Assembly (NCBI GenBank): GCA_001515945.1 | Contig: LOER01000025.1 | Location: 1-64,000 of the forward strand | Direction: 5' to 3' | Origin: Desulfitibacter sp. BRH_c19 | GTDB taxonomy: Bacteria > Bacillota > DSM-16504 > Desulfitibacterales > Desulfitibacteraceae | Length of the DNA: 64,000 nucleotides | Shown: positions 1-64,000 of the stretch, piece after piece | Position numbering within the stretch: the stretch's first letter is position 1 | Layout: every line of letters begins with the position of its first letter | Notes under the pieces: generated by a model | Seen by the model: only the letters and a program-made list of their open reading frames with translations | What the model was told of the DNA's origin: nothing | Database searches by the model: none | Program-made: the position numbers and the translations under genes

Positions 1-1
1 T

Positions 2-142
2 TCCTTTGGACATCCTGGGAAGAATGTCCTGGAGTATTTTGAAGATGTGGGTATTCCTGTTTACAGAAATGATCTACACGGAGCCATCACCATTTACTCT
101 ACTGGGAAGAAAATAAATAAAGTGGAGACAGTTATTAAATAG
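2..142 (+). CDS. comEC: ComEC/Rec2 family protein, C-terminal end (partial)
   Basis: Forty-six codons of an open frame enter from the left edge and stop at a TAG. The residues include SFGHPGKNVLEYFEDVGIPV followed by YRNDLHGAIT. This matches the end of the metallo-beta-lactamase domain of ComEC, where an S-x-G-H-P motif precedes 'VYRTD-x-G-x-I'. ComEC is the inner-membrane channel for DNA uptake in competence. Placement also fits, because comEC commonly sits just before holA, which here lies about 6.5 kb downstream beyond an accessory block. A free-standing MBL-fold hydrolase cannot be excluded because only the tail is visible. Confidence 0.75.
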   Translation, partial: SFGHPGKNVLEYFEDVGIPVYRNDLHGAITIYSTGKKINKVETVIK

Positions 143-328
143 GATGGCAATAAGACCTGGAAATGAAATATGTATACTCAATACCTTGATTTTATCAATT
201 CTATAAGCATGCCTATATTTTGGCGCACTAGCCTCTAGAAACAATAGGTAAAAATTATATTTAGTTAACCTTCGGTGGATAATATATATTAATAGATTAG
301 ATTTCTCCCATTTAGAAAGGGGATTAGG

Positions 329-625
329 ATGAATCTAGAATTTATTAAGAATAAAGCAGTACCAATTTTAAAACGGCATGGAATTAAAAAAGCTTCTGTA
401 TTTGGCTCCTTTGCTAGAGGAGAAGAAAAACATAATAGTGATATTTATATTTTAATAGAATACTTGCCGGAAACTAAAAAGTCTTTATTTAAGCGAATTG
501 AATTGAAATATGATTTACAAGATGTCCTTAATGCTGATGTGGATTTAGTCACAGAAAATGCATTATCACCTTATATAAAGGATAAGGTGTTAAAAAAAAG
601 AGGGACATTCTGTGAGCAAAGATGA
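329..625 (+). CDS. MNT-type nucleotidyltransferase (antitoxin of a HEPN/MNT pair)
   Basis: A 98-residue minimal nucleotidyltransferase. Residues 24-45 carry the pol-beta signature GSFARGE followed by SDIYILIE. In this family (MntA antitoxins) the protein neutralises a HEPN RNase, in characterised cases by adenylylating it. The canonical second acidic residue of the D-x-D metal site is a tyrosine here (SDIY instead of SDID), so catalysis may be lost. The start ATG follows a good Shine-Dalgarno (GAAAGGGG). The 3' end overlaps the GTG start of the broken HEPN gene at 612, the usual arrangement for these pairs. The family call is firm; activity is doubtful. Confidence 0.85.
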   Translation: MNLEFIKNKAVPILKRHGIKKASVFGSFARGEEKHNSDIYILIEYLPETKKSLFKRIELKYDLQDVLNADVDLVTENALSPYIKDKVLKKRGTFCEQR

Positions 626-955
626 TACTGTTTATCTAAAACACATAATAGAGAGTATCTTGCAAATTAAAAAATATATCAGGGTATATCCAAGGAAGAA
701 TTTAAAGATGATATCAAAAGCCAAGATGCTGTTATAAGAAGATTTGAAATCATAGGAGAAGCTACCAAAAATATTTCTTCCGATGTAAAAAACAATTATC
801 CTGATATTCCCTGGAAGCTTATGGCTGGGATGAGAGATGTTTTAATTCACGAGTATTTTGGGGTAGATCTGGATGAATTGTGGGACACTGCAGTTACTGA
901 TTTGCCATCTAAGGTAGAGTATTGGCTCCCAAAATTTTTTCAATTTCCTCCTTAG
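612..955 (+). pseudogene. HEPN toxin (HepT/DUF86-like), frameshifted
   Basis: A GTG start at 612 overlaps the antitoxin gene. The first frame reads about 23 residues to IKKYI and then leaves the family pattern. From about 683 a second frame continues as GISKEEFKDDIKSQDAVIRR and runs to a TAG at 953-955. Joining the frames needs one inserted base near 681. The downstream part has the HEPN RNase motif R-x4-H (RDVLIH), followed by EYFGVDLDELW, typical of HepT. HEPN toxins cut or otherwise disable RNA, so a frameshift in the toxin would make the module inert. Programmed frameshifting or a sequencing error are alternatives. Confidence 0.8.
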
Positions 956-1350
956 AATACCCCCGGTGTTTTAAACTCCTGAGTAATTTTAGGAAACTTT
1001 GAAGCATTATTCAAATCAATGGGCATGATCCCCCTGCCGTCAAAATCAGATCCCAGCCCCACATGATCAATACCTGCAAGATTCACCACGTAATCTATAT
1101 GGTCTACTATAGTTCCAGCTTTTACATTATTCACCTCATCAGCTAGAAAAAGGCCATGAAATAGAATATGGACCACACCTCCTGTGGCAGCTACTGCAAG
1201 AACTTGTTCATCTGTTAGATTGCGGGGGTGGTATAATATAGGGCGTTTATGAGCGCTAATGTGTGGTCGAGAGTAAGCCCCGGAAAATACCTCTCTGGGG
1301 CCCAGATAGCAAAATATTTGACGTCTATATTTTTCCTCCAGATAAACTAG
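952..1350 (-). pseudogene. Membrane dipeptidase (peptidase M19) fragment
   Basis: The minus strand reads HPRNLTDEQVLAVAATGGVV, later IVDHIDYVVNLAGIDHVGLG, then SDFDGRG. These are diagnostic for the C-terminal half of M19 (renal dipeptidase-type) zinc peptidases, which hydrolyse dipeptides. The metal-binding N-terminal half is absent. Upstream in the same frame the sequence (FCYLGPREVFSGAY...) no longer resembles the family, and after the SDFDG motif the frame soon stops at 952. No start codon with a ribosome site is evident. It is read as a decayed remnant; its stop overlaps the end of the HEPN gene on the other strand. Confidence 0.75.
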
Positions 1351-1400
1351 ACGAGTCCCCTTAAAAAAGCATACTATATATGGATACTACCAAAGGATGC

Positions 1401-2450
1401 TTATCTAATGAGTTTCTTAAATTTTTTGATGGTATTAAAAGACTTTTGGCCTATGTTCCATAATCTATAAGCCGGCGATTTAAAGACCAGGTCATATTCT
1501 CCAACAAACTCTACTGCTGATCCACCAAGATGACTTTTGAATATCTTTAGACCACCAAGAGGATGATGCTCATCAGCTTCCGGAGCTATTCCTCCCATGT
1601 CATAAAACTTATAGCCGTTATGGATGGCCCAAGTAATTACCTCCCAGTTCAGCAGATAAGAGGCCCCTAAACCCCTGCTTGAAGCAGAATTTCCTGTGCA
1701 GATTCCCCATACTCCTTGGCCAAAACCCACAACTAGAATTGCAGAAACGGGCTGACCTTCATGGAAGGCTAAAACCATTTTTGGGGAGAGAGGAGCTAAC
1801 TTAGTCCAAAGGTCATGATAATAACTTGAGCTTCTAAGCAGAAAATTACTGCGGTTAGAGGTTTCTTTTAACAGCCTGTAAAGTATAGGTATATCCTTGG
1901 CGGTGCCCTCTTTTATCTCAACTTTGTTTTTCAAAGCTTTATTTATCCATTTTCTTCCACTTTGTTTTAAGAGCTTCCATTGGTGATCTGGGGTATCGGA
2001 TAAGGTTATACGCCAGACCCACTTAGGTTGTATGCCCCCAAATGGATTATTGACAGGTACCAAGCTGAAGCCAGCATTAGTCAGCAGCTCAGCGTATTTT
2101 GTACCAATAAGTTCTGGGTCAATTCGCCAAAAGACAGCTTTTTCTTTGTGGGACAGGTCGGTCACTCCCCTGCAGCAGTGTGAAATAATTTCAGCCTGAT
2201 TATCGTAATCAAGTACAGGACCCCGGGGAGAATACAGCATGGTCATGCCGGCGTTTTTACGCTTGAGGAGGGTAACAGCACAGAAAATTTGTCCATTTTT
2301 CTCAACTATTAAACGTATGGGATGCCAGCCGGAACTCTTCTTAAGTTCACCCCATTCATAGGTTTGAAAAATATTCCCGGCGCTGCACGACTTCAAAAAG
2401 TCATTAAATTGTTTTTTTTTCCAAAGAGATATCTGCTGAACGTTGTACAA
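1401..2450 (-). CDS. FemAB/FemX-family aminoacyltransferase (peptidoglycan bridge type)
   Basis: A 349-residue protein with an N-terminal QTYEWGELKKSSGWHP segment and a C-terminal YKFYDMGGIAPEADEHHP segment followed by GGLKIFKSHLGG. This is the pattern of FemAB proteins, built of two GNAT folds, which add amino acids from aminoacyl-tRNA to lipid II or related acceptors in the cytoplasm. The start is TTG at 2450, eight bases after GAGGAGG. It lies 13 bp downstream of the spermidine-synthase-like gene on the same strand, so the two are probably co-transcribed. A frameshifted murE paralog upstream on the same strand suggests a peptidoglycan or peptidoglycan-like task. The substrate cannot be read from sequence. 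Confidence 0.85.
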   Translation of the reverse strand: MYNVQQISLWKKKQFNDFLKSCSAGNIFQTYEWGELKKSSGWHPIRLIVEKNGQIFCAVTLLKRKNAGMTMLYSPRGPVLDYDNQAEIISHCCRGVTDLSHKEKAVFWRIDPELIGTKYAELLTNAGFSLVPVNNPFGGIQPKWVWRITLSDTPDHQWKLLKQSGRKWINKALKNKVEIKEGTAKDIPILYRLLKETSNRSNFLLRSSSYYHDLWTKLAPLSPKMVLAFHEGQPVSAILVVGFGQGVWGICTGNSASSRGLGASYLLNWEVITWAIHNGYKFYDMGGIAPEADEHHPLGGLKIFKSHLGGSAVEFVGEYDLVFKSPAYRLWNIGQKSFNTIKKFKKLIR

Positions 2451-2463
2451 TTTTTGTTCCTCC

Positions 2464-3435
2464 TCACATGACTACCTTCGAGTAAAGGTTTAATTCACCG
2501 TTTACAGGAGAGTTTTGGTCACTTAAAATTGGAACGTCTGTTACATCTATCGGTTCTTGGTAGAGCTTTTGGGCTTTTTCTACATAGCCTGGTATAGATA
2601 CTTTGGTCTGACTAAGTATCTGCGCACGTTTAAATATGTCTTCAGGAGTCATATCCATGTCTTTTTGCAAGGCAAAGATGAAAATGTTTTGCATTACTTC
2701 TGGAGTGCTTTTTTTTGCAGCAAAAAGATATAGCCTGGGAAATACAAATGCTAAAGTTTGATACAGCGACCTAAAAAGATAGCTGTTAGATCCAGTTAAT
2801 GCTCCATAGATATTAATTCCTAGCAGACCGTTTGGGTTTAAGCATCCATTTACCTCCTGATAGAATTCAATAGTAAAAAGATGGTAGGGTACAGTAGTTG
2901 CAAAAAAAGCATCTAATAATATTAAATCAAAAGTTTCTTTAGTCCTTTGAATGTATTTACGGCCATCACCTACTAATATTCTATGGCGAGAACTTTGTTT
3001 TAAGTGGAAATACTGATGAGCAACCTTTACCACTTCAGAATCGACTTCAATTGAAATAAACCGCATTTCTGGATAATCATTCAAGAAACGTTTGGGAACT
3101 ATACCTCCACCAAGACCAACCATTAGGACTGTAATTATCTGGGGATTAAATATCAAAGCTAGTTGGAAATAATCTGCATAAGTCGCATTTGTATTTAATG
3201 GGTCGTTGATCACCATATAGCTTTGATAGGTGACTTCTGGTCTTTGCCTGTACATAGGCTGATTGGGGTCTTTGAACACCAGATAGCGTATACCGTTTTT
3301 ATCAATAACTTCTATTAAATTATATGGTGTTATAGCTCTATAAATTACTTTTCCTCGCTCTAAATAACCTTTTAATATATATATGGGCTGTTTGAGGAAG
3401 CTCGGGATGTGCTTCCATATCCTCTTAACAAGCAT
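2464..3435 (-). CDS. Spermidine synthase-like (polyamine aminopropyltransferase fold) protein
   Basis: A protein of about 323 residues with the Rossmann glycine loop VLMVGLGGGIVPKRFL, an acidic strand end (SIEVDSEVV), a GDGRKYI motif and LILLDAF, in the order seen in spermidine synthases and related SAM/dcSAM enzymes. Whether it makes a polyamine or is a methyltransferase is open, since many such homologues lack polyamine activity. The long first-domain region fits the PABS-domain architecture. The chosen ATG at 3435 has GGGGGG eight bases upstream; an upstream start at 3477 would add 14 residues without a clear ribosome site. It is followed closely by the FemAB gene. Confidence 0.75.
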   Translation of the reverse strand: MLVKRIWKHIPSFLKQPIYILKGYLERGKVIYRAITPYNLIEVIDKNGIRYLVFKDPNQPMYRQRPEVTYQSYMVINDPLNTNATYADYFQLALIFNPQIITVLMVGLGGGIVPKRFLNDYPEMRFISIEVDSEVVKVAHQYFHLKQSSRHRILVGDGRKYIQRTKETFDLILLDAFFATTVPYHLFTIEFYQEVNGCLNPNGLLGINIYGALTGSNSYLFRSLYQTLAFVFPRLYLFAAKKSTPEVMQNIFIFALQKDMDMTPEDIFKRAQILSQTKVSIPGYVEKAQKLYQEPIDVTDVPILSDQNSPVNGELNLYSKVVM

Positions 3436-3509
3436 TAATCGCATCCCCCCGACTGCATATAGCTGTAATAAAGACAAAGTTAACTATTAACATTATATAC
3501 ATATGTGAA

Positions 3510-5008
3510 TTAAAGTGTGTGTAACAACTTTTTAACTACTTCACAATCGTTAAAGGGAATAACCTTATCGTGTAGTATTTGGGAAGTTTCATGACCCTTA
3601 CCCGCTATAATGACAACATCGCCTGGATCTGCAAGTTTTAAGGCAGTTTGAATGGCTCCATGACGATCCAGTATTATTTGATACTGGGATATGTCCATAC
3701 CACCCCCGAGCACGCCTTCTTCAACTTCCTTTGCTATTTCCAAAGGGTCCTCACGGTATACGTTATCAGTAGAGATTATGCAGTAATCTGAATGTATGGC
3801 TGCAATTTCACCCATCAGCTTGCGTTTTCCCTGATCTTTACCTCCTTCGCATCCAAAGACCAGTATTTTCTTAGCCCCAGAATTAGGATATGGAATGGTA
3901 GATAAAATTTGAAGTAATCCATCAGGATTGTGAGCAAAATCAACCATAATCACGAATTGTTGTCCACACTTGATAAATTCACATCTACCTGGTATTCCTT
4001 TAAAGCTGCTTAAAGCTTCTTGAATGACTTTTATGTCAATGTTAAAACAATGTCCTACAGCTATGGCTGCTATTGCATTATATATGTTATGCAGTCCGGG
4101 TAAAGGCAGAAGAAGGTGTAGTTCCGATTGTTAAGCTTTATTTTAATGAGACTTTCGTTAAGTCTAAGTTCGTAACCTACTACTCGCACATCGGCATTAG
4201 CATTAATTCCATAAGTAAGAATATTAGGAGCTTGAGCAATCTGCGAAATGTATCTGCCATGAGGGTCATCCAGATTGACTACTGCGTAACAGTCTTTATA
4301 AGGATCTTTACGCCATCGACGCTGGTTAGCGAACAGTTTTGACTTACATTGAAGATAATTCTCCATTGTTCCATGAAAATCAAAGTGGTCTCTGGTAAGA
4401 TTAGTAAAGACTGTAACATCAAAATCACAACCTGTTACTCTATGGAGTTCTAAAGCATGTGAAGAGACCTCCATGACCGTTGCCTGTACTTTCTTTTCGA
4501 CCAATTGCTGAAACATTTTTCCTAATTCTATGGTATCAGGGGTAGTAAGTCCTGCAGGCCAAACTTTCTCACCTATCTTGTAATTAACTGTTCCAATTAG
4601 CCCAGTCAGATACCCAGCCATTTGTAAGATTGCTTCAGTCAAAAATGCCACAGTTGTTTTTCCATTAGTACCTGTAATACCAACAAGTTTAAACTTAGAT
4701 GTCGGATAATTATAAAAATGCTGGATACCTATAGCTTGAGCTAATCGAGAGTTTTCTACAATTAGCTGAACAATGGGGATATTGAGTCTTTTCTCTGATA
4801 CCACAGCTACTGCTCCCCGTTTCACAGCGTCATTAACATATAAATGTCCATCTCGCTTGTAACCGGATATGCAAAAAAATAAACAATCTCGTTTTACATT
4901 TTTAGAGTTGTTTGCAATGTTTAGGATTTCCAAGTCCTGTCTGCCATCAATTGGTAAAGGTTTAATGACCTTTACCAACTCACTTAAAAGCATTCTTTCC
5001 ACCACCAT
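3510..5008 (-). pseudogene. MurE-like Mur ligase paralog, frameshifted
   Basis: Two adjacent minus-strand frames together make one Mur ligase. The upstream part (5008 down to about 4110) has GITGTNGKTT, EVSSHALELHR and NLTRDHFDFHGTMENY. The downstream part (about 4117 down to 3510) has LPLPGLHNIYNAIAAIAVG, DFAHNPDG and AGKGHETSQ. The frames join if one base is added or lost in the TTCTTCTG stretch at about 4107-4116. MurE adds the third stem-peptide residue to UDP-MurNAc-dipeptide. The DNPR motif that reads meso-diaminopimelate is altered to DNVYREDP, suggesting another substrate. Essential murE normally lies in the division cluster, so this is probably an expendable second copy. Confidence 0.85.
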
Positions 5009-5183
5009 ATAATCTGTTATATAAGCGTCTGGCGACCGTTTACATTATGTTATGAAATAGTTTTCCATAAAGTTCCTTTATTACTTAACTTGTAATTTGA
5101 TAATGATTTCAGGTTTTGTAGTTTCTTGTTATTTTTGTATATTAATGGGGGGTTTAGAGGATTTGCTTGTTAATTGATATGGC

Positions 5184-5399
5184 ATGCCCTTGCCGTGGAG
5201 GCCGTTATGCTGCGGATTTGGCATTCCCCAGAGTACTAGGGATGCATTTGATTTCTTGAGTGAAAATAAGGTTATAGATGAACTGCTTGCAGAAAGACTG
5301 AAAGGTATGGTAGGATTTCGCAACATTGCTATTCATGATTACCGAAAGATAAATCTGGAAATCGTGCAAAAGGTCATTGAGTATCAAGAGTTTATCTAG
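5184..5399 (+). pseudogene. HepT-like HEPN toxin, C-terminal remnant
   Basis: From about 5205 the frame reads GIPQSTRDAFDFLSENKVID and then MVGFRNIAIHDYRKI. This is the second half of HepT (DUF86) proteins, including the RNase motif R-x4-H (RNIAIH). The N-terminal half normally present before 'GIPQSYREAF' is missing or unrecognisable, the first 20 or so codons look random, and no ribosome site or nucleotidyltransferase partner lies upstream. It is a separate remnant from the HEPN gene at 612-955. Confidence 0.7.
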
Positions 5400-5421
5400 C
5401 CAAGGTGGTTATTCAATAGTT

Positions 5422-5450
5422 GAGCCTGTCTATTATCAATAGGCAGGCTC
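5422..5450 (-). terminator. Hairpin downstream of the mreB paralog
   Basis: GAGCCTGTCTATT pairs with AATAGGCAGGCTC across a three-base loop, giving a 13-bp stem with one G-T pair. It sits just beyond the stop of the minus-strand mreB-like gene. No U-tract follows on either strand, so termination is likely but not certain. Confidence 0.5.
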
Positions 5451-5456
5451 TGGATT

Positions 5457-6482
5457 TCAAGGAAAGTTTTGATGCCCCATAAGAGATATTCGTGTAAGAG
5501 CTTTTGTATTTTTGGTTATCTGGCCTGTCCCGAGGACTACACAATCCTCCGGATCAGGTGGAACTGTTACAGATAGCTCAACCTTGGAAGCTATATATTG
5601 ATCAAGACTTTTTAAATTCGCACTACCCCCTGTCAAGACAATTCCTTTTTCAATTATATCGGATGCCAGCTGGGGAGGAGTGCTTTCAAAGACTTGACGA
5701 ATCGCTAATATTAAATCCTTTAAGGTATCTTGTATTACTTTATTGATTTCTACTATAGATATTTCTTTTGCAATAGGTAAGCCTGTTTTCATATTAATAC
5801 CACGTATATACGCTATATCATCTGGCGCGTTAAAGGCATCAGCATATTTAATTTTAAAGTTTTCTGCTGTTATTAAGCCTATTTCAATCCGATAGATTTT
5901 CTTTAAATGGTTATAAATTGCCATGTCAAGGGCATCCCCTGCCACCTTAAGGGATACGGCTGTTACTATCCCACCAAGAGAAATGACAGCAATTTCACTA
6001 GTCCCAGCACCAATGTTGACAATCATATGCCCTGAAGGTTCTTCTACGGATAACCCAGCGCCAATGGCCGCTGCTAGAGGTTCTTCAATCAGTAAGGTTT
6101 TTTTCGCACCTGACTGCTGAGCAGCTTCAATTACAGCCCTTTTTTCAATGTCTGTGATGCCATAGGGTATACTAATAATTACCCAAGGACTTCTAATGGA
6201 AAATTTGTTTAATACAGACCTCAGAAAATGTTTTATCATGGTACGTGTTATATCAAAGTCAGCTATTACACCATTACGAAGAGGCCGAATTACCCTGATA
6301 TTTCCGGGGGTTTTCCCAACCATTGCTTTAGCTTCAGTACCTATTGCTACTAAAGAACCATTATTAGTATCAATTGAAACTACTGATGGCTCACGTAGAA
6401 CTATTCCCTTATTATGTACGTATATAAGAGTATTGGCTGATCCCAAGTCTATTCCAACAGTGTTAACTCCACCAGTAACCAT
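5457..6482 (-). CDS. MreB/Mbl-family bacterial actin paralog
   Basis: A 341-residue protein with the actin-fold phosphate-1 loop (VGIDLGSANTLIYV), IEEPLAAAIGAGL, the second phosphate loop, and GIVLTGGSANLKSLDQYI. MreB proteins form membrane-bound filaments that direct cell-wall synthesis. The second phosphate loop reads VNIGAGTSE instead of the usual VDIGGGTTE, replacing the conserved aspartate with asparagine, so ATP hydrolysis may differ. No mreC or mreD lies beside it, unlike the main mreBCD operon, which suggests an Mbl/MreBH-like secondary copy. GAGGTG precedes the ATG by eight bases. It is divergent from holA and next to other wall-related genes. Confidence 0.9.
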   Translation of the reverse strand: MVTGGVNTVGIDLGSANTLIYVHNKGIVLREPSVVSIDTNNGSLVAIGTEAKAMVGKTPGNIRVIRPLRNGVIADFDITRTMIKHFLRSVLNKFSIRSPWVIISIPYGITDIEKRAVIEAAQQSGAKKTLLIEEPLAAAIGAGLSVEEPSGHMIVNIGAGTSEIAVISLGGIVTAVSLKVAGDALDMAIYNHLKKIYRIEIGLITAENFKIKYADAFNAPDDIAYIRGINMKTGLPIAKEISIVEINKVIQDTLKDLILAIRQVFESTPPQLASDIIEKGIVLTGGSANLKSLDQYIASKVELSVTVPPDPEDCVVLGTGQITKNTKALTRISLMGHQNFP

Positions 6483-6622
6483 ATAAAATTCACCTCACAG
6501 CTATTATTTCTTAATAGAACCTTTTAGATACTGGTAAGCTAGACCAAAAACCACTATAATAAAAAGATAAGCAATTTTTTCTTATAGCAATTTAAAATAT
6601 AAATTGAAAGGCGGCATAACAT

Positions 6623-7630
6623 GTGGCAGATCTTAATAGTGCCGTGAAAGAAGTAAAAAAAGGAAATGTTTTTCCTATCTATCTCTTGACAGGAGACAAT
6701 GACTTCTTAAAGGACATTCTTATTGGAAACTTTAAAGAAGCTTTGCTACAGGGGGAGAATGGCGAATTTAATTTTCAAAAATATGACCACGTTGACACAT
6801 TAAAGGCTATTATTGATGTTGCAAATTCTCTGCCTTTTTTTTCTAAATGGAGACTAATTGTGGTTAAGGATGAAAGTGTATTTAAGCCTGGTTCTTTTTC
6901 AGACAATGATTACAAATATGTTACTGAATATCTAACTAATCCAAACCCCACAACATGCTTAATATTTTTAGCAAGGAGTGATGTTGATAAAAGAGGCAAG
7001 CTATATAAAAAACTCTCTGAGAAAGGGAAAGTTTTAAATTGTGAAACTCCTAAAGGTGTCAGCATCATAAACTGGATAAATAGAGAGTTTTCAACTTACG
7101 AAAAGAACCCTGATAATGCTTTAGTAAATATATTAGCATCAGTTGCAAAGGGAGACTTATACTTTCTCACAAATGAGATAAAGAAAATTTGTTCTTATGT
7201 GGGCAATAAGCAGGCGATATATTATGAAGAAGTTCGAGAAGTCCTTGCAAAAACAATAGATACAGGTATATTTCAAATGATAGATCATCTTGCAGAAAAG
7301 GATCTTAATAAGGCACTTAAAGAATTAAACGATCTACTCGAACTTGGGGAAGCGCCAATTCTAATAAACAATATGCTTGCAAGGCATTATAGGCTTTTGT
7401 TACATTATTTGGTATATAAGAAAAAGGGTTATTCGGAAAAGCAATTAAGTCAAAAACTAGGTGTTCGCTTCTTTGTGGTTTCTAAGCTAAGCAGTCAATC
7501 AAAACACTATAATCAAAGAAAACTGATTGACACTTTGAATATTCTATATGAAAATGACTTAAAAATTAAGACTACATCTTCTGATAATAGAAGAATGCTA
7601 GAACTGACTTTAATTGAACTAGCTAATTAA
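6623..7630 (+). CDS. holA: DNA polymerase III delta subunit
   Basis: A 335-residue clamp-loader protein. The N-terminus (VFPIYLLTGDNDFLKDILIG) and the domain containing SWIN-like NWINREF match HolA, which opens the beta sliding clamp and loads it on DNA with delta-prime and DnaX. The start is GTG at 6623, eight bases after AAAGGCGG. It follows the usual comEC-holA order, although about 6.5 kb of accessory genes now intervene. A strong hairpin with a short T run closes the transcription unit downstream. Confidence 0.92.
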   Translation: MADLNSAVKEVKKGNVFPIYLLTGDNDFLKDILIGNFKEALLQGENGEFNFQKYDHVDTLKAIIDVANSLPFFSKWRLIVVKDESVFKPGSFSDNDYKYVTEYLTNPNPTTCLIFLARSDVDKRGKLYKKLSEKGKVLNCETPKGVSIINWINREFSTYEKNPDNALVNILASVAKGDLYFLTNEIKKICSYVGNKQAIYYEEVREVLAKTIDTGIFQMIDHLAEKDLNKALKELNDLLELGEAPILINNMLARHYRLLLHYLVYKKKGYSEKQLSQKLGVRFFVVSKLSSQSKHYNQRKLIDTLNILYENDLKIKTTSSDNRRMLELTLIELAN

Positions 7631-7666
7631 TAAAATAAAAAACTTGGCTGGCATTTCTGATATGCA

Positions 7667-7710
7667 ACAAGAGACCTACTGTAATAATAAATTAGTAGGT
7701 CTCTTGTTTT
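7667..7710 (+). terminator. holA terminator
   Basis: ACAAGAGACCTACT (7667-7680) pairs perfectly with AGTAGGTCTCTTGT (7694-7707) and is followed by TTTT. The 14-bp stem would also form in the opposite transcript of the 35-codon gene, but without a U-tract there. Confidence 0.85.
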
Positions 7711-7718
7711 ATCTGAAT

Positions 7719-7826
7719 TTACTTTTGTTGAGGTTGCATTTCCTTGGCTACTTCATAATTATCTTGATTGGGATATTGCTTTTCACGTTTTTTTGCCTTT
7801 TTGTTTTCAACTTTTTTAGCTGCCAA
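7719..7826 (-). CDS. Small basic hydrophilic protein, 35 residues (unknown)
   Basis: The minus-strand frame starts at TTG (7826), 11 bases after a strong AAAGGAGGT ribosome site, and stops with TAA at 7719. The peptide begins MAAKKVENKKAKKREKQYPN and ends EVAKEMQPQQK. It is about one third lysine and arginine, with no hydrophobic segment. Small lysine-rich proteins encoded near ribosomal or spore genes in Clostridia include spore-associated peptides, but I cannot assign it to a named family. It lies just downstream of rpsT on the same strand, beyond the rpsT terminator, so a separate promoter would be needed. The ribosome site is the strongest evidence that it is real. Confidence 0.55.
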   Translation of the reverse strand: MAAKKVENKKAKKREKQYPNQDNYEVAKEMQPQQK

Positions 7827-7898
7827 GTGTAAATTAACCTCCTTTCATAAAACATATGATTATTTTATCCCAAATAGAAATTATTATACAAAAATAAT

Positions 7899-7919
7899 AA
7901 AGACCTCATTGAGGTCTTT
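7899..7919 (-). terminator. rpsT terminator
   Basis: On the minus strand AAAGACCTCA pairs with TGAGGTCTTT with almost no loop, followed by ATTATTTTT. It overlaps the stop codon of rpsT, a compact arrangement typical of ribosomal protein genes. Confidence 0.8.
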
Positions 7920-8185
7920 TAGCTCATCATATCCTTTAAATTTTTACTAAGTCTGGATTTCTTTCTTGCAGCAGTATTTTTATGCAAAAACCCTTTAGAA
8001 ACTGCCTTATCTAGTGTTTTTACTGTACTTTTGTATGCAGTTTGGGCTTGTTCATTTTCACCATTTGCTAAAGCATTCTCAAATCTTTTAACTGAAGTTT
8101 TGATTGCAGATTTAGCAGCAGTATTTCTTAAATTTTGACGAGAAGAAATACCAAGTCTCTTTTTCGCTGATTTAATATTAGGCAC
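7919..8185 (-). CDS. rpsT: 30S ribosomal protein S20
   Basis: An 88-residue basic protein starting MPNIKSAKKRLGISSRQNLR and containing KGFLHKNTAARKKSRL, the S20 signature. S20 binds 16S rRNA and helps assemble the small subunit. The GTG at 8185 is chosen because S20 begins 'PNIKSA' and AAGGAGG lies eight bases upstream. A GTG nine bases earlier overlaps that ribosome site. It is convergent with holA, as in many Firmicutes. Translation autoregulation is known for S20 elsewhere; nothing here shows it. Confidence 0.97.
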   Translation of the reverse strand: MPNIKSAKKRLGISSRQNLRNTAAKSAIKTSVKRFENALANGENEQAQTAYKSTVKTLDKAVSKGFLHKNTAARKKSRLSKNLKDMMS

Positions 8186-8407
8186 TATGTACACCTCCTT
8201 ATTAGCCGATCCATATTGCTTAAATAATTTATACTATAACACGGAATATTTTATCATGTATATAAACAAAATGCAAGAAAACAAAATAGTCTAAAAGAAT
8301 TGTGTAGAACAATTGTGCCAAAGAATAAAATGATTTAATATTTCAAGAGAAAGTGAGAATTTCAATGGAAATAAAAGAAAATCATATCTTTTTATGAAAA
8401 TAACCGT

Positions 8408-8583
8408 TATAATAAAAATATATGGTAGTTCTTGACGAAATCTAAAACAAATGATTTTAGTATTAAGGCAAGGATTGAGTATAACGCCAGCAGATCATTT
8501 GATGGATCTAAATGATGACCCAGGTAGCCCTACAAAAAATCATACTGCAATTATGATGAAAGACTACCAATGCTAGTCTTTTT
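8408..8583 (+). other. Possible short transcript with 41-codon ORF (8451-8576)
   Basis: Within the 466-bp gap between rpsT and the ATP-grasp gene there is a TATAAT at 8408-8413. A frame at 8451-8576 encodes a 41-residue peptide containing LSITPADHLMDLNDDPGSPT. A hairpin follows (AAAGACTA / TAGTCTTTT at about 8559-8579) with a T run. No convincing ribosome site precedes the ATG, so this may be a small RNA, a leader, or a remnant of a lost gene rather than a translated peptide. I see nothing else recognisable in 8195-8400. Confidence 0.35.
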
Positions 8584-8660
8584 TGTAATTATTGTGGTGA
8601 AACTATCTATTAGTAAATAATAACATACAAGAGATTGCAAACAGAAAGGATATTCAAGAA

Positions 8661-9725
8661 ATGAGAATGCTGAGAATTCCTGAATATAGAGATAGTACAA
8701 GAGTTATACCAGAAAATGAACGTTTAGAAAGTGCACCATTATTATATTTTGAATGGCCAGTATCTGTTCCTAAACCATTTGTTGGTCTGGTTAAATCAGA
8801 ACGAGGGAATGACGCATATTGGCCAAAATTTGAACGGTTTCTTAATACTAACAAGATCCATTATAAAGAACTTGATATAAAAGCATCAAATTTTATATCT
8901 GAGTGTAAGAATTTGGACATCATTGTTTGGAGGACTTTATCAAATTATGTTGACCAGTGGGAGGCAGCTGATAAAGTTGAGTTTATCCAAGACAGCCTTG
9001 GAAAATTGATTTTACCACCGAGACAAGCCCTGTGGATGGATGAAGATAAAATTAGAGCACAATGGTTGTTTGAGTTAAACCATCTTCCTGTTATTAATAC
9101 CTTTGTATCCTATTCAAAAGAGGAGACAAAAAAGCATATTGAAACTTGCCAATATCCTTTTATATCAAAAGATAAAACCTGCTCCAGGTCAAAAGGTGTT
9201 CATTTGATAGAAAATAAGAAGCAAGCAAGAACACTAATGGAAAAAGTATTTGATGGTGGACTGAAACTTAATAATTCATATGTTAAACAGAAAAATTATG
9301 TATATTTTCAGAAATTTGTACTGAATAAAGGTTTTGATCTTCGAGTCATTATGATAGGCAATTCATACTTCGGTTATTACAGGTTTCCTAAAAAGGGTGA
9401 TTATAGAGCCTCCGGTTCTGGGATAGTTGCGAAAAAGGATATACCATTAGAGGTGTTGCTATTAGCTAAAAAAGTTCGTGATTGCTTACCAAAGTCATAT
9501 TTATTAGCAGTTGATTTTTTACAGGCCACGCATGATGATAAGTATTTTATTATAGAGGCATCAATTTTCATTACTATGGAATCATGTGAACAACTAGTTG
9601 TAAACGGTGTAGCTGGACGATATCTTGAGCAAGATGACAAATTCACATTTGAGCCAGGTCGTTTTTGGATTCAAGAGCTTATGATGGAAGAGTTAATGAA
9701 AGATTGGGTTTTAAAAAATTCATAA
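8661..9725 (+). CDS. ATP-grasp ligase, RimK-like (substrate unknown)
   Basis: A 354-residue protein. The central lysine region PFISKDKTCSRSKGVHLI, then FQKFVLNKGFDLRVIMIGNS, the basic FPKKGDYRASGSG segment and the metal-binding end LLAVDFL ... KYFIIEAS follow the order of ATP-grasp carboxylate-amine ligases related to RimK and YheCD. Such enzymes make amide or ester bonds through acyl-phosphates, adding amino acids, closing peptide rings or building small peptides. The N-terminal 130 residues fit no family I know. AGAAAGGA precedes the ATG by 11 bases. The stop is 17 bp before the start of a carboxyethylornithine-synthase-like gene, suggesting a shared pathway. Substrate and product are unknown. 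Confidence 0.75.
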   Translation: MRMLRIPEYRDSTRVIPENERLESAPLLYFEWPVSVPKPFVGLVKSERGNDAYWPKFERFLNTNKIHYKELDIKASNFISECKNLDIIVWRTLSNYVDQWEAADKVEFIQDSLGKLILPPRQALWMDEDKIRAQWLFELNHLPVINTFVSYSKEETKKHIETCQYPFISKDKTCSRSKGVHLIENKKQARTLMEKVFDGGLKLNNSYVKQKNYVYFQKFVLNKGFDLRVIMIGNSYFGYYRFPKKGDYRASGSGIVAKKDIPLEVLLLAKKVRDCLPKSYLLAVDFLQATHDDKYFIIEASIFITMESCEQLVVNGVAGRYLEQDDKFTFEPGRFWIQELMMEELMKDWVLKNS

Positions 9726-9742
9726 ACAAGAAGAGGGAAATA

Positions 9743-10699
9743 ATGAAATCTATGGGATTCTTAATGAGTACCAAAGAAAATGAAAAACGAAGAGCTTTGC
9801 TGCCAGAACAAATAAGTGGAATTAAAAACAAGAACTATCTGTTTTTTGAAAGAGGTTATGGTAAAGCATTAGGATATACAGATGCTGAATATATTAAGCA
9901 AGGTGCTAATGTATCATCAAAAGAGGAGGTCATAACAAAAGATATAATTTGCGATCCCAAGATAGGAGATGCAGACTATCTTCTAGAGTTAAGAGAAAAT
10001 CAAGCTATCTTTGGTTATGTACATGCAGTCCACAATAGAAATATCACAGATATAATAGTAGAAAAATCTTTAACCGCAATTGCATGGGAGGAAATGGCTG
10101 ATAGTGGAAGAAACGTTTTTTGGAGAAACAATGAACTTGCAGGAGAAGCCGCTATCATGCATGCGTTCACAATATATGGCAAAATGCCTTATGAATGTAA
10201 AGTTGCAATAATAGGAAGGGGAAATATTGCACGTGGAGCATATAGGATACTATCTTCATTAGGTGCTGATATAGTAGTTTATGATAGGAAAATGGAAAGT
10301 TTATTAAGGAAAGAAATTGCTGATTATGATGTTATTGTAAATGGTGTTTTATGGAACACCAATGGGCAAGAGCACGTGATTTATCGTGAGGATCTAAAAC
10401 GAATGAAAAAAAGTTCAATAATTATTGACATTAGCTGTGATAAGGCTGGTTTTGTTGAAACTAGTGTCCCGACAACCATTGAAGATCCAGTATATATTTC
10501 TGGAGGTATCTTACATTATGTGGTTGATCATACGCCAGCTATAATATTTCATACAGCATCAAGAGTATTTGGCAATGTACTTGTTAAATATATTGATGAT
10601 ATTATAGAGGACAATATTGAAAGCAACGATACAATAAAAAATGCAGTTATTATTAAGAATGGTATTATCATTGATAAGCAAATACTAAATCACCTCTAA
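9743..10699 (+). CDS. N5-(carboxyethyl)ornithine synthase-like dehydrogenase
   Basis: A 318-residue protein that opens MKSMGFLMSTKENEKRRALL, the conserved start of the alanine dehydrogenase/transhydrogenase N-terminal domain as found in N5-(carboxyethyl)ornithine synthase. Around residues 150-180 it has the NAD(P)-binding loop VAIIGRGNIARGAYRILSSL. The characterised lactococcal enzyme is 313 residues and reductively condenses pyruvate with the side-chain amine of ornithine or lysine. The ATG at 9743 follows AGAGGGA and gives the family length. It lies 17 bp downstream of the ATP-grasp ligase. This function is inferred; a saccharopine- or alanine-dehydrogenase-like role remains possible. Confidence 0.75.
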   Translation: MKSMGFLMSTKENEKRRALLPEQISGIKNKNYLFFERGYGKALGYTDAEYIKQGANVSSKEEVITKDIICDPKIGDADYLLELRENQAIFGYVHAVHNRNITDIIVEKSLTAIAWEEMADSGRNVFWRNNELAGEAAIMHAFTIYGKMPYECKVAIIGRGNIARGAYRILSSLGADIVVYDRKMESLLRKEIADYDVIVNGVLWNTNGQEHVIYREDLKRMKKSSIIIDISCDKAGFVETSVPTTIEDPVYISGGILHYVVDHTPAIIFHTASRVFGNVLVKYIDDIIEDNIESNDTIKNAVIIKNGIIIDKQILNHL

Positions 10700-10761
10700 A
10701 GTATAAAAACACTTATTTACGGGAATGAATAATTATAAATTCATGAAGAGGAGGTGAAGTA

Positions 10762-11094
10762 ATGATTGGTTTTGTTATTAGATTTATTGTATCAGCTCTA
10801 GTACTTATGTTAGTAAGTTGGTTGTTGCCAGGAATACAAGTTGCAGGCTTCGTAGGTGCGATAATTGCAGCACTTGTAATAGCAGCTTTAGGCTATTTAG
10901 TAGAAAACTTTATAGGCGGAAAGAAAATATCTCCCCAAAACAGAGGCATTGTTGGATTTCTAACGGCTGCTATTGTTATTTATTTAGCAAGTTTTATTAT
11001 ACCTGCTTATCTAGATGTTACACTAATTGGTGCATTGTTAGCAGCGTTTGTTATTGGAATAATAGATGCTTTTGTTCCTACAGAATTACGCTAG
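10762..11094 (+). CDS. Phage holin 4 family / YvlD-like small membrane protein
   Basis: A 110-residue protein with four hydrophobic segments (roughly residues 3-25, 28-48, 60-82 and 85-103), a WLLPGIQVAGFVGAIIAALV segment and a central IGGKKISPQNRG loop. This is the layout of the 'phage holin family 4' or YvlD group. These are common chromosomal inner-membrane proteins of unclear role, associated in Bacillus with envelope stress; a holin function is not implied. GAGGAGG lies eight bases before the ATG. It stands alone, closed by a strong terminator. Confidence 0.8.
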   Translation: MIGFVIRFIVSALVLMLVSWLLPGIQVAGFVGAIIAALVIAALGYLVENFIGGKKISPQNRGIVGFLTAAIVIYLASFIIPAYLDVTLIGALLAAFVIGIIDAFVPTELR

Positions 11095-11111
11095 TAATTT
11101 GTAACCTGCCC

Positions 11112-11144
11112 AGATCCATGGAGCTTTCCATGGATCTTTTTTTT
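11112..11144 (+). terminator. Terminator after the YvlD-like gene
   Basis: AGATCCATGGA (11112-11122) pairs with TCCATGGATCT (11127-11137) around a GCTT loop and runs into eight T residues. Confidence 0.92.
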
Positions 11145-11257
11145 ATCCAATTCAGTTTTTAGTGGTAATATTTTTGAAGATAGAAGCATAAGCATTTATA
11201 GTCAGTCATTTGTGTATCTGTTTATAAGATTTATTTTGCTGTAGGTGGGGGGATTTT

Positions 11258-12370
11258 ATGAGAAATTATAATAGGAGAAAAACACATTATCTATCATGGA
11301 TAATTGCTACTTTTTTAGTAATAGGCTTCTTTGTGCTAGGAGTAGTTATTGGCCTTGGTAATGGTAGCACTAAACAAAGTGAAGACGTTGCATATTTTTC
11401 AAACTCCATTAACATTATGGGTGTTTTCACAGATTCACACAGAGGCATTTTAAATTTGGCAATACCCCTGCTTGGACTCCAAACTGGATATTCCCAAAAT
11501 ATTTATGGTTCAGGAGATAAATTAGTCCAAAAGGTGGTATCTAGTATTACTAGTATTACCAATCCTAAAAGCTTTCTAGGTTCAGAAATAGCCTTTATGA
11601 AGACTTCTGAAATGGAGGATGAAGATGCTATCATTAGTGAATCGCCTGTCATAACTGAAGAAGAGAAACAGTTTTTTGAAGAATTAGAAAGAAGAAGTCG
11701 AGAAGCTTATCTAAGCAATCCTGGAGAAGAAAGCTTAGCAAGTGGCGATAAACCTTTAGTTCTGATATATAATACACATAATTCCGAAACCTATAAACCT
11801 ACAGATGGTGTGGATAAAATTGAAGGAAAAAATGCTGGAATAGAAAAGGTGGCAGCACATTTAGAGAAGATTCTTTTAGAAAAGCATGGTATAAATTCAG
11901 TACGATCCACAAATATTCATGACTATCCAAATTGGGAAAGCTCCTATGTTAACTCTGAAAAGACAGTAAAAGCTCTATTAAGAGAAAATCCTTCAGTTCA
12001 AATTGTACTGGATATTCATCGTGATGCTGGTTTACCTGAAAAAGGAGTTATTGCAACAACAACTGGTCAAAATATGGCAAAGTTACTATTAGTAGTTGGC
12101 AGCGATAATCGTTTATCCCACCCTAATTGGCAGCAAAATTGGCAGTTTTCTAAAATGATAGGATATAAAATGGATAAATTATATCCGGGTCTTTTAAAAT
12201 CTGTAAGAGTACAAAGTGGAAGATATAATCAGCATTTACATGAAAGATCAATATTAGTGGAAGTTGGCTGTACTCAGAATACTTTAAAAGAGGCATTAAT
12301 GTCTGCAGAAGCCTTAGCAGATGTCATAAAAGATGTTTTGATCGATTTAAGACAAGAAAATACTTTTTAA
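11258..12370 (+). CDS. spoIIP: Stage II sporulation protein P
   Basis: A 370-residue cell-wall hydrolase with one N-terminal membrane anchor (about residues 14-36, IATFLVIGFFVLGVVIGL) and a forespore-engulfment catalytic domain from about residue 165. Its residues include YNTHNSETYKP, VLDIHRDAG and ERSILVEVGCTQN, which supply the histidines and glutamate of the amidase/endopeptidase centre. SpoIIP works with SpoIID and SpoIIM to thin septal peptidoglycan during engulfment. The GGTGGGGGGA ribosome site is strong. In many Clostridia it directly follows gpr, which is absent from this position. Confidence 0.96.
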   Translation: MRNYNRRKTHYLSWIIATFLVIGFFVLGVVIGLGNGSTKQSEDVAYFSNSINIMGVFTDSHRGILNLAIPLLGLQTGYSQNIYGSGDKLVQKVVSSITSITNPKSFLGSEIAFMKTSEMEDEDAIISESPVITEEEKQFFEELERRSREAYLSNPGEESLASGDKPLVLIYNTHNSETYKPTDGVDKIEGKNAGIEKVAAHLEKILLEKHGINSVRSTNIHDYPNWESSYVNSEKTVKALLRENPSVQIVLDIHRDAGLPEKGVIATTTGQNMAKLLLVVGSDNRLSHPNWQQNWQFSKMIGYKMDKLYPGLLKSVRVQSGRYNQHLHERSILVEVGCTQNTLKEALMSAEALADVIKDVLIDLRQENTF

Positions 12371-12372
12371 CA

Positions 12373-12397
12373 ACCGGTCATACCGGTATTTTTTTTT
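12373..12397 (+). terminator. spoIIP terminator
   Basis: ACCGGT-CAT-ACCGGT forms a short GC-rich hairpin (12373-12387) followed by a long T run. Confidence 0.85.
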
Positions 12398-12447
12398 GAG
12401 TAAAAGGCAATTGTAGTATTAATAGAACTTATTGAGTAGGTGTTTTA

Positions 12448-12699
12448 ATGATTATTAAGACCAGACATTTTTTATTGGTGATATTTTTATCTTTGTTTTT
12501 ACTATTTGCTGGTATAAATAAGGTCTCATTTGAATTATATCAAGCATTAGACATTGATAAGAGATTAGCTTTTGAAGTAGTTTATACAGGGGGAAATATA
12601 GAAATGTATTTTTTAGATGATATTAAGATAATAGATCTTACATATATTGCTGAGGTTTCCCGAGAAAGACTACAAAACCTCTTATCGTGGAAGAATTAG
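12448..12699 (+). CDS. Hypothetical single-span membrane protein, 83 residues
   Basis: The protein has a basic start (MIIKTRHF), one hydrophobic segment at about residues 8-25 (LLVIFLSLFLLFAGINKV) and a mixed soluble tail of about 55 residues containing VVYTGGNIEMYFLDDIKIID. I recognise no family. A weak GTAGGTG ribosome site lies upstream. It lies between the spoIIP terminator and murJ, ending 40 bp before the murJ start, so it probably shares murJ transcription. The hydrophobic segment could be a signal peptide, since no clear cleavage site distinguishes the two. Confidence 0.55.
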   Translation: MIIKTRHFLLVIFLSLFLLFAGINKVSFELYQALDIDKRLAFEVVYTGGNIEMYFLDDIKIIDLTYIAEVSRERLQNLLSWKN

Positions 12700-12739
12700 A
12701 AAAGAATGTAGTTTTTGTTTAATAATAGAGAGGTATTTT

Positions 12740-14332
12740 ATGACACAGGGAAATAGAGTTGCAAAGGCCGCAGGAATCATCATGATCTCAATGATGATTT
12801 CCAGGATTTTAGGTTATTTGCGAGATGTAGTAATTTATGCCCAGTTTGGGCAAAACAGAGTTACTGATGCTTACAATGCTGCTTTTTCAATACCAGATTT
12901 CTTATATATGATCTTAGTGGGTGGAGCTTTAAGCGCAGCATTCATACCGGTCTTTTCAAGCTATTTGGCCGAGGATAAAGAACAAGAAGCATGGCAAGTA
13001 GCAAGTATTCTTTTTAATTCAATAATGCTTTTATTAATTGTAGGGGTTACCTTAGGATTAATATATACTCCTTTTCTGATAAAAATCCTTGTTCCAGGTT
13101 TTGATAAAGAAACAACTGAACTCACAGTTATGCTTACTAGAATTATGTTTGCCCAGACATTTTTTATGGTACTTAGTGGAATTTCTATTGGGATTCTAAA
13201 TTCATATCAGTATTTTTTGGCACCAGCAATAGGCTCTGTGCTATACAATTTATCTATTATTTTAGTTGGTTGGGTCTTGTCATTAAAGTATGGCATAGTG
13301 GGATTTTCAATTGGTGTGGTAGTTGGTGCCATGTTGAACTTTGCTGTTCAAGTGCCATTCATTCTAAAAAAGGGTTTTAAATATCATTTTAGCTTTAACT
13401 TAAGAAATCCAGGAGTTCAAAAAATTATTATCTTAATACTGCCTGTATTTATTGGGCTTTCTGTAAATCAAATAAATCTTTTTGTAAATCAATTTCTAGC
13501 ATCTAGCTTAGAAGGTGGTTTAGTTGCAGCCTTAAGAACAGGTCAAAGATTAATGCAAATGCCAATTGCAGTTTTTGCAATTGCTATAGGAGTTGCTGTT
13601 TTCCCAACCCTTACCAATTATGCAGCCAAAGGGGATATGATAAACTTTAAAAGGGCTACTTCCATAGGATTACGTGCAGTATTTTTTATCACACTTCCAT
13701 CGGCAGCAGGACTCATGGCGTTAAAGCTTCCATTGGTAAGATTTTTATTTGAGCAGGGCAAATTTTCATCCGAAGCAACCGTAGCAACAGCAGCAGCTGT
13801 TTTCTTTTACTCACTAGGTATATTCGCCTATTCAGGCATTCAAATCTTAAATAGAACATTTTATGCAATACAAGATACAAAAACACCGGTAACAGTAGGA
13901 ATCTGTACAATAATAATTAATATAGCCCTAAATTTTGGATTAATAGGCCCCATGGGTCACGGAGGTCTTGCCCTTGCCTATTCAATGGCAGGTGGTTTTA
14001 ATTTATTTCTTCTGATGTTAGTATTAAAATATAAGATTACTGGATATGGTGGTTGGAGAATTGTACATTCCTTCGGAAAAAGCTTAATTGCATCAATTGT
14101 AATGGGTATTTCCGTGTATTTTGGAGTAAACTATTTTGAATTCTTTGTAGATATATCTACTAAAACAATGCAGGGCTTACAAGTGATGATAGGTGTACTT
14201 CTAGGGACCTGTATATATAGTATCATAGCCTACATTTTTAAGATGGACGAATTGGAGTTAGTGTTAGATATATTGTTAAAGAAAATTCCATCTCGTATAA
14301 TGAAAAAACACCGCAAAACCTCGAGAAAATAA
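12740..14332 (+). CDS. murJ: Lipid II flippase MurJ (MviN)
   Basis: A 530-residue, highly hydrophobic MOP-superfamily transporter with about 14 membrane segments. MurJ hallmarks visible are SRILGYLRDVVIYAQFGQ near the N-terminus, DAYNAAFSIPDFLYMILVGG and ALRTGQRLMQMPIAVFAIAI in the middle. It moves undecaprenyl-linked peptidoglycan precursor to the outer membrane face. The ATG at 12740 follows AGAGAGG. An in-frame extension upstream to 12647 overlaps the previous gene and is not used. A promoter for lepA lies just downstream. Confidence 0.93.
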   Translation: MTQGNRVAKAAGIIMISMMISRILGYLRDVVIYAQFGQNRVTDAYNAAFSIPDFLYMILVGGALSAAFIPVFSSYLAEDKEQEAWQVASILFNSIMLLLIVGVTLGLIYTPFLIKILVPGFDKETTELTVMLTRIMFAQTFFMVLSGISIGILNSYQYFLAPAIGSVLYNLSIILVGWVLSLKYGIVGFSIGVVVGAMLNFAVQVPFILKKGFKYHFSFNLRNPGVQKIIILILPVFIGLSVNQINLFVNQFLASSLEGGLVAALRTGQRLMQMPIAVFAIAIGVAVFPTLTNYAAKGDMINFKRATSIGLRAVFFITLPSAAGLMALKLPLVRFLFEQGKFSSEATVATAAAVFFYSLGIFAYSGIQILNRTFYAIQDTKTPVTVGICTIIINIALNFGLIGPMGHGGLALAYSMAGGFNLFLLMLVLKYKITGYGGWRIVHSFGKSLIASIVMGISVYFGVNYFEFFVDISTKTMQGLQVMIGVLLGTCIYSIIAYIFKMDELELVLDILLKKIPSRIMKKHRKTSRK

Positions 14333-14342
14333 TAAGTAAACA

Positions 14343-14372
14343 TTGCTACCAAGTACATGTCAATGATATAAT
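14343..14372 (+). promoter_or_regulatory. Probable sigma-A promoter of lepA
   Basis: TTGCTA (14343-14348) and TATAAT (14367-14372) are separated by 18 bases, about 95 bp before the lepA start. Confidence 0.55.
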
Positions 14373-14468
14373 ATACTTTAGTCGGTTTAGCGGTTAAATG
14401 AACTTTATTCTTATATTTGCATTTTTAAAACTGACTTCTGCTACACAAGCTTAAACGGGGTGATAGTT

Positions 14469-16277
14469 TTGGATATACCACAGGAACGAATAAGAAATTT
14501 TTGTATTATAGCTCATATAGACCACGGTAAATCTACCCTTGCAGACCGTATACTTCAGTTTACAGGTGCAGTAAGTGAAAGAGATATGTCTGAGCAGCTT
14601 CTAGATAAGATGGATTTAGAAAGAGAAAGAGGTATTACAATAAAGCTGCAGGCTGTTAAAATGGTCTACAAAGCTAAAGACGGTAATGATTATTTACTTA
14701 ATCTTATAGATACACCAGGGCATGTTGATTTCACCTATGAGGTTTCTAGAAGTCTTGCTGCCTGTGAGGGGGCATTACTTGTAGTTGACTCAGCTCAAGG
14801 AATAGAAGCACAGACTCTGGCAAATGTGTATTTAGCACTAGAACATGATCTAGAAATTATTCCTGTAATAAATAAAATTGATTTGCCAAGTGCAGAACCT
14901 GAAAGGGTTATGGAAGAGATTGAAGAGTTTATTGGCCTTGACACTACAGATGCCATATTAGCGTCTGCAAAAACAGGTCAGGGAACTGAAGAAATCTTAG
15001 AAGCAATTGTTAGGAAGATTCCACCACCTAAGGGTAATCTGGATAATCCTCTACAAGCATTAATCTTTGATTCTCTTTATGATTCATATAAAGGTGCAAT
15101 TCCCTTTATAAGGGTCATGGAAGGGTCAATAAAAAAAGGCATGGAAATAAAAATGATGTATAGTAATAAAAAGTTTGAAGTAACTGAAGTTGGTGTGTTT
15201 ACACCTCCTATGAGGATAGTTGATCAGTTAGGTCCAGGTGAGGTTGGATTTGTGACTGCAAGCATTAAAAATGTTAAGGATACTCAGGTAGGGGATACTA
15301 TTACAAGTGCAATTAAACCAGCTCAGAGTCCTCTTCCAGGCTATAGAAAGGTTACAAGTATGGTGTATTGTGGTTTGTACCCTGTTGATAGTGCTGATTA
15401 TGAAAATCTGAAGGATGCTTTAGATAAACTTCAACTTAATGATGCTTCTTTAAAATTTGAGCCAGAGACTTCCGTTGCCTTGGGATTTGGATTTAGATGT
15501 GGGTTTCTAGGATTGCTCCACATGGAGATTATTCAAGAAAGGCTTGAAAGAGAGTTCAATATCAGCCTTATTACAACAGCACCTAGCGTTATTTATGAAG
15601 TCCATAAAACAAACAAAACGATGATTACTATAGATAATCCTGCTAACCTTCCTCCGCTTAATGATATTGAAGAAATTAGGGAGCCTTTTGTTAAAGCTAC
15701 TATACTGGTTCCTAATGATTATGTTGGGGCGGTCATGGAACTGTGTCAGGAAAAACGTGGGGAATATCAGGTCATGGAGTATCTATCGCCTAAGAGGGTT
15801 ATGCTTACCTATCATCTCCCATTATCAGAGATTATCTATGACTTTTTTGATCAGCTTAAATCAAGGACTAGGGGATATGCTTCTCTAGATTATGAAATGC
15901 ATTCATATATTCAAACAGATTTAGTAAAAATGGATGTACTAGTTAATGAAGTGATTGTGGACGCTCTTTCCTTCATAGTTCATAGAGATAAATCCTTTAA
16001 TAGAGGCCAAAATATAGCGAGAAAGCTAAAGGAATTAATTCCAAGGCAGATGTTTGAAGTGCCGATTCAAGCTGCCATTGGTGCTAAAGTTGTGGCCAGG
16101 ACGAATGTAAAAGCTTTAAGAAAAAATGTTATTGATAAGTGCTATGGTGGGGATATTACAAGAAAAAAGAAGCTTCTTGAAAAACAAAAAGCGGGGAAAA
16201 AGCGTATGAAGTCAGTAGGCAATGTTGAAATTCCCCAGGAAGCTTTTATGGCGGTGTTAAGCTTAGATGATGATTAA
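14469..16277 (+). CDS. lepA: Elongation factor 4 (LepA GTPase)
   Basis: About 602 residues. The G1 loop [16 protein letters not shown]3 [16 protein letters not shown] and G4 NKIDLP identify a translational GTPase. The C-terminus ([20 protein letters not shown]) is LepA-specific. LepA binds ribosomes and assists translation under ionic or cold stress and in initiation or assembly. The TTG at 14469 is preferred over the GTG at 14460 because AACGGGGTG is then seven bases upstream. The next gene starts within its last codons (overlap of 11 bases), as is common for lepA-hemW. Confidence 0.96.
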
Positions 16278-17406
16278 AGCTTTATATATCCATATACCAT
16301 TTTGTCTAGCAAAGTGTAAGTACTGTGACTTTAATTCTTACCCACTACCCGTCTTTAAAGGACGGGTAGATGAATATTTAGGGGCTTTAAAAAAAGAATT
16401 GCTTATGCTATCCAAAGAAATTCCTTTGGGTGGAATAGAAACCATCTATATGGGTGGTGGCACTCCCACAATTCTTGACACAGGACAGCTACTTAACTTC
16501 ATGAAGTGCTTAAAGGAAATTGTGGACTTCTCCAATGTTGATGAGATTACCATAGAAGCCAACCCTGGTACTATTACCCAGGAAAAACTGCTTGCTTTAA
16601 ATAATGTGGGTTTTAATAGGATTTCAATTGGGGTACAGTCTCTTGATGATAATCTACTTAAACATATGGGAAGAGCTCATAATGCAGAAGAAGCTGTAGC
16701 AGCAGTTACCCTAGCCAGAGAAACAGGTTGGAGTAATATAAATGTAGACTTAATCTATGGGCTACCAAACCAATCAAATGCTATTTGGATGGATACACTT
16801 AAAAAGGTAATAGATTTAGGACCAGACCATATATCTGCTTATGGATTGAAGATTGAAGATAACACTCCATGGAGTAGTGACTACTATAATAACCTACTTG
16901 CTCTGCCAGAAGAAGATAGTGTACTGGAAATGTATGAAACTCTCCAAGCTATACTTGGAGACAATGGATATTTTCAATATGAAATTTCTAATTATTGTAA
17001 ACCAAAGAAAGCAAGTAAGCATAATACTGTTTATTGGCATAATAATTATTATCTAGGAATAGGTAGTGGTGCTGCTTCCTTTTATAATAATCAAAGATTT
17101 TACAATATAAAAAATACAGGGCAATATTTAGATTGCCTGTCACAAGGACTTAGACCTATTGGGGAGCTACTAGAGCTCGCTCAAGAAGAACAGATCTCTG
17201 AAACCATGTTTATGAACCTCCGGCTTTTATCAGGAATTAAGATAGTGGATTTTAAAAAGAGGTTTGGAATATCACCAATTGATAAATACTATAATGAAAT
17301 TAAAAAGTTAAGTGAAATGGAATTATTGGATGTTAATGAGGATACTATAAAGTTAACACATAAGGGAATTCCCCTTGCAAACTTAGTGTTTATGGAATTC
17401 GTTTAA
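16267..17406 (+). CDS. hemW: Heme chaperone HemW-like radical SAM protein
   Basis: A 379-residue radical SAM protein with the [10 protein letters not shown] cluster motif (C-x3-C-x2-C) near residue 13, [21 protein letters not shown] and a DLIYGLPNQ motif. These define the oxygen-independent coproporphyrinogen-oxidase-like family now assigned to HemW. HemW binds heme and inserts it into respiratory proteins; it lacks the extra N-terminal cysteine signature of true HemN. Two ATGs (16267 and 16270) overlap the end of lepA, showing translational coupling. Older annotations call it 'coproporphyrinogen III oxidase'. Confidence 0.92.
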
Positions 17407-17430
17407 AAAACTCTTGGGATATTATTCTGG

Positions 17431-17490
17431 CTTCTGTATTCTGAGTACTTGAGTATTAACTACTTCTGACTCCTGTATTTTTGTATTCCA
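17431..17490. repeat. ATTCTGA-type dispersed intergenic repeat (copy 1)
   Basis: The gap after hemW contains CTTCTGTATTCTGAGTACTT and ACTTCTGACTCCTGTATTT. The same low-complexity words (TTCTGAC, TATTCTGA, ACTCCTG) recur at 27028-27087, 38466-38555 and 44608-44625. No coding potential is seen. Confidence 0.55.
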
Positions 17491-17534
17491 TTATAAAGAT
17501 TTTGTGGAGATTGTTTTTTGTTCCATTCTATGTC

Positions 17535-17564
17535 TTGACAAGGATAGGTATTCGGTGGTATTTT
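17535..17564 (+). promoter_or_regulatory. Probable sigma-A promoter of the hrcA heat-shock operon
   Basis: A perfect TTGACA (17535-17540) is followed after 18 bases by TATTTT (17559-17564). The predicted start point falls just before or within the CIRCE operator, the arrangement expected for HrcA repression. Confidence 0.65.
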
Positions 17565-17575
17565 TTAGGTATAGT

Positions 17576-17602
17576 TTAGCACTCATCAATCGAGAGTGCT
17601 AA
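17576..17602 (+). promoter_or_regulatory. CIRCE operator (HrcA binding site)
   Basis: TTAGCACTC and GAGTGCTAA are perfect inverted nine-base arms separated by exactly nine bases, the canonical CIRCE element. HrcA binds it to repress chaperone operons in the absence of stress. It lies immediately before hrcA, so the operon is autoregulated. Confidence 0.97.
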
Positions 17603-17615
17603 CAGAGAGGTGGTA

Positions 17616-18650
17616 ATGATGGGAATGGATGAAAGAAAAAAGAATATACTACATGCAATCATCCAGGACTATGTAGCTACAGCCGAACCTGTGGGATCGC
17701 GTACCATTGCTCGAAAATATAGCTTGGGTGTTAGTTCTGCGACTATTAGAAACGAAATGGCGGATCTAGAGGATATGGGCTTTATAGAGCAGCCACATAC
17801 CTCAAGTGGAAGGATTCCTTCTGATAAAGGCTATAGATTTTATGTTGATTTTTTAATGAAAAAAATAAATATTACACCTCCAGAGGAACAGTTTATTTAT
17901 GGTCAATTAGTGGCAAATATTCAGCATATGGAAGATCTTTTTAAGAAAACAAGTGATACTCTTTCTCAGCTTACAAACTATATAGCTCTATCTGTAGGAC
18001 CTCATGTATCAGAGACAAAAGTACAACAAATACAATTGTTACCGATGCAAAGTAACAAGGTTTTATTAATGATCATCTCAGATAAGGGTGTAGTGGATAA
18101 TGGAATAATTAATTTTTCTGCAGATTTTGATCAAGAATCTCTAAGGGTAGTTTCTGAGATACTTACTTATAAACTACAAGGCTATAAACTAAGAGATATA
18201 AGTAAAACTGTTTTACAGGAGATTTATTTTGAACTAGCAGATTATAAGAAACTTGTTTCCCAAGTACTTAATTTTATGGATGATAAATTGAAAGTATCAG
18301 ATAAATCTAAGGTACACATTGGAGGTATGCTTAATATTCTTAAGCAACCTGAATTCAAGGATGTAGAAACACTACGTAGCATATTAACATTAATGGAAGA
18401 ACAAACAGTTCTACGACAAGTACTAGAAGAAACTAGGAGTGGATCAGGATTAACTATATCAATTGGTGGAGAGAATAAGTATCAAGGAATTCACAATTGT
18501 AGTATTATAACCGCAACATATAAAATGGATGGCAAGGTGATAGGCACAGTAGGTATCTTAGGACCTACAAGAATGGTCTATCCTAAAGCTACTACTATGC
18601 TTGAATTTGTGTCAAAATGTCTTTCAGATATTTTTGAAGGCTACAAATAA
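17616..18650 (+). CDS. hrcA: Heat-inducible transcription repressor HrcA
   Basis: A protein of about 344 residues. The winged-helix N-terminus includes [39 protein letters not shown] and [20 protein letters not shown], the HrcA signature. HrcA represses chaperone operons through CIRCE and in characterised cases needs a chaperonin to fold. Tandem ATGs (17616 and 17619) follow GAGAGGTGG; the GTG at 17610 lies inside that site. It is the first gene of the stress operon and has a CIRCE element directly upstream. Because the adjacent chaperonin is archaeal-like, its feedback partner may differ from GroEL. Confidence 0.97.
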
Positions 18651-18682
18651 ACATACACTCCAATTTAACAGGAGGAAAAAGA

Positions 18683-20254
18683 ATGAGTATCAAGCAAGTG
18701 AGTAAGGATATCGAGGTAGATGAGCGACTAGCGGCTCTTTCTACCAATACCAATGCAATCAAGGCAATTGCCTCGGCAGTTGAAGGCACATTAGGGCCAA
18801 AAGGGCTAGACACCATGTTAGTGGATAAATTTGGAGATGTTGTCATTACAAATGATGGGGTAACTATCCTAGAGCTAATGGAAGTAAACCATCCAGCAGC
18901 AAGAATGATGATAAATACAGCTAAAGCTCAGCAGGACGAAATAGGAGACGGCACCACCACGGCATCAATTATGGCAGGATCGCTGGTTACAGAGGGCCTT
19001 GAACAGATTAACAGAGGTGTCCCAGTAACAAGGGTTATAGAAGGTATCAAAGCAGGTATAAAGATGGCTGTACAATATTTCAAGGATAGTGCAACAGTTA
19101 TTGAGAGATTAGATGATTCTGTTTTAAAGGAGGTATCTTGGGTAGCAGGTAGAGGTAATGATGATATTGCAGAACTGGTATTTGATGCTGCTAATATGAT
19201 TGGCAGAGAAAAACTTTTAGATAGTAATTTTAAATTGTCTGATTGTATCTTTGCCCAGCATGGGGCTGACAATCAATTAATTAAGGGATGCATTATTAAT
19301 AAAGAAAGAGTATCCCAGGATATGCCAAGGGAGCTATCAAGTTGTTCTGTTCTATTTATCGATGATGCCTTAGAACCTGAACAACTAGATGAAGAAGCTT
19401 TAAGTAATGAAGCTGGATTTAACAGATTCATAAAGCTCCAGGAAGAATTTCAGGAGAATCTAAAAAAACTACTTAAGCTTAATGTGGGGTTAGTAGTAGT
19501 TGACAGAGGTATTCATGATTTGGCAGAAGAGTTTTTTATTGATGCAGGAATCATGGCTGTCCAAAGGGTGAGTCATAAGGAACTAAAAAAGGCAGCTGAG
19601 TTCACAGGGGCTAGAATGATTAAAAGAACAGGATTAAAAAAGACGGTAGATGAATTAAGAAATTACCTTGGGAAAACAGAAAAGGCTTATGAGGATGAAC
19701 ATCTTCAACAGATTAGAGTTTTAGATGGGTCTGGAAAACCAATGGCTACAATTTTAGTTGGTGCAGCTACTGAAGAAGTTGTAGGCGAGAGAGAGAGAAT
19801 TGCCAAGGATGCTGCAGCGGCATTACAAGCTGCAATAAAGGGAGGAATAGTTCCAGGTGGAGGCTCAATAGAGTTAGCTGCTGCCTCTTTCTTGGAAAAC
19901 AATAGAGAACAGGTAAGGGGTATGGCAGTCTATGGTATCAACTGTGTTGTAGAAGCACTAAAAAAACCTTTTTCACAAATTGTCTTTAATGCAGGTTTTA
20001 ATCCCCTTGAAAAGCAAGGAGATGTATTAGCACTTCAAAAGCAAAAGGGTAATACCGGATATGCTATTGATTGTGATACTGGTCAGGCTATTGACATGAG
20101 AACTATTGGCATAGTAGATCCTGTATTGGTTAAAATTTATGCTCTTAAGGCAGCTGGAGAAATTGCTGAAGCAATACTAAGGATAGATACAATTATTAAA
20201 AAAAGAGCCGATAGATCTGCTGACAATAGAGCTAATGAAGAATTTGATTTTTGA
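18683..20254 (+). CDS. Archaeal-like (group II/III, thermosome-type) chaperonin
   Basis: A 523-residue chaperonin. Residues 36-63 read [14 protein letters not shown] and [10 protein letters not shown], followed by GDGTTT at 88-93 and, near residue 390, [12 protein letters not shown]. The LGPKG-DKM/L-D and TNDG-TIL wording matches thermosome/CCT subunits and not GroEL, which has 'RTVIIEQ' and 'VTKDGVTV' in these places. Such proteins are known in some Firmicutes, for example Carboxydothermus, as group III chaperonins encoded inside the dnaK operon; they fold proteins without GroES using a built-in lid. AGGAGG precedes the ATG. It sits between hrcA and grpE, so CIRCE should control it. No GroES gene is in the window. 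Confidence 0.93.
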
Positions 20255-20269
20255 AATGGGGTGAGATAG

Positions 20270-20854
20270 TTGATTATTAAGGAAGACAATTTTGATGACA
20301 TGGAAAACCAAAATTCAGAAAATGAAAACTTGGGAAATACTAATGAGGATATTAAAGAAATGTCTAACGAGGAATTGTTTCTGGAATATACCAAAACCCA
20401 GGAGCTTCTAAAGGAAAAAGAAGAATCTGAAAAACAAATACAAGCCCAATTTCAAAGGCTACAGGCTGACTTTGAAAATTTCCGTAAAAGAACCATCAAG
20501 GAAAAAGAAGATATGAGAAGCTTGGCAGCAAGGGGTATTATGGAGGATTTGTTGCCTGTGCTTGATAATATTCATAGAGCTTTAGAAGCTGGGAAACAAA
20601 AAGGGGATTTGGAGAATTTTATTCAGGGAATTGAAATGATAAACTCTCAATTCTGGGATGTACTGCAGAGTAAGGGGCTAGAATGTATTGACTGCAAAGG
20701 TAAAGAATTTGACCCAGAGATTCATCAAGCAGTAATGCAAAAAGAAGTAACAGATTCAGAGGACAATATAGTTTTAGATGAGGTTCAAAAGGGATATTTA
20801 CTTAATGGTAAAATGATTAGACCATCCATGGTCTCAGTATCAAAAAAATGTTAG
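20270..20854 (+). CDS. grpE: Nucleotide exchange factor GrpE
   Basis: A 194-residue acidic protein with a long coiled coil (residues about 35-85, ending FQRLQADFENFRKRTIKEKE) and the beta-domain words LLPVLDNIHRALEAG, GKEFDPEIHQAV and MIRPSMVSVSK. GrpE releases ADP from DnaK. The TTG at 20270 follows GGGGTGAG; an ATG ten codons later is an alternative start. It lies 15 bp after the chaperonin gene and 12 bp before dnaK, so it belongs to the operon. Confidence 0.96.
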   Translation: MIIKEDNFDDMENQNSENENLGNTNEDIKEMSNEELFLEYTKTQELLKEKEESEKQIQAQFQRLQADFENFRKRTIKEKEDMRSLAARGIMEDLLPVLDNIHRALEAGKQKGDLENFIQGIEMINSQFWDVLQSKGLECIDCKGKEFDPEIHQAVMQKEVTDSEDNIVLDEVQKGYLLNGKMIRPSMVSVSKKC

Positions 20855-20866
20855 GAGGCATATATT

Positions 20867-22708
20867 ATGAGTAAAGTTATAGGTATTGATTTAGGAACAA
20901 CAAATTCCTGCTTGGCCGTAATGGAAGGTGGGGAAGCTGTAGTTATACCAAATGCAGAGGGTAATAGAACTACACCATCGGTTGTTGGTATAACAAAGGA
21001 TGGGGAAAGATTAGTTGGTGAGGTTGCTAAGAGACAAGCAATTACTAGTCCTGATAGGACAGTCCTATCAATTAAAAGACAGATGGGTACAGATTATAAA
21101 GTAGATATTGCGGATAAAAAATATACACCACAAGAAATTTCAGCTATGATCTTGCAGAAGCTTAAAACAGATGCAGAAAACTATCTTGGGGAAAAGGTGA
21201 CTCAAGCAGTTATTACTGTTCCAGCTTATTTCTCAGATAGTCAGCGTCAAGCTACTAAAGATGCAGGTAAAATTGCAGGCCTAGAAGTGTTGAGGATTAT
21301 CAATGAGCCAACTGCAGCTGCCCTAGCTTATGGCCTTGAAAAGGGTGAAGATCAGACAATACTAGTTTTTGACCTTGGAGGAGGAACTTTTGATGTTTCT
21401 ATCCTTGAATTAGGAGAAGGAGTATTTGAGGTTAAGGCAACTAGTGGTAATAACCGTCTAGGTGGAGATGACTTTGATGATAAGGTTATTGAATATCTTG
21501 TTGCAGAATTTAAAAAGCAAACAGGCATTGACCTAAGCAAAGATAAAATGGCTGTACAGAGACTAAAAGAAGCAGCAGAAAAGGCTAAAAGGGAATTATC
21601 TAGTGTAACCCAAAGCAACATTAATCTACCATTTATAACAGCTACAGCTGAAGGACCACAACACCTAGATATCACCTTGACCCGTGCAAAGTTTGATGAG
21701 TTAACAGCTGATCTTGTAGAAAAGACTATAGGGCCAACTAAGCAAGCCCTATCTGATGCTGGGCTGTCAGCTAAAGATATTCATAGGGTAATTTTAGTGG
21801 GTGGTTCCACGAGGATTCCAGCAGTACAAGAAGCGATTAAAGGCATTCTTGGTAAAGATCCCCATAAGGGTGTTAATCCTGATGAATGTGTAGCATTAGG
21901 TGCAGCAATCCAAGCAGGAGTATTAGCAGGAGAGGTCAAGGATGTATTATTGCTAGATGTTACTCCCCTTTCGTTAGGCATAGAGACTTTAGGTGGAGTA
22001 TTCACCAAGCTAATTGAAAGAAACACTACTATTCCTACTTCTAAGAGTCAAATTTTCTCAACTGCAGCAGATGGCCAGACAAGTGTAGATATTCATGTGC
22101 TTCAGGGTGAAAGGGAAATGGCAACATATAATAAAACCATGGGGAGGTTCCAATTGTCTGGAATTCCACCTGCTCCAAGGGGTGTGCCACAAATTGAAGT
22201 TAAATTTGACATAGATGCCAATGGAATAGTGCATGTTTCAGCTAAAGATTTAGGTACAGGTAAACAGCAGGAGATAACAATTAAAGCAACTGGCGGCTTG
22301 GCTGATGAAGACATTAACCAAATGGTAGAAGATGCAGAAAAACATGCTGAAGAAGATAAGAAATTGAAAGAAAAGGTAGAAGCTAAGAACCAAGCTGATT
22401 CTGCAATTTACCAAGCTGAAAAAACAATCAAAGAATCAGAAGGTAAAATTGACAAAGAAGATGTTGATAATATAGAAAAGGCTAAAAATGAGTTGCAAGA
22501 AGCAGTTAAATCAGATAATGTAGAAGATATAAAGAGTAAAACAGAAGCATTATCACAAGCCATATATACAGTATCAACAAAAATGTACGAAAAAGCTTCT
22601 CAGGAAAACCAGCAGGCAGAAAATCCTGAGGGTACACAAGAAGCAAAAGATGATGTTGTTGATGCAGATTATGAAGTTGTAAATGATGAAGATAAAGAAG
22701 ATAAGTAA
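20867..22708 (+). CDS. dnaK: Chaperone protein DnaK (Hsp70)
   Basis: A 613-residue Hsp70. It has [17 protein letters not shown] at the start, [20 protein letters not shown], the [15 protein letters not shown] phosphate loop, [11 protein letters not shown], and the linker [14 protein letters not shown] leading into the substrate-binding domain. The acidic tail ends [15 protein letters not shown]. It binds exposed hydrophobic segments in an ATP cycle driven by DnaJ and GrpE. AGGAGG precedes the ATG. No second CIRCE is seen before dnaK, so it depends on the hrcA promoter. Confidence 0.99.
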
Positions 22709-22754
22709 GATAAGAAAGATCAGGATAAGTAATATTTTTGAAAACTGAAACTCT

Positions 22755-22779
22755 AGGGGGCGCAAGTCTACAGCCCCCT
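22755..22779 (+). terminator. GC-rich hairpin between dnaK and dnaJ
   Basis: AGGGGGC pairs with GCCCCCT across an 11-base loop, followed by only a short, interrupted T stretch. It may be a partial terminator or an RNA-stability element lowering expression of genes after dnaK. Confidence 0.5.
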
Positions 22780-22860
22780 GGATTTATTTCATTTTCAAAT
22801 AGAAATTGTGCTAAGACAGTTGGTTAAATGTGAGGTAGGTTAGGGGGTTGACTTTAAAAA

Positions 22861-23988
22861 GTGAGCAAAAGAGACTATTACGAAGTATTGGGGTTATCAC
22901 GTAATGCTTCAGAAGAGGAAATAAAAAAGGCTTATAGGAAGTTGGCAAGACAATACCATCCTGACGTTAATTCAGGAGATAGTGAAGCAGAAGCTAAATT
23001 CAAAGAAGTGTCCGAGGCTTACGAAGTATTAAAGGATTCTCAAGCTAGGGCTAGATATGATCAGTTTGGTCATGCTAGTACCCAAAATGGGGGATTCGGT
23101 GGTGGTGCCGGATATGGTGAAGCTGGCGGTTTCGAAGATATATTTGATATGTTCTTTGGTGGAGGCTTTGGGGGTCAAGGTGCAAGAAGAGGTCCACAAA
23201 AGGGTTCAGATCTAAGGCTTGATTTGGAGATTACCTTAAAAGAAGCAGCCTTTGGAGTAGAAAAGGAAATTGAGCTTCCAAAATTGCAAACCTGTTCAGA
23301 ATGTGAAGGTACAGGGTCAGCAGCCGGAACTTTTCCGAGTAGCTGTAAGGTTTGTAAAGGTACAGGTCAAGTGAAATCAACTCAAAAGACCGTTCTTGGA
23401 CATTTCCAAACTATCAAAACCTGTCATAATTGTCATGGTACTGGTAAGGTCGTAGAAACTCCATGTGATGCATGCTATGGACAAGGAAGGGTTAAACAGA
23501 AAAAGAAAATTGGATTAACTATTCCAGCTGGAATTGATACAGGGTCAAGGCTTAGGGTAACTGGTGAAGGAGAACCTGGAGCTAATGGAGGACCAGAAGG
23601 GGACTTATACGTATATATAACAGTTAAGCCCCATAAATTATTTGAACGTCAAGGTGATGATATATGGTGTAATTATCCCATTTCAATCATCCAGGCAATG
23701 CTTGGGGACGAAGTAAAAATTCCAACCTTGGATGGAGATATTAAGTTAAAAATACCTGAGGGAACTCAAACTGGGACATCATTTAGATTAAAAGGCAAGG
23801 GAGTACAAAAGCTAAGGGGCTATGGAAGAGGAGATCAGCATGTTAGGGTAAAGGTTTCAGTACCCAAAAATCTAAATGAAAAGCAAAAAGAGTTAATTAA
23901 GGAGTTTTCTAAAACTTTGACAAGTAATAATGATGCTGGTAGAGGTAAAGGTTTTTTTGAAAAGGTTAAAGATGCTTTCATGGGTTAA
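22861..23988 (+). CDS. dnaJ: Chaperone protein DnaJ (Hsp40, type I)
   Basis: A 375-residue protein. The J domain (residues 1-70) includes the HPD triad in [14 protein letters not shown] Gly/Phe-rich stretch follows at about 76-105, then four zinc-binding repeats ([24 protein letters not shown] and CDACYGQG) and two beta-sandwich domains. DnaJ delivers clients to DnaK and stimulates its ATPase. The start is GTG at 22861 with AGGGGG about 12 bases upstream, a rather long spacing. The 150-bp gap after dnaK contains a hairpin. Confidence 0.98.
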
Positions 23989-24014
23989 GTTTTCTTACGA
24001 AAAGGGGTATGTAA

Positions 24015-24947
24015 ATGCATTGGCAGGAGATTTCTGTTACTACAACTGAGGTAATGGAGGAATCGGTGACTAATCTGTTTTATGAGGTAGGAGCTGGAGG
24101 GGTTGTAATTGAAGACCCAAACTTAATAAACCGATATGTACAAGAAGATATATGGGATGCCCATGAGTTTCCTATGGAGATTGTGGAGGCTGAACATGTG
24201 GTTGTCAAAGGTTACCTGCCAGTTGATGAGAAACTCCCCCTTCTTTTAGAACAATTTAATGGAGCATTGGCAGCTCTAAGTGGTTTTTTTGAAGACTTTT
24301 ATGCCGATGTAAGCCTTAGTAGATTACAAGAAGAGGATTGGGCTAACTCATGGAAGGAATACTATAAGCCTCAAAAGATAAGTGAAAGGATAGTGGTTGT
24401 GCCAGGGTGGGAAGATTATACACCTGAAGAGGGGGAAATAATCGTAAAGCTAGACCCTGGCATGGCATTTGGTACAGGTAATCACCCAACTACTATGATG
24501 TGTATAAAAACTGTGGAAAAATATCTGCAACCTGGTTGGAGTATAGCGGATATTGGTACTGGTTCAGGAATAATAGCCATTTCAGCAGCAAAATTGGGTG
24601 CAGGTAGTGTAAATGCTGTGGATCTTGATACACTAGCAGTAAGGATTGCAAAAATTAATGTAAAAAGGAACCTGGTTCAGGATGTAGTTGAGGTAAGCCA
24701 GGGAAATCTACTTCAGACAATTCCTAATAAATTTCAGATGATAGTGGCAAATATAATAGCAGATGTAATAATTGAAATGGCAGAAGATGCTTATGATAAA
24801 CTTGAAGCCTCCGGAATATTTATTGCTTCAGGTATTATTGAAGATAGGCAGGATGGAGTAATAAATAAGCTCCAAGGAGTAGGTTTTAAGTTAGTTGAAG
24901 TTATTACAGACAATGCTTGGAGAGGGATTGTCGCAACTAAAGGGTGA
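24015..24947 (+). CDS. prmA: Ribosomal protein L11 methyltransferase
   Basis: A 310-residue SAM methyltransferase opening MHWQEISVTTTEVMEESVTN, with KLDPGMAFGTGNHPTTMMC, the cofactor loop SIADIGTGSGIIAISAAKLG and the NPPF-like motif replaced by the PrmA form (ANIIADVI). PrmA trimethylates ribosomal protein L11. It follows dnaJ by 26 bp with AAAGGGG upstream, the standard heat-shock operon extension in Firmicutes. Confidence 0.96.
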   Translation: MHWQEISVTTTEVMEESVTNLFYEVGAGGVVIEDPNLINRYVQEDIWDAHEFPMEIVEAEHVVVKGYLPVDEKLPLLLEQFNGALAALSGFFEDFYADVSLSRLQEEDWANSWKEYYKPQKISERIVVVPGWEDYTPEEGEIIVKLDPGMAFGTGNHPTTMMCIKTVEKYLQPGWSIADIGTGSGIIAISAAKLGAGSVNAVDLDTLAVRIAKINVKRNLVQDVVEVSQGNLLQTIPNKFQMIVANIIADVIIEMAEDAYDKLEASGIFIASGIIEDRQDGVINKLQGVGFKLVEVITDNAWRGIVATKG

Positions 24948-24954
24948 TGATTAT

Positions 24955-25719
24955 TTGTACCAGTTTCATATTCCCAAAGTATTAACAAGTGCAACTGATG
25001 ACTTAAAGAACAATAAAATGGAAATATTAGGGGAAGAAGCTCATCATATTGCTAATGTACTGCGCCTTAAAGAAGGTGCTATTGTAGGTTTATTTGACGG
25101 AATTGGCAATAAAGCTACTGGTGTTCTAATTGATGTCGATCATGATAGAATACTGGTAGAATTACATAAAGAAAAAATGGCAAATACAGAACCACCAATA
25201 GAAGTCACCCTATATCAGTCTTTACCGAAGAAGGAGAAGCTTGAGCTAATTATCCAAAAAGCTACTGAGTTAGGTGTGAAAAACATTGTTCCTATTATAA
25301 CCAGAAGAACAATTGTACATATTGATAACCAAAAGGTCAAGAAGAAAGTGGAGCGTTGGAATAAAATTGCCCAGGAGGCTTGCAAACAATCAGGCAGGGC
25401 ATATATTCCGAAAGTTAGCGAACCGATAAGCTATAAAAGCATATTTTCTCAATTAAACTCACAGCTTATTCTAATACCTTATGAGGCAGAGGAAAAGAGA
25501 GGTTTGCGCCAGGTATTGAAGTCTTTCAAGACATCAATACCTAAAAGTGTTGGTTTTTTTATAGGGCCCGAAGGGGGCTGGGACAAAGATGAAATTCAAA
25601 TGGCTCTGGATAATGGTGTTCATCCGGTTACTTTGGGACCGAGGATACTTAGAACTGAAACTGCCAGCCTTGCAGTTTTGACTATGATACTATATGAACT
25701 GGGTGATTTAGGAGGCTAA
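24955..25719 (+). CDS. rsmE: 16S rRNA (uracil-1498-N3)-methyltransferase
   Basis: About 254 residues of SPOUT fold. ILGEEAHHIANVLRLKEG marks the PUA-like N-terminal domain. IIQKATELGVKNIVPIITRR, IGPEGGWDKDEIQMA and LGPRILRTETASLAVL form the knotted SAM site. RsmE methylates U1498 in helix 44 of 16S rRNA. The TTG at 24955 is preferred because the protein then begins LYQFHIPK, as in the family, with AAAGGGTGA upstream overlapping the prmA stop. A longer frame from 24895 would run inside prmA. Confidence 0.93.
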   Translation: MYQFHIPKVLTSATDDLKNNKMEILGEEAHHIANVLRLKEGAIVGLFDGIGNKATGVLIDVDHDRILVELHKEKMANTEPPIEVTLYQSLPKKEKLELIIQKATELGVKNIVPIITRRTIVHIDNQKVKKKVERWNKIAQEACKQSGRAYIPKVSEPISYKSIFSQLNSQLILIPYEAEEKRGLRQVLKSFKTSIPKSVGFFIGPEGGWDKDEIQMALDNGVHPVTLGPRILRTETASLAVLTMILYELGDLGG

Positions 25720-25722
25720 ATT

Positions 25723-27024
25723 GTGGACAAAAAGGTTGCAGTACATGTTCTTGGGTGTAAGGTAAACCAGTACGAAGTAGAAGGTATTAAAGAATTATTT
25801 AAAGAAAAGGGTTATGAAATAGTTGATTTTGCTGAAAAGGCAGATGTTTATTTGATTCACACTTGTACAGTAACCCATCTAGGTGACAGAAAATCGCGAC
25901 AGTTTATCAGAAAAGCAGTAAAAAATAATCCAAAGGCAATTGTTGCAGTAACAGGTTGTTATGCCCAGGTTTCTCCCAAGGAAGTGGAAGAAATAGAAGG
26001 TGTGGATATTGTATTAGGTACTAAAGATAGAAGAAAAATAGTGGAGATAGTAGAAAACGCTCAGAAAGGAAATCAATTAAAGTTCATAGCTGATAGTAAC
26101 AGTAATAGAGAATTCGAAGAATTACCTATTTTCAAACCATCCAGGGCTAGGGCCTTTTTGAAAATTCAGGAAGGATGTGATAGGTTTTGTACTTATTGCA
26201 TTGTACCCTATGCTAGGGGGCCAGTAAAAAGCAGAGATTTTAATAATACAATTGCAGAAATTCAGCAACTTGTGGCTAATGGATTTCAAGAAATTGTATT
26301 AACAGGAGTACATCTAGGTACTTATGGTAAGGATTTAACAGATAGTAAGAATTTATTTTATTTAATTAATGAACTTGTTAAGATCGATAAGCTAAAGAGG
26401 CTTAGAATAAGTTCACTTGATCCTGATGACATTAGTTTAGATTTACTGAACCTGATGACTCAAAATGAAAAGATTTGTTCCCATTACCACATTCCCCTAC
26501 AGAGTGGAGATGAATTCATACTTAAAAAGATGGGAAGAAGATATACTTTGGATCATTACAGAAAACTAGTGAAAGACATTAGGGCTAAAAGACCAGATGC
26601 AGCATTTACAACGGATGTAATAGTGGGTTTTCCTGGAGAGACAGAAGATCATTTTACTAATTCTGCAGAATTTATTAAGGAAATAGGTTTTGCTGATCTG
26701 CATGTTTTCAAATATTCTCCTAGAAAAGGCACACCTGCTGCAGATTATTCTAACCAGGTGCCATCAGAGATTAAAACACTAAGAAGTAGCCATCTAATGA
26801 AATTATCCTATGAGTTGTGGAAACAATATGCAGGCAAATTTTTGGGTAAAGAAGGCCAAGTTCTAGTTGAAAATTTATCAAATAATAGCTGGGAAGGTCA
26901 TACTGACAATTACTTAAAGACAAAGTTTGAAAAAAGTTTACAGCAGGATATAACTGGAGAAATTGTAACAGTTAAGCTAGAAAAAATTGGAGAAAACAAA
27001 GAAGTATATGCAAAGCTTATTTGA
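25723..27024 (+). CDS. mtaB: tRNA threonylcarbamoyladenosine methylthiotransferase MtaB
   Basis: A 433-residue radical SAM methylthiotransferase. The N-terminal UPF0004 domain has HVLGCKVNQYE, HTCTVTHLGD and AVTGCYAQV, with three cysteines for the auxiliary cluster. The radical SAM motif is GCDRFCTYCIVPYARGP. A TRAM domain closes the protein. MtaB converts t6A to ms2t6A at position 37 of tRNAs reading ANN codons. The lack of the MiaB-type N-terminal extension and the 'GCKVNQYE' wording distinguish it from MiaB and RimO. The GTG start lies three bases after rsmE, following GGAGG. Confidence 0.95.
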   Translation: MDKKVAVHVLGCKVNQYEVEGIKELFKEKGYEIVDFAEKADVYLIHTCTVTHLGDRKSRQFIRKAVKNNPKAIVAVTGCYAQVSPKEVEEIEGVDIVLGTKDRRKIVEIVENAQKGNQLKFIADSNSNREFEELPIFKPSRARAFLKIQEGCDRFCTYCIVPYARGPVKSRDFNNTIAEIQQLVANGFQEIVLTGVHLGTYGKDLTDSKNLFYLINELVKIDKLKRLRISSLDPDDISLDLLNLMTQNEKICSHYHIPLQSGDEFILKKMGRRYTLDHYRKLVKDIRAKRPDAAFTTDVIVGFPGETEDHFTNSAEFIKEIGFADLHVFKYSPRKGTPAADYSNQVPSEIKTLRSSHLMKLSYELWKQYAGKFLGKEGQVLVENLSNNSWEGHTDNYLKTKFEKSLQQDITGEIVTVKLEKIGENKEVYAKLI

Positions 27025-27027
27025 ATT

Positions 27028-27087
27028 GGGTTCTAGAATTCAAACAAAGGGATTCTGCCTTCCGAATTGAATTCTGACTTCTGACAA
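27028..27087. repeat. ATTCTGA-type dispersed intergenic repeat (copy 2)
   Basis: Between mtaB and the HIT gene the sequence contains TCTAGAATTCAAAC, GGATTCTGCCTTCC and GAATTGAATTCTGACTTCTG, related to the stretches at 17431 and 38466. It splits an otherwise tight gene run. Confidence 0.55.
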
Positions 27088-27102
27088 GGGAGGTGATACT
27101 TG

Positions 27103-27444
27103 ATGTCTGATTGTATATTTTGTAAAATTATAAATAAAGAGATACCAAGTACAATCGTATACGAAGATGAAGATGTTTTGGCTTTTAATGATGTAAACCC
27201 ACAAGCACCAGTACATATACTAATTATTCCTAAAAAGCATATTTCTGATATGACTGAGGTTACAGAACAAGATCTTGGGATTATTGGAAAAATACATCTG
27301 GTTGCAATTAAACTTGCCAATGAAAAATGCTTTGCAGATCAAGGCTTTAGGTTGGTAAATAACTGTAAAGAAGATGGAGGGCAAGTGGTTTTTCATCTCC
27401 ACTATCATTTAATGGCCGGCAAAAAACTTCCTGTGTGTACCTAG
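27103..27444 (+). CDS. HIT-family (histidine triad) nucleotide-binding protein
   Basis: A 113-residue protein opening MSDCIFCKIINKEIPSTIVY with a C-terminal HLHYHLMAGKKL histidine triad (H-x-H-x-H) and NDVNPQAPVHILIIPKKHI. These are Hint/PKCI-type proteins that hydrolyse purine nucleoside phosphoramidates. The cysteines of CIFC could bind zinc as in Hint homologues. The ATG at 27103 follows GGGAGGTG. Promoter-like sequences for rpsU lie directly downstream. Confidence 0.95.
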   Translation: MSDCIFCKIINKEIPSTIVYEDEDVLAFNDVNPQAPVHILIIPKKHISDMTEVTEQDLGIIGKIHLVAIKLANEKCFADQGFRLVNNCKEDGGQVVFHLHYHLMAGKKLPVCT

Positions 27445-27446
27445 GG

Positions 27447-27476
27447 TTGACGTTGGCAAAAATAGTATAGTATAAT
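27447..27476 (+). promoter_or_regulatory. Sigma-A promoter of rpsU
   Basis: TTGACG (27447-27452) and a perfect TATAAT (27471-27476) are separated by 18 bases, about 75 bp before rpsU. Confidence 0.75.
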
Positions 27477-27550
27477 TGCTATGTTAGTCTGCTTTGTCAT
27501 TTTCTTTTTATTTACGTTAATGGTTAGTTGTGGAGGGAGGGATATGGAGA

Positions 27551-27727
27551 TTGAGCGAAGTTAAAGTTGGTAAAAATGAAACTCTAGATAGTGCGCTCCG
27601 CCGTTTTAAAAGAAACTGCCAAAAAGCAGGAGTATTGTCTGAGGTGCGTAAAAGAGAGCACTTCGAAAAGCCAAGTGTGAAACGTAAGAAAAAATCCGAA
27701 GCTGCTAGAAAAAGAAAATTTAAATAG
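27551..27727 (+). CDS. rpsU: 30S ribosomal protein S21
   Basis: A 58-residue basic protein: [20 protein letters not shown], then [20 protein letters not shown], a near-perfect S21 pattern. S21 helps mRNA engage the 30S subunit. The TTG at 27551 is chosen to match the family start; GGAGGGAGGG lies about ten bases upstream. In Bacillus yqeY follows rpsU, but here a 284-bp gap follows instead. Confidence 0.97.
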
Positions 27728-27896
27728 TAAATCTGTATGTTCTTCGACCCTCCTCGACATCTTAGCGATTGCTAAACGTATTGGACATGATTAATCGCAA
27801 GTAACGGGTAAGGGATGTATGTAAGTTTAAATCGGAATCAAGCTAATCATAATTCATGATGGTAAAGCAGGAAAATTTAATTCAGCAAAGTTAAGA

Positions 27897-27931
27897 AATA
27901 GCCTGGTAATAATTATACTGGGCTATTTTTT
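27897..27931 (+). terminator. rpsU terminator
   Basis: AATAGCCTGGTA (27897-27908) pairs with TACTGGGCTATT (27916-27927) and is followed by TTTTT. It lies 170 bp after rpsU. The intervening 27728-27896 stretch has no open frame I can support and no recognisable yqeY remnant. Confidence 0.85.
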
Positions 27932-28011
27932 CAAAAAACCAGATCAGTTTTATTAAAAAATGTACATTTAATAACAGCTACAGGAAAATAATATTACCGG
28001 AGGGATAAAAT

Positions 28012-29325
28012 ATGAAAAATATATTCAAAGTTGGTTGGGTTCTTTGTGTTATTCTTATATTAATCTCTAGTTTTCCCATACTGGCACAAGAAACTTCTCC
28101 GGTATACATAGTGCCAGTTAAAGGGACTATAGATGGTGGAACCCAGACATTTATTAACAGAGCATATGATGAAGCTGCAGAGAATAATGCCGCTGTTGTC
28201 TTGCTGGAAATAGATACTCCAGGAGGACTTGTGTGGTCAGCAGTTGAAATAAGAAATACCATACATCGATCTCAAATACCCACCATAGCGTATGTTGAAG
28301 AAGGTGCAATTTCAGCTGGAGCTTTAATTGCATTGGTATCCGATACTCTTGTTATGGCTCCCGGTAGCACCATGGGAGCAGCAGAACCCCAAGTAGGTGG
28401 CGAATTAGCTGATGCTAAGACATTATCATACTGGGTTGGACAGTTAGAGGCAGCAGCAGAGGAAAATGGAAGAGATGAGCTTATTGCAAGGGCAATGGCA
28501 GATGCCGAATTGGAAATACCCGGTGTTGTAGAAAAAGGGGAATTACTAACATTGACTCCCCAAAGAGCCTTAGAACTTGGAATGATTGATGATATATTGC
28601 CTAGCCGTCAGGATGTTCTTGAGCAATATGGCTATGCAGATAATCCTACAGTAGAATTAGAACCTGAGTTTGCTGAATTGTTTGTTCGCTGGATTACCAA
28701 TCCTTATTTTAGTACATTCTTATTAACTATTGGAATTGCAGGTCTTGTTTTGGAAATATTCACCGTAGGATTTGGAGTAGCAGGTACAATAGGATTGGCT
28801 TCATTAAGTTTATATTTCATGGGTCATATTTTAGCAGGAATAACAGGGTTTGAAGCAGTTCTCTTGTTTATTCTTGGGGTTATTCTTTTAGCTGTAGAAG
28901 CGTTAATTATTCCTGGCTTTGGTTTAGCTGGTATTGGAGGAGTTATAGCACTAATCGCAGGCATCATTATTGCTTCCCCTACAGTTAACCATGGAGTTAC
29001 ATCCCTTGTAGTAGCAATAATAGGAACAGGTATCTTACTAGCTATAAGTGTGAAATTCTTGCCGACTAGGAATGTATGGAAACGGTTAATACTAGGTGAT
29101 AGACAGGTGAGCGAAGAAGGCTATAATGCACCTACCATTGAACTGAAAGATCTTATAGGTTTAGAAGGTGTAGCCTTGTCACCACTACGCCCATCAGGCG
29201 CTGTGAAAATTGGTGATAAAAGAGTAGATGTGGTTACTGAAGGTGGTTTTATTCCTTCGGGTTCAACGGTAAAGATAATCAGAGTAGAAGGAACCAGAGT
29301 TATTGTCGATAGACAGGATTCTTAG
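28012..29325 (+). CDS. nfeD: NfeD long-form membrane protein with ClpP-class protease domain
   Basis: A 437-residue protein with a signal peptide (residues 1-25), a ClpP-like serine protease domain (about 30-215), four or five membrane segments (about 230-350), and a C-terminal OB-fold NfeD domain. The protease domain has EIDTPGGLVWSA and EEGAISAGALIALVSD with the serine, then GSTMGAAEP. Characterised relatives (PH1510) use a Ser-Lys pair to cut hydrophobic stretches, for example in stomatin. It is followed by floA, the usual NfeD-flotillin pair. The last codons and stop (CAGGATTCTTAG) coincide with one copy of a repeat word that recurs at 29479 and 39002. Confidence 0.93.
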   Translation: MKNIFKVGWVLCVILILISSFPILAQETSPVYIVPVKGTIDGGTQTFINRAYDEAAENNAAVVLLEIDTPGGLVWSAVEIRNTIHRSQIPTIAYVEEGAISAGALIALVSDTLVMAPGSTMGAAEPQVGGELADAKTLSYWVGQLEAAAEENGRDELIARAMADAELEIPGVVEKGELLTLTPQRALELGMIDDILPSRQDVLEQYGYADNPTVELEPEFAELFVRWITNPYFSTFLLTIGIAGLVLEIFTVGFGVAGTIGLASLSLYFMGHILAGITGFEAVLLFILGVILLAVEALIIPGFGLAGIGGVIALIAGIIIASPTVNHGVTSLVVAIIGTGILLAISVKFLPTRNVWKRLILGDRQVSEEGYNAPTIELKDLIGLEGVALSPLRPSGAVKIGDKRVDVVTEGGFIPSGSTVKIIRVEGTRVIVDRQDS

Positions 29326-29490
29326 CGTCAGATGGAGGTTTCCATACATCTGCGGTTAGAAACCGTTATCCACGCTAGTAACACTTATGAACTTGTTCAT
29401 TAGTGTTCAGTATGTGCATAGCTGGATGTACCGCCACTTAGTCAGATTTATGTCTTAGGGGCGGTAGTCATTGGGCAAACAGGATTCTTA
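29313..29490 (+). repeat. Structured intergenic element E1 (between nfeD and floA)
   Basis: It is flanked by two copies of ACAGGATTCTTA (29313-29324 and 29479-29490). Inside are an outer stem TAGCGT/ACGCTA (29323-29328 with 29372-29377) enclosing hairpins CAGATG/CATCTG and CGGTT/AACCG, then a perfect 12-bp hairpin (29380-29407), then ACCGCC/GGCGGT (29430-29435 with 29460-29465). TTAGAAACCGTTATCCA (29356-29372), GCCACTTA and GCGGTAGTCAT recur in element E2. Confidence 0.7.
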
Positions 29491-29509
29491 AATTTAGGAG
29501 GTATATATT

Positions 29510-30511
29510 ATGTTTGATTTTGTAGCTGTAAGTAGTTTAATATTTTTTGTATTAATTTTTGTTTTTGTTGCTTTTCTATTTACTTTTATTCCGATTGGGC
29601 TTTGGATCTCAGCTTTAGCTGCAGGTGTAAAGATAGGTATTATGACCCTAGTCGGGATGAGATTAAGAAGGGTTGTTCCAAGTAGAATAGTTGGGCCTCT
29701 TATCAAAGCTGAAAAAGCTGGCTTAGAAACTGGAGCTAACAAACTTGAAGCCCATTATCTAGCAGGAGGTAATGTTGACAGGGTGATTGATGCATTAATT
29801 GCTGCAGAAAGGGCAAACATTCCTTTGCCTTTTGAAAGAGCTGCAGCTATTGATTTGGCAGGTAGAAATGTACTGGAAGCGGTACAAATGAGTGTAAACC
29901 CAAAGGTTATTGAAACTCCTTCTATTTCGGCAGTTGCCAAGGATGGTATTGAAGTCAGGGTTAAAGCAAGAGTAACAGTTAGGGCCAACATTGAAAGACT
30001 TGTTGGTGGTGCAGGTGAAGAAACTATTATTGCTCGTGTTGGGGAAGGTATTGTTACTACTGTTGGTTCAGCCGCTAATCATAAGGCAGTCCTTGAGAAC
30101 CCAGATTTAATTTCCCGTACGGTATTAGAAAAGGGACTTGATTCAGGTACAGCTTTTGAAATCCTATCAATTGATATTGCGGATGTAGACGTCGGTAGAA
30201 ACATAGGTGCTACTTTACAAACAGATCAAGCTGAAGCTGACAAAAAAGTAGGTCAAGCAAAAGCTGAAGAGAGAAGAGCAATGGCGGTTGCCAAAGAGCA
30301 AGAACAAAGAGCAGCTGTTCAAGAAATGAGAGCTAAAGTTGTTGAAGCAGAAGCAGAAGTGCCAAAAGCAATGGCTCAGGCACTAAGAGAAGGAAACATG
30401 GGAGTAATGGATTATTTTAATATGAAAAATATTGTTTCTGATACAGATATGAGAGATGCCATTTCCAAAGGATCAAATAGTGATAGGAATAATAAAGATT
30501 TAACCAAATAA
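29510..30511 (+). CDS. floA: Flotillin-like protein FloA
   Basis: A 333-residue protein with one N-terminal membrane hairpin (about residues 8-45), an SPFH/PHB-like region rich in [20 protein letters not shown], and a C-terminal coiled coil of EA-rich repeats ([20 protein letters not shown]). This matches FloA/YqfA (UPF0365), which builds membrane microdomains controlling fluidity, signalling and secretion. AGGAGG precedes the ATG by about eight bases. It follows nfeD, as in many Firmicutes, with the structured repeat E1 inserted between them. Confidence 0.96.
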
Positions 30512-30530
30512 TCCTAGGAGGTGACTCTTT

Positions 30531-30998
30531 GTGGATATTCTGTGGATTATAATATTCATTCTTTACATGGCGTATCGTGCCTTTTCAGAGTCACAGAAAA
30601 AACAGGCTCGGGCACAAAGAAGAAGAGTAGTAACTACTGAAGACCCTGGTACAAGGCACTATAGATATGAAGAGGTTAAGCCCCACCAGGAGGTTCCCTG
30701 GGATTTTGATCCAGACCAATATAAACAAGAAACGGTAAAATCCTACGAAGTTAAGCTGGAAGAAGTTCAACCAGCAAATGAGATGAACAGATACCAGAAG
30801 CAACTTCATAAGGTAGGATATAGAGGAGAAGATAAGTCAAAAAGAAAAGCGGATAAGTTGGAAAAGGCATCCATAGAAGACAGAGAAGAATCCTCATCTA
30901 ATGGATGGAATTTTGACTTAGATAGCCGATCTCTTGTGAATGCTGTTATCATGTCAGAGGTCTTGCAACCTCCCAGATCAAAAAGACCCATAAGATAA
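30531..30998 (+). CDS. Hypothetical membrane-anchored protein after floA
   Basis: A 155-residue protein with one N-terminal membrane segment (MDILWIIIFILYMAYRAF), then a highly charged, low-complexity linker, ending in a compact SLVNAVIMSEVLQPPRSKRP motif. I recognise no named domain. The C-terminal 'IMSE-L-PPR-KRP' pattern looks like a short conserved functional peptide, because it is much less polar than the linker. The GTG start has AGGAGGTG eight bases upstream, 19 bp after floA, so it is co-transcribed with nfeD-floA. A terminator follows directly. Confidence 0.75.
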   Translation: MDILWIIIFILYMAYRAFSESQKKQARAQRRRVVTTEDPGTRHYRYEEVKPHQEVPWDFDPDQYKQETVKSYEVKLEEVQPANEMNRYQKQLHKVGYRGEDKSKRKADKLEKASIEDREESSSNGWNFDLDSRSLVNAVIMSEVLQPPRSKRPIR

Positions 30999-31007
30999 TT
31001 ATTAAAA

Positions 31008-31034
31008 AAGTTGCCTTAACAGGCGACTTTTTTT
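31008..31034 (+). terminator. Terminator of the nfeD-floA unit
   Basis: AAGTTGCC (31008-31015) pairs with GGCGACTT (31022-31029), preceded by A residues and followed by TTTTT. Confidence 0.88.
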
Positions 31035-31122
31035 GCTTCACTACTATATATAAAATATATAGTTATTTTTATAATTACTCTTCTTTTTACTGCATAGATT
31101 TAATAAGAGGAGGGGGTGCCCA

Positions 31123-31419
31123 TTGAGTAAAAACGATAATTCTAAAAAACCAAGGAACAAATTGAGAGAAACATTAGCCGATACCTTGGATTTACCAAAG
31201 GAAATCATTATGGATATACCAAAACTAACTTTGATTGGCAACAATGAAATTACTATTGAAAGTCATAAAGGTGTAATTCAATATTCAAGTGAAAGAATAC
31301 GTATAAGCATAACTGGTGGGGAGTTAATTATTGATGGTAGGGGATTAATAATTAATTCCATTTTACCTGAAGAAATAACTATTTACGGGGAAATCTCACA
31401 AGTATCATTTGAGGATTAA
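31123..31419 (+). CDS. yqfC: Sporulation protein YqfC
   Basis: A 98-residue protein with LADTLDLPKEIIMDIPKLTL and NEITIESHKGVIQYSSERIR. This is the YqfC/YabP family of small proteins made in the mother cell during sporulation, usually encoded before yqfD. The TTG start at 31123 follows GAGGAGGGGG. YabP-like proteins assist spore coat or envelope assembly; the exact activity is unknown. It lies 75 bp before yqfD on the same strand. Confidence 0.93.
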   Translation: MSKNDNSKKPRNKLRETLADTLDLPKEIIMDIPKLTLIGNNEITIESHKGVIQYSSERIRISITGGELIIDGRGLIINSILPEEITIYGEISQVSFED

Positions 31420-31494
31420 GATAACCAGTAACTAACCAAGGGTAATTAACCAAGGGGATGGTTTTCGTGCTTTTTGAGCAAAGGGGGGCGAATA

Positions 31495-32721
31495 ATGCAG
31501 CTAAAAAAGCTTTTATTATTTATATTTGGTTATGTTGTAATTATGATAGAAGGACCTGTTGAAAGATTTATTAACTTAAGCATTAGCAAGGGCATAACTC
31601 TTAGAGATTTAAAAAGTTTTTCTGCAACAAAGATACAGTTTAAAATACCACTCCATGATTTTTGGGCCATACGGTCTATTGTTAGGCAAACTAGCTCTAA
31701 GATAAAAATATTAGACAAGAGGGGATTGCCTTTTTATTGGAGTAGAATAAAGAAGAGAAAATTATTAATCATAGGAAGTATGATATTTGTAGCAACCATG
31801 TATATATTATCTAGCTTTGTGTGGTTTCTTGATGTACATAGTCACGAAGAATTAGTTTTAATAGAAAAGGATCAGATAATAGAGATTGCTGATAAGTCAG
31901 GATTAAGGGCTGGTATTTATAAAAGAAGTATTGACGTGGAAGAAGTTGAAAGAAAAATAATTTCTCAAATCCCAGAAATATCATGGGTAGGATTAGAATT
32001 TCAAGGAACTAAAGTACGAATTGAAGTTGTGGAAAGAAAATTACCCAGGGAAGAATATCTGGATAAGGATCCTAAGCATTTAATAGCAACCAAGGATGGA
32101 ATAATTCAAGAAATCCTAGTATTAATGGGTCAACCCCTTATTCAGGTTGGAGATACAGTAGAAAAGGGGCAAATGCTTATTTCTGGAGTAATAATTCCCC
32201 AAATTATAGATGAGCAAGAAGAAACTCAAGAAGAAATTATACCTCAAGAACTAAAAAAGGTAAGAGCAAAGGGCATAGTAAGGGCAAGAGTGTGGTATGA
32301 AGGACAGGGCAGCGCTAATTTAGAGGAAACAATAAAACATAGAACAGGTGCTACAGAAAGGGCTTATTATATAAATCTACCTGATAGAAAAATAGTGTTT
32401 AAAGGGTCATTAGATAGCAAGTTTAAGAACTTTGAGACTGAAACTAAAATCAAAAAGCCTCCTAAATTACCCTACTTTGAAATACCTGGTGAAATTGTAG
32501 TAGTTACATATCATGAAGTAGATATAGAAAAGAAAATTTATAAAAAGGAAGAGGCCATATCTCTGATCCAAAAAAAAGTGTTGGAAAACCTCAATATCTC
32601 AAAGGGAGCAAAAATAGTGGATCAAGAAATAGAGCTTTTACTGGAAACAGACCAAAAAGTTGTGGTAAAATTAGTAGTTGAGACAATAGAAGATATTGGC
32701 AAGCTGGTGCCTGTGGAATAA
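31495..32721 (+). CDS. yqfD: Sporulation protein YqfD
   Basis: A 408-residue protein whose N-terminus (YVVIMIEGPVERFINLSISK) and following region match YqfD of the stage IV sporulation family. One membrane segment lies at about residues 86-108 (LLIIGSMIFVATMYILSSFV), followed by a large extracytoplasmic domain with EISWVGLEFQGTKVRIEVVE, which resembles a POTRA-like/FtsQ-like fold. It is produced in the mother cell; its loss blocks sporulation around stage IV in relatives. The ATG at 31495 follows AGGGGGGCG; upstream in-frame codons back to 31474 lack a ribosome site. Confidence 0.93.
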   Translation: MQLKKLLLFIFGYVVIMIEGPVERFINLSISKGITLRDLKSFSATKIQFKIPLHDFWAIRSIVRQTSSKIKILDKRGLPFYWSRIKKRKLLIIGSMIFVATMYILSSFVWFLDVHSHEELVLIEKDQIIEIADKSGLRAGIYKRSIDVEEVERKIISQIPEISWVGLEFQGTKVRIEVVERKLPREEYLDKDPKHLIATKDGIIQEILVLMGQPLIQVGDTVEKGQMLISGVIIPQIIDEQEETQEEIIPQELKKVRAKGIVRARVWYEGQGSANLEETIKHRTGATERAYYINLPDRKIVFKGSLDSKFKNFETETKIKKPPKLPYFEIPGEIVVVTYHEVDIEKKIYKKEEAISLIQKKVLENLNISKGAKIVDQEIELLLETDQKVVVKLVVETIEDIGKLVPVE

Positions 32722-32846
32722 CCATGGAAAAACATTGTTATTGAAGGTTAAAAATAAACCGTATATAATATAATATGATATATAAGATTATATATATCTT
32801 TGTATTGATTGAATATTATTTATTCTTATTAGGAGGATTTAGAGTA

Positions 32847-33818
32847 TTGTCACAAACTACAGAAATCAGAATAACATTACCTGGAAACGGTGAGGAAATA
32901 AGTGTCCTAGGAAAAAATGATGAAAACCTTAGATTTATTGCAAAGCATTCTCCAGTAAAGATTGTAGCTAGAGGAAATGAATTGAGTATCTCAGGCCAGA
33001 AACAAGATGTTATTAAGGCTGAAAATCTATTTAACCAGTTAATCAAACTAGTGTCTAAGGGAAACCAGGTTAATATTCCAACTATAAATTACACAATGAA
33101 GCAATTAGCTACTATGAGCGAATCTGATAGGCAAATAAGTGATATTCTTGCTGAGGTAATTTCAATTACAGCAAGGGGTAAACAGGTTAAGGCTAAGACA
33201 ATTGGTCAGTATGACTATATCAGGGCAATTAAAGACTATGATATGGTATTTGGAATTGGGCCGGCTGGGACTGGCAAGACTTATCTTGCGGTAGTTATGG
33301 CTGTGGAAGCCCTAAGAAATAAGCTTGTCCAGAGGATTGTCCTTGTTAGACCTGCTGTAGAGGCTGGGGAAAAGCTTGGCTTTTTGCCTGGGGATTTGCA
33401 GGACAAGGTTAATCCATATTTGCGACCACTCTATGATGGTTTATATGATATATTAGGGGTAGAAACCGCGTCTAAGTATATGGAAAAAGAAGTAATTGAG
33501 GTAGCACCTCTTGCTTATATGAGGGGAAGAACATTAGAGGATTCTTTTATCATCTTAGATGAGGCCCAAAACACTACTCCCGATCAGATGAAAATGTTTT
33601 TAACAAGGATTGGCTTCGGTTCCAAGGCAGTAATTACTGGAGATATAACTCAGGTTGATTTGCCAAAGGGAAATGTATCTGGTTTAATAAATGTACAAGG
33701 AGTCTTGAATAATGTAGAAGGTATAAGTTTTAAATACTTTACTGAACAAGACGTTGTCAGACATCCGCTTGTTCAAAAAATTATTTTAGCTTATGAAAGG
33801 GAACACAAAGAGGATTAA
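32847..33818 (+). CDS. phoH: PhoH-family ATPase
   Basis: A 323-residue protein with an N-terminal KH-like domain and the PhoH P-loop (VFGIGPAGTGKTYLAVVMAV), Walker B (FIILDEAQNTTPDQMKMFLT) and RIGFGSKAVITGDITQVDLP. PhoH/PhoL-type proteins are ATPases or RNA helicase-like factors linked to ybeY and ribosome maturation. The TTG at 32847 follows AGGAGG by ten bases; the longer frame from 32775 would add a hydrophobic leader without a ribosome site. It leads the phoH-pgpH-ybeY-dgkA run. Confidence 0.95.
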   Translation: MSQTTEIRITLPGNGEEISVLGKNDENLRFIAKHSPVKIVARGNELSISGQKQDVIKAENLFNQLIKLVSKGNQVNIPTINYTMKQLATMSESDRQISDILAEVISITARGKQVKAKTIGQYDYIRAIKDYDMVFGIGPAGTGKTYLAVVMAVEALRNKLVQRIVLVRPAVEAGEKLGFLPGDLQDKVNPYLRPLYDGLYDILGVETASKYMEKEVIEVAPLAYMRGRTLEDSFIILDEAQNTTPDQMKMFLTRIGFGSKAVITGDITQVDLPKGNVSGLINVQGVLNNVEGISFKYFTEQDVVRHPLVQKIILAYEREHKED

Positions 33819-33831
33819 GTAGGTGGTTAAA

Positions 33832-35997
33832 ATGCTAAAAGCTAAGGTAATAAAAGAATATATAAGGGATTTATATAATAAGGTATTCAAGAATATTTCA
33901 CAGAAAAGAATTTTTTGGGGAGTAATATTTTCTTTTGCTCTAATGCTAGTCTTAGGAATGTCTGTTATGCCTGAACAGGTTAACGTTCAGGAAGGACAAC
34001 CTAGTCCAAAGGATTTTGAGGCTCCAAGGAACATTACTTTTGAGAGTCAGGTTCTTACTTCTATAAAAAGACAAGAGGCAGCTGATAAAGTAGAGGATAT
34101 TTATCGAACTGAGGAAAATGTTCTTCTGCAAATACAGGAAGATATAAATGCTCATTTTTCTATAGTACAGAATACTAGAAACAATGAAGATATTGAAATA
34201 GACGAGAAAAGAGAATTATTAAAATCTGAGCTAGGATTTGGTTTGGAGGATAAAGCATATAATGAAATTCTTTCTATGAGTGATTCACAACTGGAAAGAA
34301 TCCAAAATGAAATAAATCAAATTGTTAGGCAATATATGCTTCCAGGCGTCCTTACTGCAGACATAGAGCTTACAAAAAAGAATATTCAAGGTGCGATTAC
34401 TCTCTTAAATGTTGATCCAGCATCCAAGGGCTTTTTAACTGCTATCTTAGAATATACTGAATTCAGGGGAAATAGAATCTATGATCCTATATCAACTAAC
34501 GAATTAAGAGAAAAGGCTGTTGAAAGAGTTGAACCTGTTATTGTTCAACTTACAAAAAATCAAAAAATAGTTGGTAAAGGCGAGATTATAACAACAGAGC
34601 ATCTAGAGGCCTTAGAAAGGCTAGGAGTTCTCACATCATCTAGTACAGCACTACCCTTACTTGGGGTGGTTTTACTTGTTTCAATTTTTTGCGGATCAAT
34701 TATCATGTATCTTTACCAGTATCGGCCTAATATACTTGAAAATGAATCATTGATAGTCCTTTTAGGTCTTTTGGTAATCAGTACCTTATTAATCTCCAAT
34801 GCTGTTACATCCATTAATATAGGTATTAATGCTGAGTTTTCAACCTTAGTTGCCTATGCAGCGCCTGTAGCTGCAGGTTCAATGTTAATAGCAATTTTGT
34901 TCGACGGGAAGTTTTCAATGTTCATCACTACTCTATTAGCTATTCTCATTGGGATTATGAATGGCCTGGAGCTTCAGTTTGCCTTAGTAGCATTTGTTGG
35001 AGGGGCTACTGGAATTTATAGTGTGTCAAAATTAAGTCAGAGATCTGACTTGGTTAAGGCTAGCATCTATATTGTAGGAGCAAATGTAATAACCATTTTA
35101 GCTCTTGGCTTAATGTTGAATTATTCACTACCAATGGTTTCTATTTCAATACTTCTTGGTATAACAAATGGAATTCTTTCTTCTGTTCTTACCATTGGAA
35201 CATTGCCCTTTTGGGAGACAGCATTTAAGATTACAACTTCCGTTAAACTTTTAGAACTATCAAATCCAAATCAACCGTTGCTAAGAAGACTTCTTCTTGA
35301 AGCCCCTGGCACTTATCACCATAGCGTAGTCGTAGGCAATATGGCCGAAGCTGCCGCAGATGCAGTTGGTGCTGATACGCTTCTGACAAGGGTAGGAGCA
35401 AACTATCATGATATTGGAAAAGTTAAAAGACCGTACTTTTTCATTGAAAATCAGCTTACAAGGGAAAACCCTCATGATAAACTAGCCCCAACTTTGAGCA
35501 CTTTAATAATAACAGCTCACATTAAAGATGGGATTGAACTTGCCAAGGAGCATGGATTGCCTGAAAGTATAATAGAGATTATTTGTCAGCATCATGGCAA
35601 ATCCGTAATTTCTTTTTTCTATCATAAGGCCAAGGAAGGTAGTCAAGGAGAAGTATGCCAAGAAGATGATTTTAGATATGACAACCCAAAACCAAGGACA
35701 AAAGAGGCAGCAATTGTGATGCTTGCCGATAGTATTGAAGCTGGAGTTAGGTCCATTCAGAAACCTACTCCCAACAAGATAGAAACCTTTGTCACAAAGG
35801 TAATCAAGGATAAACTGGAAGATGGCCAGCTTGGAGAATGTGATTTAACTTTTAAAGAGTTGGATATCATAGCGCAATCATTTGTAAAAATATTAACTGG
35901 TATTTTTCACTCAAGAATTGAATATCCAGAAAATGTATTGAAGGAAATGGAAAGGGGAAAAAACAATGGAGGCGTATGTAAACAATCAGCAGGATAA
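33832..35997 (+). CDS. pgpH: Cyclic-di-AMP phosphodiesterase PgpH (7TM-HD)
   Basis: A protein of about 721 residues. One membrane segment (about 22-42) is followed by an external 7TMR-HDED domain, seven membrane segments (about 270-455) and a cytosolic HD domain. The HD metal-site residues are in GTYHHSVVVGNMAEAA, NYHDIGKVKRP and CQHHGKSVISFFYHKA. PgpH hydrolyses c-di-AMP, controlling osmotic and wall homeostasis. The ATG at 33832 follows AGGTGG. It overlaps ybeY by 32 bases, implying coupled translation. Confidence 0.94.
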   Translation: MLKAKVIKEYIRDLYNKVFKNISQKRIFWGVIFSFALMLVLGMSVMPEQVNVQEGQPSPKDFEAPRNITFESQVLTSIKRQEAADKVEDIYRTEENVLLQIQEDINAHFSIVQNTRNNEDIEIDEKRELLKSELGFGLEDKAYNEILSMSDSQLERIQNEINQIVRQYMLPGVLTADIELTKKNIQGAITLLNVDPASKGFLTAILEYTEFRGNRIYDPISTNELREKAVERVEPVIVQLTKNQKIVGKGEIITTEHLEALERLGVLTSSSTALPLLGVVLLVSIFCGSIIMYLYQYRPNILENESLIVLLGLLVISTLLISNAVTSINIGINAEFSTLVAYAAPVAAGSMLIAILFDGKFSMFITTLLAILIGIMNGLELQFALVAFVGGATGIYSVSKLSQRSDLVKASIYIVGANVITILALGLMLNYSLPMVSISILLGITNGILSSVLTIGTLPFWETAFKITTSVKLLELSNPNQPLLRRLLLEAPGTYHHSVVVGNMAEAAADAVGADTLLTRVGANYHDIGKVKRPYFFIENQLTRENPHDKLAPTLSTLIITAHIKDGIELAKEHGLPESIIEIICQHHGKSVISFFYHKAKEGSQGEVCQEDDFRYDNPKPRTKEAAIVMLADSIEAGVRSIQKPTPNKIETFVTKVIKDKLEDGQLGECDLTFKELDIIAQSFVKILTGIFHSRIEYPENVLKEMERGKNNGGVCKQSAG

Positions 35998-36415
35998 AAT
36001 CACCGTTGAGCAATCTTTAATAATTGTTTTGGAGGATGTAATAAAATTTGTCCTTAATAAAGAGACAATAAAGGATTATGAGATTGGGGTTACACTTGTT
36101 GATGACACCTATATTCAAGAGCTAAATAGCAAATATAGAGGAAAAGAAATGCCAACTGACGTTCTTTCATTTCCCCTTACTGACGAAGATGAATTAGATG
36201 GTGATACATTTGTTGTGGGAGATGTAGTTATTTCTCTGGAGACTGCAGAGAGACAATCATCTGAATATGGACATTCACTATTGAGAGAAACAGTATACTT
36301 GCTGATACATGGTATCTATCATATTCTAGGATATACCCATGATGATGTCGAAAAGAAGAAGGCTATGAGAGCTAAAGAAGAAGATATATTAAAACATTTC
36401 AACGTTTTGAGGTAA
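35966..36415 (+). CDS. ybeY: Endoribonuclease YbeY
   Basis: A 149-residue protein with the zinc motif HGIYHILGYTHDD (H-x3-H-x5-H) and the upstream PTDVLSFPLTDEDE strand that identify YbeY. It acts in 16S rRNA 3'-end maturation and ribosome quality control. The ATG at 35966 lies inside the last codons of pgpH with AAAGGGG upstream. Its neighbours phoH and era are typical functional partners. Confidence 0.97.
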   Translation: MEAYVNNQQDKITVEQSLIIVLEDVIKFVLNKETIKDYEIGVTLVDDTYIQELNSKYRGKEMPTDVLSFPLTDEDELDGDTFVVGDVVISLETAERQSSEYGHSLLRETVYLLIHGIYHILGYTHDDVEKKKAMRAKEEDILKHFNVLR

Positions 36416-36418
36416 AGT

Positions 36419-36787
36419 ATGTTAAATAAACTTGCTCTGAGCTTTTATTTTGCCATATCTGGAATACGTTACGCAGTCAAAACCCAAAGAAATATGAAGA
36501 TACACATCTTTGCACTAATTCTGGTTATAGGAGCGGGATTATGGTTAGATTTGTCTGCAATTGAGTGGTCAATAGTCTTGGTGATGGCTGGACTTGTAAT
36601 CATTTCAGAAATGTTAAATACTGCCATAGAGGCCCTTGTAGATATGGAAACCCAAGAGTACCACCCCCTAGCAAAAACAGCCAAGGATGTGGCAGCAGGA
36701 GCTGTTTTAATTGCAAGTATTATTTCCATAATCATTGGGTTATTTATTTTTGGTTCCAAATTATTGGATAAAGTCGGTATTATATAG
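36419..36787 (+). CDS. dgkA: Diacylglycerol/undecaprenol kinase DgkA
   Basis: A 122-residue protein with three membrane segments. Residues RYAVKTQRNMKIHIF and the signature SEMLNTAIEALVDMETQEYH hold the catalytic glutamate, asparagine and glutamates of the prokaryotic kinase. Gram-positive members phosphorylate undecaprenol for wall lipid recycling. It starts four bases after ybeY, so translation is probably coupled. The gene order ybeY-dgkA-cdd-era is conserved in Bacillus; here two extra genes lie between dgkA and cdd. Confidence 0.96.
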   Translation: MLNKLALSFYFAISGIRYAVKTQRNMKIHIFALILVIGAGLWLDLSAIEWSIVLVMAGLVIISEMLNTAIEALVDMETQEYHPLAKTAKDVAAGAVLIASIISIIIGLFIFGSKLLDKVGII

Positions 36788-36800
36788 GAGAAAAGTAATT

Positions 36801-37424
36801 ATGAGTAATATTAAAAAATATTTATTAACAGGGATATTAACTTTACTGCCAACTGCAGCATCAATCTATGTACTGTGGGCAGTAATCCAGTTTATGGATG
36901 GGATTTTCGCTGACCTTTTAGTTTTTGTAATAGGAAAGAAAATCCCGGGTTTAGGTATGATATTGACCCTTGCAGTAATTTTAATTGCAGGTTTTTTAGC
37001 AAGTAATTTCATTGGAAGAGCTTTATTAAGAATTAGTGACCTTATTATCAGTAAAATACCTATTGCAAGTAATATTTACAAAACTGTAAAACAGATAGTA
37101 GATGCCTTTTATTCTGGGGATAAGAAAAGTTTTAAACAGGTAGTTATGATCGAATACCCAAGAAAAGGATTATTTGTATTGGCTTTCTTAACTGGTGATT
37201 CTAAGGGTGAAGTGCAACACAAAACAGATCAGGATGTCGTTAATGTATTCTTGCCAACCACGCCAAATCCAACTTCGGGATTTCTACTTTTTGTACCCAA
37301 AAAGGATGTAGTTTTTTTGGATATGCCAGTTGAGGATGGCTTAAAAATGATAATTTCTGGTGGTGTAGTTGTTCCATCATATCCGGCAGTAAAAGAGTTC
37401 ACGAGAGAAGGTGGCGCAGAGTGA
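36801..37424 (+). CDS. DUF502-family membrane protein
   Basis: A 207-residue protein with two N-terminal membrane segments (about residues 7-29 and 50-75, ILTLAVILIAGFLASNFIGR). A soluble domain follows, holding PIASNIYKTVKQIVDAFYSG, VVMIEYPRKGLFVLAFLTGD and VFLPTTPNPTSGFLLFVPKK. These are hallmarks of DUF502, an uncharacterised family spread among bacteria and plants. The ATG at 36801 has AGGAGAAAAG upstream, 13 bp after dgkA. The stop overlaps the next start (GTGA), so the two are translationally coupled. Confidence 0.9.
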   Translation: MSNIKKYLLTGILTLLPTAASIYVLWAVIQFMDGIFADLLVFVIGKKIPGLGMILTLAVILIAGFLASNFIGRALLRISDLIISKIPIASNIYKTVKQIVDAFYSGDKKSFKQVVMIEYPRKGLFVLAFLTGDSKGEVQHKTDQDVVNVFLPTTPNPTSGFLLFVPKKDVVFLDMPVEDGLKMIISGGVVVPSYPAVKEFTREGGAE

Positions 37425-38458
37425 AACAGCTTTTTAAGAAATTGGGAATAATTCATCTTCTGGGTGTAATTATATTAATAGTGTTATTATTTAATTCATT
37501 TCTGCTTGCCAGAACAATGGGCCATGTCCAGCTCCCTGGGGAAATGTCCAGTATTGATATTGCTCGAGAAGGTGCGAGGATGTCAATTAGTTTAAATGAA
37601 CAATTAGCGAGAGATGTTGATGTTTTTGAAACAAGTGCAGTACGTGAGGTTATTGCTCAATTCAAATATGAAGTGGATAGAGCAAGTACTGTTGAAGATA
37701 TTGTTACCTTAGTTACCGATTATAGTATAAAGGTACAAGGGGTCATAACAAGGGAACAGGAAAGCAAAAGACGTGATGCAGTTTTATCTCTTATCAGTCA
37801 AGACACTAAGCTACCAACCTATAGGGGTGAAGATGTTATTTCTGTCTGGAAGGGAGAAGATGGGGTTCGAATTGTGGACCCTACAACTTTGTTGACAGAC
37901 GAAACAAAGGAAGAGCTGTTTGAACATCCTCTTTTACAAGGGCCAAGTTGGTCATTGATAGAGATTGCCGTTAAGGATGGTCAGGCAACTTTAATGACAT
38001 CACGCAGCATGCTTGATAAGATTAGGATATTGGAAGATGATAAATCTAATTTAGAAAGAACCTTGAAACAGGTAAAAAGTCAGGCAGGTTACTCAGACAT
38101 TAATGGAACTGGCATTATAGTGGAGATGTATGATTCTGAGGTAGGATTTAGCTCCATAGATATTGTTCATGATAGAGATGTGAGGGATGTAGTAAATGAA
38201 CTATTTGCTGCGGGTGCTAGAGGAGTTAGTGTGGGTGGACAAAGGCTAATTACTACTTCTTCTATACGCTGTGCAGGTCCAATAATATTAGTTAATCAGA
38301 AACCTATTGCCGTAGATCCAATCGTTATTAAAGCAGTAGGTGATGCTGAAGTTTTACAAAGCAGTCTAGAGTTAATTAGAAGGGAATTAAAGGAGTTTGG
38401 AATTGGCATTGAGGTAACAATTGAAGAAAGTATTACCTTGCCAGCATATTCTGAGTGA
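37421..38458 (+). CDS. DUF881-domain membrane protein with an unassigned middle domain
   Basis: A 345-residue protein with one N-terminal membrane segment (about 10-30, IIHLLGVIILIVLLFNSFLL) and a middle region of about 150 residues of unknown type. A short coiled coil at about 195-220 leads to a C-terminal DUF881 domain (GTGIIVEMYD, IVHDRDVRDVVNELFAAGAR, ITTSSIRCAGPIILVNQ). DUF881 proteins (YlxW/YlxX-like) sit near division and wall genes in Bacillus. The middle region is longer than in those. The GTG start overlaps the DUF502 stop. Confidence 0.75.
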   Translation: MKQLFKKLGIIHLLGVIILIVLLFNSFLLARTMGHVQLPGEMSSIDIAREGARMSISLNEQLARDVDVFETSAVREVIAQFKYEVDRASTVEDIVTLVTDYSIKVQGVITREQESKRRDAVLSLISQDTKLPTYRGEDVISVWKGEDGVRIVDPTTLLTDETKEELFEHPLLQGPSWSLIEIAVKDGQATLMTSRSMLDKIRILEDDKSNLERTLKQVKSQAGYSDINGTGIIVEMYDSEVGFSSIDIVHDRDVRDVVNELFAAGARGVSVGGQRLITTSSIRCAGPIILVNQKPIAVDPIVIKAVGDAEVLQSSLELIRRELKEFGIGIEVTIEESITLPAYSE

Positions 38459-38465
38459 TTCAAGA

Positions 38466-38555
38466 AGAATTCAGAAGACAGAATACAGAATTCAGAAGAT
38501 AGGACTAGTTCCTCAAGCTCTTATTCTGACTACTGACTACTGTATTCTGAATTCT
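38466..38555. repeat. ATTCTGA-type dispersed repeat, palindromic copy (copy 3)
   Basis: The left half (GAATTCAGAAGACAGAATAC, then GAATTCAGAAG) and the right half (TTATTCTGACTACTGACTAC, then TGTATTCTGAATTC) are near inverted copies, so the single strand can fold into one long AT-rich hairpin. It lies between the DUF881 gene and cdd. Shorter relatives occur at 17431, 27028 and 44608. Confidence 0.65.
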
Positions 38556-38580
38556 AATGCTATTAGAAGGTGGTGTTAAA

Positions 38581-38970
38581 ATGAATTTAGAAAAACTTCT
38601 TGAAGATGCTAAAAAAGCTAGAAATTATTCATATTCCCCGTATTCTAAATTCCCCGTAGGGGCAGCTGTGTTAACTAAAGATGGAACAGTATATACAGGA
38701 TGTAACGTGGAAAATGCAGCCTATGGTATAACCATGTGTGCCGAGAAGGTCGCCATAGCAAAGGCTGTTTCTGAGGGAAATCAATATATTGCAGTAATAG
38801 CCATTGTTGGAGATACAGAAGGTCCTTGTAGGCCCTGTGGATCCTGTAGACAGTTTATTTTGGAATTTGGGGATGAAATTACTGTTGTTATGGGAAATTT
38901 AAAGGGTGAGACCGAAACCAAAAGCATAAATGATCTTATACCATTTAGTTTCAGCAAAAAAGATCTTTAA
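38581..38970 (+). CDS. cdd: Cytidine deaminase
   Basis: A 129-residue zinc hydrolase with YSPYSKFPVGAAVLTKDG, NVENAAYGITMCAEKVAIAK (C-A-E catalytic motif) and PCRPCGSCRQFILEF (second cysteine pair). It converts cytidine and deoxycytidine to uridine forms in pyrimidine salvage. The ATG at 38581 follows GGTGGTG. It precedes era in the usual order, but about 380 bp of structured repeat now separate them. Confidence 0.97.
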   Translation: MNLEKLLEDAKKARNYSYSPYSKFPVGAAVLTKDGTVYTGCNVENAAYGITMCAEKVAIAKAVSEGNQYIAVIAIVGDTEGPCRPCGSCRQFILEFGDEITVVMGNLKGETETKSINDLIPFSFSKKDL

Positions 38971-38999
38971 AAGATTACCCGTGTCTTTGTATAGAATAT

Positions 39000-39293
39000 A
39001 AACAGGATTCTTAACTCAGGTGGAGTTTCCCACAGGATTAGTTCAACTAGAGTTCAGGGAAAGTCACCTGAACTAAGTTTCACTGAATGACTCCATCTGA
39101 GTTTTAGAAACCGTTATCCAGGGACGTAGCGCCACTTATCTCCCACTTGCGACTGTAGTTCTAGCATTGTGATTTTTGCAATGCGTAGAAATACTAGTGC
39201 AAGGCTAGAAGATAGGAGTCTTGGAGTGAAACTTGTCAACTTGTTGACATAGCTGAACCCATGCAAGGCTAATGGCGGTAGTCATCGGATAAA
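39000..39293 (+). repeat. Structured intergenic element E2 (between cdd and era)
   Basis: It starts with AACAGGATTCTTA as E1 does. AACTCAG-TGGAGT (39013-39026) pairs with ACTCCA-CTGAGTT (39090-39103) around an inner AGTTCAGG/CCTGAACT hairpin. TTAGAAACCGTTATCCA (39104-39120) is identical to E1. CGCCACTTA (39130-39138) pairs with TAATGGCGG (39270-39278), followed by TAGTCAT as in E1. The insert between them (39155-39205) is nearly identical to E3 at 51183-51230. Confidence 0.7.
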
Positions 39294-39348
39294 TAGTTTT
39301 AAAAATTGAGAAGTGAAGTGACTTCTGAAATTGCGAGGTATAAATTAC

Positions 39349-40260
39349 ATGCAGGATAAAAAATTTAAGTCTGGATTTGTTGCCATAGTTGGTAGACCTA
39401 ATGTTGGCAAATCTACCCTTATGAATAATTTGATAGGTAAAAAAATAGCTATCATGTCTGATAAACCACAAACTACAAGAAATAAGATTACAGGAGTATT
39501 TACAAGGCCTGAACTCCAGATAGTATTTATTGACACCCCTGGAATACATAAACCAAAAACAAAATTAGGTGAAGTGATGGTAGGGTTAACTGCAAGAAGT
39601 CTTAAAGAGGTAGACCTGATACTTTATCTTGTCGATTCTACAGCAAAAATAGGTAAGGGTGACGCACTTATTAATGAAACACTTAGCAACTCAAAGCTAC
39701 CAATAATTATAGCATTAAATAAGATAGACAGTTTAGAGAAACAACAGATCCTGGAAAAACACCTGGAGTGGCAGGCAACAGGTGTTAGTGACACAATAAT
39801 TCCTATTTCAGCGCTTGAAAATATTAACCTTGAAAAGGTCATTGAAGTAATAGGTGGTCATCTAGAGGAGGGACCACAGTATTATCCAGATGATATGATA
39901 ACCGACCAACCTGAAAATATGGTTGTGGCTGAAATAATTAGAGAAAAGGTCCTGCATTTAACAAGAGATGAAATACCACATTCTACTGCAGTAGTTTTGG
40001 ATGCAATGGAAGAGCGTCAAAACAACATGATGTACTTAGATGCGATAATCTACATTGAAAGAGATTCACAGAAGGGAATAATTATTGGTAAAGGTGGCAG
40101 TATGCTAAAAAACATAGGACAGACTGCTAGAGAGGAAATTGAAGGCCTTCTTAATACTAGGGTGTACTTGGACATCAGGGTAAAGGTGAAAAAGAACTGG
40201 CGAAAAGAGGCTAGTCATTTGAAGAATATGGGATATGATACAAGGTTTTTGAAAGATTGA
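39349..40260 (+). CDS. era: GTPase Era
   Basis: A 303-residue GTPase: G1 GRPNVGKSTLMNNLIG, G3 FIDTPGIHKPK, G4 NKID, and a C-terminal KH domain with IGKGGSMLKNIGQTAREEIE. Era binds 16S rRNA near its 3' end and aids small-subunit maturation with YbeY. The ATG at 39349 follows GCGAGGT. It overlaps the first possible recO codons. Confidence 0.98.
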   Translation: MQDKKFKSGFVAIVGRPNVGKSTLMNNLIGKKIAIMSDKPQTTRNKITGVFTRPELQIVFIDTPGIHKPKTKLGEVMVGLTARSLKEVDLILYLVDSTAKIGKGDALINETLSNSKLPIIIALNKIDSLEKQQILEKHLEWQATGVSDTIIPISALENINLEKVIEVIGGHLEEGPQYYPDDMITDQPENMVVAEIIREKVLHLTRDEIPHSTAVVLDAMEERQNNMMYLDAIIYIERDSQKGIIIGKGGSMLKNIGQTAREEIEGLLNTRVYLDIRVKVKKNWRKEASHLKNMGYDTRFLKD

Positions 40261-40277
40261 GAATTAAGAGGTTTTCC

Positions 40278-41024
40278 ATGGCAACTCCAATTCAAACTAA
40301 AGGAATTATAATTAAAGAGTATGACTTTGCTGAAGCAGATAAGATATTTGTTATTTTTACATCTAGCAAAGGCAAAATATCCTGTCTTGCCAAGGGTGTA
40401 CGTAAAAGCAAAAGTAAAATGAGGGGTTTTTTACAGTTATTTACCTATTCAAACCTACACCTCCATAAAGGGAAGTCCATGTATACCATTATAGGGGGAG
40501 AAATTATAAATAGTTTTCCAAAAATAAAAAGCGATTTACTTTTATTTGGTTATGCTAACTATATAACCGAAGTCTTGGAAAGCATCTTGCCCTCAGAGGA
40601 AAAAAATGAAGCTATCTTTGTAAATACGGTTTCTTTATGCCACTTAATGGGAAGTATTCCAATAAGCCAGCTCACATCCCATTACCTGTTGAGACTCCTA
40701 AAATCAGCTGGCTTCTTACCCGAATTATTACAATGTGTCGTTTGCGGTAAAACAATAGAAGAAAATGCCCTGTTTAATAGTATTGAAGGTGGGTGTCTTT
40801 GTAGGCAATGTGGAAATGGCCTTAATAATCAAGTTGAGATACCTATAAACATAATTAGAATAATGGGGCAACTCTTAGCAATGGATATGACTAGAATTGG
40901 TCGCATAAAAATTCAGGATAAGCATCAGTACTTTATTGAAGACTTACTGTATGAATATCTAAAAACTGTTATAGAAAGACCGATTAACTCCATAAAGTTT
41001 ATTAGGGAAATACGTGGAGTGTGA
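40278..41024 (+). CDS. recO: DNA repair protein RecO
   Basis: About 248 residues. The N-terminal OB fold has TKGIIIKEYDFAEADKIFVI and CLAKGVRKSKSKMRG. The zinc motif comprises CVVCGKT and CLCRQCG near residues 155-180. RecO loads RecA with RecF and RecR at single-stranded gaps. The ATG at 40278 follows AAGAGG; an upstream TTG at 40257 overlaps the era stop and is an alternative giving seven more residues. Confidence 0.93.
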   Translation: MATPIQTKGIIIKEYDFAEADKIFVIFTSSKGKISCLAKGVRKSKSKMRGFLQLFTYSNLHLHKGKSMYTIIGGEIINSFPKIKSDLLLFGYANYITEVLESILPSEEKNEAIFVNTVSLCHLMGSIPISQLTSHYLLRLLKSAGFLPELLQCVVCGKTIEENALFNSIEGGCLCRQCGNGLNNQVEIPINIIRIMGQLLAMDMTRIGRIKIQDKHQYFIEDLLYEYLKTVIERPINSIKFIREIRGV

Positions 41025-41032
41025 AGTAGATA

Positions 41033-41061
41033 TTGACAAAACAATTTAGATTTGCTAAATT
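41033..41061 (+). promoter_or_regulatory. Promoter of the glyQS leader
   Basis: TTGACA (41033-41038) and TAAATT (41056-41061) are spaced 17 bases apart, directly before the T-box leader. Confidence 0.6.
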
Positions 41062-41084
41062 GAATAAGAAATAATATTAGATAT

Positions 41085-41414
41085 AGCTATGAAGAAAAGT
41101 AGTAGGTTTAATTAGTCTTTTAAAGGGCCAGGTTAGTCAGGCGAAAAGAGAGCTGGGTTTGGTGGGAACCAGTAAAGACGTTAAGCTGAAGGCGTTTCTG
41201 AGCTAACAAGGTAAGGGGACACACCTCAATTACGGGTTAATCTGGGTGTCCGAGGAATGTCCCCGAACTTATGGGTACATAATGTCCCCGAACTTATGGG
41301 TACATAATGTCCCCTAATTATTAAGGTGGAGCACTAATGATGTGCTCAATCAGGGTGGAACCGCGGGCAATCCCGTCCCTGTAGTCTAAAAAGACTGCAG
41401 TGGATGGGTTTTTT
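41085..41414 (+). promoter_or_regulatory. Glycine T-box riboswitch with nested repeat insertion
   Basis: The T-box sequence AGGGTGGAACCGCGGG is at 41352-41367. Stem I features are the AGTAG bulge near 41098, AGAGAG near 41145, GGTGGGA near 41161 and a GGC glycine specifier at 41191-41193. Stem III is GAGCAC/GTGCTC (41329-41346). The terminator is CCCGTCC/GGATGGG (41372-41408) with a T tract. Uncharged glycyl-tRNA should stabilise the antiterminator and allow glyQS expression. Between stems I and III lies an unusual block of about 100 bp (41215-41315). Confidence 0.93.
41256..41315 (+). repeat. 25-bp tandem repeat inside the T-box leader
   Basis: Two identical 25-bp units (41256-41280 and 41281-41305) and a partial third (from 41306) each begin AATGTCCCC. 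The first, with flank CGAGGAATGTCCCCGAACTT (41251-41270), is an inverted near-copy of AAGTTAGGGACATTCCTCG at 41441-41459, beyond the terminator. A second AAGTTAGGGACAT copy starts at 41415. Confidence 0.85.
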
Positions 41415-41520
41415 AAGTTAGGGACATCCATCGGCGACATAAGTTAGGGACATTCCTCGCGACAACGCATAGCTTCAAGAGAGGTGTGTTACCGTACATT
41501 AACTAAGGAGGAGTTTAGAT

Positions 41521-42498
41521 ATGAATTTTCAAGAGATTATAATGTCTTTAAATGAATTTTGGGCAAAAAAGGGGTGTATTTTGATACAGCCTTATGATGT
41601 TGAAAAAGGAGCTGGAACCATGCAACCAGGTACCTTCTTAAAAGCACTTGGTCCAGAACCATGGAATGTAGCTTATGTGGAACCATCAAGAAGACCCACA
41701 GATGGTCGTTATGGGGAAAACCCTAACAGATTGCAACATTACTATCAATATCAGGTTCTTTTAAAACCATCACCAGATAATGTGCAAGATTTATATTTAG
41801 ATAGCTTAAGAGCAATCGGTATAGACATTGAAAAACATGATATTAGGTTTGTGGAAGATAATTGGGAATCTCCTACCCTGGGAGCTTGGGGACTTGGTTG
41901 GGAGGTTTGGCTTGATGGTATGGAAGTAACTCAGTTTACTTATTTTCAGCAGTGCGGTGGTATAGACTGCCATCCAGTTAGTGCAGAGCTCACTTACGGT
42001 ATTGAAAGACTGGCAATGTTTATACAGAAGAAAGATAGTGTATATGATATAAACTGGATTGGAGATATCTCCTATGGTGATATCCACCACCAAACAGAAA
42101 TGGATTATTCATATTATAATTTTGAATATGCAGATACAAAAATGCTATTTGATATGTTTAATCAGTACGAAAAGGAGTGCTTCAAGATAATTGCTTTAGG
42201 TCTTGTACAGCCTGCATATGATTATACTTTAAAGTGTTCACACACTTTCAACCTACTAGATGCTCGGGGAGCTATTAGTGTTACTGAAAGAACAGGCTAT
42301 ATTCACAGGGTAAGAGATCTTGCTAAGGCAGTAGCCCATGGGTATGTAAAACAGCGTGAAAGGCTTGGATATCCACTAATTAAAGCTTCAGAGGTTCGTC
42401 AAGAATTAGGTCTTGAAGCATTAACCGATAAAAGTACTGCCGTAAGACCACTACCCCTTGAAGATGAAGTAGCAAGCACCGAAAAGGAGGGGAAATAA
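41521..42498 (+). CDS. glyQ: Glycyl-tRNA synthetase alpha subunit
   Basis: A 325-residue class II synthetase subunit: [60 protein letters not shown]. The alpha subunit holds the catalytic site forming glycyl-adenylate. AAGGAGGAG lies seven bases before the ATG. The C-terminal tail (from about residue 305, [12 protein letters not shown]) is a little longer than typical. The T-box leader upstream controls it; glyS follows after three bases. Confidence 0.98.
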
Positions 42499-42501
42499 GT
42501 A

Positions 42502-44577
42502 ATGACTAAAGATTTCTTGTTTGAAATAGGGACAGAAGAAATTCCTGCACGATTTATGGCAGGAGCTTTAGATGAATTAAAGACTAAAACAAAGAAACTG
42601 TTAGAAAAAGAGAGGATAGCATATAAAAGTATTAACACTTACGGAACCCCAAGAAGGCTTACTGTATATATAGAAGACCTTGTGGAGGTAGGAGAAGGAT
42701 TAATTGAGGAGAAAAAAGGCCCTTCCATAAAGGTCGCATTTGATGAAAATGGAAATTACACAAAGGGAGCTCAGGGTTTTGCAAGAGGCCAAAAGATTTC
42801 TGTTGAAGATCTTGTGATAAAGGATACCTCAGGGGGCAAATATGTTTATGCAGTTGTTGAGAAAAAAGGTGAGAACATTAAGAACCTTTTTCCAAAGATT
42901 TTGCCAGAACTCATCTTAAGTTTGGATTTTCCAAAACCAATGCGATGGGGTTACCTAAATATTCGCTTTGTAAGGCCTATAAGGTGGCTAGTCTGCCTTT
43001 ATGGTGAGGAGATTGTTCCCATTGAACTAGAAGGAGTAATGTCTGGTAGGATGACCCAAGGTCACCGTTTCCTTGGCAATCAGAATATAGAGTTACCAAA
43101 TGCTACAACTTATTTCTCCAAGTTGGAAGAAAACTACGTTATAGTGGATCAGAATAAAAGACAGGATATTGTCTGGACACAAATTCAAGGACTAGCTAAG
43201 CAGGAGGGGGGAATTGTCAAGCCTGATTCCAAACTTTTAGAGGAAATAAACTACCTACTGGAGTATCCTACTGCCCTTTGCGGAAAGTTTGCTCAATCCT
43301 ACCTGAAGCTACCTGAGGAAGGTTTAATAACTGTAATGAAAGAACATCAGAAGTATTTTCCGTTATGGGATGAGAATGATAAACTCTTAGCAAAATTTAT
43401 TACTGTTCGTAATGGTGATGAAAGGAATCTTAATATAGTGACCCAGGGAAATGAAAAAGTTCTAGAAGCCAGACTAAATGATGGTAAATTCTTCTACGAG
43501 GAAGACGTTAAGGCTCCTCTTGATGGGGACGTGGAAAAATTAAAAGCTGTTGTTTTCCAGGAAAAACTAGGTACCATGTATCAGAAAGTTAATAGAAATC
43601 AGGAGGTTGCATCATATATTTCTGATAAACTAAACTTATCTCCTACTGCAGGGGTAAATGTATTAAGAGCCAATTATCTCGCAAAGGCAGACCTGGTTTC
43701 AAATATGGTTTACGAGTTTCCTGAACTTCAAGGTATAATGGGATATTACTATGCACTACATCATGGTGAAAAGGAAGAAGTCGCTGTTGCAATTAAAGAA
43801 CACTATAAACCTAGATATGCAGGTGATTCTCTTCCTAGTACAACCGAAGCTAGTGTTGTAGCAATGGCAGATAAAATAGATACAATTTGTGGCTGCTTTG
43901 CGGCAGGTCTTAGACCAACTGGCTCAGGGGATCCTTATGCATTAAGAAGGCAGGCACAAGGAATTTGCTATATTATATTTGCAGGACAACTTGAGATTGA
44001 CCTGTTTGCGTTGGCAGAAGCTTCTTTAGAAACCTATGAGAAGCAGGGGCTTGATATGGACAGACAGGAAACGCTAATAGCTATTAAAGAATTCTTCAAG
44101 CAAAGGGTAGCCAACCTGTTAGAGGATAAAGGAGCTAGCTATGATATAGTTAATTGCGTATTAGAAAGCAACTGGAACAATATCTTTGAGACAGTAAGTA
44201 AAGGGCAAGCCTTAATGCAGTTTAAGGATAACCCCCAGTATAGTGAGCTCATTACTGCATTTACAAGGGCGGGCAATCTGGCAAAGAACGCAGTAACTAT
44301 AGAGGTTAAAGATGATTTATTTCAAGATGATTCTGAAAAAATCCTCTGGGATAAGTTCAATAAAATGCAAGAAACAGCTAAACCATTGTGGGGCAATCAA
44401 AATTACACAGAAGTTTTGGAGCATTTTTCATCTATTAAACCATATATTGATGATTTCTTTGAAAAGGTAATGGTTATGGATAAAGATGAAAACATTAAAA
44501 ATAACAGACTAGCACTTCTTAAAACAATAGTAGATTATCTTAGCCCCCTAGGGGACCTTTCAAAATTATTATCATAA
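42502..44577 (+). CDS. glyS: Glycyl-tRNA synthetase beta subunit
   Basis: A 691-residue subunit opening KDFLFEIGTEEIPARFMAGA, with PKPMRWGYLNIRFVRPIRWL, MKEHQKYFPLWDEND and the HD-like YALHHGEKEEVAVAIKEHYK and a C-terminal anticodon-binding DALR-like region. The beta subunit binds tRNA-Gly and completes the tetramer with GlyQ. It starts three bases after glyQ; a terminator closes the operon at 44662-44705. Confidence 0.98.
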   Translation: MTKDFLFEIGTEEIPARFMAGALDELKTKTKKLLEKERIAYKSINTYGTPRRLTVYIEDLVEVGEGLIEEKKGPSIKVAFDENGNYTKGAQGFARGQKISVEDLVIKDTSGGKYVYAVVEKKGENIKNLFPKILPELILSLDFPKPMRWGYLNIRFVRPIRWLVCLYGEEIVPIELEGVMSGRMTQGHRFLGNQNIELPNATTYFSKLEENYVIVDQNKRQDIVWTQIQGLAKQEGGIVKPDSKLLEEINYLLEYPTALCGKFAQSYLKLPEEGLITVMKEHQKYFPLWDENDKLLAKFITVRNGDERNLNIVTQGNEKVLEARLNDGKFFYEEDVKAPLDGDVEKLKAVVFQEKLGTMYQKVNRNQEVASYISDKLNLSPTAGVNVLRANYLAKADLVSNMVYEFPELQGIMGYYYALHHGEKEEVAVAIKEHYKPRYAGDSLPSTTEASVVAMADKIDTICGCFAAGLRPTGSGDPYALRRQAQGICYIIFAGQLEIDLFALAEASLETYEKQGLDMDRQETLIAIKEFFKQRVANLLEDKGASYDIVNCVLESNWNNIFETVSKGQALMQFKDNPQYSELITAFTRAGNLAKNAVTIEVKDDLFQDDSEKILWDKFNKMQETAKPLWGNQNYTEVLEHFSSIKPYIDDFFEKVMVMDKDENIKNNRLALLKTIVDYLSPLGDLSKLLS

Positions 44578-44607
44578 TAAAAACTGACTATCTATCTAAT
44601 TCAGTAT

Positions 44608-44625
44608 AAACAGAATTCAGAATTC
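44608..44625. repeat. ATTCTGA-type repeat (short copy 4)
   Basis: CAGAATTCAGAATTCAC between glyS and its terminator matches the core words of the copies at 17431, 27028 and 38466. Confidence 0.35.
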
Positions 44626-44661
44626 ACAAGAAAACTGGCAGAACCCGATGTAAGTTTTGGT

Positions 44662-44705
44662 GAGACAAGGGCTTAGACTAGTAAACAAAGCCTTTGTCTC
44701 TTTTT
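44662..44705 (+). terminator. glyQS terminator
   Basis: GAGACAAGGGCTT (44662-44674) pairs with AAGCCTTTGTCTC (44688-44700), one G-T pair, followed by TTTTT. Confidence 0.92.
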
Positions 44706-44874
44706 AGTATATAGCATTCTTTTCCTGTACTATTTTACTCAACTACCAGCTAAATTAATAATTAAGCAGGAAAAATCATATAATTATCGTATATAATATA
44801 ACATGTTTAAAAATAAGTATAGCACATTTCCGATTTTTCTGTATATTTTAGGTTCTAATAAGGGATGGTGATGA

Positions 44875-45519
44875 ATTATTCAGTTAAATGAACGTCAGGA
44901 AAACATTCTTTCTATAGTTAAACGTTTCGAGCCTATAACTAGTGATCAAATTGCTGCATACCTTGGTTTAACTAGGGCTGCTTTGAGACCTGATTTGGCA
45001 ATCCTAACAATGTCAGGAATATTAGATGCTAAACCAAGGGTAGGATATTTTTACAATGAAAAAGGTGGCAAAACCTTAAGAATTATTCAATTTGAAAATC
45101 TTCTTGTAAAAGACGTTAAATCAGTTCCAGTAGTTGTCAGGGAAGATGATGCAATTTATGATGCTATAGTGTCTATGTTTATTAATAATGATGTGGGAAC
45201 ATTAATAGTTGTAAGTGAGGGGGGAAAGCTAGAAGGAGTAGTATCACAGAAAGATTTGCTGAAATCTATCCTAGGAAAACCTGATTTGAACAAAATACCC
45301 GTTAGTGTGGTAATGACTAGATTACCTAATGTTGTTACTGTGGAAGGTACTGATACAGTTTTAACTGCTGCAAGGAAGATGCTAGAACATGAAGTTGACT
45401 GTATTCCGGTAATAAAAATAATTGAAGAAGAAGGAAAAGAAAGGATTTTAGAAGTGATCGGTAGAATTACTAAATCAAACATTACTCGAGTTTTCATAGA
45501 AATGATTGAAGGAAAGTAA
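44875..45519 (+). CDS. ccpN: CcpN-like transcription repressor with CBS pair
   Basis: About 214 residues: an N-terminal winged helix (QLNERQENILSIVKRFEPIT, SDQIAAYLGLTRAALRPDLA) and two CBS domains (about 75-205). CcpN represses gluconeogenic genes in Bacillus and senses energy state through CBS-bound nucleotides. No ATG, GTG or TTG opens this frame: the family N-terminus begins right after ATT-ATT at 44875-44880, preceded by a TGA, with AGGGATGG upstream. The start is therefore probably ATT. Otherwise the nearby ATG at 44871 (six-codon frame) points to a one-base frameshift. It is followed by ppsR and ppdK. Confidence 0.85.
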   Translation: MIQLNERQENILSIVKRFEPITSDQIAAYLGLTRAALRPDLAILTMSGILDAKPRVGYFYNEKGGKTLRIIQFENLLVKDVKSVPVVVREDDAIYDAIVSMFINNDVGTLIVVSEGGKLEGVVSQKDLLKSILGKPDLNKIPVSVVMTRLPNVVTVEGTDTVLTAARKMLEHEVDCIPVIKIIEEEGKERILEVIGRITKSNITRVFIEMIEGK

Positions 45520-46354
45520 GGGGGGAGTAGTAATTTTAAATAAGAATAATCCAAAGGTTTTTGTGGTGTCGGATTCACTAGGTGAAACAGCAGAAATAGT
45601 GGCTAAGGCAGTAGCCAGTCAGTTTAATTTAAGTGATATTGAAATACGACGATTTCCTTACGTAAATAATAAGCAGCAAGTAAAGGAGATAATTGCTCAA
45701 TCTGAGGGATATAACTGTCTAATCGCATATACACTAGTCATTCCTGAACTAAAGGAATACCTTGAAGAATTAGTTAATGAAATGGGACTAGGGGCAGTTG
45801 ATATTTTAAGTCCCATGCTAACTTCCATGGAAAAACTGCTCAAGAGGCCCCCAAAGTTAGAACCTGGGTTATTGCGAAAACTAGATGAACAATATTTCAA
45901 AAGGGTAGAGGCAATAGAATTTGCTGTAAAGTATGATGATGGAAAGGATCCTAAGGGATTAATAGCAGCAGATATAGTGTTAGTTGGTGTTTCCAGAACT
46001 TCAAAAACACCCTTAAGCATGTATCTAGCCCATAAACGAATTAAATGCGCCAATGTTCCATTAGTACCTGAGGTATCACCACCGGAAGAGCTTTATAAGG
46101 TAACAAATAAAGTGGTTGGTTTGATAATTGATCCAAATCACCTATATGAAATTAGAAAAGAAAGGCTGAAAAGCCTTGGCTTAACTTCAAATGCAAACTA
46201 TGCCGCTGTTGAAAGAATAATTAAGGAACTTGAATACTCGGATACTGTTATGAAAAAAATTGGTTGTCCTGTTATAAATGTAACTAATAAAGCAGTTGAA
46301 GAAACAGCTGGTACTATTATGGAAATATTTTATGGGGGGAGATTCAATGAGTAA
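45506..46354 (+). CDS. ppsR: Pyruvate, phosphate dikinase regulatory protein (PpsR/YqfL)
   Basis: Up to 282 residues of the DUF299 family: VFVVSDSLGETAEIVAKAVA at the start and the P-loop-like VGVSRTSKTPLSMYLAHKRI near residue 155, then NVPLVPEVSPPEELYK. This bifunctional kinase/phosphorylase inactivates PPDK by ADP-dependent threonine phosphorylation and reactivates it with phosphate. The start is uncertain. TTG at 45506 overlaps ccpN and has no ribosome site; the strong AAGGGGGGAG points to ATT at 45533, nine codons later. ppdK overlaps its end by eight bases. Confidence 0.94.
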   Translation: MKESKGGVVILNKNNPKVFVVSDSLGETAEIVAKAVASQFNLSDIEIRRFPYVNNKQQVKEIIAQSEGYNCLIAYTLVIPELKEYLEELVNEMGLGAVDILSPMLTSMEKLLKRPPKLEPGLLRKLDEQYFKRVEAIEFAVKYDDGKDPKGLIAADIVLVGVSRTSKTPLSMYLAHKRIKCANVPLVPEVSPPEELYKVTNKVVGLIIDPNHLYEIRKERLKSLGLTSNANYAAVERIIKELEYSDTVMKKIGCPVINVTNKAVEETAGTIMEIFYGGRFNE

Positions 46355-48986
46355 AAAGTATCTATATAAATTTCATGAAGGTGACAAGGAAATGAAATCT
46401 ATCCTTGGGGGTAAGGGTGCTAACCTAGCTGAAATGACAAAGATAGGATTACCAGTTCCTCCAGGGGTTATTCTTAGTACTCAAGCTTGTAAAGACTATT
46501 ATAAAAAAGGTCAAGAATTTCCAGAGGGCATGCAAGATCAAATAGTGGAACATATAAGATACTTAGAAACTGTTACTGGAAAAGGGTTTGGTAGCAACGA
46601 AAATCCCCTTTTAGTATCTGTTCGTTCTGGAGCGGCAGTATCCATGCCTGGAATGATGGATACCATACTAAATTTGGGTTTAAATGATGAGACAGTTAAG
46701 GGTTTAGCAAGTATAACTGGAGACAAAAAATTTGCCCTTGATTGCTATAGAAGGTTTATTACAATGTACTCAGATGTAGTAATGGGTATAGAACACGTAA
46801 ACTTTGAATCTATCTTGAGATCATATAAGAAAAAACTAGGTATTGAATACGATCATGAGTTTTCTTATGAAAACCTTCAAGACTTAATAGAAAAGTTTAA
46901 ATCCATGCTGAGATTAAAGCACGGCAATGAGTTTCCTCAGGATCCAATGGAACAACTATTAAAAGCCATAGAAGCGGTTTTTAATTCATGGCAAAACAGT
47001 CGGGCAATACTATATAGGAAGTTACATAAAATTCCTGATTCATTAGGTACGGCTGTAAATATTCAATCAATGGTCTTTGGAAATATGGGCATCAATAGTG
47101 GAACTGGGGTTGCTTTTACCAGAAATCCTTCAACAGGTGCAAGAGAATTATATGGTGAATACTTGGTAAATGCCCAAGGGGAAGATGTGGTTGCAGGTAC
47201 AAGAACCCCCCAACCCATTGAAAAACTGAAGGAAGATATGCCTGCTGTATATAAACAGTTTACTGATACATGTAAGCTCTTAGAAAGGCATTACAAAGAT
47301 ATGCAGGATATAGAGTTTACAATTGAAAACAACAGTTTGTATATCCTGCAAACTAGAAATGGCAAAAAAACTGCAGCTTCTGCTATTAGAATTGCAGTTG
47401 ATATGGTAAAAGAAGATCTAATAATTAAAGAAGAGGCTGTTAGTCGAATTGATATTACTCAACTTGACCATTTATTGCATCCAACAATTGATACAAGCAA
47501 TAACTTTGAAGTAATCACTAATGGACTTCCTGCATCTCCAGGAGCTGCGGTAGGTAAAATAGTATTTGACGCCGATGAAGCAGAAAATATGGGTAATGAG
47601 GGTATAAAAGTAATATTGGTTAGAAATGAAACTACTCCCGATGACCTTAATGGCATAGTTGGAGCTCAAGGAATTCTTACATTGCATGGTGGAATGACAA
47701 GTCATGCTGCTGTTGTTGCCAGGGGAATGGGTAAACCATGTGTTTGTGGATGTGATGGGCTTGATATTGATATGGATGCTCAAAAGCTAATAATAGGTAG
47801 TAAGACTTTCTACAAAGGAGATATAATTACAATTGATGGTTCTACAGGTAAAGTAATAGAAGGGGAGGTACCTCTTCTTGTTCCAACATTAAGTAGAGAA
47901 TTTAAAACTATACTTGAATGGGCAGATGAAATACGAATTTTAGGTGTCAGAGCCAATGCAGATACCCCTGAAGATGCAGCAAAGGCTAGAGAATTTGGTG
48001 CTAAAGGAATAGGCCTTTGTAGAACTGAGCATATGTTTATGGGACCGGAAAGACTGCCAATTGTGCAGAAAATGATCTTGTCCTCAAATATTGAAGAAAG
48101 AAAGGCAACATTAGAAAGGTTATTGCCAATTCAGCAGGAAGATTTTTATGGAATATTTAAAGTAATGCAAGGATATCCTGTTACTATTCGTTTGTTAGAT
48201 CCGCCTTTACACGAGTTTTTACCAAACAGAGAAGAACTAATAGAAGATATAACTAAAATGAAGTGCCTTGGTGGTTCAGAAGAGGAGCTCAAGAAAAAAG
48301 AGAATTTACTTGTAAAGGTTAAGTCATTATCAGAAGCTAATCCCATGCTAGGACACAGAGGATGTAGATTAGGAATTACCTTCCCAGAGATATATGCAAC
48401 ACAAATTGAGGCCATTTTTAGAGCTGCTGTTCAACTCGCGAAAGAAGGAGTCAAGGCTATTCCTGAAATAGAAATACCCCTTGTCATGCATGTTAATGAA
48501 CTCTCAATATTAAAAGAACTCGTTGATGCAGTAGCAAATATGGTATTTGCAGATGAGGGAGTTAAAGTTGAGTATACAGTTGGCACTATGATAGAGGTTC
48601 CTAGGGCATGTGCAACTGCTGGGGAAATAGCTCAAGTTGCTGATTTCTTCTCTTTTGGAACGAATGATCTGACTCAGACATGTTTTGGATTTAGTCGCGA
48701 TGATGCTGAAGGTAAATTTCTTCAACCATATCTTGAGAAAAAAATCATCCAAGATAATCCTTTTGTAGTTATAGACAGGGCAGGTGTCGGCCGCTTGATG
48801 GAAATGGCAGTTACCAAAGGGAGAGCCAGTAGAGAAGACTTATTAATAGGGATATGTGGTGAGCACGGAGGAGATCCAAACTCTATTGAATATTGTCATC
48901 AGATTGGCCTTGATTTTGTAAGCTGTTCACCTTATAGGGTACCAGTAGCAAGGTTAGCAGCAGCACAAGCCCAATTAAAGGCATAA
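46347..48986 (+). CDS. ppdK: Pyruvate, phosphate dikinase
   Basis: A 879-residue enzyme interconverting pyruvate, ATP and phosphate with PEP, AMP and PPi. The ATP-grasp domain opens KYLYKFHEGDKEMKSILGGK. The phosphohistidine domain has GGMTSHAAVVARGMGKPCVC, with the threonine targeted by PpsR. The PEP-binding TIM barrel has GHRGCRLGITFPEIYATQ and FSFGTNDLTQTCFGFSRDDA. The ATG at 46347 follows GGGGGGAG. The ccpN-ppsR-ppdK order forms a glycolysis/gluconeogenesis control unit; a hairpin follows at 49003. Confidence 0.98.
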   Translation: MSKKYLYKFHEGDKEMKSILGGKGANLAEMTKIGLPVPPGVILSTQACKDYYKKGQEFPEGMQDQIVEHIRYLETVTGKGFGSNENPLLVSVRSGAAVSMPGMMDTILNLGLNDETVKGLASITGDKKFALDCYRRFITMYSDVVMGIEHVNFESILRSYKKKLGIEYDHEFSYENLQDLIEKFKSMLRLKHGNEFPQDPMEQLLKAIEAVFNSWQNSRAILYRKLHKIPDSLGTAVNIQSMVFGNMGINSGTGVAFTRNPSTGARELYGEYLVNAQGEDVVAGTRTPQPIEKLKEDMPAVYKQFTDTCKLLERHYKDMQDIEFTIENNSLYILQTRNGKKTAASAIRIAVDMVKEDLIIKEEAVSRIDITQLDHLLHPTIDTSNNFEVITNGLPASPGAAVGKIVFDADEAENMGNEGIKVILVRNETTPDDLNGIVGAQGILTLHGGMTSHAAVVARGMGKPCVCGCDGLDIDMDAQKLIIGSKTFYKGDIITIDGSTGKVIEGEVPLLVPTLSREFKTILEWADEIRILGVRANADTPEDAAKAREFGAKGIGLCRTEHMFMGPERLPIVQKMILSSNIEERKATLERLLPIQQEDFYGIFKVMQGYPVTIRLLDPPLHEFLPNREELIEDITKMKCLGGSEEELKKKENLLVKVKSLSEANPMLGHRGCRLGITFPEIYATQIEAIFRAAVQLAKEGVKAIPEIEIPLVMHVNELSILKELVDAVANMVFADEGVKVEYTVGTMIEVPRACATAGEIAQVADFFSFGTNDLTQTCFGFSRDDAEGKFLQPYLEKKIIQDNPFVVIDRAGVGRLMEMAVTKGRASREDLLIGICGEHGGDPNSIEYCHQIGLDFVSCSPYRVPVARLAAAQAQLKA

Positions 48987-49002
48987 AAATAAGAAATCAT
49001 TC

Positions 49003-49033
49003 AGGGTCAGAGGGTAATTCCTCTGGCCTTATC
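49003..49033 (+). terminator. Terminator after ppdK
   Basis: GGTCAGAGG (49003-49011) pairs with CCTCTGGCC (49018-49026), followed by a T-rich but interrupted tail. Confidence 0.65.
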
Positions 49034-49169
49034 TATTTGTGTCATGCATAATACATATTTATTCACTACAAGATAAAACTCTTTGCCATTTGCTGATTTT
49101 TAAATTACAATATATCTGAAGTACCGTGTTCAGATTATAAGTATTTTGTGACCAAAAGGGGGCAAATTT

Positions 49170-49910
49170 ATGTCAGATATGTCAATGTCACTAATAGACC
49201 ATTTAGAAGACCTGCGAAAGATTATAATTAGACTCATACTGGCAATCTTACTGGGAACAATTGTAAGCTTTGTGTTTTTTGAAGAAGTGATTTCGCAGGT
49301 GATCAATGCCCCTATAATTGGGAAAGAAATTCAACTAGTACAGTTGACTGTAACAGAGGCATTTCTTACTAAGATAAAGATAAGCCTTTTATCGGGTGTT
49401 ATGATTACAATCCCATTTACTGCTTGGCAGTTATGGAGTTTTATACTTCCAGCCTTATATGCTCATGAAAAAAAATATGTTTATATAATTACTCCTATGT
49501 CAGCTATTTTATTTACCGCAGGGGTAGTTTTTGGCTATTATGTGGTTCTCCCCCTTGCTCTAATTTTTTTCATTGGGCAGGGAGCCAATCTGGTACCTAT
49601 GCTTTCCTTTGCTAGATATGTATCTTTTGTCTTAGGATTTTTAATACCATTTGGTCTAGTTTTTCAATTACCACTAGCTGTTGTATTCCTAGTAAAAATC
49701 GGGGTTACAGATTATAAGTTTTTTGTAGCAAAAAGAAAATATGCCGTATTAATCATTTTTGTAATTTCTGCACTTTTAACTCCAGCAGATGTTGTTTCTC
49801 AATTACTAATGGCTGGTCCTGTAATGTTACTATATGAAATTAGTATCCTGATTAGTTGGTTAATAAGAAAAAAAGTAAAAGAAGAGGATGAGGAGAATAA
49901 TGTCTCTTAG
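49170..49910 (+). CDS. tatC: Sec-independent protein translocase TatC
   Basis: A 246-residue protein with six membrane segments: SLIDHLEDLRKIIIRLILAI at the start, the conserved F-x-E segment VTEAFLTKIKISLLSGVMIT, and PFTAWQLWSFILPALYAHEK. TatC is the receptor for twin-arginine signal peptides of folded exported proteins. No tatA lies next to it, so the pore partner must be elsewhere. The charged tail (RKKVKEEDEENN) overlaps dgt, with a GGGGGC ribosome site before the ATG. Confidence 0.97.
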   Translation: MSDMSMSLIDHLEDLRKIIIRLILAILLGTIVSFVFFEEVISQVINAPIIGKEIQLVQLTVTEAFLTKIKISLLSGVMITIPFTAWQLWSFILPALYAHEKKYVYIITPMSAILFTAGVVFGYYVVLPLALIFFIGQGANLVPMLSFARYVSFVLGFLIPFGLVFQLPLAVVFLVKIGVTDYKFFVAKRKYAVLIIFVISALLTPADVVSQLLMAGPVMLLYEISILISWLIRKKVKEEDEENNVS

Positions 49911-50925
49911 GGAAATGTTTGAAAAGAGGGAAGAAACTTGGCTTTCCACTTTTGCAACAAAATCCATTGATTCACAGGGGAGACAAGTTGCTGAAGAACC
50001 ATGTGATGTACGTACAAGCTTTCAACGGGACAGAGACAGAATTATACATTCAAAAGCTTTTAGGAGACTAAAACATAAGACGCAAGTATTCATATCACCT
50101 GAAAGTGATCATTTCCGTACGAGGCTTACCCATACTTTAGAAGTAAGTCAGATAGCAAGAACAGTAGCTAGAGCATTGAGATTAAATGAAGACTTAGTAG
50201 AGGCTATCTCTTTAGGACACGATTTAGGACATACTCCATTTGGTCATGCAGGTGAAACAGCTCTTGATAGGGTTAGCCCTGAAGGTTTTAAGCATAATAT
50301 ACAAAGCTTAAGGGTCGTAGATAAGATTGAACAAGGTAAGGGTCTTAACCTTACTTGGAAGGTAAGAGACGGAATACTAAACCATACTGGGGATGGAACT
50401 CCGAGTTCATTAGAAGGTCAGATAGTAAAAACTGCTGATAGAATAGCATACATAAATCATGACATTGATGATGCTATAAGGGGGAAAATAATTTCACTTG
50501 AAAGTTTACCAAAAGAATGCCTTAAGGTTCTTGGTTTTAAGCATAGCGAAAGAATAAATAAAATGGTCAGAGATATGATTGAGGCTAGTTGGGATAAGCC
50601 TTATATTACTATGAGTAAGGAAATAATTTGTGCGATGAATGAATTACGCCAGTTCTTATTTTACAATGTTTATATAGGCTCTTTAGCAAAAACTGAGGAA
50701 AAAAAAGCCATGAGATTAGTGGAGGAAATTTATCACTACTACAGTAATTATCCACAAGAAATTCCAATAGAGTACCGGAGACATTCTGATTTTGAAAATA
50801 ACTATCAAGATAATAGCAAAGATATTTTAGCAGTAGATTATATAGCTGGAATGACCGATAGATATGCCATATCTAGTTATAAAAAATTGTTTGTACCATT
50901 AGGGTTTCAGACTCCAATTATTTAA
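49900..50925 (+). CDS. dgt: dGTPase-like HD-domain triphosphohydrolase
   Basis: A 341-residue protein with FRRLKHKTQVFISPESDHFR, TRLTHTLEVSQIARTVARAL, and the HD motif AISLGHDLGHTPFGHAGE with IAYINHDIDDAIRG downstream. It belongs to the deoxyguanosinetriphosphate triphosphohydrolase-like group, which removes triphosphate from dNTPs. It is shorter than E. coli Dgt (about 505) and has the Gram-positive length. It often precedes dnaG-rpoD in Clostridia, as here. ATG at 49900 follows GAGGAG inside the end of tatC. Confidence 0.95.
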   Translation: MSLREMFEKREETWLSTFATKSIDSQGRQVAEEPCDVRTSFQRDRDRIIHSKAFRRLKHKTQVFISPESDHFRTRLTHTLEVSQIARTVARALRLNEDLVEAISLGHDLGHTPFGHAGETALDRVSPEGFKHNIQSLRVVDKIEQGKGLNLTWKVRDGILNHTGDGTPSSLEGQIVKTADRIAYINHDIDDAIRGKIISLESLPKECLKVLGFKHSERINKMVRDMIEASWDKPYITMSKEIICAMNELRQFLFYNVYIGSLAKTEEKKAMRLVEEIYHYYSNYPQEIPIEYRRHSDFENNYQDNSKDILAVDYIAGMTDRYAISSYKKLFVPLGFQTPII

Positions 50926-51035
50926 AAAACTAAAAACATTTCACTATTCTAATACATTATTATAATATAACTATTTATAATTAATTGTTGCAAAAACTAA
51001 TGTATATTTAAAATCAAACAGGTTAATAATAGATT

Positions 51036-51117
51036 TGAGGAGCAAAGCATTCTGTTAGGTATCTAGTCAATGCCTAAATAGTCTGACTGACGAAGAGATG
51101 CTTGGCTCCTTTTTTTT
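51036..51117 (+). ncRNA. Candidate structured RNA/terminator upstream of dnaG
   Basis: An outer stem AGGAGC-AAAGCAT (51038-51050) pairs with ATGCTTG-GCTCCT (51098-51110) with one mismatch. It encloses an inner hairpin TTAGGTA/TGCCTAA (51055-51061 with 51071-51077) and a short TCT/AGA pair. Seven T residues follow. This looks like a compact terminated RNA or an elaborate dgt terminator. I do not recognise a known Rfam family. Confidence 0.5.
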
Positions 51118-51182
51118 ATACTATCAGCAAGTATAAGTTCAAACAAGGTAGATAGTATTCACAAAAACTAAGGCTTCCGCCA

Positions 51183-51265
51183 GTAGTTCTAGCATTGATT
51201 TTGCAATGCGTAGAAATACCAGTGCAAAGCCGCCTGCGTCTAAGGACTTGGCGCAAGTCAAGTTT
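51183..51265 (+). repeat. Structured intergenic element E3 (related to E2)
   Basis: 51183-51230 (GTAGTTCTAGCATTG ... GTGCAAAGC) is nearly identical to 39155-39205 in E2, differing by a two-base and a few single-base changes. GCATTG/CAATGC forms a hairpin. A further hairpin GACTTGGCGCAAGTC follows at about 51247-51261. There is no coding content. Confidence 0.65.
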
Positions 51266-51293
51266 TGTTTTATAAGAAAACAGTAAAGAAGCA

Positions 51294-51322
51294 GAAAAAA
51301 GGACCTCCAGAATGGGAGGTCT
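51294..51322 (-). terminator. Minus-strand terminator-like hairpin
   Basis: Read on the minus strand, GACCTCC-CATTCT-GGAGGTC is followed by CTTTTTTC, a good intrinsic terminator. No minus-strand gene is recognised upstream (51323-51740), so it may guard against antisense transcription or mark an unseen RNA. The rest of 51323-51740 holds AT-rich sequence and a CAATACC/GGTATTG hairpin (51609-51640), but no gene I can support. Confidence 0.45.
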
Positions 51323-51740
51323 TAAAAATATCATCCAGGGACCTATCACTACTGATAGTTACTGGACATTAATAAAAAATGAAAGGGGAAAATAATAAGA
51401 TATGAAGGGATGATACTTTTCATTAATTAATATATCATATGATATATACTATAGCATCAGGAAAGTATTGGTGTATTGCTCTATCTTTTATATAAATAAT
51501 GCAATGTTTATACATTTTTCTATTCTTTATCTAAATTTACTACATAATTTCTTTAAGTAGAAGGAAAACAGCTAAATGTATAGAATAAGTATAAATTGTC
51601 CAATACCACTTATAACACAATACCACATAGGTATTGGAATGGGAGGATTACGATTCGGTTGTTATGTGATCCAATTATATAGGAGGACTTAAGAGATTTA
51701 TGACGAAATAAGATATAAACAAATTAGCTAGGTGATTTAG

Positions 51741-53555
51741 GTGATTAATTTTATTCCTGAGGAAAAAGTTCAAGAGATTCTAGAAAGAGTTTCTATAGAA
51801 CAAATTGTATCACGTTATGTATCTTTAAAGCAGCAAGGAAAGAATTTAGTTGCCATATGTCCTTTTCATAGTGAGGATACACCATCCTTTAATGTTAATC
51901 CTACCAAGGGCCTTTTTTATTGCTTTGGTTGTGGTGCTGGGGGCAATGTGTTTACCTTTATCATGAAGGCTGAAAATTATACTTTTGTTGAAGCTGCAGA
52001 ATTTTTAGCATCTCAAGCAGGAATTTTGCTAGAGGATAACAAATTAATTAAGAAGGTAGATAAAGAAAAAAATTCCCTTATTGAAATAAATTCGCTAGCC
52101 CAAAAGTTTTTTAATTATATGCTTATTGATAGTACTAAAGGTGAAAAAGCCCTTGAATATTTAAAAAAACGTGGGGTTTCAAATGAAATTATAGCAGAAT
52201 TTGGACTTGGCTACTCCTTAGACGAGTGGGATTCATTGTCTAAGTTTATGACCAAAAGAAAGGTTTCTGTATCAGATTTGGAAAAAGTCGGCCTGATTAG
52301 TCCAAGACAGGGAAATGCTTCAGGATATTACGATCGTTTCAGGGGAAGAATTATTTTCCCAATATACAATCTAAATGGTTTAGTGATTGGTTTTGGTGGG
52401 CGTATTATAGATGATTCTATAAAAGGGCCTAAATACCTTAATAGTCCTGAAACAAAAATATTTCAAAAGAGCAAGTTGCTTTATGGAATGAATTTGGCAA
52501 GAGATGAAATAAGGAGAAAAGATTTAGTCATATTAGTAGAAGGTTACATGGACGTTATTGCCACTCACCAAAATGGAGTGAAAAATACAGTAGCATCATT
52601 AGGAACGGCTTTTACAGCCGAACAAGCAAAAATACTAAAAAGATATACAGATAATGTTGTAATTGCTTACGATGCTGATGAAGCAGGCCAGGAAGCATCA
52701 TTAAGAGGGTTGTCTGTTTTAAACGAAAATGGATGCAAGGTTAACATTCTTACATTGCCAGAAAAATCTGATCCAGATGACTATATAAGAAAGTACGGGG
52801 CAGAAGGTTTCATGGATTGTGTTAAAAACAAAGCTATCCCATTAATTGAGTATAAACTTAAAATTGCTAGCCAAAAAAATAGATTAGACACAATTGAAGG
52901 TAAGAAAAAGGTATTGGATTTCATAATAAATGACTTAACAAAGGTTAACAGTTTAGTAGAAAGAGAATACTATATAAGGTTAATTTCAAATAAAATTGGA
53001 GTAACTGAACAAGTAATAGCTGCAGAGATGGGCAAGCACTCAAGAAGCCTGCAAAATATTGGTACTAATAGGGATAAAAAGGTAATAGTAAGGAATAATA
53101 GCAAGGAAAAGTATCTCATGGGAAATAGTGCACAAGTTAAAGTAGAAAGATTTTTGGTGAGATATGTAATGGAGAATCCCCAAAATATAGAGTGGTTTCA
53201 AGAAAATGTGGGAGTACACTCATTACAATATTCAAAATCCAAGTTATTGATAAGAGACTTAATTAAGTATGTAGAAGATAGTGGAGGTAGTGACAAGTTT
53301 TGCTTTAAAAATTTTCTTATCACACTTCCAGAGGATTTACAGGGTTATTTATCAGAAATAATGACCGTTGATACAGAAACTTACTCAATCAATGATTGTG
53401 TATATATAATCAAGAACAATTGGTATAAGTTACAAGTAGAAAACCTTAAAAAAGAGATATCAGCAGCAGAAGAAAGTGAACAAAAGGATATAGTCGACTC
53501 ATTGGTATCAAATTTAGTAGAGTTTCAAAGAGATTGGAAACAAATTAAGTCATAA
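51741..53555 (+). CDS. dnaG: DNA primase
   Basis: A 604-residue primase with the CHC2 zinc finger ([18 protein letters not shown], then [10 protein letters not shown]), the N-terminal RNAP-like domain ([20 protein letters not shown]), the Toprim core ([32 protein letters not shown]) and a helicase-binding C-terminus. It makes the RNA primers for DNA replication. GTG at 51741 follows a weak TAGGTG. It is followed by rpoD nine bases after its stop, the remnant of the macromolecular-synthesis operon; rpsU lies elsewhere. Confidence 0.97.
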
Positions 53556-53590
53556 TTGTAAGTATGATGACCCTAATGGAAGGGGGGACA

Positions 53591-54682
53591 ATGGTGAAAG
53601 AAGATAACAAGAAGACAGAAAGTGTGAAGCAGCTCATAGAGCTAGGTAAAAAAAGAGGAATATTAACGTATAAGGAAATTATGGATACTTTACAAGGTAT
53701 AGAATTAACCCCAGATCAAATTGATGAAATATATGAACATTTGGCTAGTATGGGAATAGAAGTTATACCTGAAAGTGGTAAATTAGAAGAAGACGATGAC
53801 GACGAAGAAGATAAGGAAGACGTTGAGATAGATTTGTCAATTCCTGAAGGAATAGGAATTGATGATCCTGTGAGGATGTACCTGAAAGAAATAGGAAGAG
53901 TTCCTTTACTGTCAGCCGATGAAGAGATAGAATTAGCAATAAAAATAGAACAGGGAGACATGGAAGCAAAACGTAAACTGGCTGAAGCAAACCTCCGATT
54001 AGTTGTCAGTATAGCTAAGCGTTATGTTGGAAGAGGTATGTTGTTCCTTGATTTAATACAGGAGGGGAATCTAGGACTAATTAAAGCGGTTGAGAAATTT
54101 GATTATCGTAAGGGATTTAAGTTTAGTACCTATGCTACATGGTGGATACGTCAGGCAATAACAAGATCAATTGCTGACCAGGCAAGAACAATTAGAATTC
54201 CTGTGCATATGGTTGAGACCATTAATAAGCTAATTAGAGTATCTAGGCAACTTCTACAAGAACTAGGCCGAGAGCCTATGCCTGAAGAAATAGCGTTAGA
54301 AATGGACATCCCGGAGGAAAGAGTTAGAGAGATTATAAAAATTGCTCAAGAACCTGTTTCCTTGGAAACTCCCATTGGAGAAGAAGAAGATAGTCATTTA
54401 GGTGACTTTATTGAAGATCAGGATGCACTAGCACCTGCAGAAGCGGCTTCTTTTACTCTACTTAGGGAACAATTAGAGGATGTACTAGATACATTAACTC
54501 CTAGAGAAGAAAAGGTATTAAGACTTCGTTTTGGTTTGGATGATGGCAGAACTAGAACACTAGAAGAGGTAGGGCAAGAATTTGGAGTTACCAGAGAAAG
54601 AATTAGACAGATAGAAGCAAAAGCATTACGTAAGCTTAGGCACCCAAGCAGGAGTAAAAAATTAAAAGATTATCTTGAATAG
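53591..54682 (+). CDS. rpoD: RNA polymerase primary sigma factor (SigA/RpoD)
   Basis: A 363-residue sigma-70. Region 1.1 is at [20 protein letters not shown], followed by an acidic stretch ([11 protein letters not shown]). Region 1.2 is [20 protein letters not shown]. Region 2 includes [19 protein letters not shown] and [18 protein letters not shown]. Region 4 is [20 protein letters not shown]. It recognises the TTGACA/TATAAT promoters seen in this window. ATG at 53591 follows AAGGGGGGA; an ATG at 53564 has no ribosome site. Confidence 0.98.
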
Positions 54683-54698
54683 TAGGTAAAAATTGCTA

Positions 54699-54727
54699 TT
54701 GACAAGTGATTTGGAATGTTTTATACT
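54699..54727 (+). promoter_or_regulatory. Sigma-A promoter of the tRNA cluster
   Basis: TTGACA (54699-54704) and TATACT (54722-54727) with an ideal 17-base spacer, 25 bp before tRNA-Asn. Confidence 0.85.
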
Positions 54728-54751
54728 GTATTTTGTCAGTATCGAGGGTGT

Positions 54752-54826
54752 TCCCTGGTAGCTCAATGGTAGAGCACTCGGCTGTTAACCGAGTTGTTGC
54801 TGGTTCGAGTCCAGCCCGGGGAGCCA
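54752..54826 (+). tRNA. tRNA-Asn (GTT)
   Basis: Full cloverleaf: acceptor TCCCTGG/CCGGGGA, T-arm GCTGG-TTCGAGT-CCAGC, anticodon GTT at 54784-54786, and encoded CCA. First of four tRNAs from one promoter. Confidence 0.97.
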
Positions 54827-54833
54827 TTTTATT

Positions 54834-54908
54834 GGGCCCATAGCTCAGCGGTAGAGCCACCGGCTCATAACCGGTCGGTCCCTGGTTCGATCCCAGGTGG
54901 GCCCACCA
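54834..54908 (+). tRNA. tRNA with CAT anticodon (Met, elongator type; Ile2 possible)
   Basis: Acceptor GGGCCCA/TGGGCCC, anticodon stem CCGG.../CCGG with CAT at 54866-54868, encoded CCA. It lacks the three G-C pairs and unpaired first base of an initiator. A lysidine-modified tRNA-Ile2 has the same anticodon and cannot be excluded by eye. Confidence 0.9.
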
Positions 54909-54917
54909 TTTTCATTC

Positions 54918-54993
54918 GGCCCGTTGGTCAAGGGGTCTAAGACACCGCCCTTTCACGGCGGTAACATGGGTTCGAATCCCATACGGGTCACCA
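54918..54993 (+). tRNA. tRNA-Glu (TTC)
   Basis: Acceptor GGCCCGT/ACGGGTC, anticodon TTC at 54952-54954 in a CCGCC/GGCGG stem, T-arm ATGGGTTCGAATCCCAT, encoded CCA. Confidence 0.97.
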
Positions 54994-55024
54994 ATAAAGA
55001 AGCAAGAAACCTGCACCTTGATAT

Positions 55025-55100
<76 letters not shown>

Positions 55101-55112
55101 TATTAACAGATG

Positions 55113-55138
55113 AGCCTTGTGAATAGCAAGGCTTTTTT
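55113..55138 (+). terminator. tRNA cluster terminator
   Basis: AGCCTTG (55113-55119) pairs with CAAGGCT (55127-55133), followed by six T residues. Confidence 0.9.
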
Positions 55139-55281
55139 ATTTAGGTAAATTTTGCATATTTTTTAATATAATTAGATATTATTAAGAAGAGAAAATATTT
55201 TTGTAAAAAATGCAGGGAAACCTCAAAGTTTTGGTGAATTAACTACTAATAAAATTATTTTTGTATAATGGGAGGCAATCT

Positions 55282-55974
55282 ATGCTAAATGTAAGGCTTG
55301 CCACAATTGCAAAATATATAACACCCAACTCTCTTGTAGTAGATGTTGGAACAGATCATGCTTTATTACCTATTTTTTTAATACAGAATAATTTGGCATG
55401 TAAAATTATTGGAGTTGAAATAAACCAAGGTCCATTCTTAAAAGCCAGAAAAAATGTTAGTACCCTTGGTTTAGAAAAAGATATTGAATTGCGTCAGGGT
55501 GATGGTTTGGAACCTGTACTAAACGAACAGGTAGATGTTGTAGTCATAGCTGGCATGGGTGGAAAGTCTATCGTTGAAATATTGAAAAGAGGGGCTAGCC
55601 TACTCAAAGATGTTAAAAAGATAATTTTACAACCAATGAATGGATGTGAATTGGTAAGAAATTATCTTTTTTATACTAAAGGATTAAAAATAAGTGATGA
55701 AGATTTAGTTAAGGAAAATAATAGGCTGTATGAAATTATTATTGCAGAGCCTGGCCAATCCCAGGAATTTGATGATATACTTATAGAGATAGGGCCAATG
55801 TTATATTCTAAAAGACATCCGCTATTTCCAGTATTATTAGAACGAAAGATCCAAAGATACAGAAAGATAGCAAATAACATGGATAAAAGTAATAAGATTA
55901 CTGCTAAGGATAAGATGAAGTACTATGATGCCAAGGCAAATTGTTTGGAGAAGGTGTTAGTATCATGTCTGTAA
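55282..55974 (+). CDS. trmK: tRNA (adenine-22-N1)-methyltransferase TrmK
   Basis: A 230-residue class I SAM methyltransferase: LATIAKYITPNSLVVDVGTD followed by HALLPIFL, IGVEINQGPFLKARKNV, and AGMGGKSIVEIL with LQPMNG (the family's NPPY-like region). TrmK methylates A22 in the D-loop of many tRNAs. GGGAGGC lies eight bases before the ATG. The stop overlaps the nif3-like start, as in Bacillus trmK-yqfO, and both lie downstream of rpoD. Confidence 0.94.
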   Translation: MLNVRLATIAKYITPNSLVVDVGTDHALLPIFLIQNNLACKIIGVEINQGPFLKARKNVSTLGLEKDIELRQGDGLEPVLNEQVDVVVIAGMGGKSIVEILKRGASLLKDVKKIILQPMNGCELVRNYLFYTKGLKISDEDLVKENNRLYEIIIAEPGQSQEFDDILIEIGPMLYSKRHPLFPVLLERKIQRYRKIANNMDKSNKITAKDKMKYYDAKANCLEKVLVSCL

Positions 55975-57083
55975 AGGTAGCTACTATAATGCAGATAATT
56001 GAGGAGCTTGCTCCTAAAAACCTAGCTTATGATTGGGATAACATTGGGCTGATAGTTGGTAGCCCAAAGGAGGAATTAGAAAGAATCTTGGTTTCTCTTG
56101 ATGTAAATGAGCAGGTGGTAGATGAGGCTATTGCAAATGGTGTTGGTATGATTATATGCCATCATCCTTTAATATTTAAGCCTATTAGCAATATACGTTG
56201 GGATAACAACTTAGGAGTAATACTTAAAAAGCTGGTACAAAACGAGATTAATCTATATGCTGCCCATACTAATTTGGACTTATGTAAAAATGGAGTCAAT
56301 CAAATTCTTTTTGAAAAGTTGGGTTTAGAGGATGGGCAAATTCTTAAAGTAGAAAAAGCAGAAAAACTTTTAAAACTAGTAGTGTTTGTACCAATGTCCC
56401 ATGTGGAACATGTAAAGATGTCCATGGGTAATGCGGGAGCAGGTTGGATAGGGGGCTATTCACATTGTGTTTTTGGTACCCAAGGAATAGGCTCTTTTAA
56501 ACCTCTTGAGGGTACTAATCCATATTTGGGTTCGACTGGAGAGATTGAAGACGTTGAGGAAATGCGCCTGGAAACAATTGTACCTGAAAAAATCCTAAAG
56601 ACAGTTCTTAAATCTGTGCTTAAGGAACACCCTTATGAAGAGGTTGCCTATGATATTTATCCACTAGCCAATTCTGGAGATAAATATGGTTTAGGTTTAG
56701 CAGGGAGATATGATATCCCCATTGCGAAAAATGAATTTTTAGAAATGGTAAAAGAAAGACTACAGGCCCCTGTCCTAAAAGTTGCTGGTATTATCCCAGA
56801 AAAAATTCAAAAAGTTGGGGTTTGTGGGGGATCAGGAGGTTCCATAATTAGCAATGCAGCATTTACAGGAATTCAAGTATTTATAACGGGAGATATAAGC
56901 TATCATCAAGCACAGGAGGCAGAAAGCTTAGGTATCTGTGTTATTGATGCAGGTCATGGAACCACAGAAAAATTGGTTGTACCATATTTTGCGAATAATC
57001 TTAAAAGTAAATTAGATGTCCAAAAACGTAAAGTAGAAGTTATGATTTCTAAAGTAAATAGTGAGCCATGGACTTTTTTATAG
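55965..57083 (+). CDS. Nif3-like dinuclear metal protein (YqfO type)
   Basis: A 372-residue protein: LAPKNLAYDWDNIGLIVGSP, ICHHPLIFKPISNIRWDN and AAHTNLDLCKNGVNQILFE carry the histidine/aspartate metal ligands of the first half. A PII-like insert (about 130-235) is followed by GKVG-like VGVCGGSGGSIISNA, FITGDISYHQAQEAESLG and IDAGHGTTEKLVVPY. The insert explains the length, which is larger than E. coli YbgI (about 247). Function is unclear; GTP cyclohydrolase I type 2 activity has been proposed for some members. It overlaps trmK by ten bases. Confidence 0.94.
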   Translation: MSVKVATIMQIIEELAPKNLAYDWDNIGLIVGSPKEELERILVSLDVNEQVVDEAIANGVGMIICHHPLIFKPISNIRWDNNLGVILKKLVQNEINLYAAHTNLDLCKNGVNQILFEKLGLEDGQILKVEKAEKLLKLVVFVPMSHVEHVKMSMGNAGAGWIGGYSHCVFGTQGIGSFKPLEGTNPYLGSTGEIEDVEEMRLETIVPEKILKTVLKSVLKEHPYEEVAYDIYPLANSGDKYGLGLAGRYDIPIAKNEFLEMVKERLQAPVLKVAGIIPEKIQKVGVCGGSGGSIISNAAFTGIQVFITGDISYHQAQEAESLGICVIDAGHGTTEKLVVPYFANNLKSKLDVQKRKVEVMISKVNSEPWTFL

Positions 57084-57128
57084 GATAGGGTTTCCCCTAT
57101 CTTTCATTATTTTATGGAGGTGTATTTT

Positions 57129-57839
57129 ATGAACTTTAAAAAACTGTATAAGTATCAAAATCTAAGAGATGAATATTTCAAACTCAAGGGTAAAGTAAAC
57201 AATATTACTAAGAAAGAAAAATTACTTGAATGGAAGAAAAGGATTGAACAAATTAATAGAGAAAAGGAAGAGTTGAAAGTACTATTAGAAGAAAAGGCTA
57301 AGGTTGTAAAGAGAATTAATACCTTAATAGAAGATATAGAAGCAAAAGAAAAAGATGTGGAAAAACAGCTTTATGAAGGAAATGTTACAAATCCAAAAGA
57401 ATTATTATCCATGCAGAAAAAGCTAGATGAGTTGACCGATCATAAAAAACAAACAGAAGACACATATATTAAGGAAAACGATGAATTTACTTCCTTACAG
57501 CAGGATTTGGCGAACAAAAAAGAAGAATTAATGACAGAATATAAACCTTATCAAGATGAGACTAATAAATACAAACAAGATAGAGAAATTGATAAAGTAA
57601 ACTTAAATGAATTAGTTAAACAAATAAAAGAAATGGAGAAAAAAATAGATAATAGTTTACTAAATATCTATTTAAAGAATGTTAAAAAACTCGGTAATAA
57701 TGTTTTGGCTCCGATACACGGTGATAAGTGTGGAGGATGCAATATAGATATTCATAAAGTAGCTCTAGCTGAAGTTAAGGCTGGGAAAAAGTTGGTAATC
57801 TGCGAAAATTGTGGTAGAATATTAGTTACTAATTTGTAA
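57129..57839 (+). CDS. Coiled-coil C4 zinc-ribbon protein
   Basis: A 236-residue, lysine- and glutamate-rich protein. Residues about 10-180 form a long coiled coil. The C-terminal zinc ribbon has CGGCNIDIHKVALAEVKAGK and CENCGRIL. Such proteins resemble DksA-like or RNA-polymerase/ribosome-associated coiled-coil factors and are commonly encoded after nif3 in Clostridia and Actinobacteria. Precise function is unknown. AGGAGGTG precedes the ATG at 57129, and the stop is 17 bp before the RNase HI start. Confidence 0.9.
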   Translation: MNFKKLYKYQNLRDEYFKLKGKVNNITKKEKLLEWKKRIEQINREKEELKVLLEEKAKVVKRINTLIEDIEAKEKDVEKQLYEGNVTNPKELLSMQKKLDELTDHKKQTEDTYIKENDEFTSLQQDLANKKEELMTEYKPYQDETNKYKQDREIDKVNLNELVKQIKEMEKKIDNSLLNIYLKNVKKLGNNVLAPIHGDKCGGCNIDIHKVALAEVKAGKKLVICENCGRILVTNL

Positions 57840-57856
57840 TGTGTTGGGGTGGAATA

Positions 57857-58258
57857 ATGGATATAAATGTCTATACAGATGGTGCGTCAAGGGGTAACCC
57901 TGGTAAAGCCGCAATAGGCGTAATAATTTATGATTTATATGGTCAGGTTTTAAGGGAAGAAAACGAATTTATTGGTGTGGCAACAAATAATGTTGCTGAG
58001 TATAAAGCTGTAATTAGAGGGTTAGAAGTATCTACTGAATTGGGAGCTACAGGTGTAACGTTATATGCTGACAGTCAACTTCTTGTAAGGCAACTTGCAG
58101 GTGAATACAGGGTAAAGAATGAAGGTTTAAAACCTCTATATCAGCAGGCTAAAGAGCTAACTAAGAACTTTAAAAAATTTAAAGCAATTCATATTCCAAG
58201 AGAGCAGAATAAAGAAGCAGATAAATTAGCTAATCTAGCCCTTGATAGTAATCAGTAG
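57857..58258 (+). CDS. rnhA: RNase HI family protein
   Basis: A 133-residue RNase H fold with all catalytic acids visible: YTDGASRGNPG, NNVAEYKAVIRGLEV, ADSQLLVRQLAGEY and HIPREQNKEADKLANLAL. It belongs to the short reverse-transcriptase-like RNase HI group (YpeP/YpdQ-like) that cleaves RNA in RNA-DNA hybrids. The ATG at 57857 follows GGGGTGG. It lies between the zinc-ribbon gene and degS. Confidence 0.93.
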   Translation: MDINVYTDGASRGNPGKAAIGVIIYDLYGQVLREENEFIGVATNNVAEYKAVIRGLEVSTELGATGVTLYADSQLLVRQLAGEYRVKNEGLKPLYQQAKELTKNFKKFKAIHIPREQNKEADKLANLALDSNQ

Positions 58259-58276
58259 TTATCGGGAGTGAAGCCT

Positions 58277-59407
58277 ATGATTGAAACTGGAATAATAGAC
58301 AAGATTCTTAAAGATGTTATCTCTAGAATTGAAACTGGAAAGAATCAGCTTTATGATATAGCAGAATCTGCTAGACAGGAATGTGTAAGGACAGAGGCAT
58401 CTATGCTTAAGATTAAACATGAGACGCTTGAAGTAGTTGAACAGGTTGATTGGTGGGAAAAAAAGGAAAAAAAGGCTAGAATAAGACTTGCAGAAGTGAG
58501 CAAGAACTTTAATAAGTACATCGAAGACGATATAAGAAAGGCTTATGAAACAACAAAGGATATCCAGATACAGTTGGCTTTACTTAGAGAAAAAGAAGTG
58601 CAATTTAAGATAAGGCGATTGGAGCTTGAACAGCAGTATAAAAGAATGCAAGATACTGCTGAAAAGGCAGAATCTCTTGTATCTCAAGTTGGAGTTGCCA
58701 TGAATTTTTTAAGCACCAACCTAAAAAGCATCCAGGAGGAAGTTGGTAAAGTACAAAATTGGCAGGAATTAGGACTTGCAGTTATTAAAGCCCAAGAGGA
58801 AGAAAGAAGAAGGGTAGCAAGGGGAATTCATGATGGTCCTGCCCAATCATTAGCTAATATAGTACTGCGGATAGAGTTTTGTGAAAAGGTTTTGGAAAAG
58901 AGGCCAGAGGTGCTTCCAGAAGAGCTATCACAATTAAAAAACTTTGCTCGTAAGACACTTGAAGAAATTCGTAAAATACTTTTTGATTTAAGACCTATGG
59001 ATTTGGATGACTTGGGGTTAATAGCTGCATTGAAACGTTTTCTATTAGACTTTCAAGAAAAAAATGGAATAATTGTTGATTTTGAATATTCAGGAAATGA
59101 ACAATTATACGCACCTGAAATAGAGGTAGCAACCTTTAGAATAATTCAAGAGTGTATGAATAATGTGAGAAAGCATTCAAATGCCTCAGTAGTAAAGGTC
59201 ACACTAGAAAAGGCTCCACTTAAAATTAATACAGTAGTAAAAGATGATGGAATTGGTTTTAATGTGGAAGAAGGACTGCATTCAAATAGGTTTGGTTTAA
59301 AGGGAATGAGAGAATGGGCCCGGTTACTAGGGGGAGATGTAAAAATAGTCTCTTCCTCTAAAATGGGGACCAGGGTATCCGCTATTATTCCGTTAAAGGA
59401 GAGGTGA
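58277..59407 (+). CDS. degS: Sensor histidine kinase DegS-like
   Basis: A 376-residue cytoplasmic kinase with no membrane segment. Residues about 10-165 form the DegS sensor coiled coil. The HisKA_3 dimerisation box is EEERRRVARGIHDGPAQSLA, with the phospho-accepting histidine in RGIHDGPAQ. The HATPase domain has DDGIGFNVEEG and RFGLKGMREWARLLGG. In Bacillus it controls exoenzymes, motility and biofilm through DegU. The ATG at 58277 follows GGGAGTG. degU follows after seven bases and Tad pilus genes come next. Confidence 0.93.
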   Translation: MIETGIIDKILKDVISRIETGKNQLYDIAESARQECVRTEASMLKIKHETLEVVEQVDWWEKKEKKARIRLAEVSKNFNKYIEDDIRKAYETTKDIQIQLALLREKEVQFKIRRLELEQQYKRMQDTAEKAESLVSQVGVAMNFLSTNLKSIQEEVGKVQNWQELGLAVIKAQEEERRRVARGIHDGPAQSLANIVLRIEFCEKVLEKRPEVLPEELSQLKNFARKTLEEIRKILFDLRPMDLDDLGLIAALKRFLLDFQEKNGIIVDFEYSGNEQLYAPEIEVATFRIIQECMNNVRKHSNASVVKVTLEKAPLKINTVVKDDGIGFNVEEGLHSNRFGLKGMREWARLLGGDVKIVSSSKMGTRVSAIIPLKER

Positions 59408-59414
59408 TTTGTGA

Positions 59415-60062
59415 ATGGAAGCTATCAAGGTGTTACTAGTTGATGATCATCCATTAATAACTGAAGGTTTGGAAAAGATACTTTCTTTTGACGATGCTAT
59501 ACGGGTTGTGGGGAAAGCAAATGATGGTAATCAGGCAGTTGAGATAGCAATGAAGGTTAAGCCTGATGTGGTTGTTATGGATATTAATATGCCTGGCATA
59601 GATGGAATAGAAGCATGCTTAAAGATTAGAGATATACTACCTAGAACCGAAATAATTGCCTTGACAGTATGTGAAGAAGAGGATAGAATACTACAGATTT
59701 TAAAAGCAGGTGCCAAGGGTTATTTTTTAAAGGATGTTGAACCGGAACGTCTAATAGATGCCATAAAAAATGTCCAAAAAGGGCAGTCATTTATACATCC
59801 GCAGATAGCGGCCAAAGTACTTAGTAGTTATACAACCCTTGCCTCTAGGCAAAATAAAGATTTCAAAGGAAACGACCTAACTGATAGAGAGATGGAGTTG
59901 GTAAAACTACTAGCTAAGGGCTTGAATAACAAGGAGATTGCATCAACCCTATTTATTAGTGAAAAAACAGTTAAAAATCATATAACTAATATTCTTAGAA
60001 AACTAGACTTAAGAGATAGGGTCCAGGTGGCAATCTGGGCTATAAAAGAAAAGGTAATCTAG
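59415..60062 (+). CDS. degU: Response regulator DegU-like (NarL family)
   Basis: A 215-residue regulator. The receiver domain has VDDHPLITEGLEKIL, phospho-acceptor aspartate in VVMDINMPGIDG, the switch threonine in ALTVCEE and lysine in FLKD. The C-terminal LuxR-type helix-turn-helix is LTDREMELVKLLAKGLNNKE followed by STLFISEKTVKNHITNI. It is phosphorylated by DegS. A terminator follows, then flp, which could be a target. Confidence 0.95.
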   Translation: MEAIKVLLVDDHPLITEGLEKILSFDDAIRVVGKANDGNQAVEIAMKVKPDVVVMDINMPGIDGIEACLKIRDILPRTEIIALTVCEEEDRILQILKAGAKGYFLKDVEPERLIDAIKNVQKGQSFIHPQIAAKVLSSYTTLASRQNKDFKGNDLTDREMELVKLLAKGLNNKEIASTLFISEKTVKNHITNILRKLDLRDRVQVAIWAIKEKVI

Positions 60063-60101
60063 GACTATTGTCTTTATAATTAGGACTTACAATTATAGGA
60101 A

Positions 60102-60131
60102 ATGGGTATCTTGCCGGATACTCATTTTTTT
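60102..60131 (+). terminator. degSU terminator
   Basis: ATGGGTATC (60102-60110) pairs with GATACTCAT (60117-60125), followed by TTTTTT. Confidence 0.88.
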
Positions 60132-60181
60132 GATTCCTCTGTACAATAAGATTAAGAAAATTCTAAGGAGGTCTACAAACA

Positions 60182-60355
60182 ATGTTAACAATTATTAAAA
60201 AGTTTTGGAATGAAGAAGACGGACAGGGACTAACTGAGTACGGATTGATTTTAGGTTTAATAGCAGTAGTGGTGGTTGCAATTTTAGGTACTATGGGTGG
60301 ACAAATACAGGCTGTATTCCAATCGATTTCTAATGAACTCCCAACAGCACCATAA
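60182..60355 (+). CDS. flp: Flp pilin (class IVb prepilin)
   Basis: A 57-residue prepilin with a basic, acidic leader (MLTIIKKFWNEEDG) and, after the cleavage glycine, QGLTEYGLILGLIAVVVV with glutamate at mature +5 and tyrosine at +6, the Flp rule. About 20 hydrophobic residues form the assembly helix. TadV should cut the leader, and the Tad machinery polymerises it into thin adhesive pili. AAGGAGG lies ten bases before the ATG. The following hairpin probably limits read-through into tadV, making the pilin the most abundant product. Confidence 0.93.
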   Translation: MLTIIKKFWNEEDGQGLTEYGLILGLIAVVVVAILGTMGGQIQAVFQSISNELPTAP

Positions 60356-60438
60356 GAAGATTAAAAACAAGTTATTAATGAACGTAATAAATAATGGAAT
60401 TGTAACATAAAATATGTCTATTACTCACCCAACAAACT

Positions 60439-60465
60439 CCCTACATTCAAGTAGGGTTTCTTTTT
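60439..60465 (+). terminator. Terminator/attenuator after flp
   Basis: CCCTAC (60439-60444) pairs with GTAGGG (60451-60456), followed by TTTCTTTTT. Partial termination here would set a high pilin-to-machinery ratio. Confidence 0.75.
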
Positions 60466-60527
60466 AAAACTAAACAACTTAGCTTAAGTAAGACTACTTG
60501 CTTTAACCTAACGAAAGGAAGGTTATT

Positions 60528-61058
60528 ATGTACACCCCACATATTACAAACGCAATACTTCTCATAGTCCTGATTGTCTGCCTAATAACAGACATCCGGC
60601 AGAGAAAAATATATAACATAATAACCTTCCCAGCCATTGCTGGAGGATTAATCTTAAATGGTACTTTGTACGGAATGGAAGGATTACTGGACTCGCTTAA
60701 AGGCATTGGAATAGTAACAGTAATTTTAATACTTCCATTCATGATGGGAGGAATGGGAGCAGGGGATGTGAAGCTGCTGATGGTGGTGGGAGCTTTAAAA
60801 GGAGTTAGTTTTACTTTTGAAACAATTCTGGCCACTTTTCTGGCAGGTGGTTTGATTGCAGTAATGCTCATAATTAAAAGGAGCATGTGGAGAGAAGTAT
60901 TTGGTCGATTAACCGCTAATCTCTACCTATTCGTAGCATTACCTGTTTTCAAGAGACAGGTAAGTGAAAAGAACACATTTCAAGATCAAGAAAAGTATGC
61001 ATTTCCCTACGGGATAGCAATATTTATTGGAACTATCCTTGTGCTACTAATTCGATAA
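60528..61058 (+). CDS. tadV: Prepilin peptidase (TadV/CpaA, A24)
   Basis: A 176-residue aspartyl protease with about five membrane segments. The catalytic aspartates are in CLITDIRQRKIYN and MGAGDVKLLMVVGAL (GxGD motif). The short TadV/CpaA form lacks the methyltransferase domain of PilD. It should process Flp encoded just upstream. The ribosome site GAAAGGAAGG precedes the ATG. Confidence 0.92.
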   Translation: MYTPHITNAILLIVLIVCLITDIRQRKIYNIITFPAIAGGLILNGTLYGMEGLLDSLKGIGIVTVILILPFMMGGMGAGDVKLLMVVGALKGVSFTFETILATFLAGGLIAVMLIIKRSMWREVFGRLTANLYLFVALPVFKRQVSEKNTFQDQEKYAFPYGIAIFIGTILVLLIR

Positions 61059-61070
61059 AAGTGACAGGTG

Positions 61071-61460
61071 ATGAATATGAAGTGGATTAGAAATAAAAGA
61101 GGACAAGCACTTGTTGAATTAGCATTAGTTCTACCAGTTTTTTTACTGCTTCTTGGGGGAGTAGTGGAAACTTCAAGGGTCTTTTTTACTTATCTTACAG
61201 TCAACCATGCAGCTAGAGAAGGCGCTAGACTCGGTGTAGTTGGCTATGATGAAATCAATATAATGACAAAAATTAAAGACTCAGCAAATGGTTTAAGTGA
61301 GGAGCTAATAGAAGTTGAAGTAAGCCCAATAAACCCCTCTAGAGGTAGCCATTTAACCGTAAAAGTATCATATCCTGTGCAGATTTATATGCCAGTAATA
61401 TCACAAATATTTGATAATCCTCAATGGGTATATGGTGATGCTACCATGAGGGTGGAATAA
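61071..61460 (+). CDS. tadE: TadE-like pseudopilin
   Basis: A 129-residue protein with an N-terminal basic patch (RNKRGQALVE), one membrane segment (about 13-35, LALVLPVFLLLLGGVVETSR) with the TadE 'E-x-A/S' glutamate, and an external domain. TadE and TadF are minor pseudopilins needed for Tad pilus assembly. The ATG at 61071 follows ACAGGTG, 12 bp after tadV. No second TadF-like gene is visible next to it. Confidence 0.87.
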   Translation: MNMKWIRNKRGQALVELALVLPVFLLLLGGVVETSRVFFTYLTVNHAAREGARLGVVGYDEINIMTKIKDSANGLSEELIEVEVSPINPSRGSHLTVKVSYPVQIYMPVISQIFDNPQWVYGDATMRVE

Positions 61461-61472
61461 AGGGGAAGGCAA

Positions 61473-62168
61473 ATGATAAATAAAAAGTTGTTAATAATAA
61501 CTCTGATAGTCAGTATAATTACTGCAACTGTAGCTTATCTTTATCTAGAAGACATGAAAGATAAGCTAGACACAACAGAATATACAGAGGTAGTGTGTAG
61601 CGCTATAAACATACCACAAGACACAATATTGAGTAAGGATCTTCTAATAATGAAAAAGATACCTGTTGAATACGCTCATCCCGATTCCACATTTAAGATG
61701 GATGACGCTGTGGGAAAGCTTAACAAGGTGCCCCTTACTATGGGTGAAGCCCTTCTAGGTACCCATCTTATGGATCAAGAATCTACTGAGGAAGGCTTGG
61801 CATATGCAGTTACCCCAGGTATGAGGGCTGTAACCCTGGGAATTAACCAAGTATCTTCACTAAATTATTTAATTCTGCCAGGTGACAGAGTAGACATCAT
61901 TGTCACATTAGATACTAATGATATTACCCAGACAAGTTTTATTTTAGAAAATATAGAAGTACTAGCATTAGGCAGTCAGCTTGCACGAGACATTTTAGAG
62001 CAGGGTAAGGAGCAGCAGACTATTACTTTACAGATTAACCCTACTGAGGCTCCTAAACTAGTATTAGCCTCAGAAGTAGGAACAATCAGAATGCTACTCA
62101 GGTCTCCAAGAGACGAGGGCAGAGTTGGTGAACGCCCCATCACCTTAGAAGAATTAGTTAGAAGGTAG
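61473..62168 (+). CDS. cpaB: Flp pilus assembly protein CpaB (RcpC)
   Basis: A 231-residue protein with one N-terminal membrane segment (about 6-25) and a SAF domain (VVCSAINIPQDTILSKDLLI, KLNKVPLTMGEALLGTHL). A second domain has PGMRAVTLGINQVSSLNYLI and LPGDRVDIIVTL. CpaB is a periplasmic-side or wall-facing component of the Tad secretion channel; Gram-positives lack the CpaC secretin that normally pairs with it. It starts 12 bp after tadE. Confidence 0.93.
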   Translation: MINKKLLIITLIVSIITATVAYLYLEDMKDKLDTTEYTEVVCSAINIPQDTILSKDLLIMKKIPVEYAHPDSTFKMDDAVGKLNKVPLTMGEALLGTHLMDQESTEEGLAYAVTPGMRAVTLGINQVSSLNYLILPGDRVDIIVTLDTNDITQTSFILENIEVLALGSQLARDILEQGKEQQTITLQINPTEAPKLVLASEVGTIRMLLRSPRDEGRVGERPITLEELVRR

Positions 62169-62176
62169 GTATTAAT

Positions 62177-63382
62177 ATGACCATTAGAGTAATGATAGTT
62201 GATGATATCCAAGAAACCCGTGACAATGTTAAGAGATTACTTTCTTTAGATCATGAAATAACAGTAGTAGGTGAAGCAGCAAGTGGGAAAGAGGCTTTAA
62301 AGACAATCAAGAGTAAACAGCCAGATATAGTGCTTATGGATATCAATATGCCAGATCTTAACGGTTTAGAGGCTACTGAACAATTGACTATCCTTTATCC
62401 AGAAATATCAGTAATAATGATGACAGTTCAAGCTGAAATGGAATATATGAAAAAGGCAATGCGGGCTGGTGCCAAAGACTACATAGCAAAACCTTTTTCA
62501 GAAGAAGAGCTAGTGCAAGCAATAAAAAAAGTATGGCGTATGGAACATCGCAAGAAAAACAAAAACCTTCTTGAGCAAACATATACAAAGAACGATCCAA
62601 AGGTTATAACAGTCTTTAGCACTAAGGGTGGAGTAGGCAAGACATCAATAGCTGTAAACTTAGCGATTAGCTTGCAGACACTAACATCAAAGAAGGTTGC
62701 CTTAATAGATTTGGATGTACAGTTTGGGGACGTTTCAGCTATGGTAAATCTAATGCCAAAACGAACTATAAGCCATTTGGTCCAAGAAAAAGGAGAGCTT
62801 GATTTAGAGTTAATCCAAAATTACATGTTAAAGCATCCAGGTTCCGAAATTGATATACTTCCTGCCCCAACAAGGCCAGAATATTCTGAGTTAATCACAG
62901 CAGACCATATAGAAAGTATTTTAAATATATTAAAACAAAGCTATGATTTCATCATCATCGATACTGCCTCGTCTTTTAGTGAAATTAATCTTACTGTAAT
63001 GGATTTTTCCCAGACAATATATCTAATGCTTACCTTAGATTTACTGTCTATAAAGAATACAAGGCTATCACTAGAAGTGTTGGAATCATTGCAACATTTA
63101 GACAAGGCAAAGCTTGTTTTAAACAAGGCAAATAAGGATTGGGGACTTAGTGTTTCTGATGTAGAAAGAACCCTCGATAAATATATTGATTTCGAAATTC
63201 CTCATTCTGAAAAATTAGTTGTTGATTCTATAAATAAGGGTATTCCCTTCATGATCAACAACCCAGCATCAAAGATTGCCCAATCAGTAGAGGGATTAAG
63301 TTGGTCTATATTGAAAAAGCCCAAGATGGTTCCACAGAAGAGGGGACTATTAAATAGAATCCTTACCATACAAGGGGTGTAA
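62177..63382 (+). CDS. cpaE: CpaE-type Tad ATPase with N-terminal receiver domain
   Basis: A 401-residue fusion. Residues 1-120 are a complete receiver domain (MIVDDIQETRDNVKRLLSLD, phosphorylatable aspartate in LMDINMPDLNG, lysine in IAKPFSEEE). A linker leads to a ParA/MinD-like ATPase from about 140 with the deviant Walker A FSTKGGVGKTSIAVNLAI and LIDLDVQFGDVSAMVNL. CpaE localises or positions the Tad pilus assembly. In classical CpaE the receiver-like domain lacks the aspartate; here it is intact, so real phosphorylation is possible, perhaps by a kinase not in this locus. Confidence 0.92.
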   Translation: MTIRVMIVDDIQETRDNVKRLLSLDHEITVVGEAASGKEALKTIKSKQPDIVLMDINMPDLNGLEATEQLTILYPEISVIMMTVQAEMEYMKKAMRAGAKDYIAKPFSEEELVQAIKKVWRMEHRKKNKNLLEQTYTKNDPKVITVFSTKGGVGKTSIAVNLAISLQTLTSKKVALIDLDVQFGDVSAMVNLMPKRTISHLVQEKGELDLELIQNYMLKHPGSEIDILPAPTRPEYSELITADHIESILNILKQSYDFIIIDTASSFSEINLTVMDFSQTIYLMLTLDLLSIKNTRLSLEVLESLQHLDKAKLVLNKANKDWGLSVSDVERTLDKYIDFEIPHSEKLVVDSINKGIPFMINNPASKIAQSVEGLSWSILKKPKMVPQKRGLLNRILTIQGV

Positions 63383-63385
63383 GCT

Positions 63386-64000
63386 ATGTCCTTAATGGAT
63401 AGGTTAGAAAAAAGTCCAGTAGCTACAAAGAGAAAAGATTTTGGAAGCATAATTAATACAGGGTCAACTGAAAAAGAAGCATATCAAGAATTAAAAAAGG
63501 AGCTTCATTTAAAAATTATTAAGGAGCTTGGAAAAACTGAAAGAAATAAGGAAAAGCCTGAAAAGGATATGCAAGAAAAGATAGTTGAACTAGTAGACCA
63601 ACAAAATATCTATCTGCCTAGGGCTGAAAAGCAACAGCTGGTAAAAGACATGCTTGATGAGATAAATGGATTGGGTCCAATAACATGCCTCATGGAAGAT
63701 GAAACTATCACAGAGATAATGGTAAATGGTCCGGATCAGGTTTACATTGAGAGAAAGGGTAAGCTTGAATTAACAAATGTAAGATTTCGTGATGATGAGC
63801 ATGTAATGCACATCATCGAGAAGATTGTTTCGCCAATCGGAAGAAGGATTGATGAAAGTATGCCTATGGTGGATGCACGACTACTAGATGGATCAAGGGT
63901 AAATTGTGTTATTCCTCCTTTATCTTTAACTGGGCCAACAATTACCATAAGAAAATTTTCAAAGGAACCGTTTAAAATGGTAGATCTGATTCGCTTTGGT
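63386..64000 (+). CDS. cpaF: Tad secretion ATPase CpaF/TadA (5' part)
   Basis: The first 205 codons, open to the right edge. After a charged N-terminal helix region the sequence has LVKDMLDEINGLGPITCLME, ETITEIMVNGPDQVYIERKG, and SLTGPTITIRKFSKEPFKMV, the N-terminal domain of VirB11-like Tad ATPases that power pilin export. Walker motifs lie beyond the window. It starts three bases after cpaE; tadB and tadC would be expected next. Confidence 0.92.
   Translation, partial: MSLMDRLEKSPVATKRKDFGSIINTGSTEKEAYQELKKELHLKIIKELGKTERNKEKPEKDMQEKIVELVDQQNIYLPRAEKQQLVKDMLDEINGLGPITCLMEDETITEIMVNGPDQVYIERKGKLELTNVRFRDDEHVMHIIEKIVSPIGRRIDESMPMVDARLLDGSRVNCVIPPLSLTGPTITIRKFSKEPFKMVDLIRFG

Follow-up and report, generated by a model that had tools for sequence, protein, structure and literature searches.

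One of the closest described counterparts of the locus analysed here comes from the capsule pathway of Campylobacter jejuni, where Cj1438C, a protein with a TupA-like ATP-grasp domain, is reported to amidate the C6 carboxylate of the capsule glucuronic acid (PMC11800379). An amide between a uronic acid and a carboxyethyl amino acid is known as a structure: the O-antigen of Providencia rustigianii O14 contains N-epsilon-[(S)-1-carboxyethyl]-N-alpha-(D-galacturonoyl)-L-lysine (PMC10609480). We found no genes assigned to such carboxyethyl-lysine uronic-acid amides of O-antigens in the open-access papers searched, and no published account there of the pairing of dehydrogenase and ATP-grasp ligase that we describe.

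N(5)-(carboxyethyl)ornithine synthase (CEOS) of Lactococcus belongs to the alanine dehydrogenase (AlaDH) superfamily. Annotated CEOS genes on Lactococcus and Vagococcus plasmids stand alone, with neither ATP-grasp nor polysaccharide genes, unlike the dehydrogenase gene of our locus, which has a ligase as its neighbour. Among ATP-grasp ligases, ArgX and LysX join the alpha-amine of an amino acid to a carboxylate, and the substrates of ArgX, LysX and RimK are LysW or ribosomal protein S6, not sugars.

Here we analyse two adjacent genes in a stretch of 64,000 nucleotides from Desulfitibacter sp. BRH_c19 (contig LOER01000025.1, positions 1 to 64,000), called the window below, and propose that they probably serve to decorate a surface polysaccharide.

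Results

Two adjacent genes at a site that is empty in congeners

As an earlier, preliminary description of this DNA had it, a RimK-like ATP-grasp gene stands 17 bp (9726-9742) before a CEOS-type dehydrogenase gene; the open reading frames and the gap were borne out, and the families were matched in Pfam (Table 1). Purine-rich ribosome sites precede both genes. The pair had also been placed between rpsT and spoIIP, a position linked to the protease gene gpr. We did find rpsT upstream, but spoIIP does not directly adjoin the pair, since a Phage_holin_4_2 gene intervenes, and there is no gpr at the rpsT-spoIIP site in either the window or the congener G002. A terminator scan gave no terminator-like site between the pair and the holin-like gene, the next one being at 11112-11137. 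The holin-like gene, which encodes a membrane protein, is also kept between rpsT and spoIIP in the congeners G001 and G002.

Table 1. Features of the locus (window coordinates)
Feature	Position	Strand	Context	Basis
rpsT	7919-8194	-	upstream of the pair	
Segment of ~2.4 kb that the congeners G001 and G002 lack at this site	8298-10711 (+/- about 12 bp)	+		comparison of congeners
Hairpin and T run, possible weak terminator or attenuator, not conserved in relatives	8561-8586 (about)	+		sequence, fold; terminator scan did not find the site
RimK-like ATP-grasp amide ligase (predicted), 354 aa	8661-9725	+		Pfam RimK, AF2 model, invariant ATP-grasp residues
CEOS-type pyruvate:amino-acid N-carboxyethyl dehydrogenase (predicted), AlaDH/PNT superfamily, 318 aa	9743-10699	+		Pfam, AF2, residues
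Phage_holin_4_2 protein, 110 aa	10762-11094		downstream of the pair, before spoIIP	Pfam
spoIIP	11258-12370		downstream of the holin-like gene	

The two congeners, of the same genus, are without both enzymes and retain rpsT, the holin-like gene and spoIIP. In G002 the starts of rpsT and of the holin-like gene are 171 bp apart, versus 2581 bp in the window, and the edges of the additional segment carry an imperfect short repeat (AGTCTAAAAG / AGTATAAAAA). The simpler reading is that the pair is an insert gained by the window lineage; alternatively, it may have been lost in G001 and G002. Since the GC and GC3 of the pair match those of its surroundings, there is no compositional sign of recent transfer.

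The order- and class-level searches covered four genomes only. Both genes recur, in unchanged order but at different positions, in the closest relatives, whose ligases are 64-78% and whose dehydrogenases are 77-81% identical to those of the window. In L004 the pair follows an XRE-type gene and a SpoVS gene, and in G118 and L044 it lies near ald, a gene for a 396-aa peptidase-like protein and a Phd-like gene. In the window, L004, L044 and G118 alike, the pair is free-standing.

The leader of the ligase gene

The preliminary description had seen a short terminated transcript with a 41-codon frame just before the pair. The frame (8451-8576) lies upstream of the ligase gene, but 12% of shuffles contain an open reading frame at least as long on that strand; no Shine-Dalgarno sequence is evident before it, and neither Pfam nor NCBIfam gave a match. 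The fold of the leader region is no more stable than that of shuffled sequences (z -1.05), and nothing in 8200-8700 matched Rfam, even at E 1. Neither leader nor frame has a conserved copy in the pair-keeping relatives L004, L044 and G118, and a search elsewhere in the window genome returned only a 47-bp match, at chance level. The proposed transcript was not confirmed. A riboswitch, small RNA or attenuator in the leader was rejected for the missing Rfam match, the ordinary fold and the missing genomic copy. In L071 and L044, a leader with a long hairpin (GGCACTTACGAT...ATCGTAAGTGCC), 87% identical over 134 bp, stands upstream of the ligase gene; it is absent from the window.

A dehydrogenase of CEOS-type architecture

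The dehydrogenase matches the Pfam families AlaDh_PNT_C (1.7e-26) and AlaDh_PNT_N (8.9e-15), and its AF2 model (pLDDT 92.7) has M. tuberculosis AlaDH as its nearest fold (TM 0.90). The best NCBIfam match is alaDH, at 107 bits versus a cut-off of 392. The AlaDH catalytic residues R16, K73, H94 and D233 are present in the window protein and in the relatives aligned. In the pocket, however, Asn129 and Thr264 (Ser in one relative) replace the Met and the Ile or Met of AlaDHs from the same loci, and the protein has 318 aa versus 372 for AlaDH, that is, it is ~55 aa shorter; the hallmarks of an alanine dehydrogenase (active-site Met and Met/Ile, ~370 aa) are absent from it. The Asn and Thr are instead common to the annotated CEOS of Lactococcus, Vagococcus and an E. 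coli plasmid. Lactococcus CEOS thus resembles the window protein in superfamily, short form (~310-318 aa), catalytic residues and Asn/Thr pocket, but the identity to the Lactococcus cremoris enzyme is only ~31%, against 33% to an AlaDH. Because Lactococcus CEOS is about as distant as AlaDH, we regard the dehydrogenase as a separate clade that is "CEOS-type" by architecture, not as a CEOS.

A RimK-like ligase with few relatives on mobile elements

The ligase matches Pfam RimK (PF08443) at 1.1e-08 and 35.3 bits, above the cut-off of 21. Its AF2 model (pLDDT 77.9) has ArgX, LysX and RimK as nearest solved folds, at identities <20%. K130, K170, R241, D285 and E299 are invariant among homologues, and in the E-x-N motif the usual last Asn is Ser301 in the close group of the ligase. 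No ligase of the window type was found in phages, and on plasmids there was a single relative among 72,556, in an E. coli exopolysaccharide cluster. There a gene annotated as N(5)-(carboxyethyl)ornithine synthase directly follows the ligase gene, and the cluster also encodes a nucleotide sugar dehydrogenase and an epimerase. The same pair occurs on a second E. coli plasmid, with the neighbour annotated as an ATP-grasp domain-containing protein.

The dehydrogenase family recurrently adjoins ATP-grasp genes

In a single scan of genome contigs, close relatives of the dehydrogenase (48-81% identity) turned up at 42 loci, a sample that was seeded by conserved peptide matches and is not random. They span Bacillota, Bacteroidota and one Psychrobacter fragment. 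The co-occurrence that the preliminary description had suggested looking for is frequent: an ATP-grasp gene lies within 300 bp of the dehydrogenase gene in 33 of the 42 loci, and anywhere in the retrieved locus in 37. The partner ligases belong to three ATP-grasp families, mostly TupA-like, and may precede or follow the dehydrogenase gene; the assignment was ATPgrasp_TupA in all 27 partners tested for it and ATPgrasp_ST in 8 of 9. A ligase of the window kind adjoins the dehydrogenase in the window, L004, L010, L012, L044 and G118, with a more distant relative in L051. That the two genes stay adjacent while the ligase family and their order change points to a functional link. In a phylum sample of 399 genomes, five had the dehydrogenase family, three of these with an adjoining ligase. 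A dehydrogenase gene without a nearby ATP-grasp gene was seen in L009, L026, G156 and G074, the last two from the phylum sample.

The idea of an opine-type dehydrogenase tied to an ATP-grasp ligase is supported by these data: the pocket residues differ from those of AlaDH and the co-occurrence is strong.

Polysaccharide clusters and uronic acid genes

Most of the 42 loci are exopolysaccharide clusters, with a glycosyltransferase or flippase from the clusters that were counted in 27 of them. A UDP-glucose 6-dehydrogenase gene (called as NDP-sugar dehydrogenase family above the cut-off) and/or a gene of the epimerase cluster was likewise present in 27/42, a raw count in the seeded sample. For the epimerase tested, PDB 5u4q was the stronger match and 6zl6, known as a UDP-glucuronic acid 4-epimerase, the weaker one; because 5u4q carries the depositors' label dTDP-glucose 4,6-dehydratase, the exact epimerase activity is presumptive. 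On the E. coli plasmid and in the relatives L012 and L010 (the latter Vaginella massiliensis, a cultured bacterium), the pair lies inside a polysaccharide cluster with uronic acid genes, whereas the window pair lies outside any.

Within its genome the window pair is far from any polysaccharide gene. An exopolysaccharide cluster on contig C41 of this genome encodes a GalU-like protein, a flippase, a polysaccharide pyruvyl transferase and an intact UDP-glucose dehydrogenase, and C46 carries another UDP-glucose-dehydrogenase-like gene. UDP-glucuronic acid should accordingly be available, judging from these gene assignments. A UDP-glucuronate-4-epimerase-like gene in the C41 cluster (G000:C41 ~25290-26380; L090:9291-10381) is broken by frameshifts or stops and stands beside a transposase-like gene, so that galacturonic acid is uncertain in this genome; the breakage is possibly a sequencing error. 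The window genome gave no TupA match, but neither did the control genomes of that search.

The amine substrate is touched on by one locus, L018 (2138-5553), where the dehydrogenase gene is followed, without a gap, by genes for a lysine-sensitive aspartokinase and lysA. This order hints at lysine, though weakly, since the aspartokinase and lysA may be housekeeping genes there.

Discussion

We consider it probable that the pair is a polysaccharide-decorating module, in which an opine amino acid is made and then amide-linked to a uronic acid of a surface polysaccharide. We infer both reactions, the amine substrate, the acceptor and an action in trans. The dehydrogenase would reductively couple a diamino acid, through its side-chain amine, to pyruvate and so yield an N-(1-carboxyethyl)amino acid. 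The diamino acid would most likely be lysine, with ornithine possible; lysine is favoured because of the O14 O-antigen structure and the L018 neighbours. The ligase would then activate, at the expense of ATP, the carboxylate that a glucuronic or galacturonic acid carries in a surface polysaccharide repeat or its precursor, and would couple it to the alpha-amine of the carboxyethyl amino acid. The product would be an amide such as N-epsilon-(1-carboxyethyl)-N-alpha-(uronoyl)-lysine, the kind of residue found in the P. rustigianii O14 O-antigen. In the window, the pair, a small insert apart from polysaccharide genes, would modify in trans an exopolysaccharide whose genes lie elsewhere.

Uronate amidation by a TupA-like enzyme, the O14 residue and the families of the two enzymes together lead one to expect such a pair for such residues. 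Cj1438C is akin to the proposed ligase as a capsule-pathway ATP-grasp amide ligase that acts on a uronic acid, and its TupA family is the commonest partner of the dehydrogenase family. It differs in its amine: C. jejuni uses serinol- or ethanolamine-phosphate rather than a carboxyethyl amino acid. The window ligase belongs to a RimK-like branch, whereas the TupA type is the one with known uronate activity.

The pair might instead make a free opine-containing dipeptide or amino-acid conjugate, the ligase coupling the carboxyethyl amino acid to another amino acid. This reading is in line with the free-standing pairs of the close clade (window, L004, L044, G118), the existence of lone dehydrogenases and a ligase fold closest to the amino-acid ligases ArgX, LysX and RimK; ATP-grasp ligases also form dipeptides. 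More distant members of both families are found in exopolysaccharide clusters, however, often with uronic acid genes, and the free-standing pairs come without a transporter, peptide or further tailoring gene. We regard a free conjugate as unlikely, and the preliminary description's free peptide or small molecule gives way as main product because most of the loci are exopolysaccharide clusters. We give very little credence to an ordinary alanine dehydrogenase with an unrelated neighbour: the fold, the catalytic residues and the best NCBIfam match, far below its cut-off, are those of AlaDH, but Asn129 and Thr264 in place of Met and Met/Ile, the ~55 aa lacking, a separate ald-like gene a few genes away in G118 and L044 and the recurring ATP-grasp neighbours all argue against it.

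A spore-specific function set by the rpsT-spoIIP position, which the preliminary description had entertained, would fit the nearby spoIIP and the spoVS gene before the pair in L004. It has little chance of being right: the pair is missing in both congeners although the site is otherwise conserved, it is next to the ald, 396-aa peptidase-like and Phd-like genes in G118 and L044, and the relatives include non-sporulating Bacteroidota. With the congeners empty and the close relatives carrying free-standing pairs at other sites, a role tied to spoIIP is unlikely, and the empty site led us to reject a spore function argued from synteny. Also conceivable from the small open reading frame upstream of an ATP-grasp gene is a graspetide-like ribosomal peptide system with the 41-codon frame as precursor. 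We find it scarcely credible, as the frame is no longer than chance allows, lacks an evident ribosome site, is unconserved in L004, L044 and G118 and has no transporter or protease gene beside it; for its chance-level length and lack of conservation we rejected it as a precursor peptide.

Taking polysaccharide decoration as the preferred reading, a broader idea can be put forward tentatively. The pair may be a two-gene cassette that moves horizontally between unrelated chromosomal sites and edits the surface polysaccharide in trans, using the uronic acids of a separate cluster, with the opine changing the charge of the coat; the wider family might then comprise the genes for carboxyethyl-lysine amides in bacterial glycans. 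Occurring across Bacillota, Bacteroidota and an E. coli plasmid, the pair offers a concrete two-enzyme candidate for uronic amides of opine amino acids and, if the proposal is true, such decorations become predictable from genomes.

Two observations stand apart from these arguments. In L099 (G156; 4768-7540), a lone relative of the dehydrogenase comes directly after a gene for a NamZ-type exo-beta-N-acetylmuramidase, a context from which the opine product may serve another use in some bacteria. Elsewhere in the window, a T-box leader lies at 41080-41383 (Rfam RF00230, 98.9 bits).
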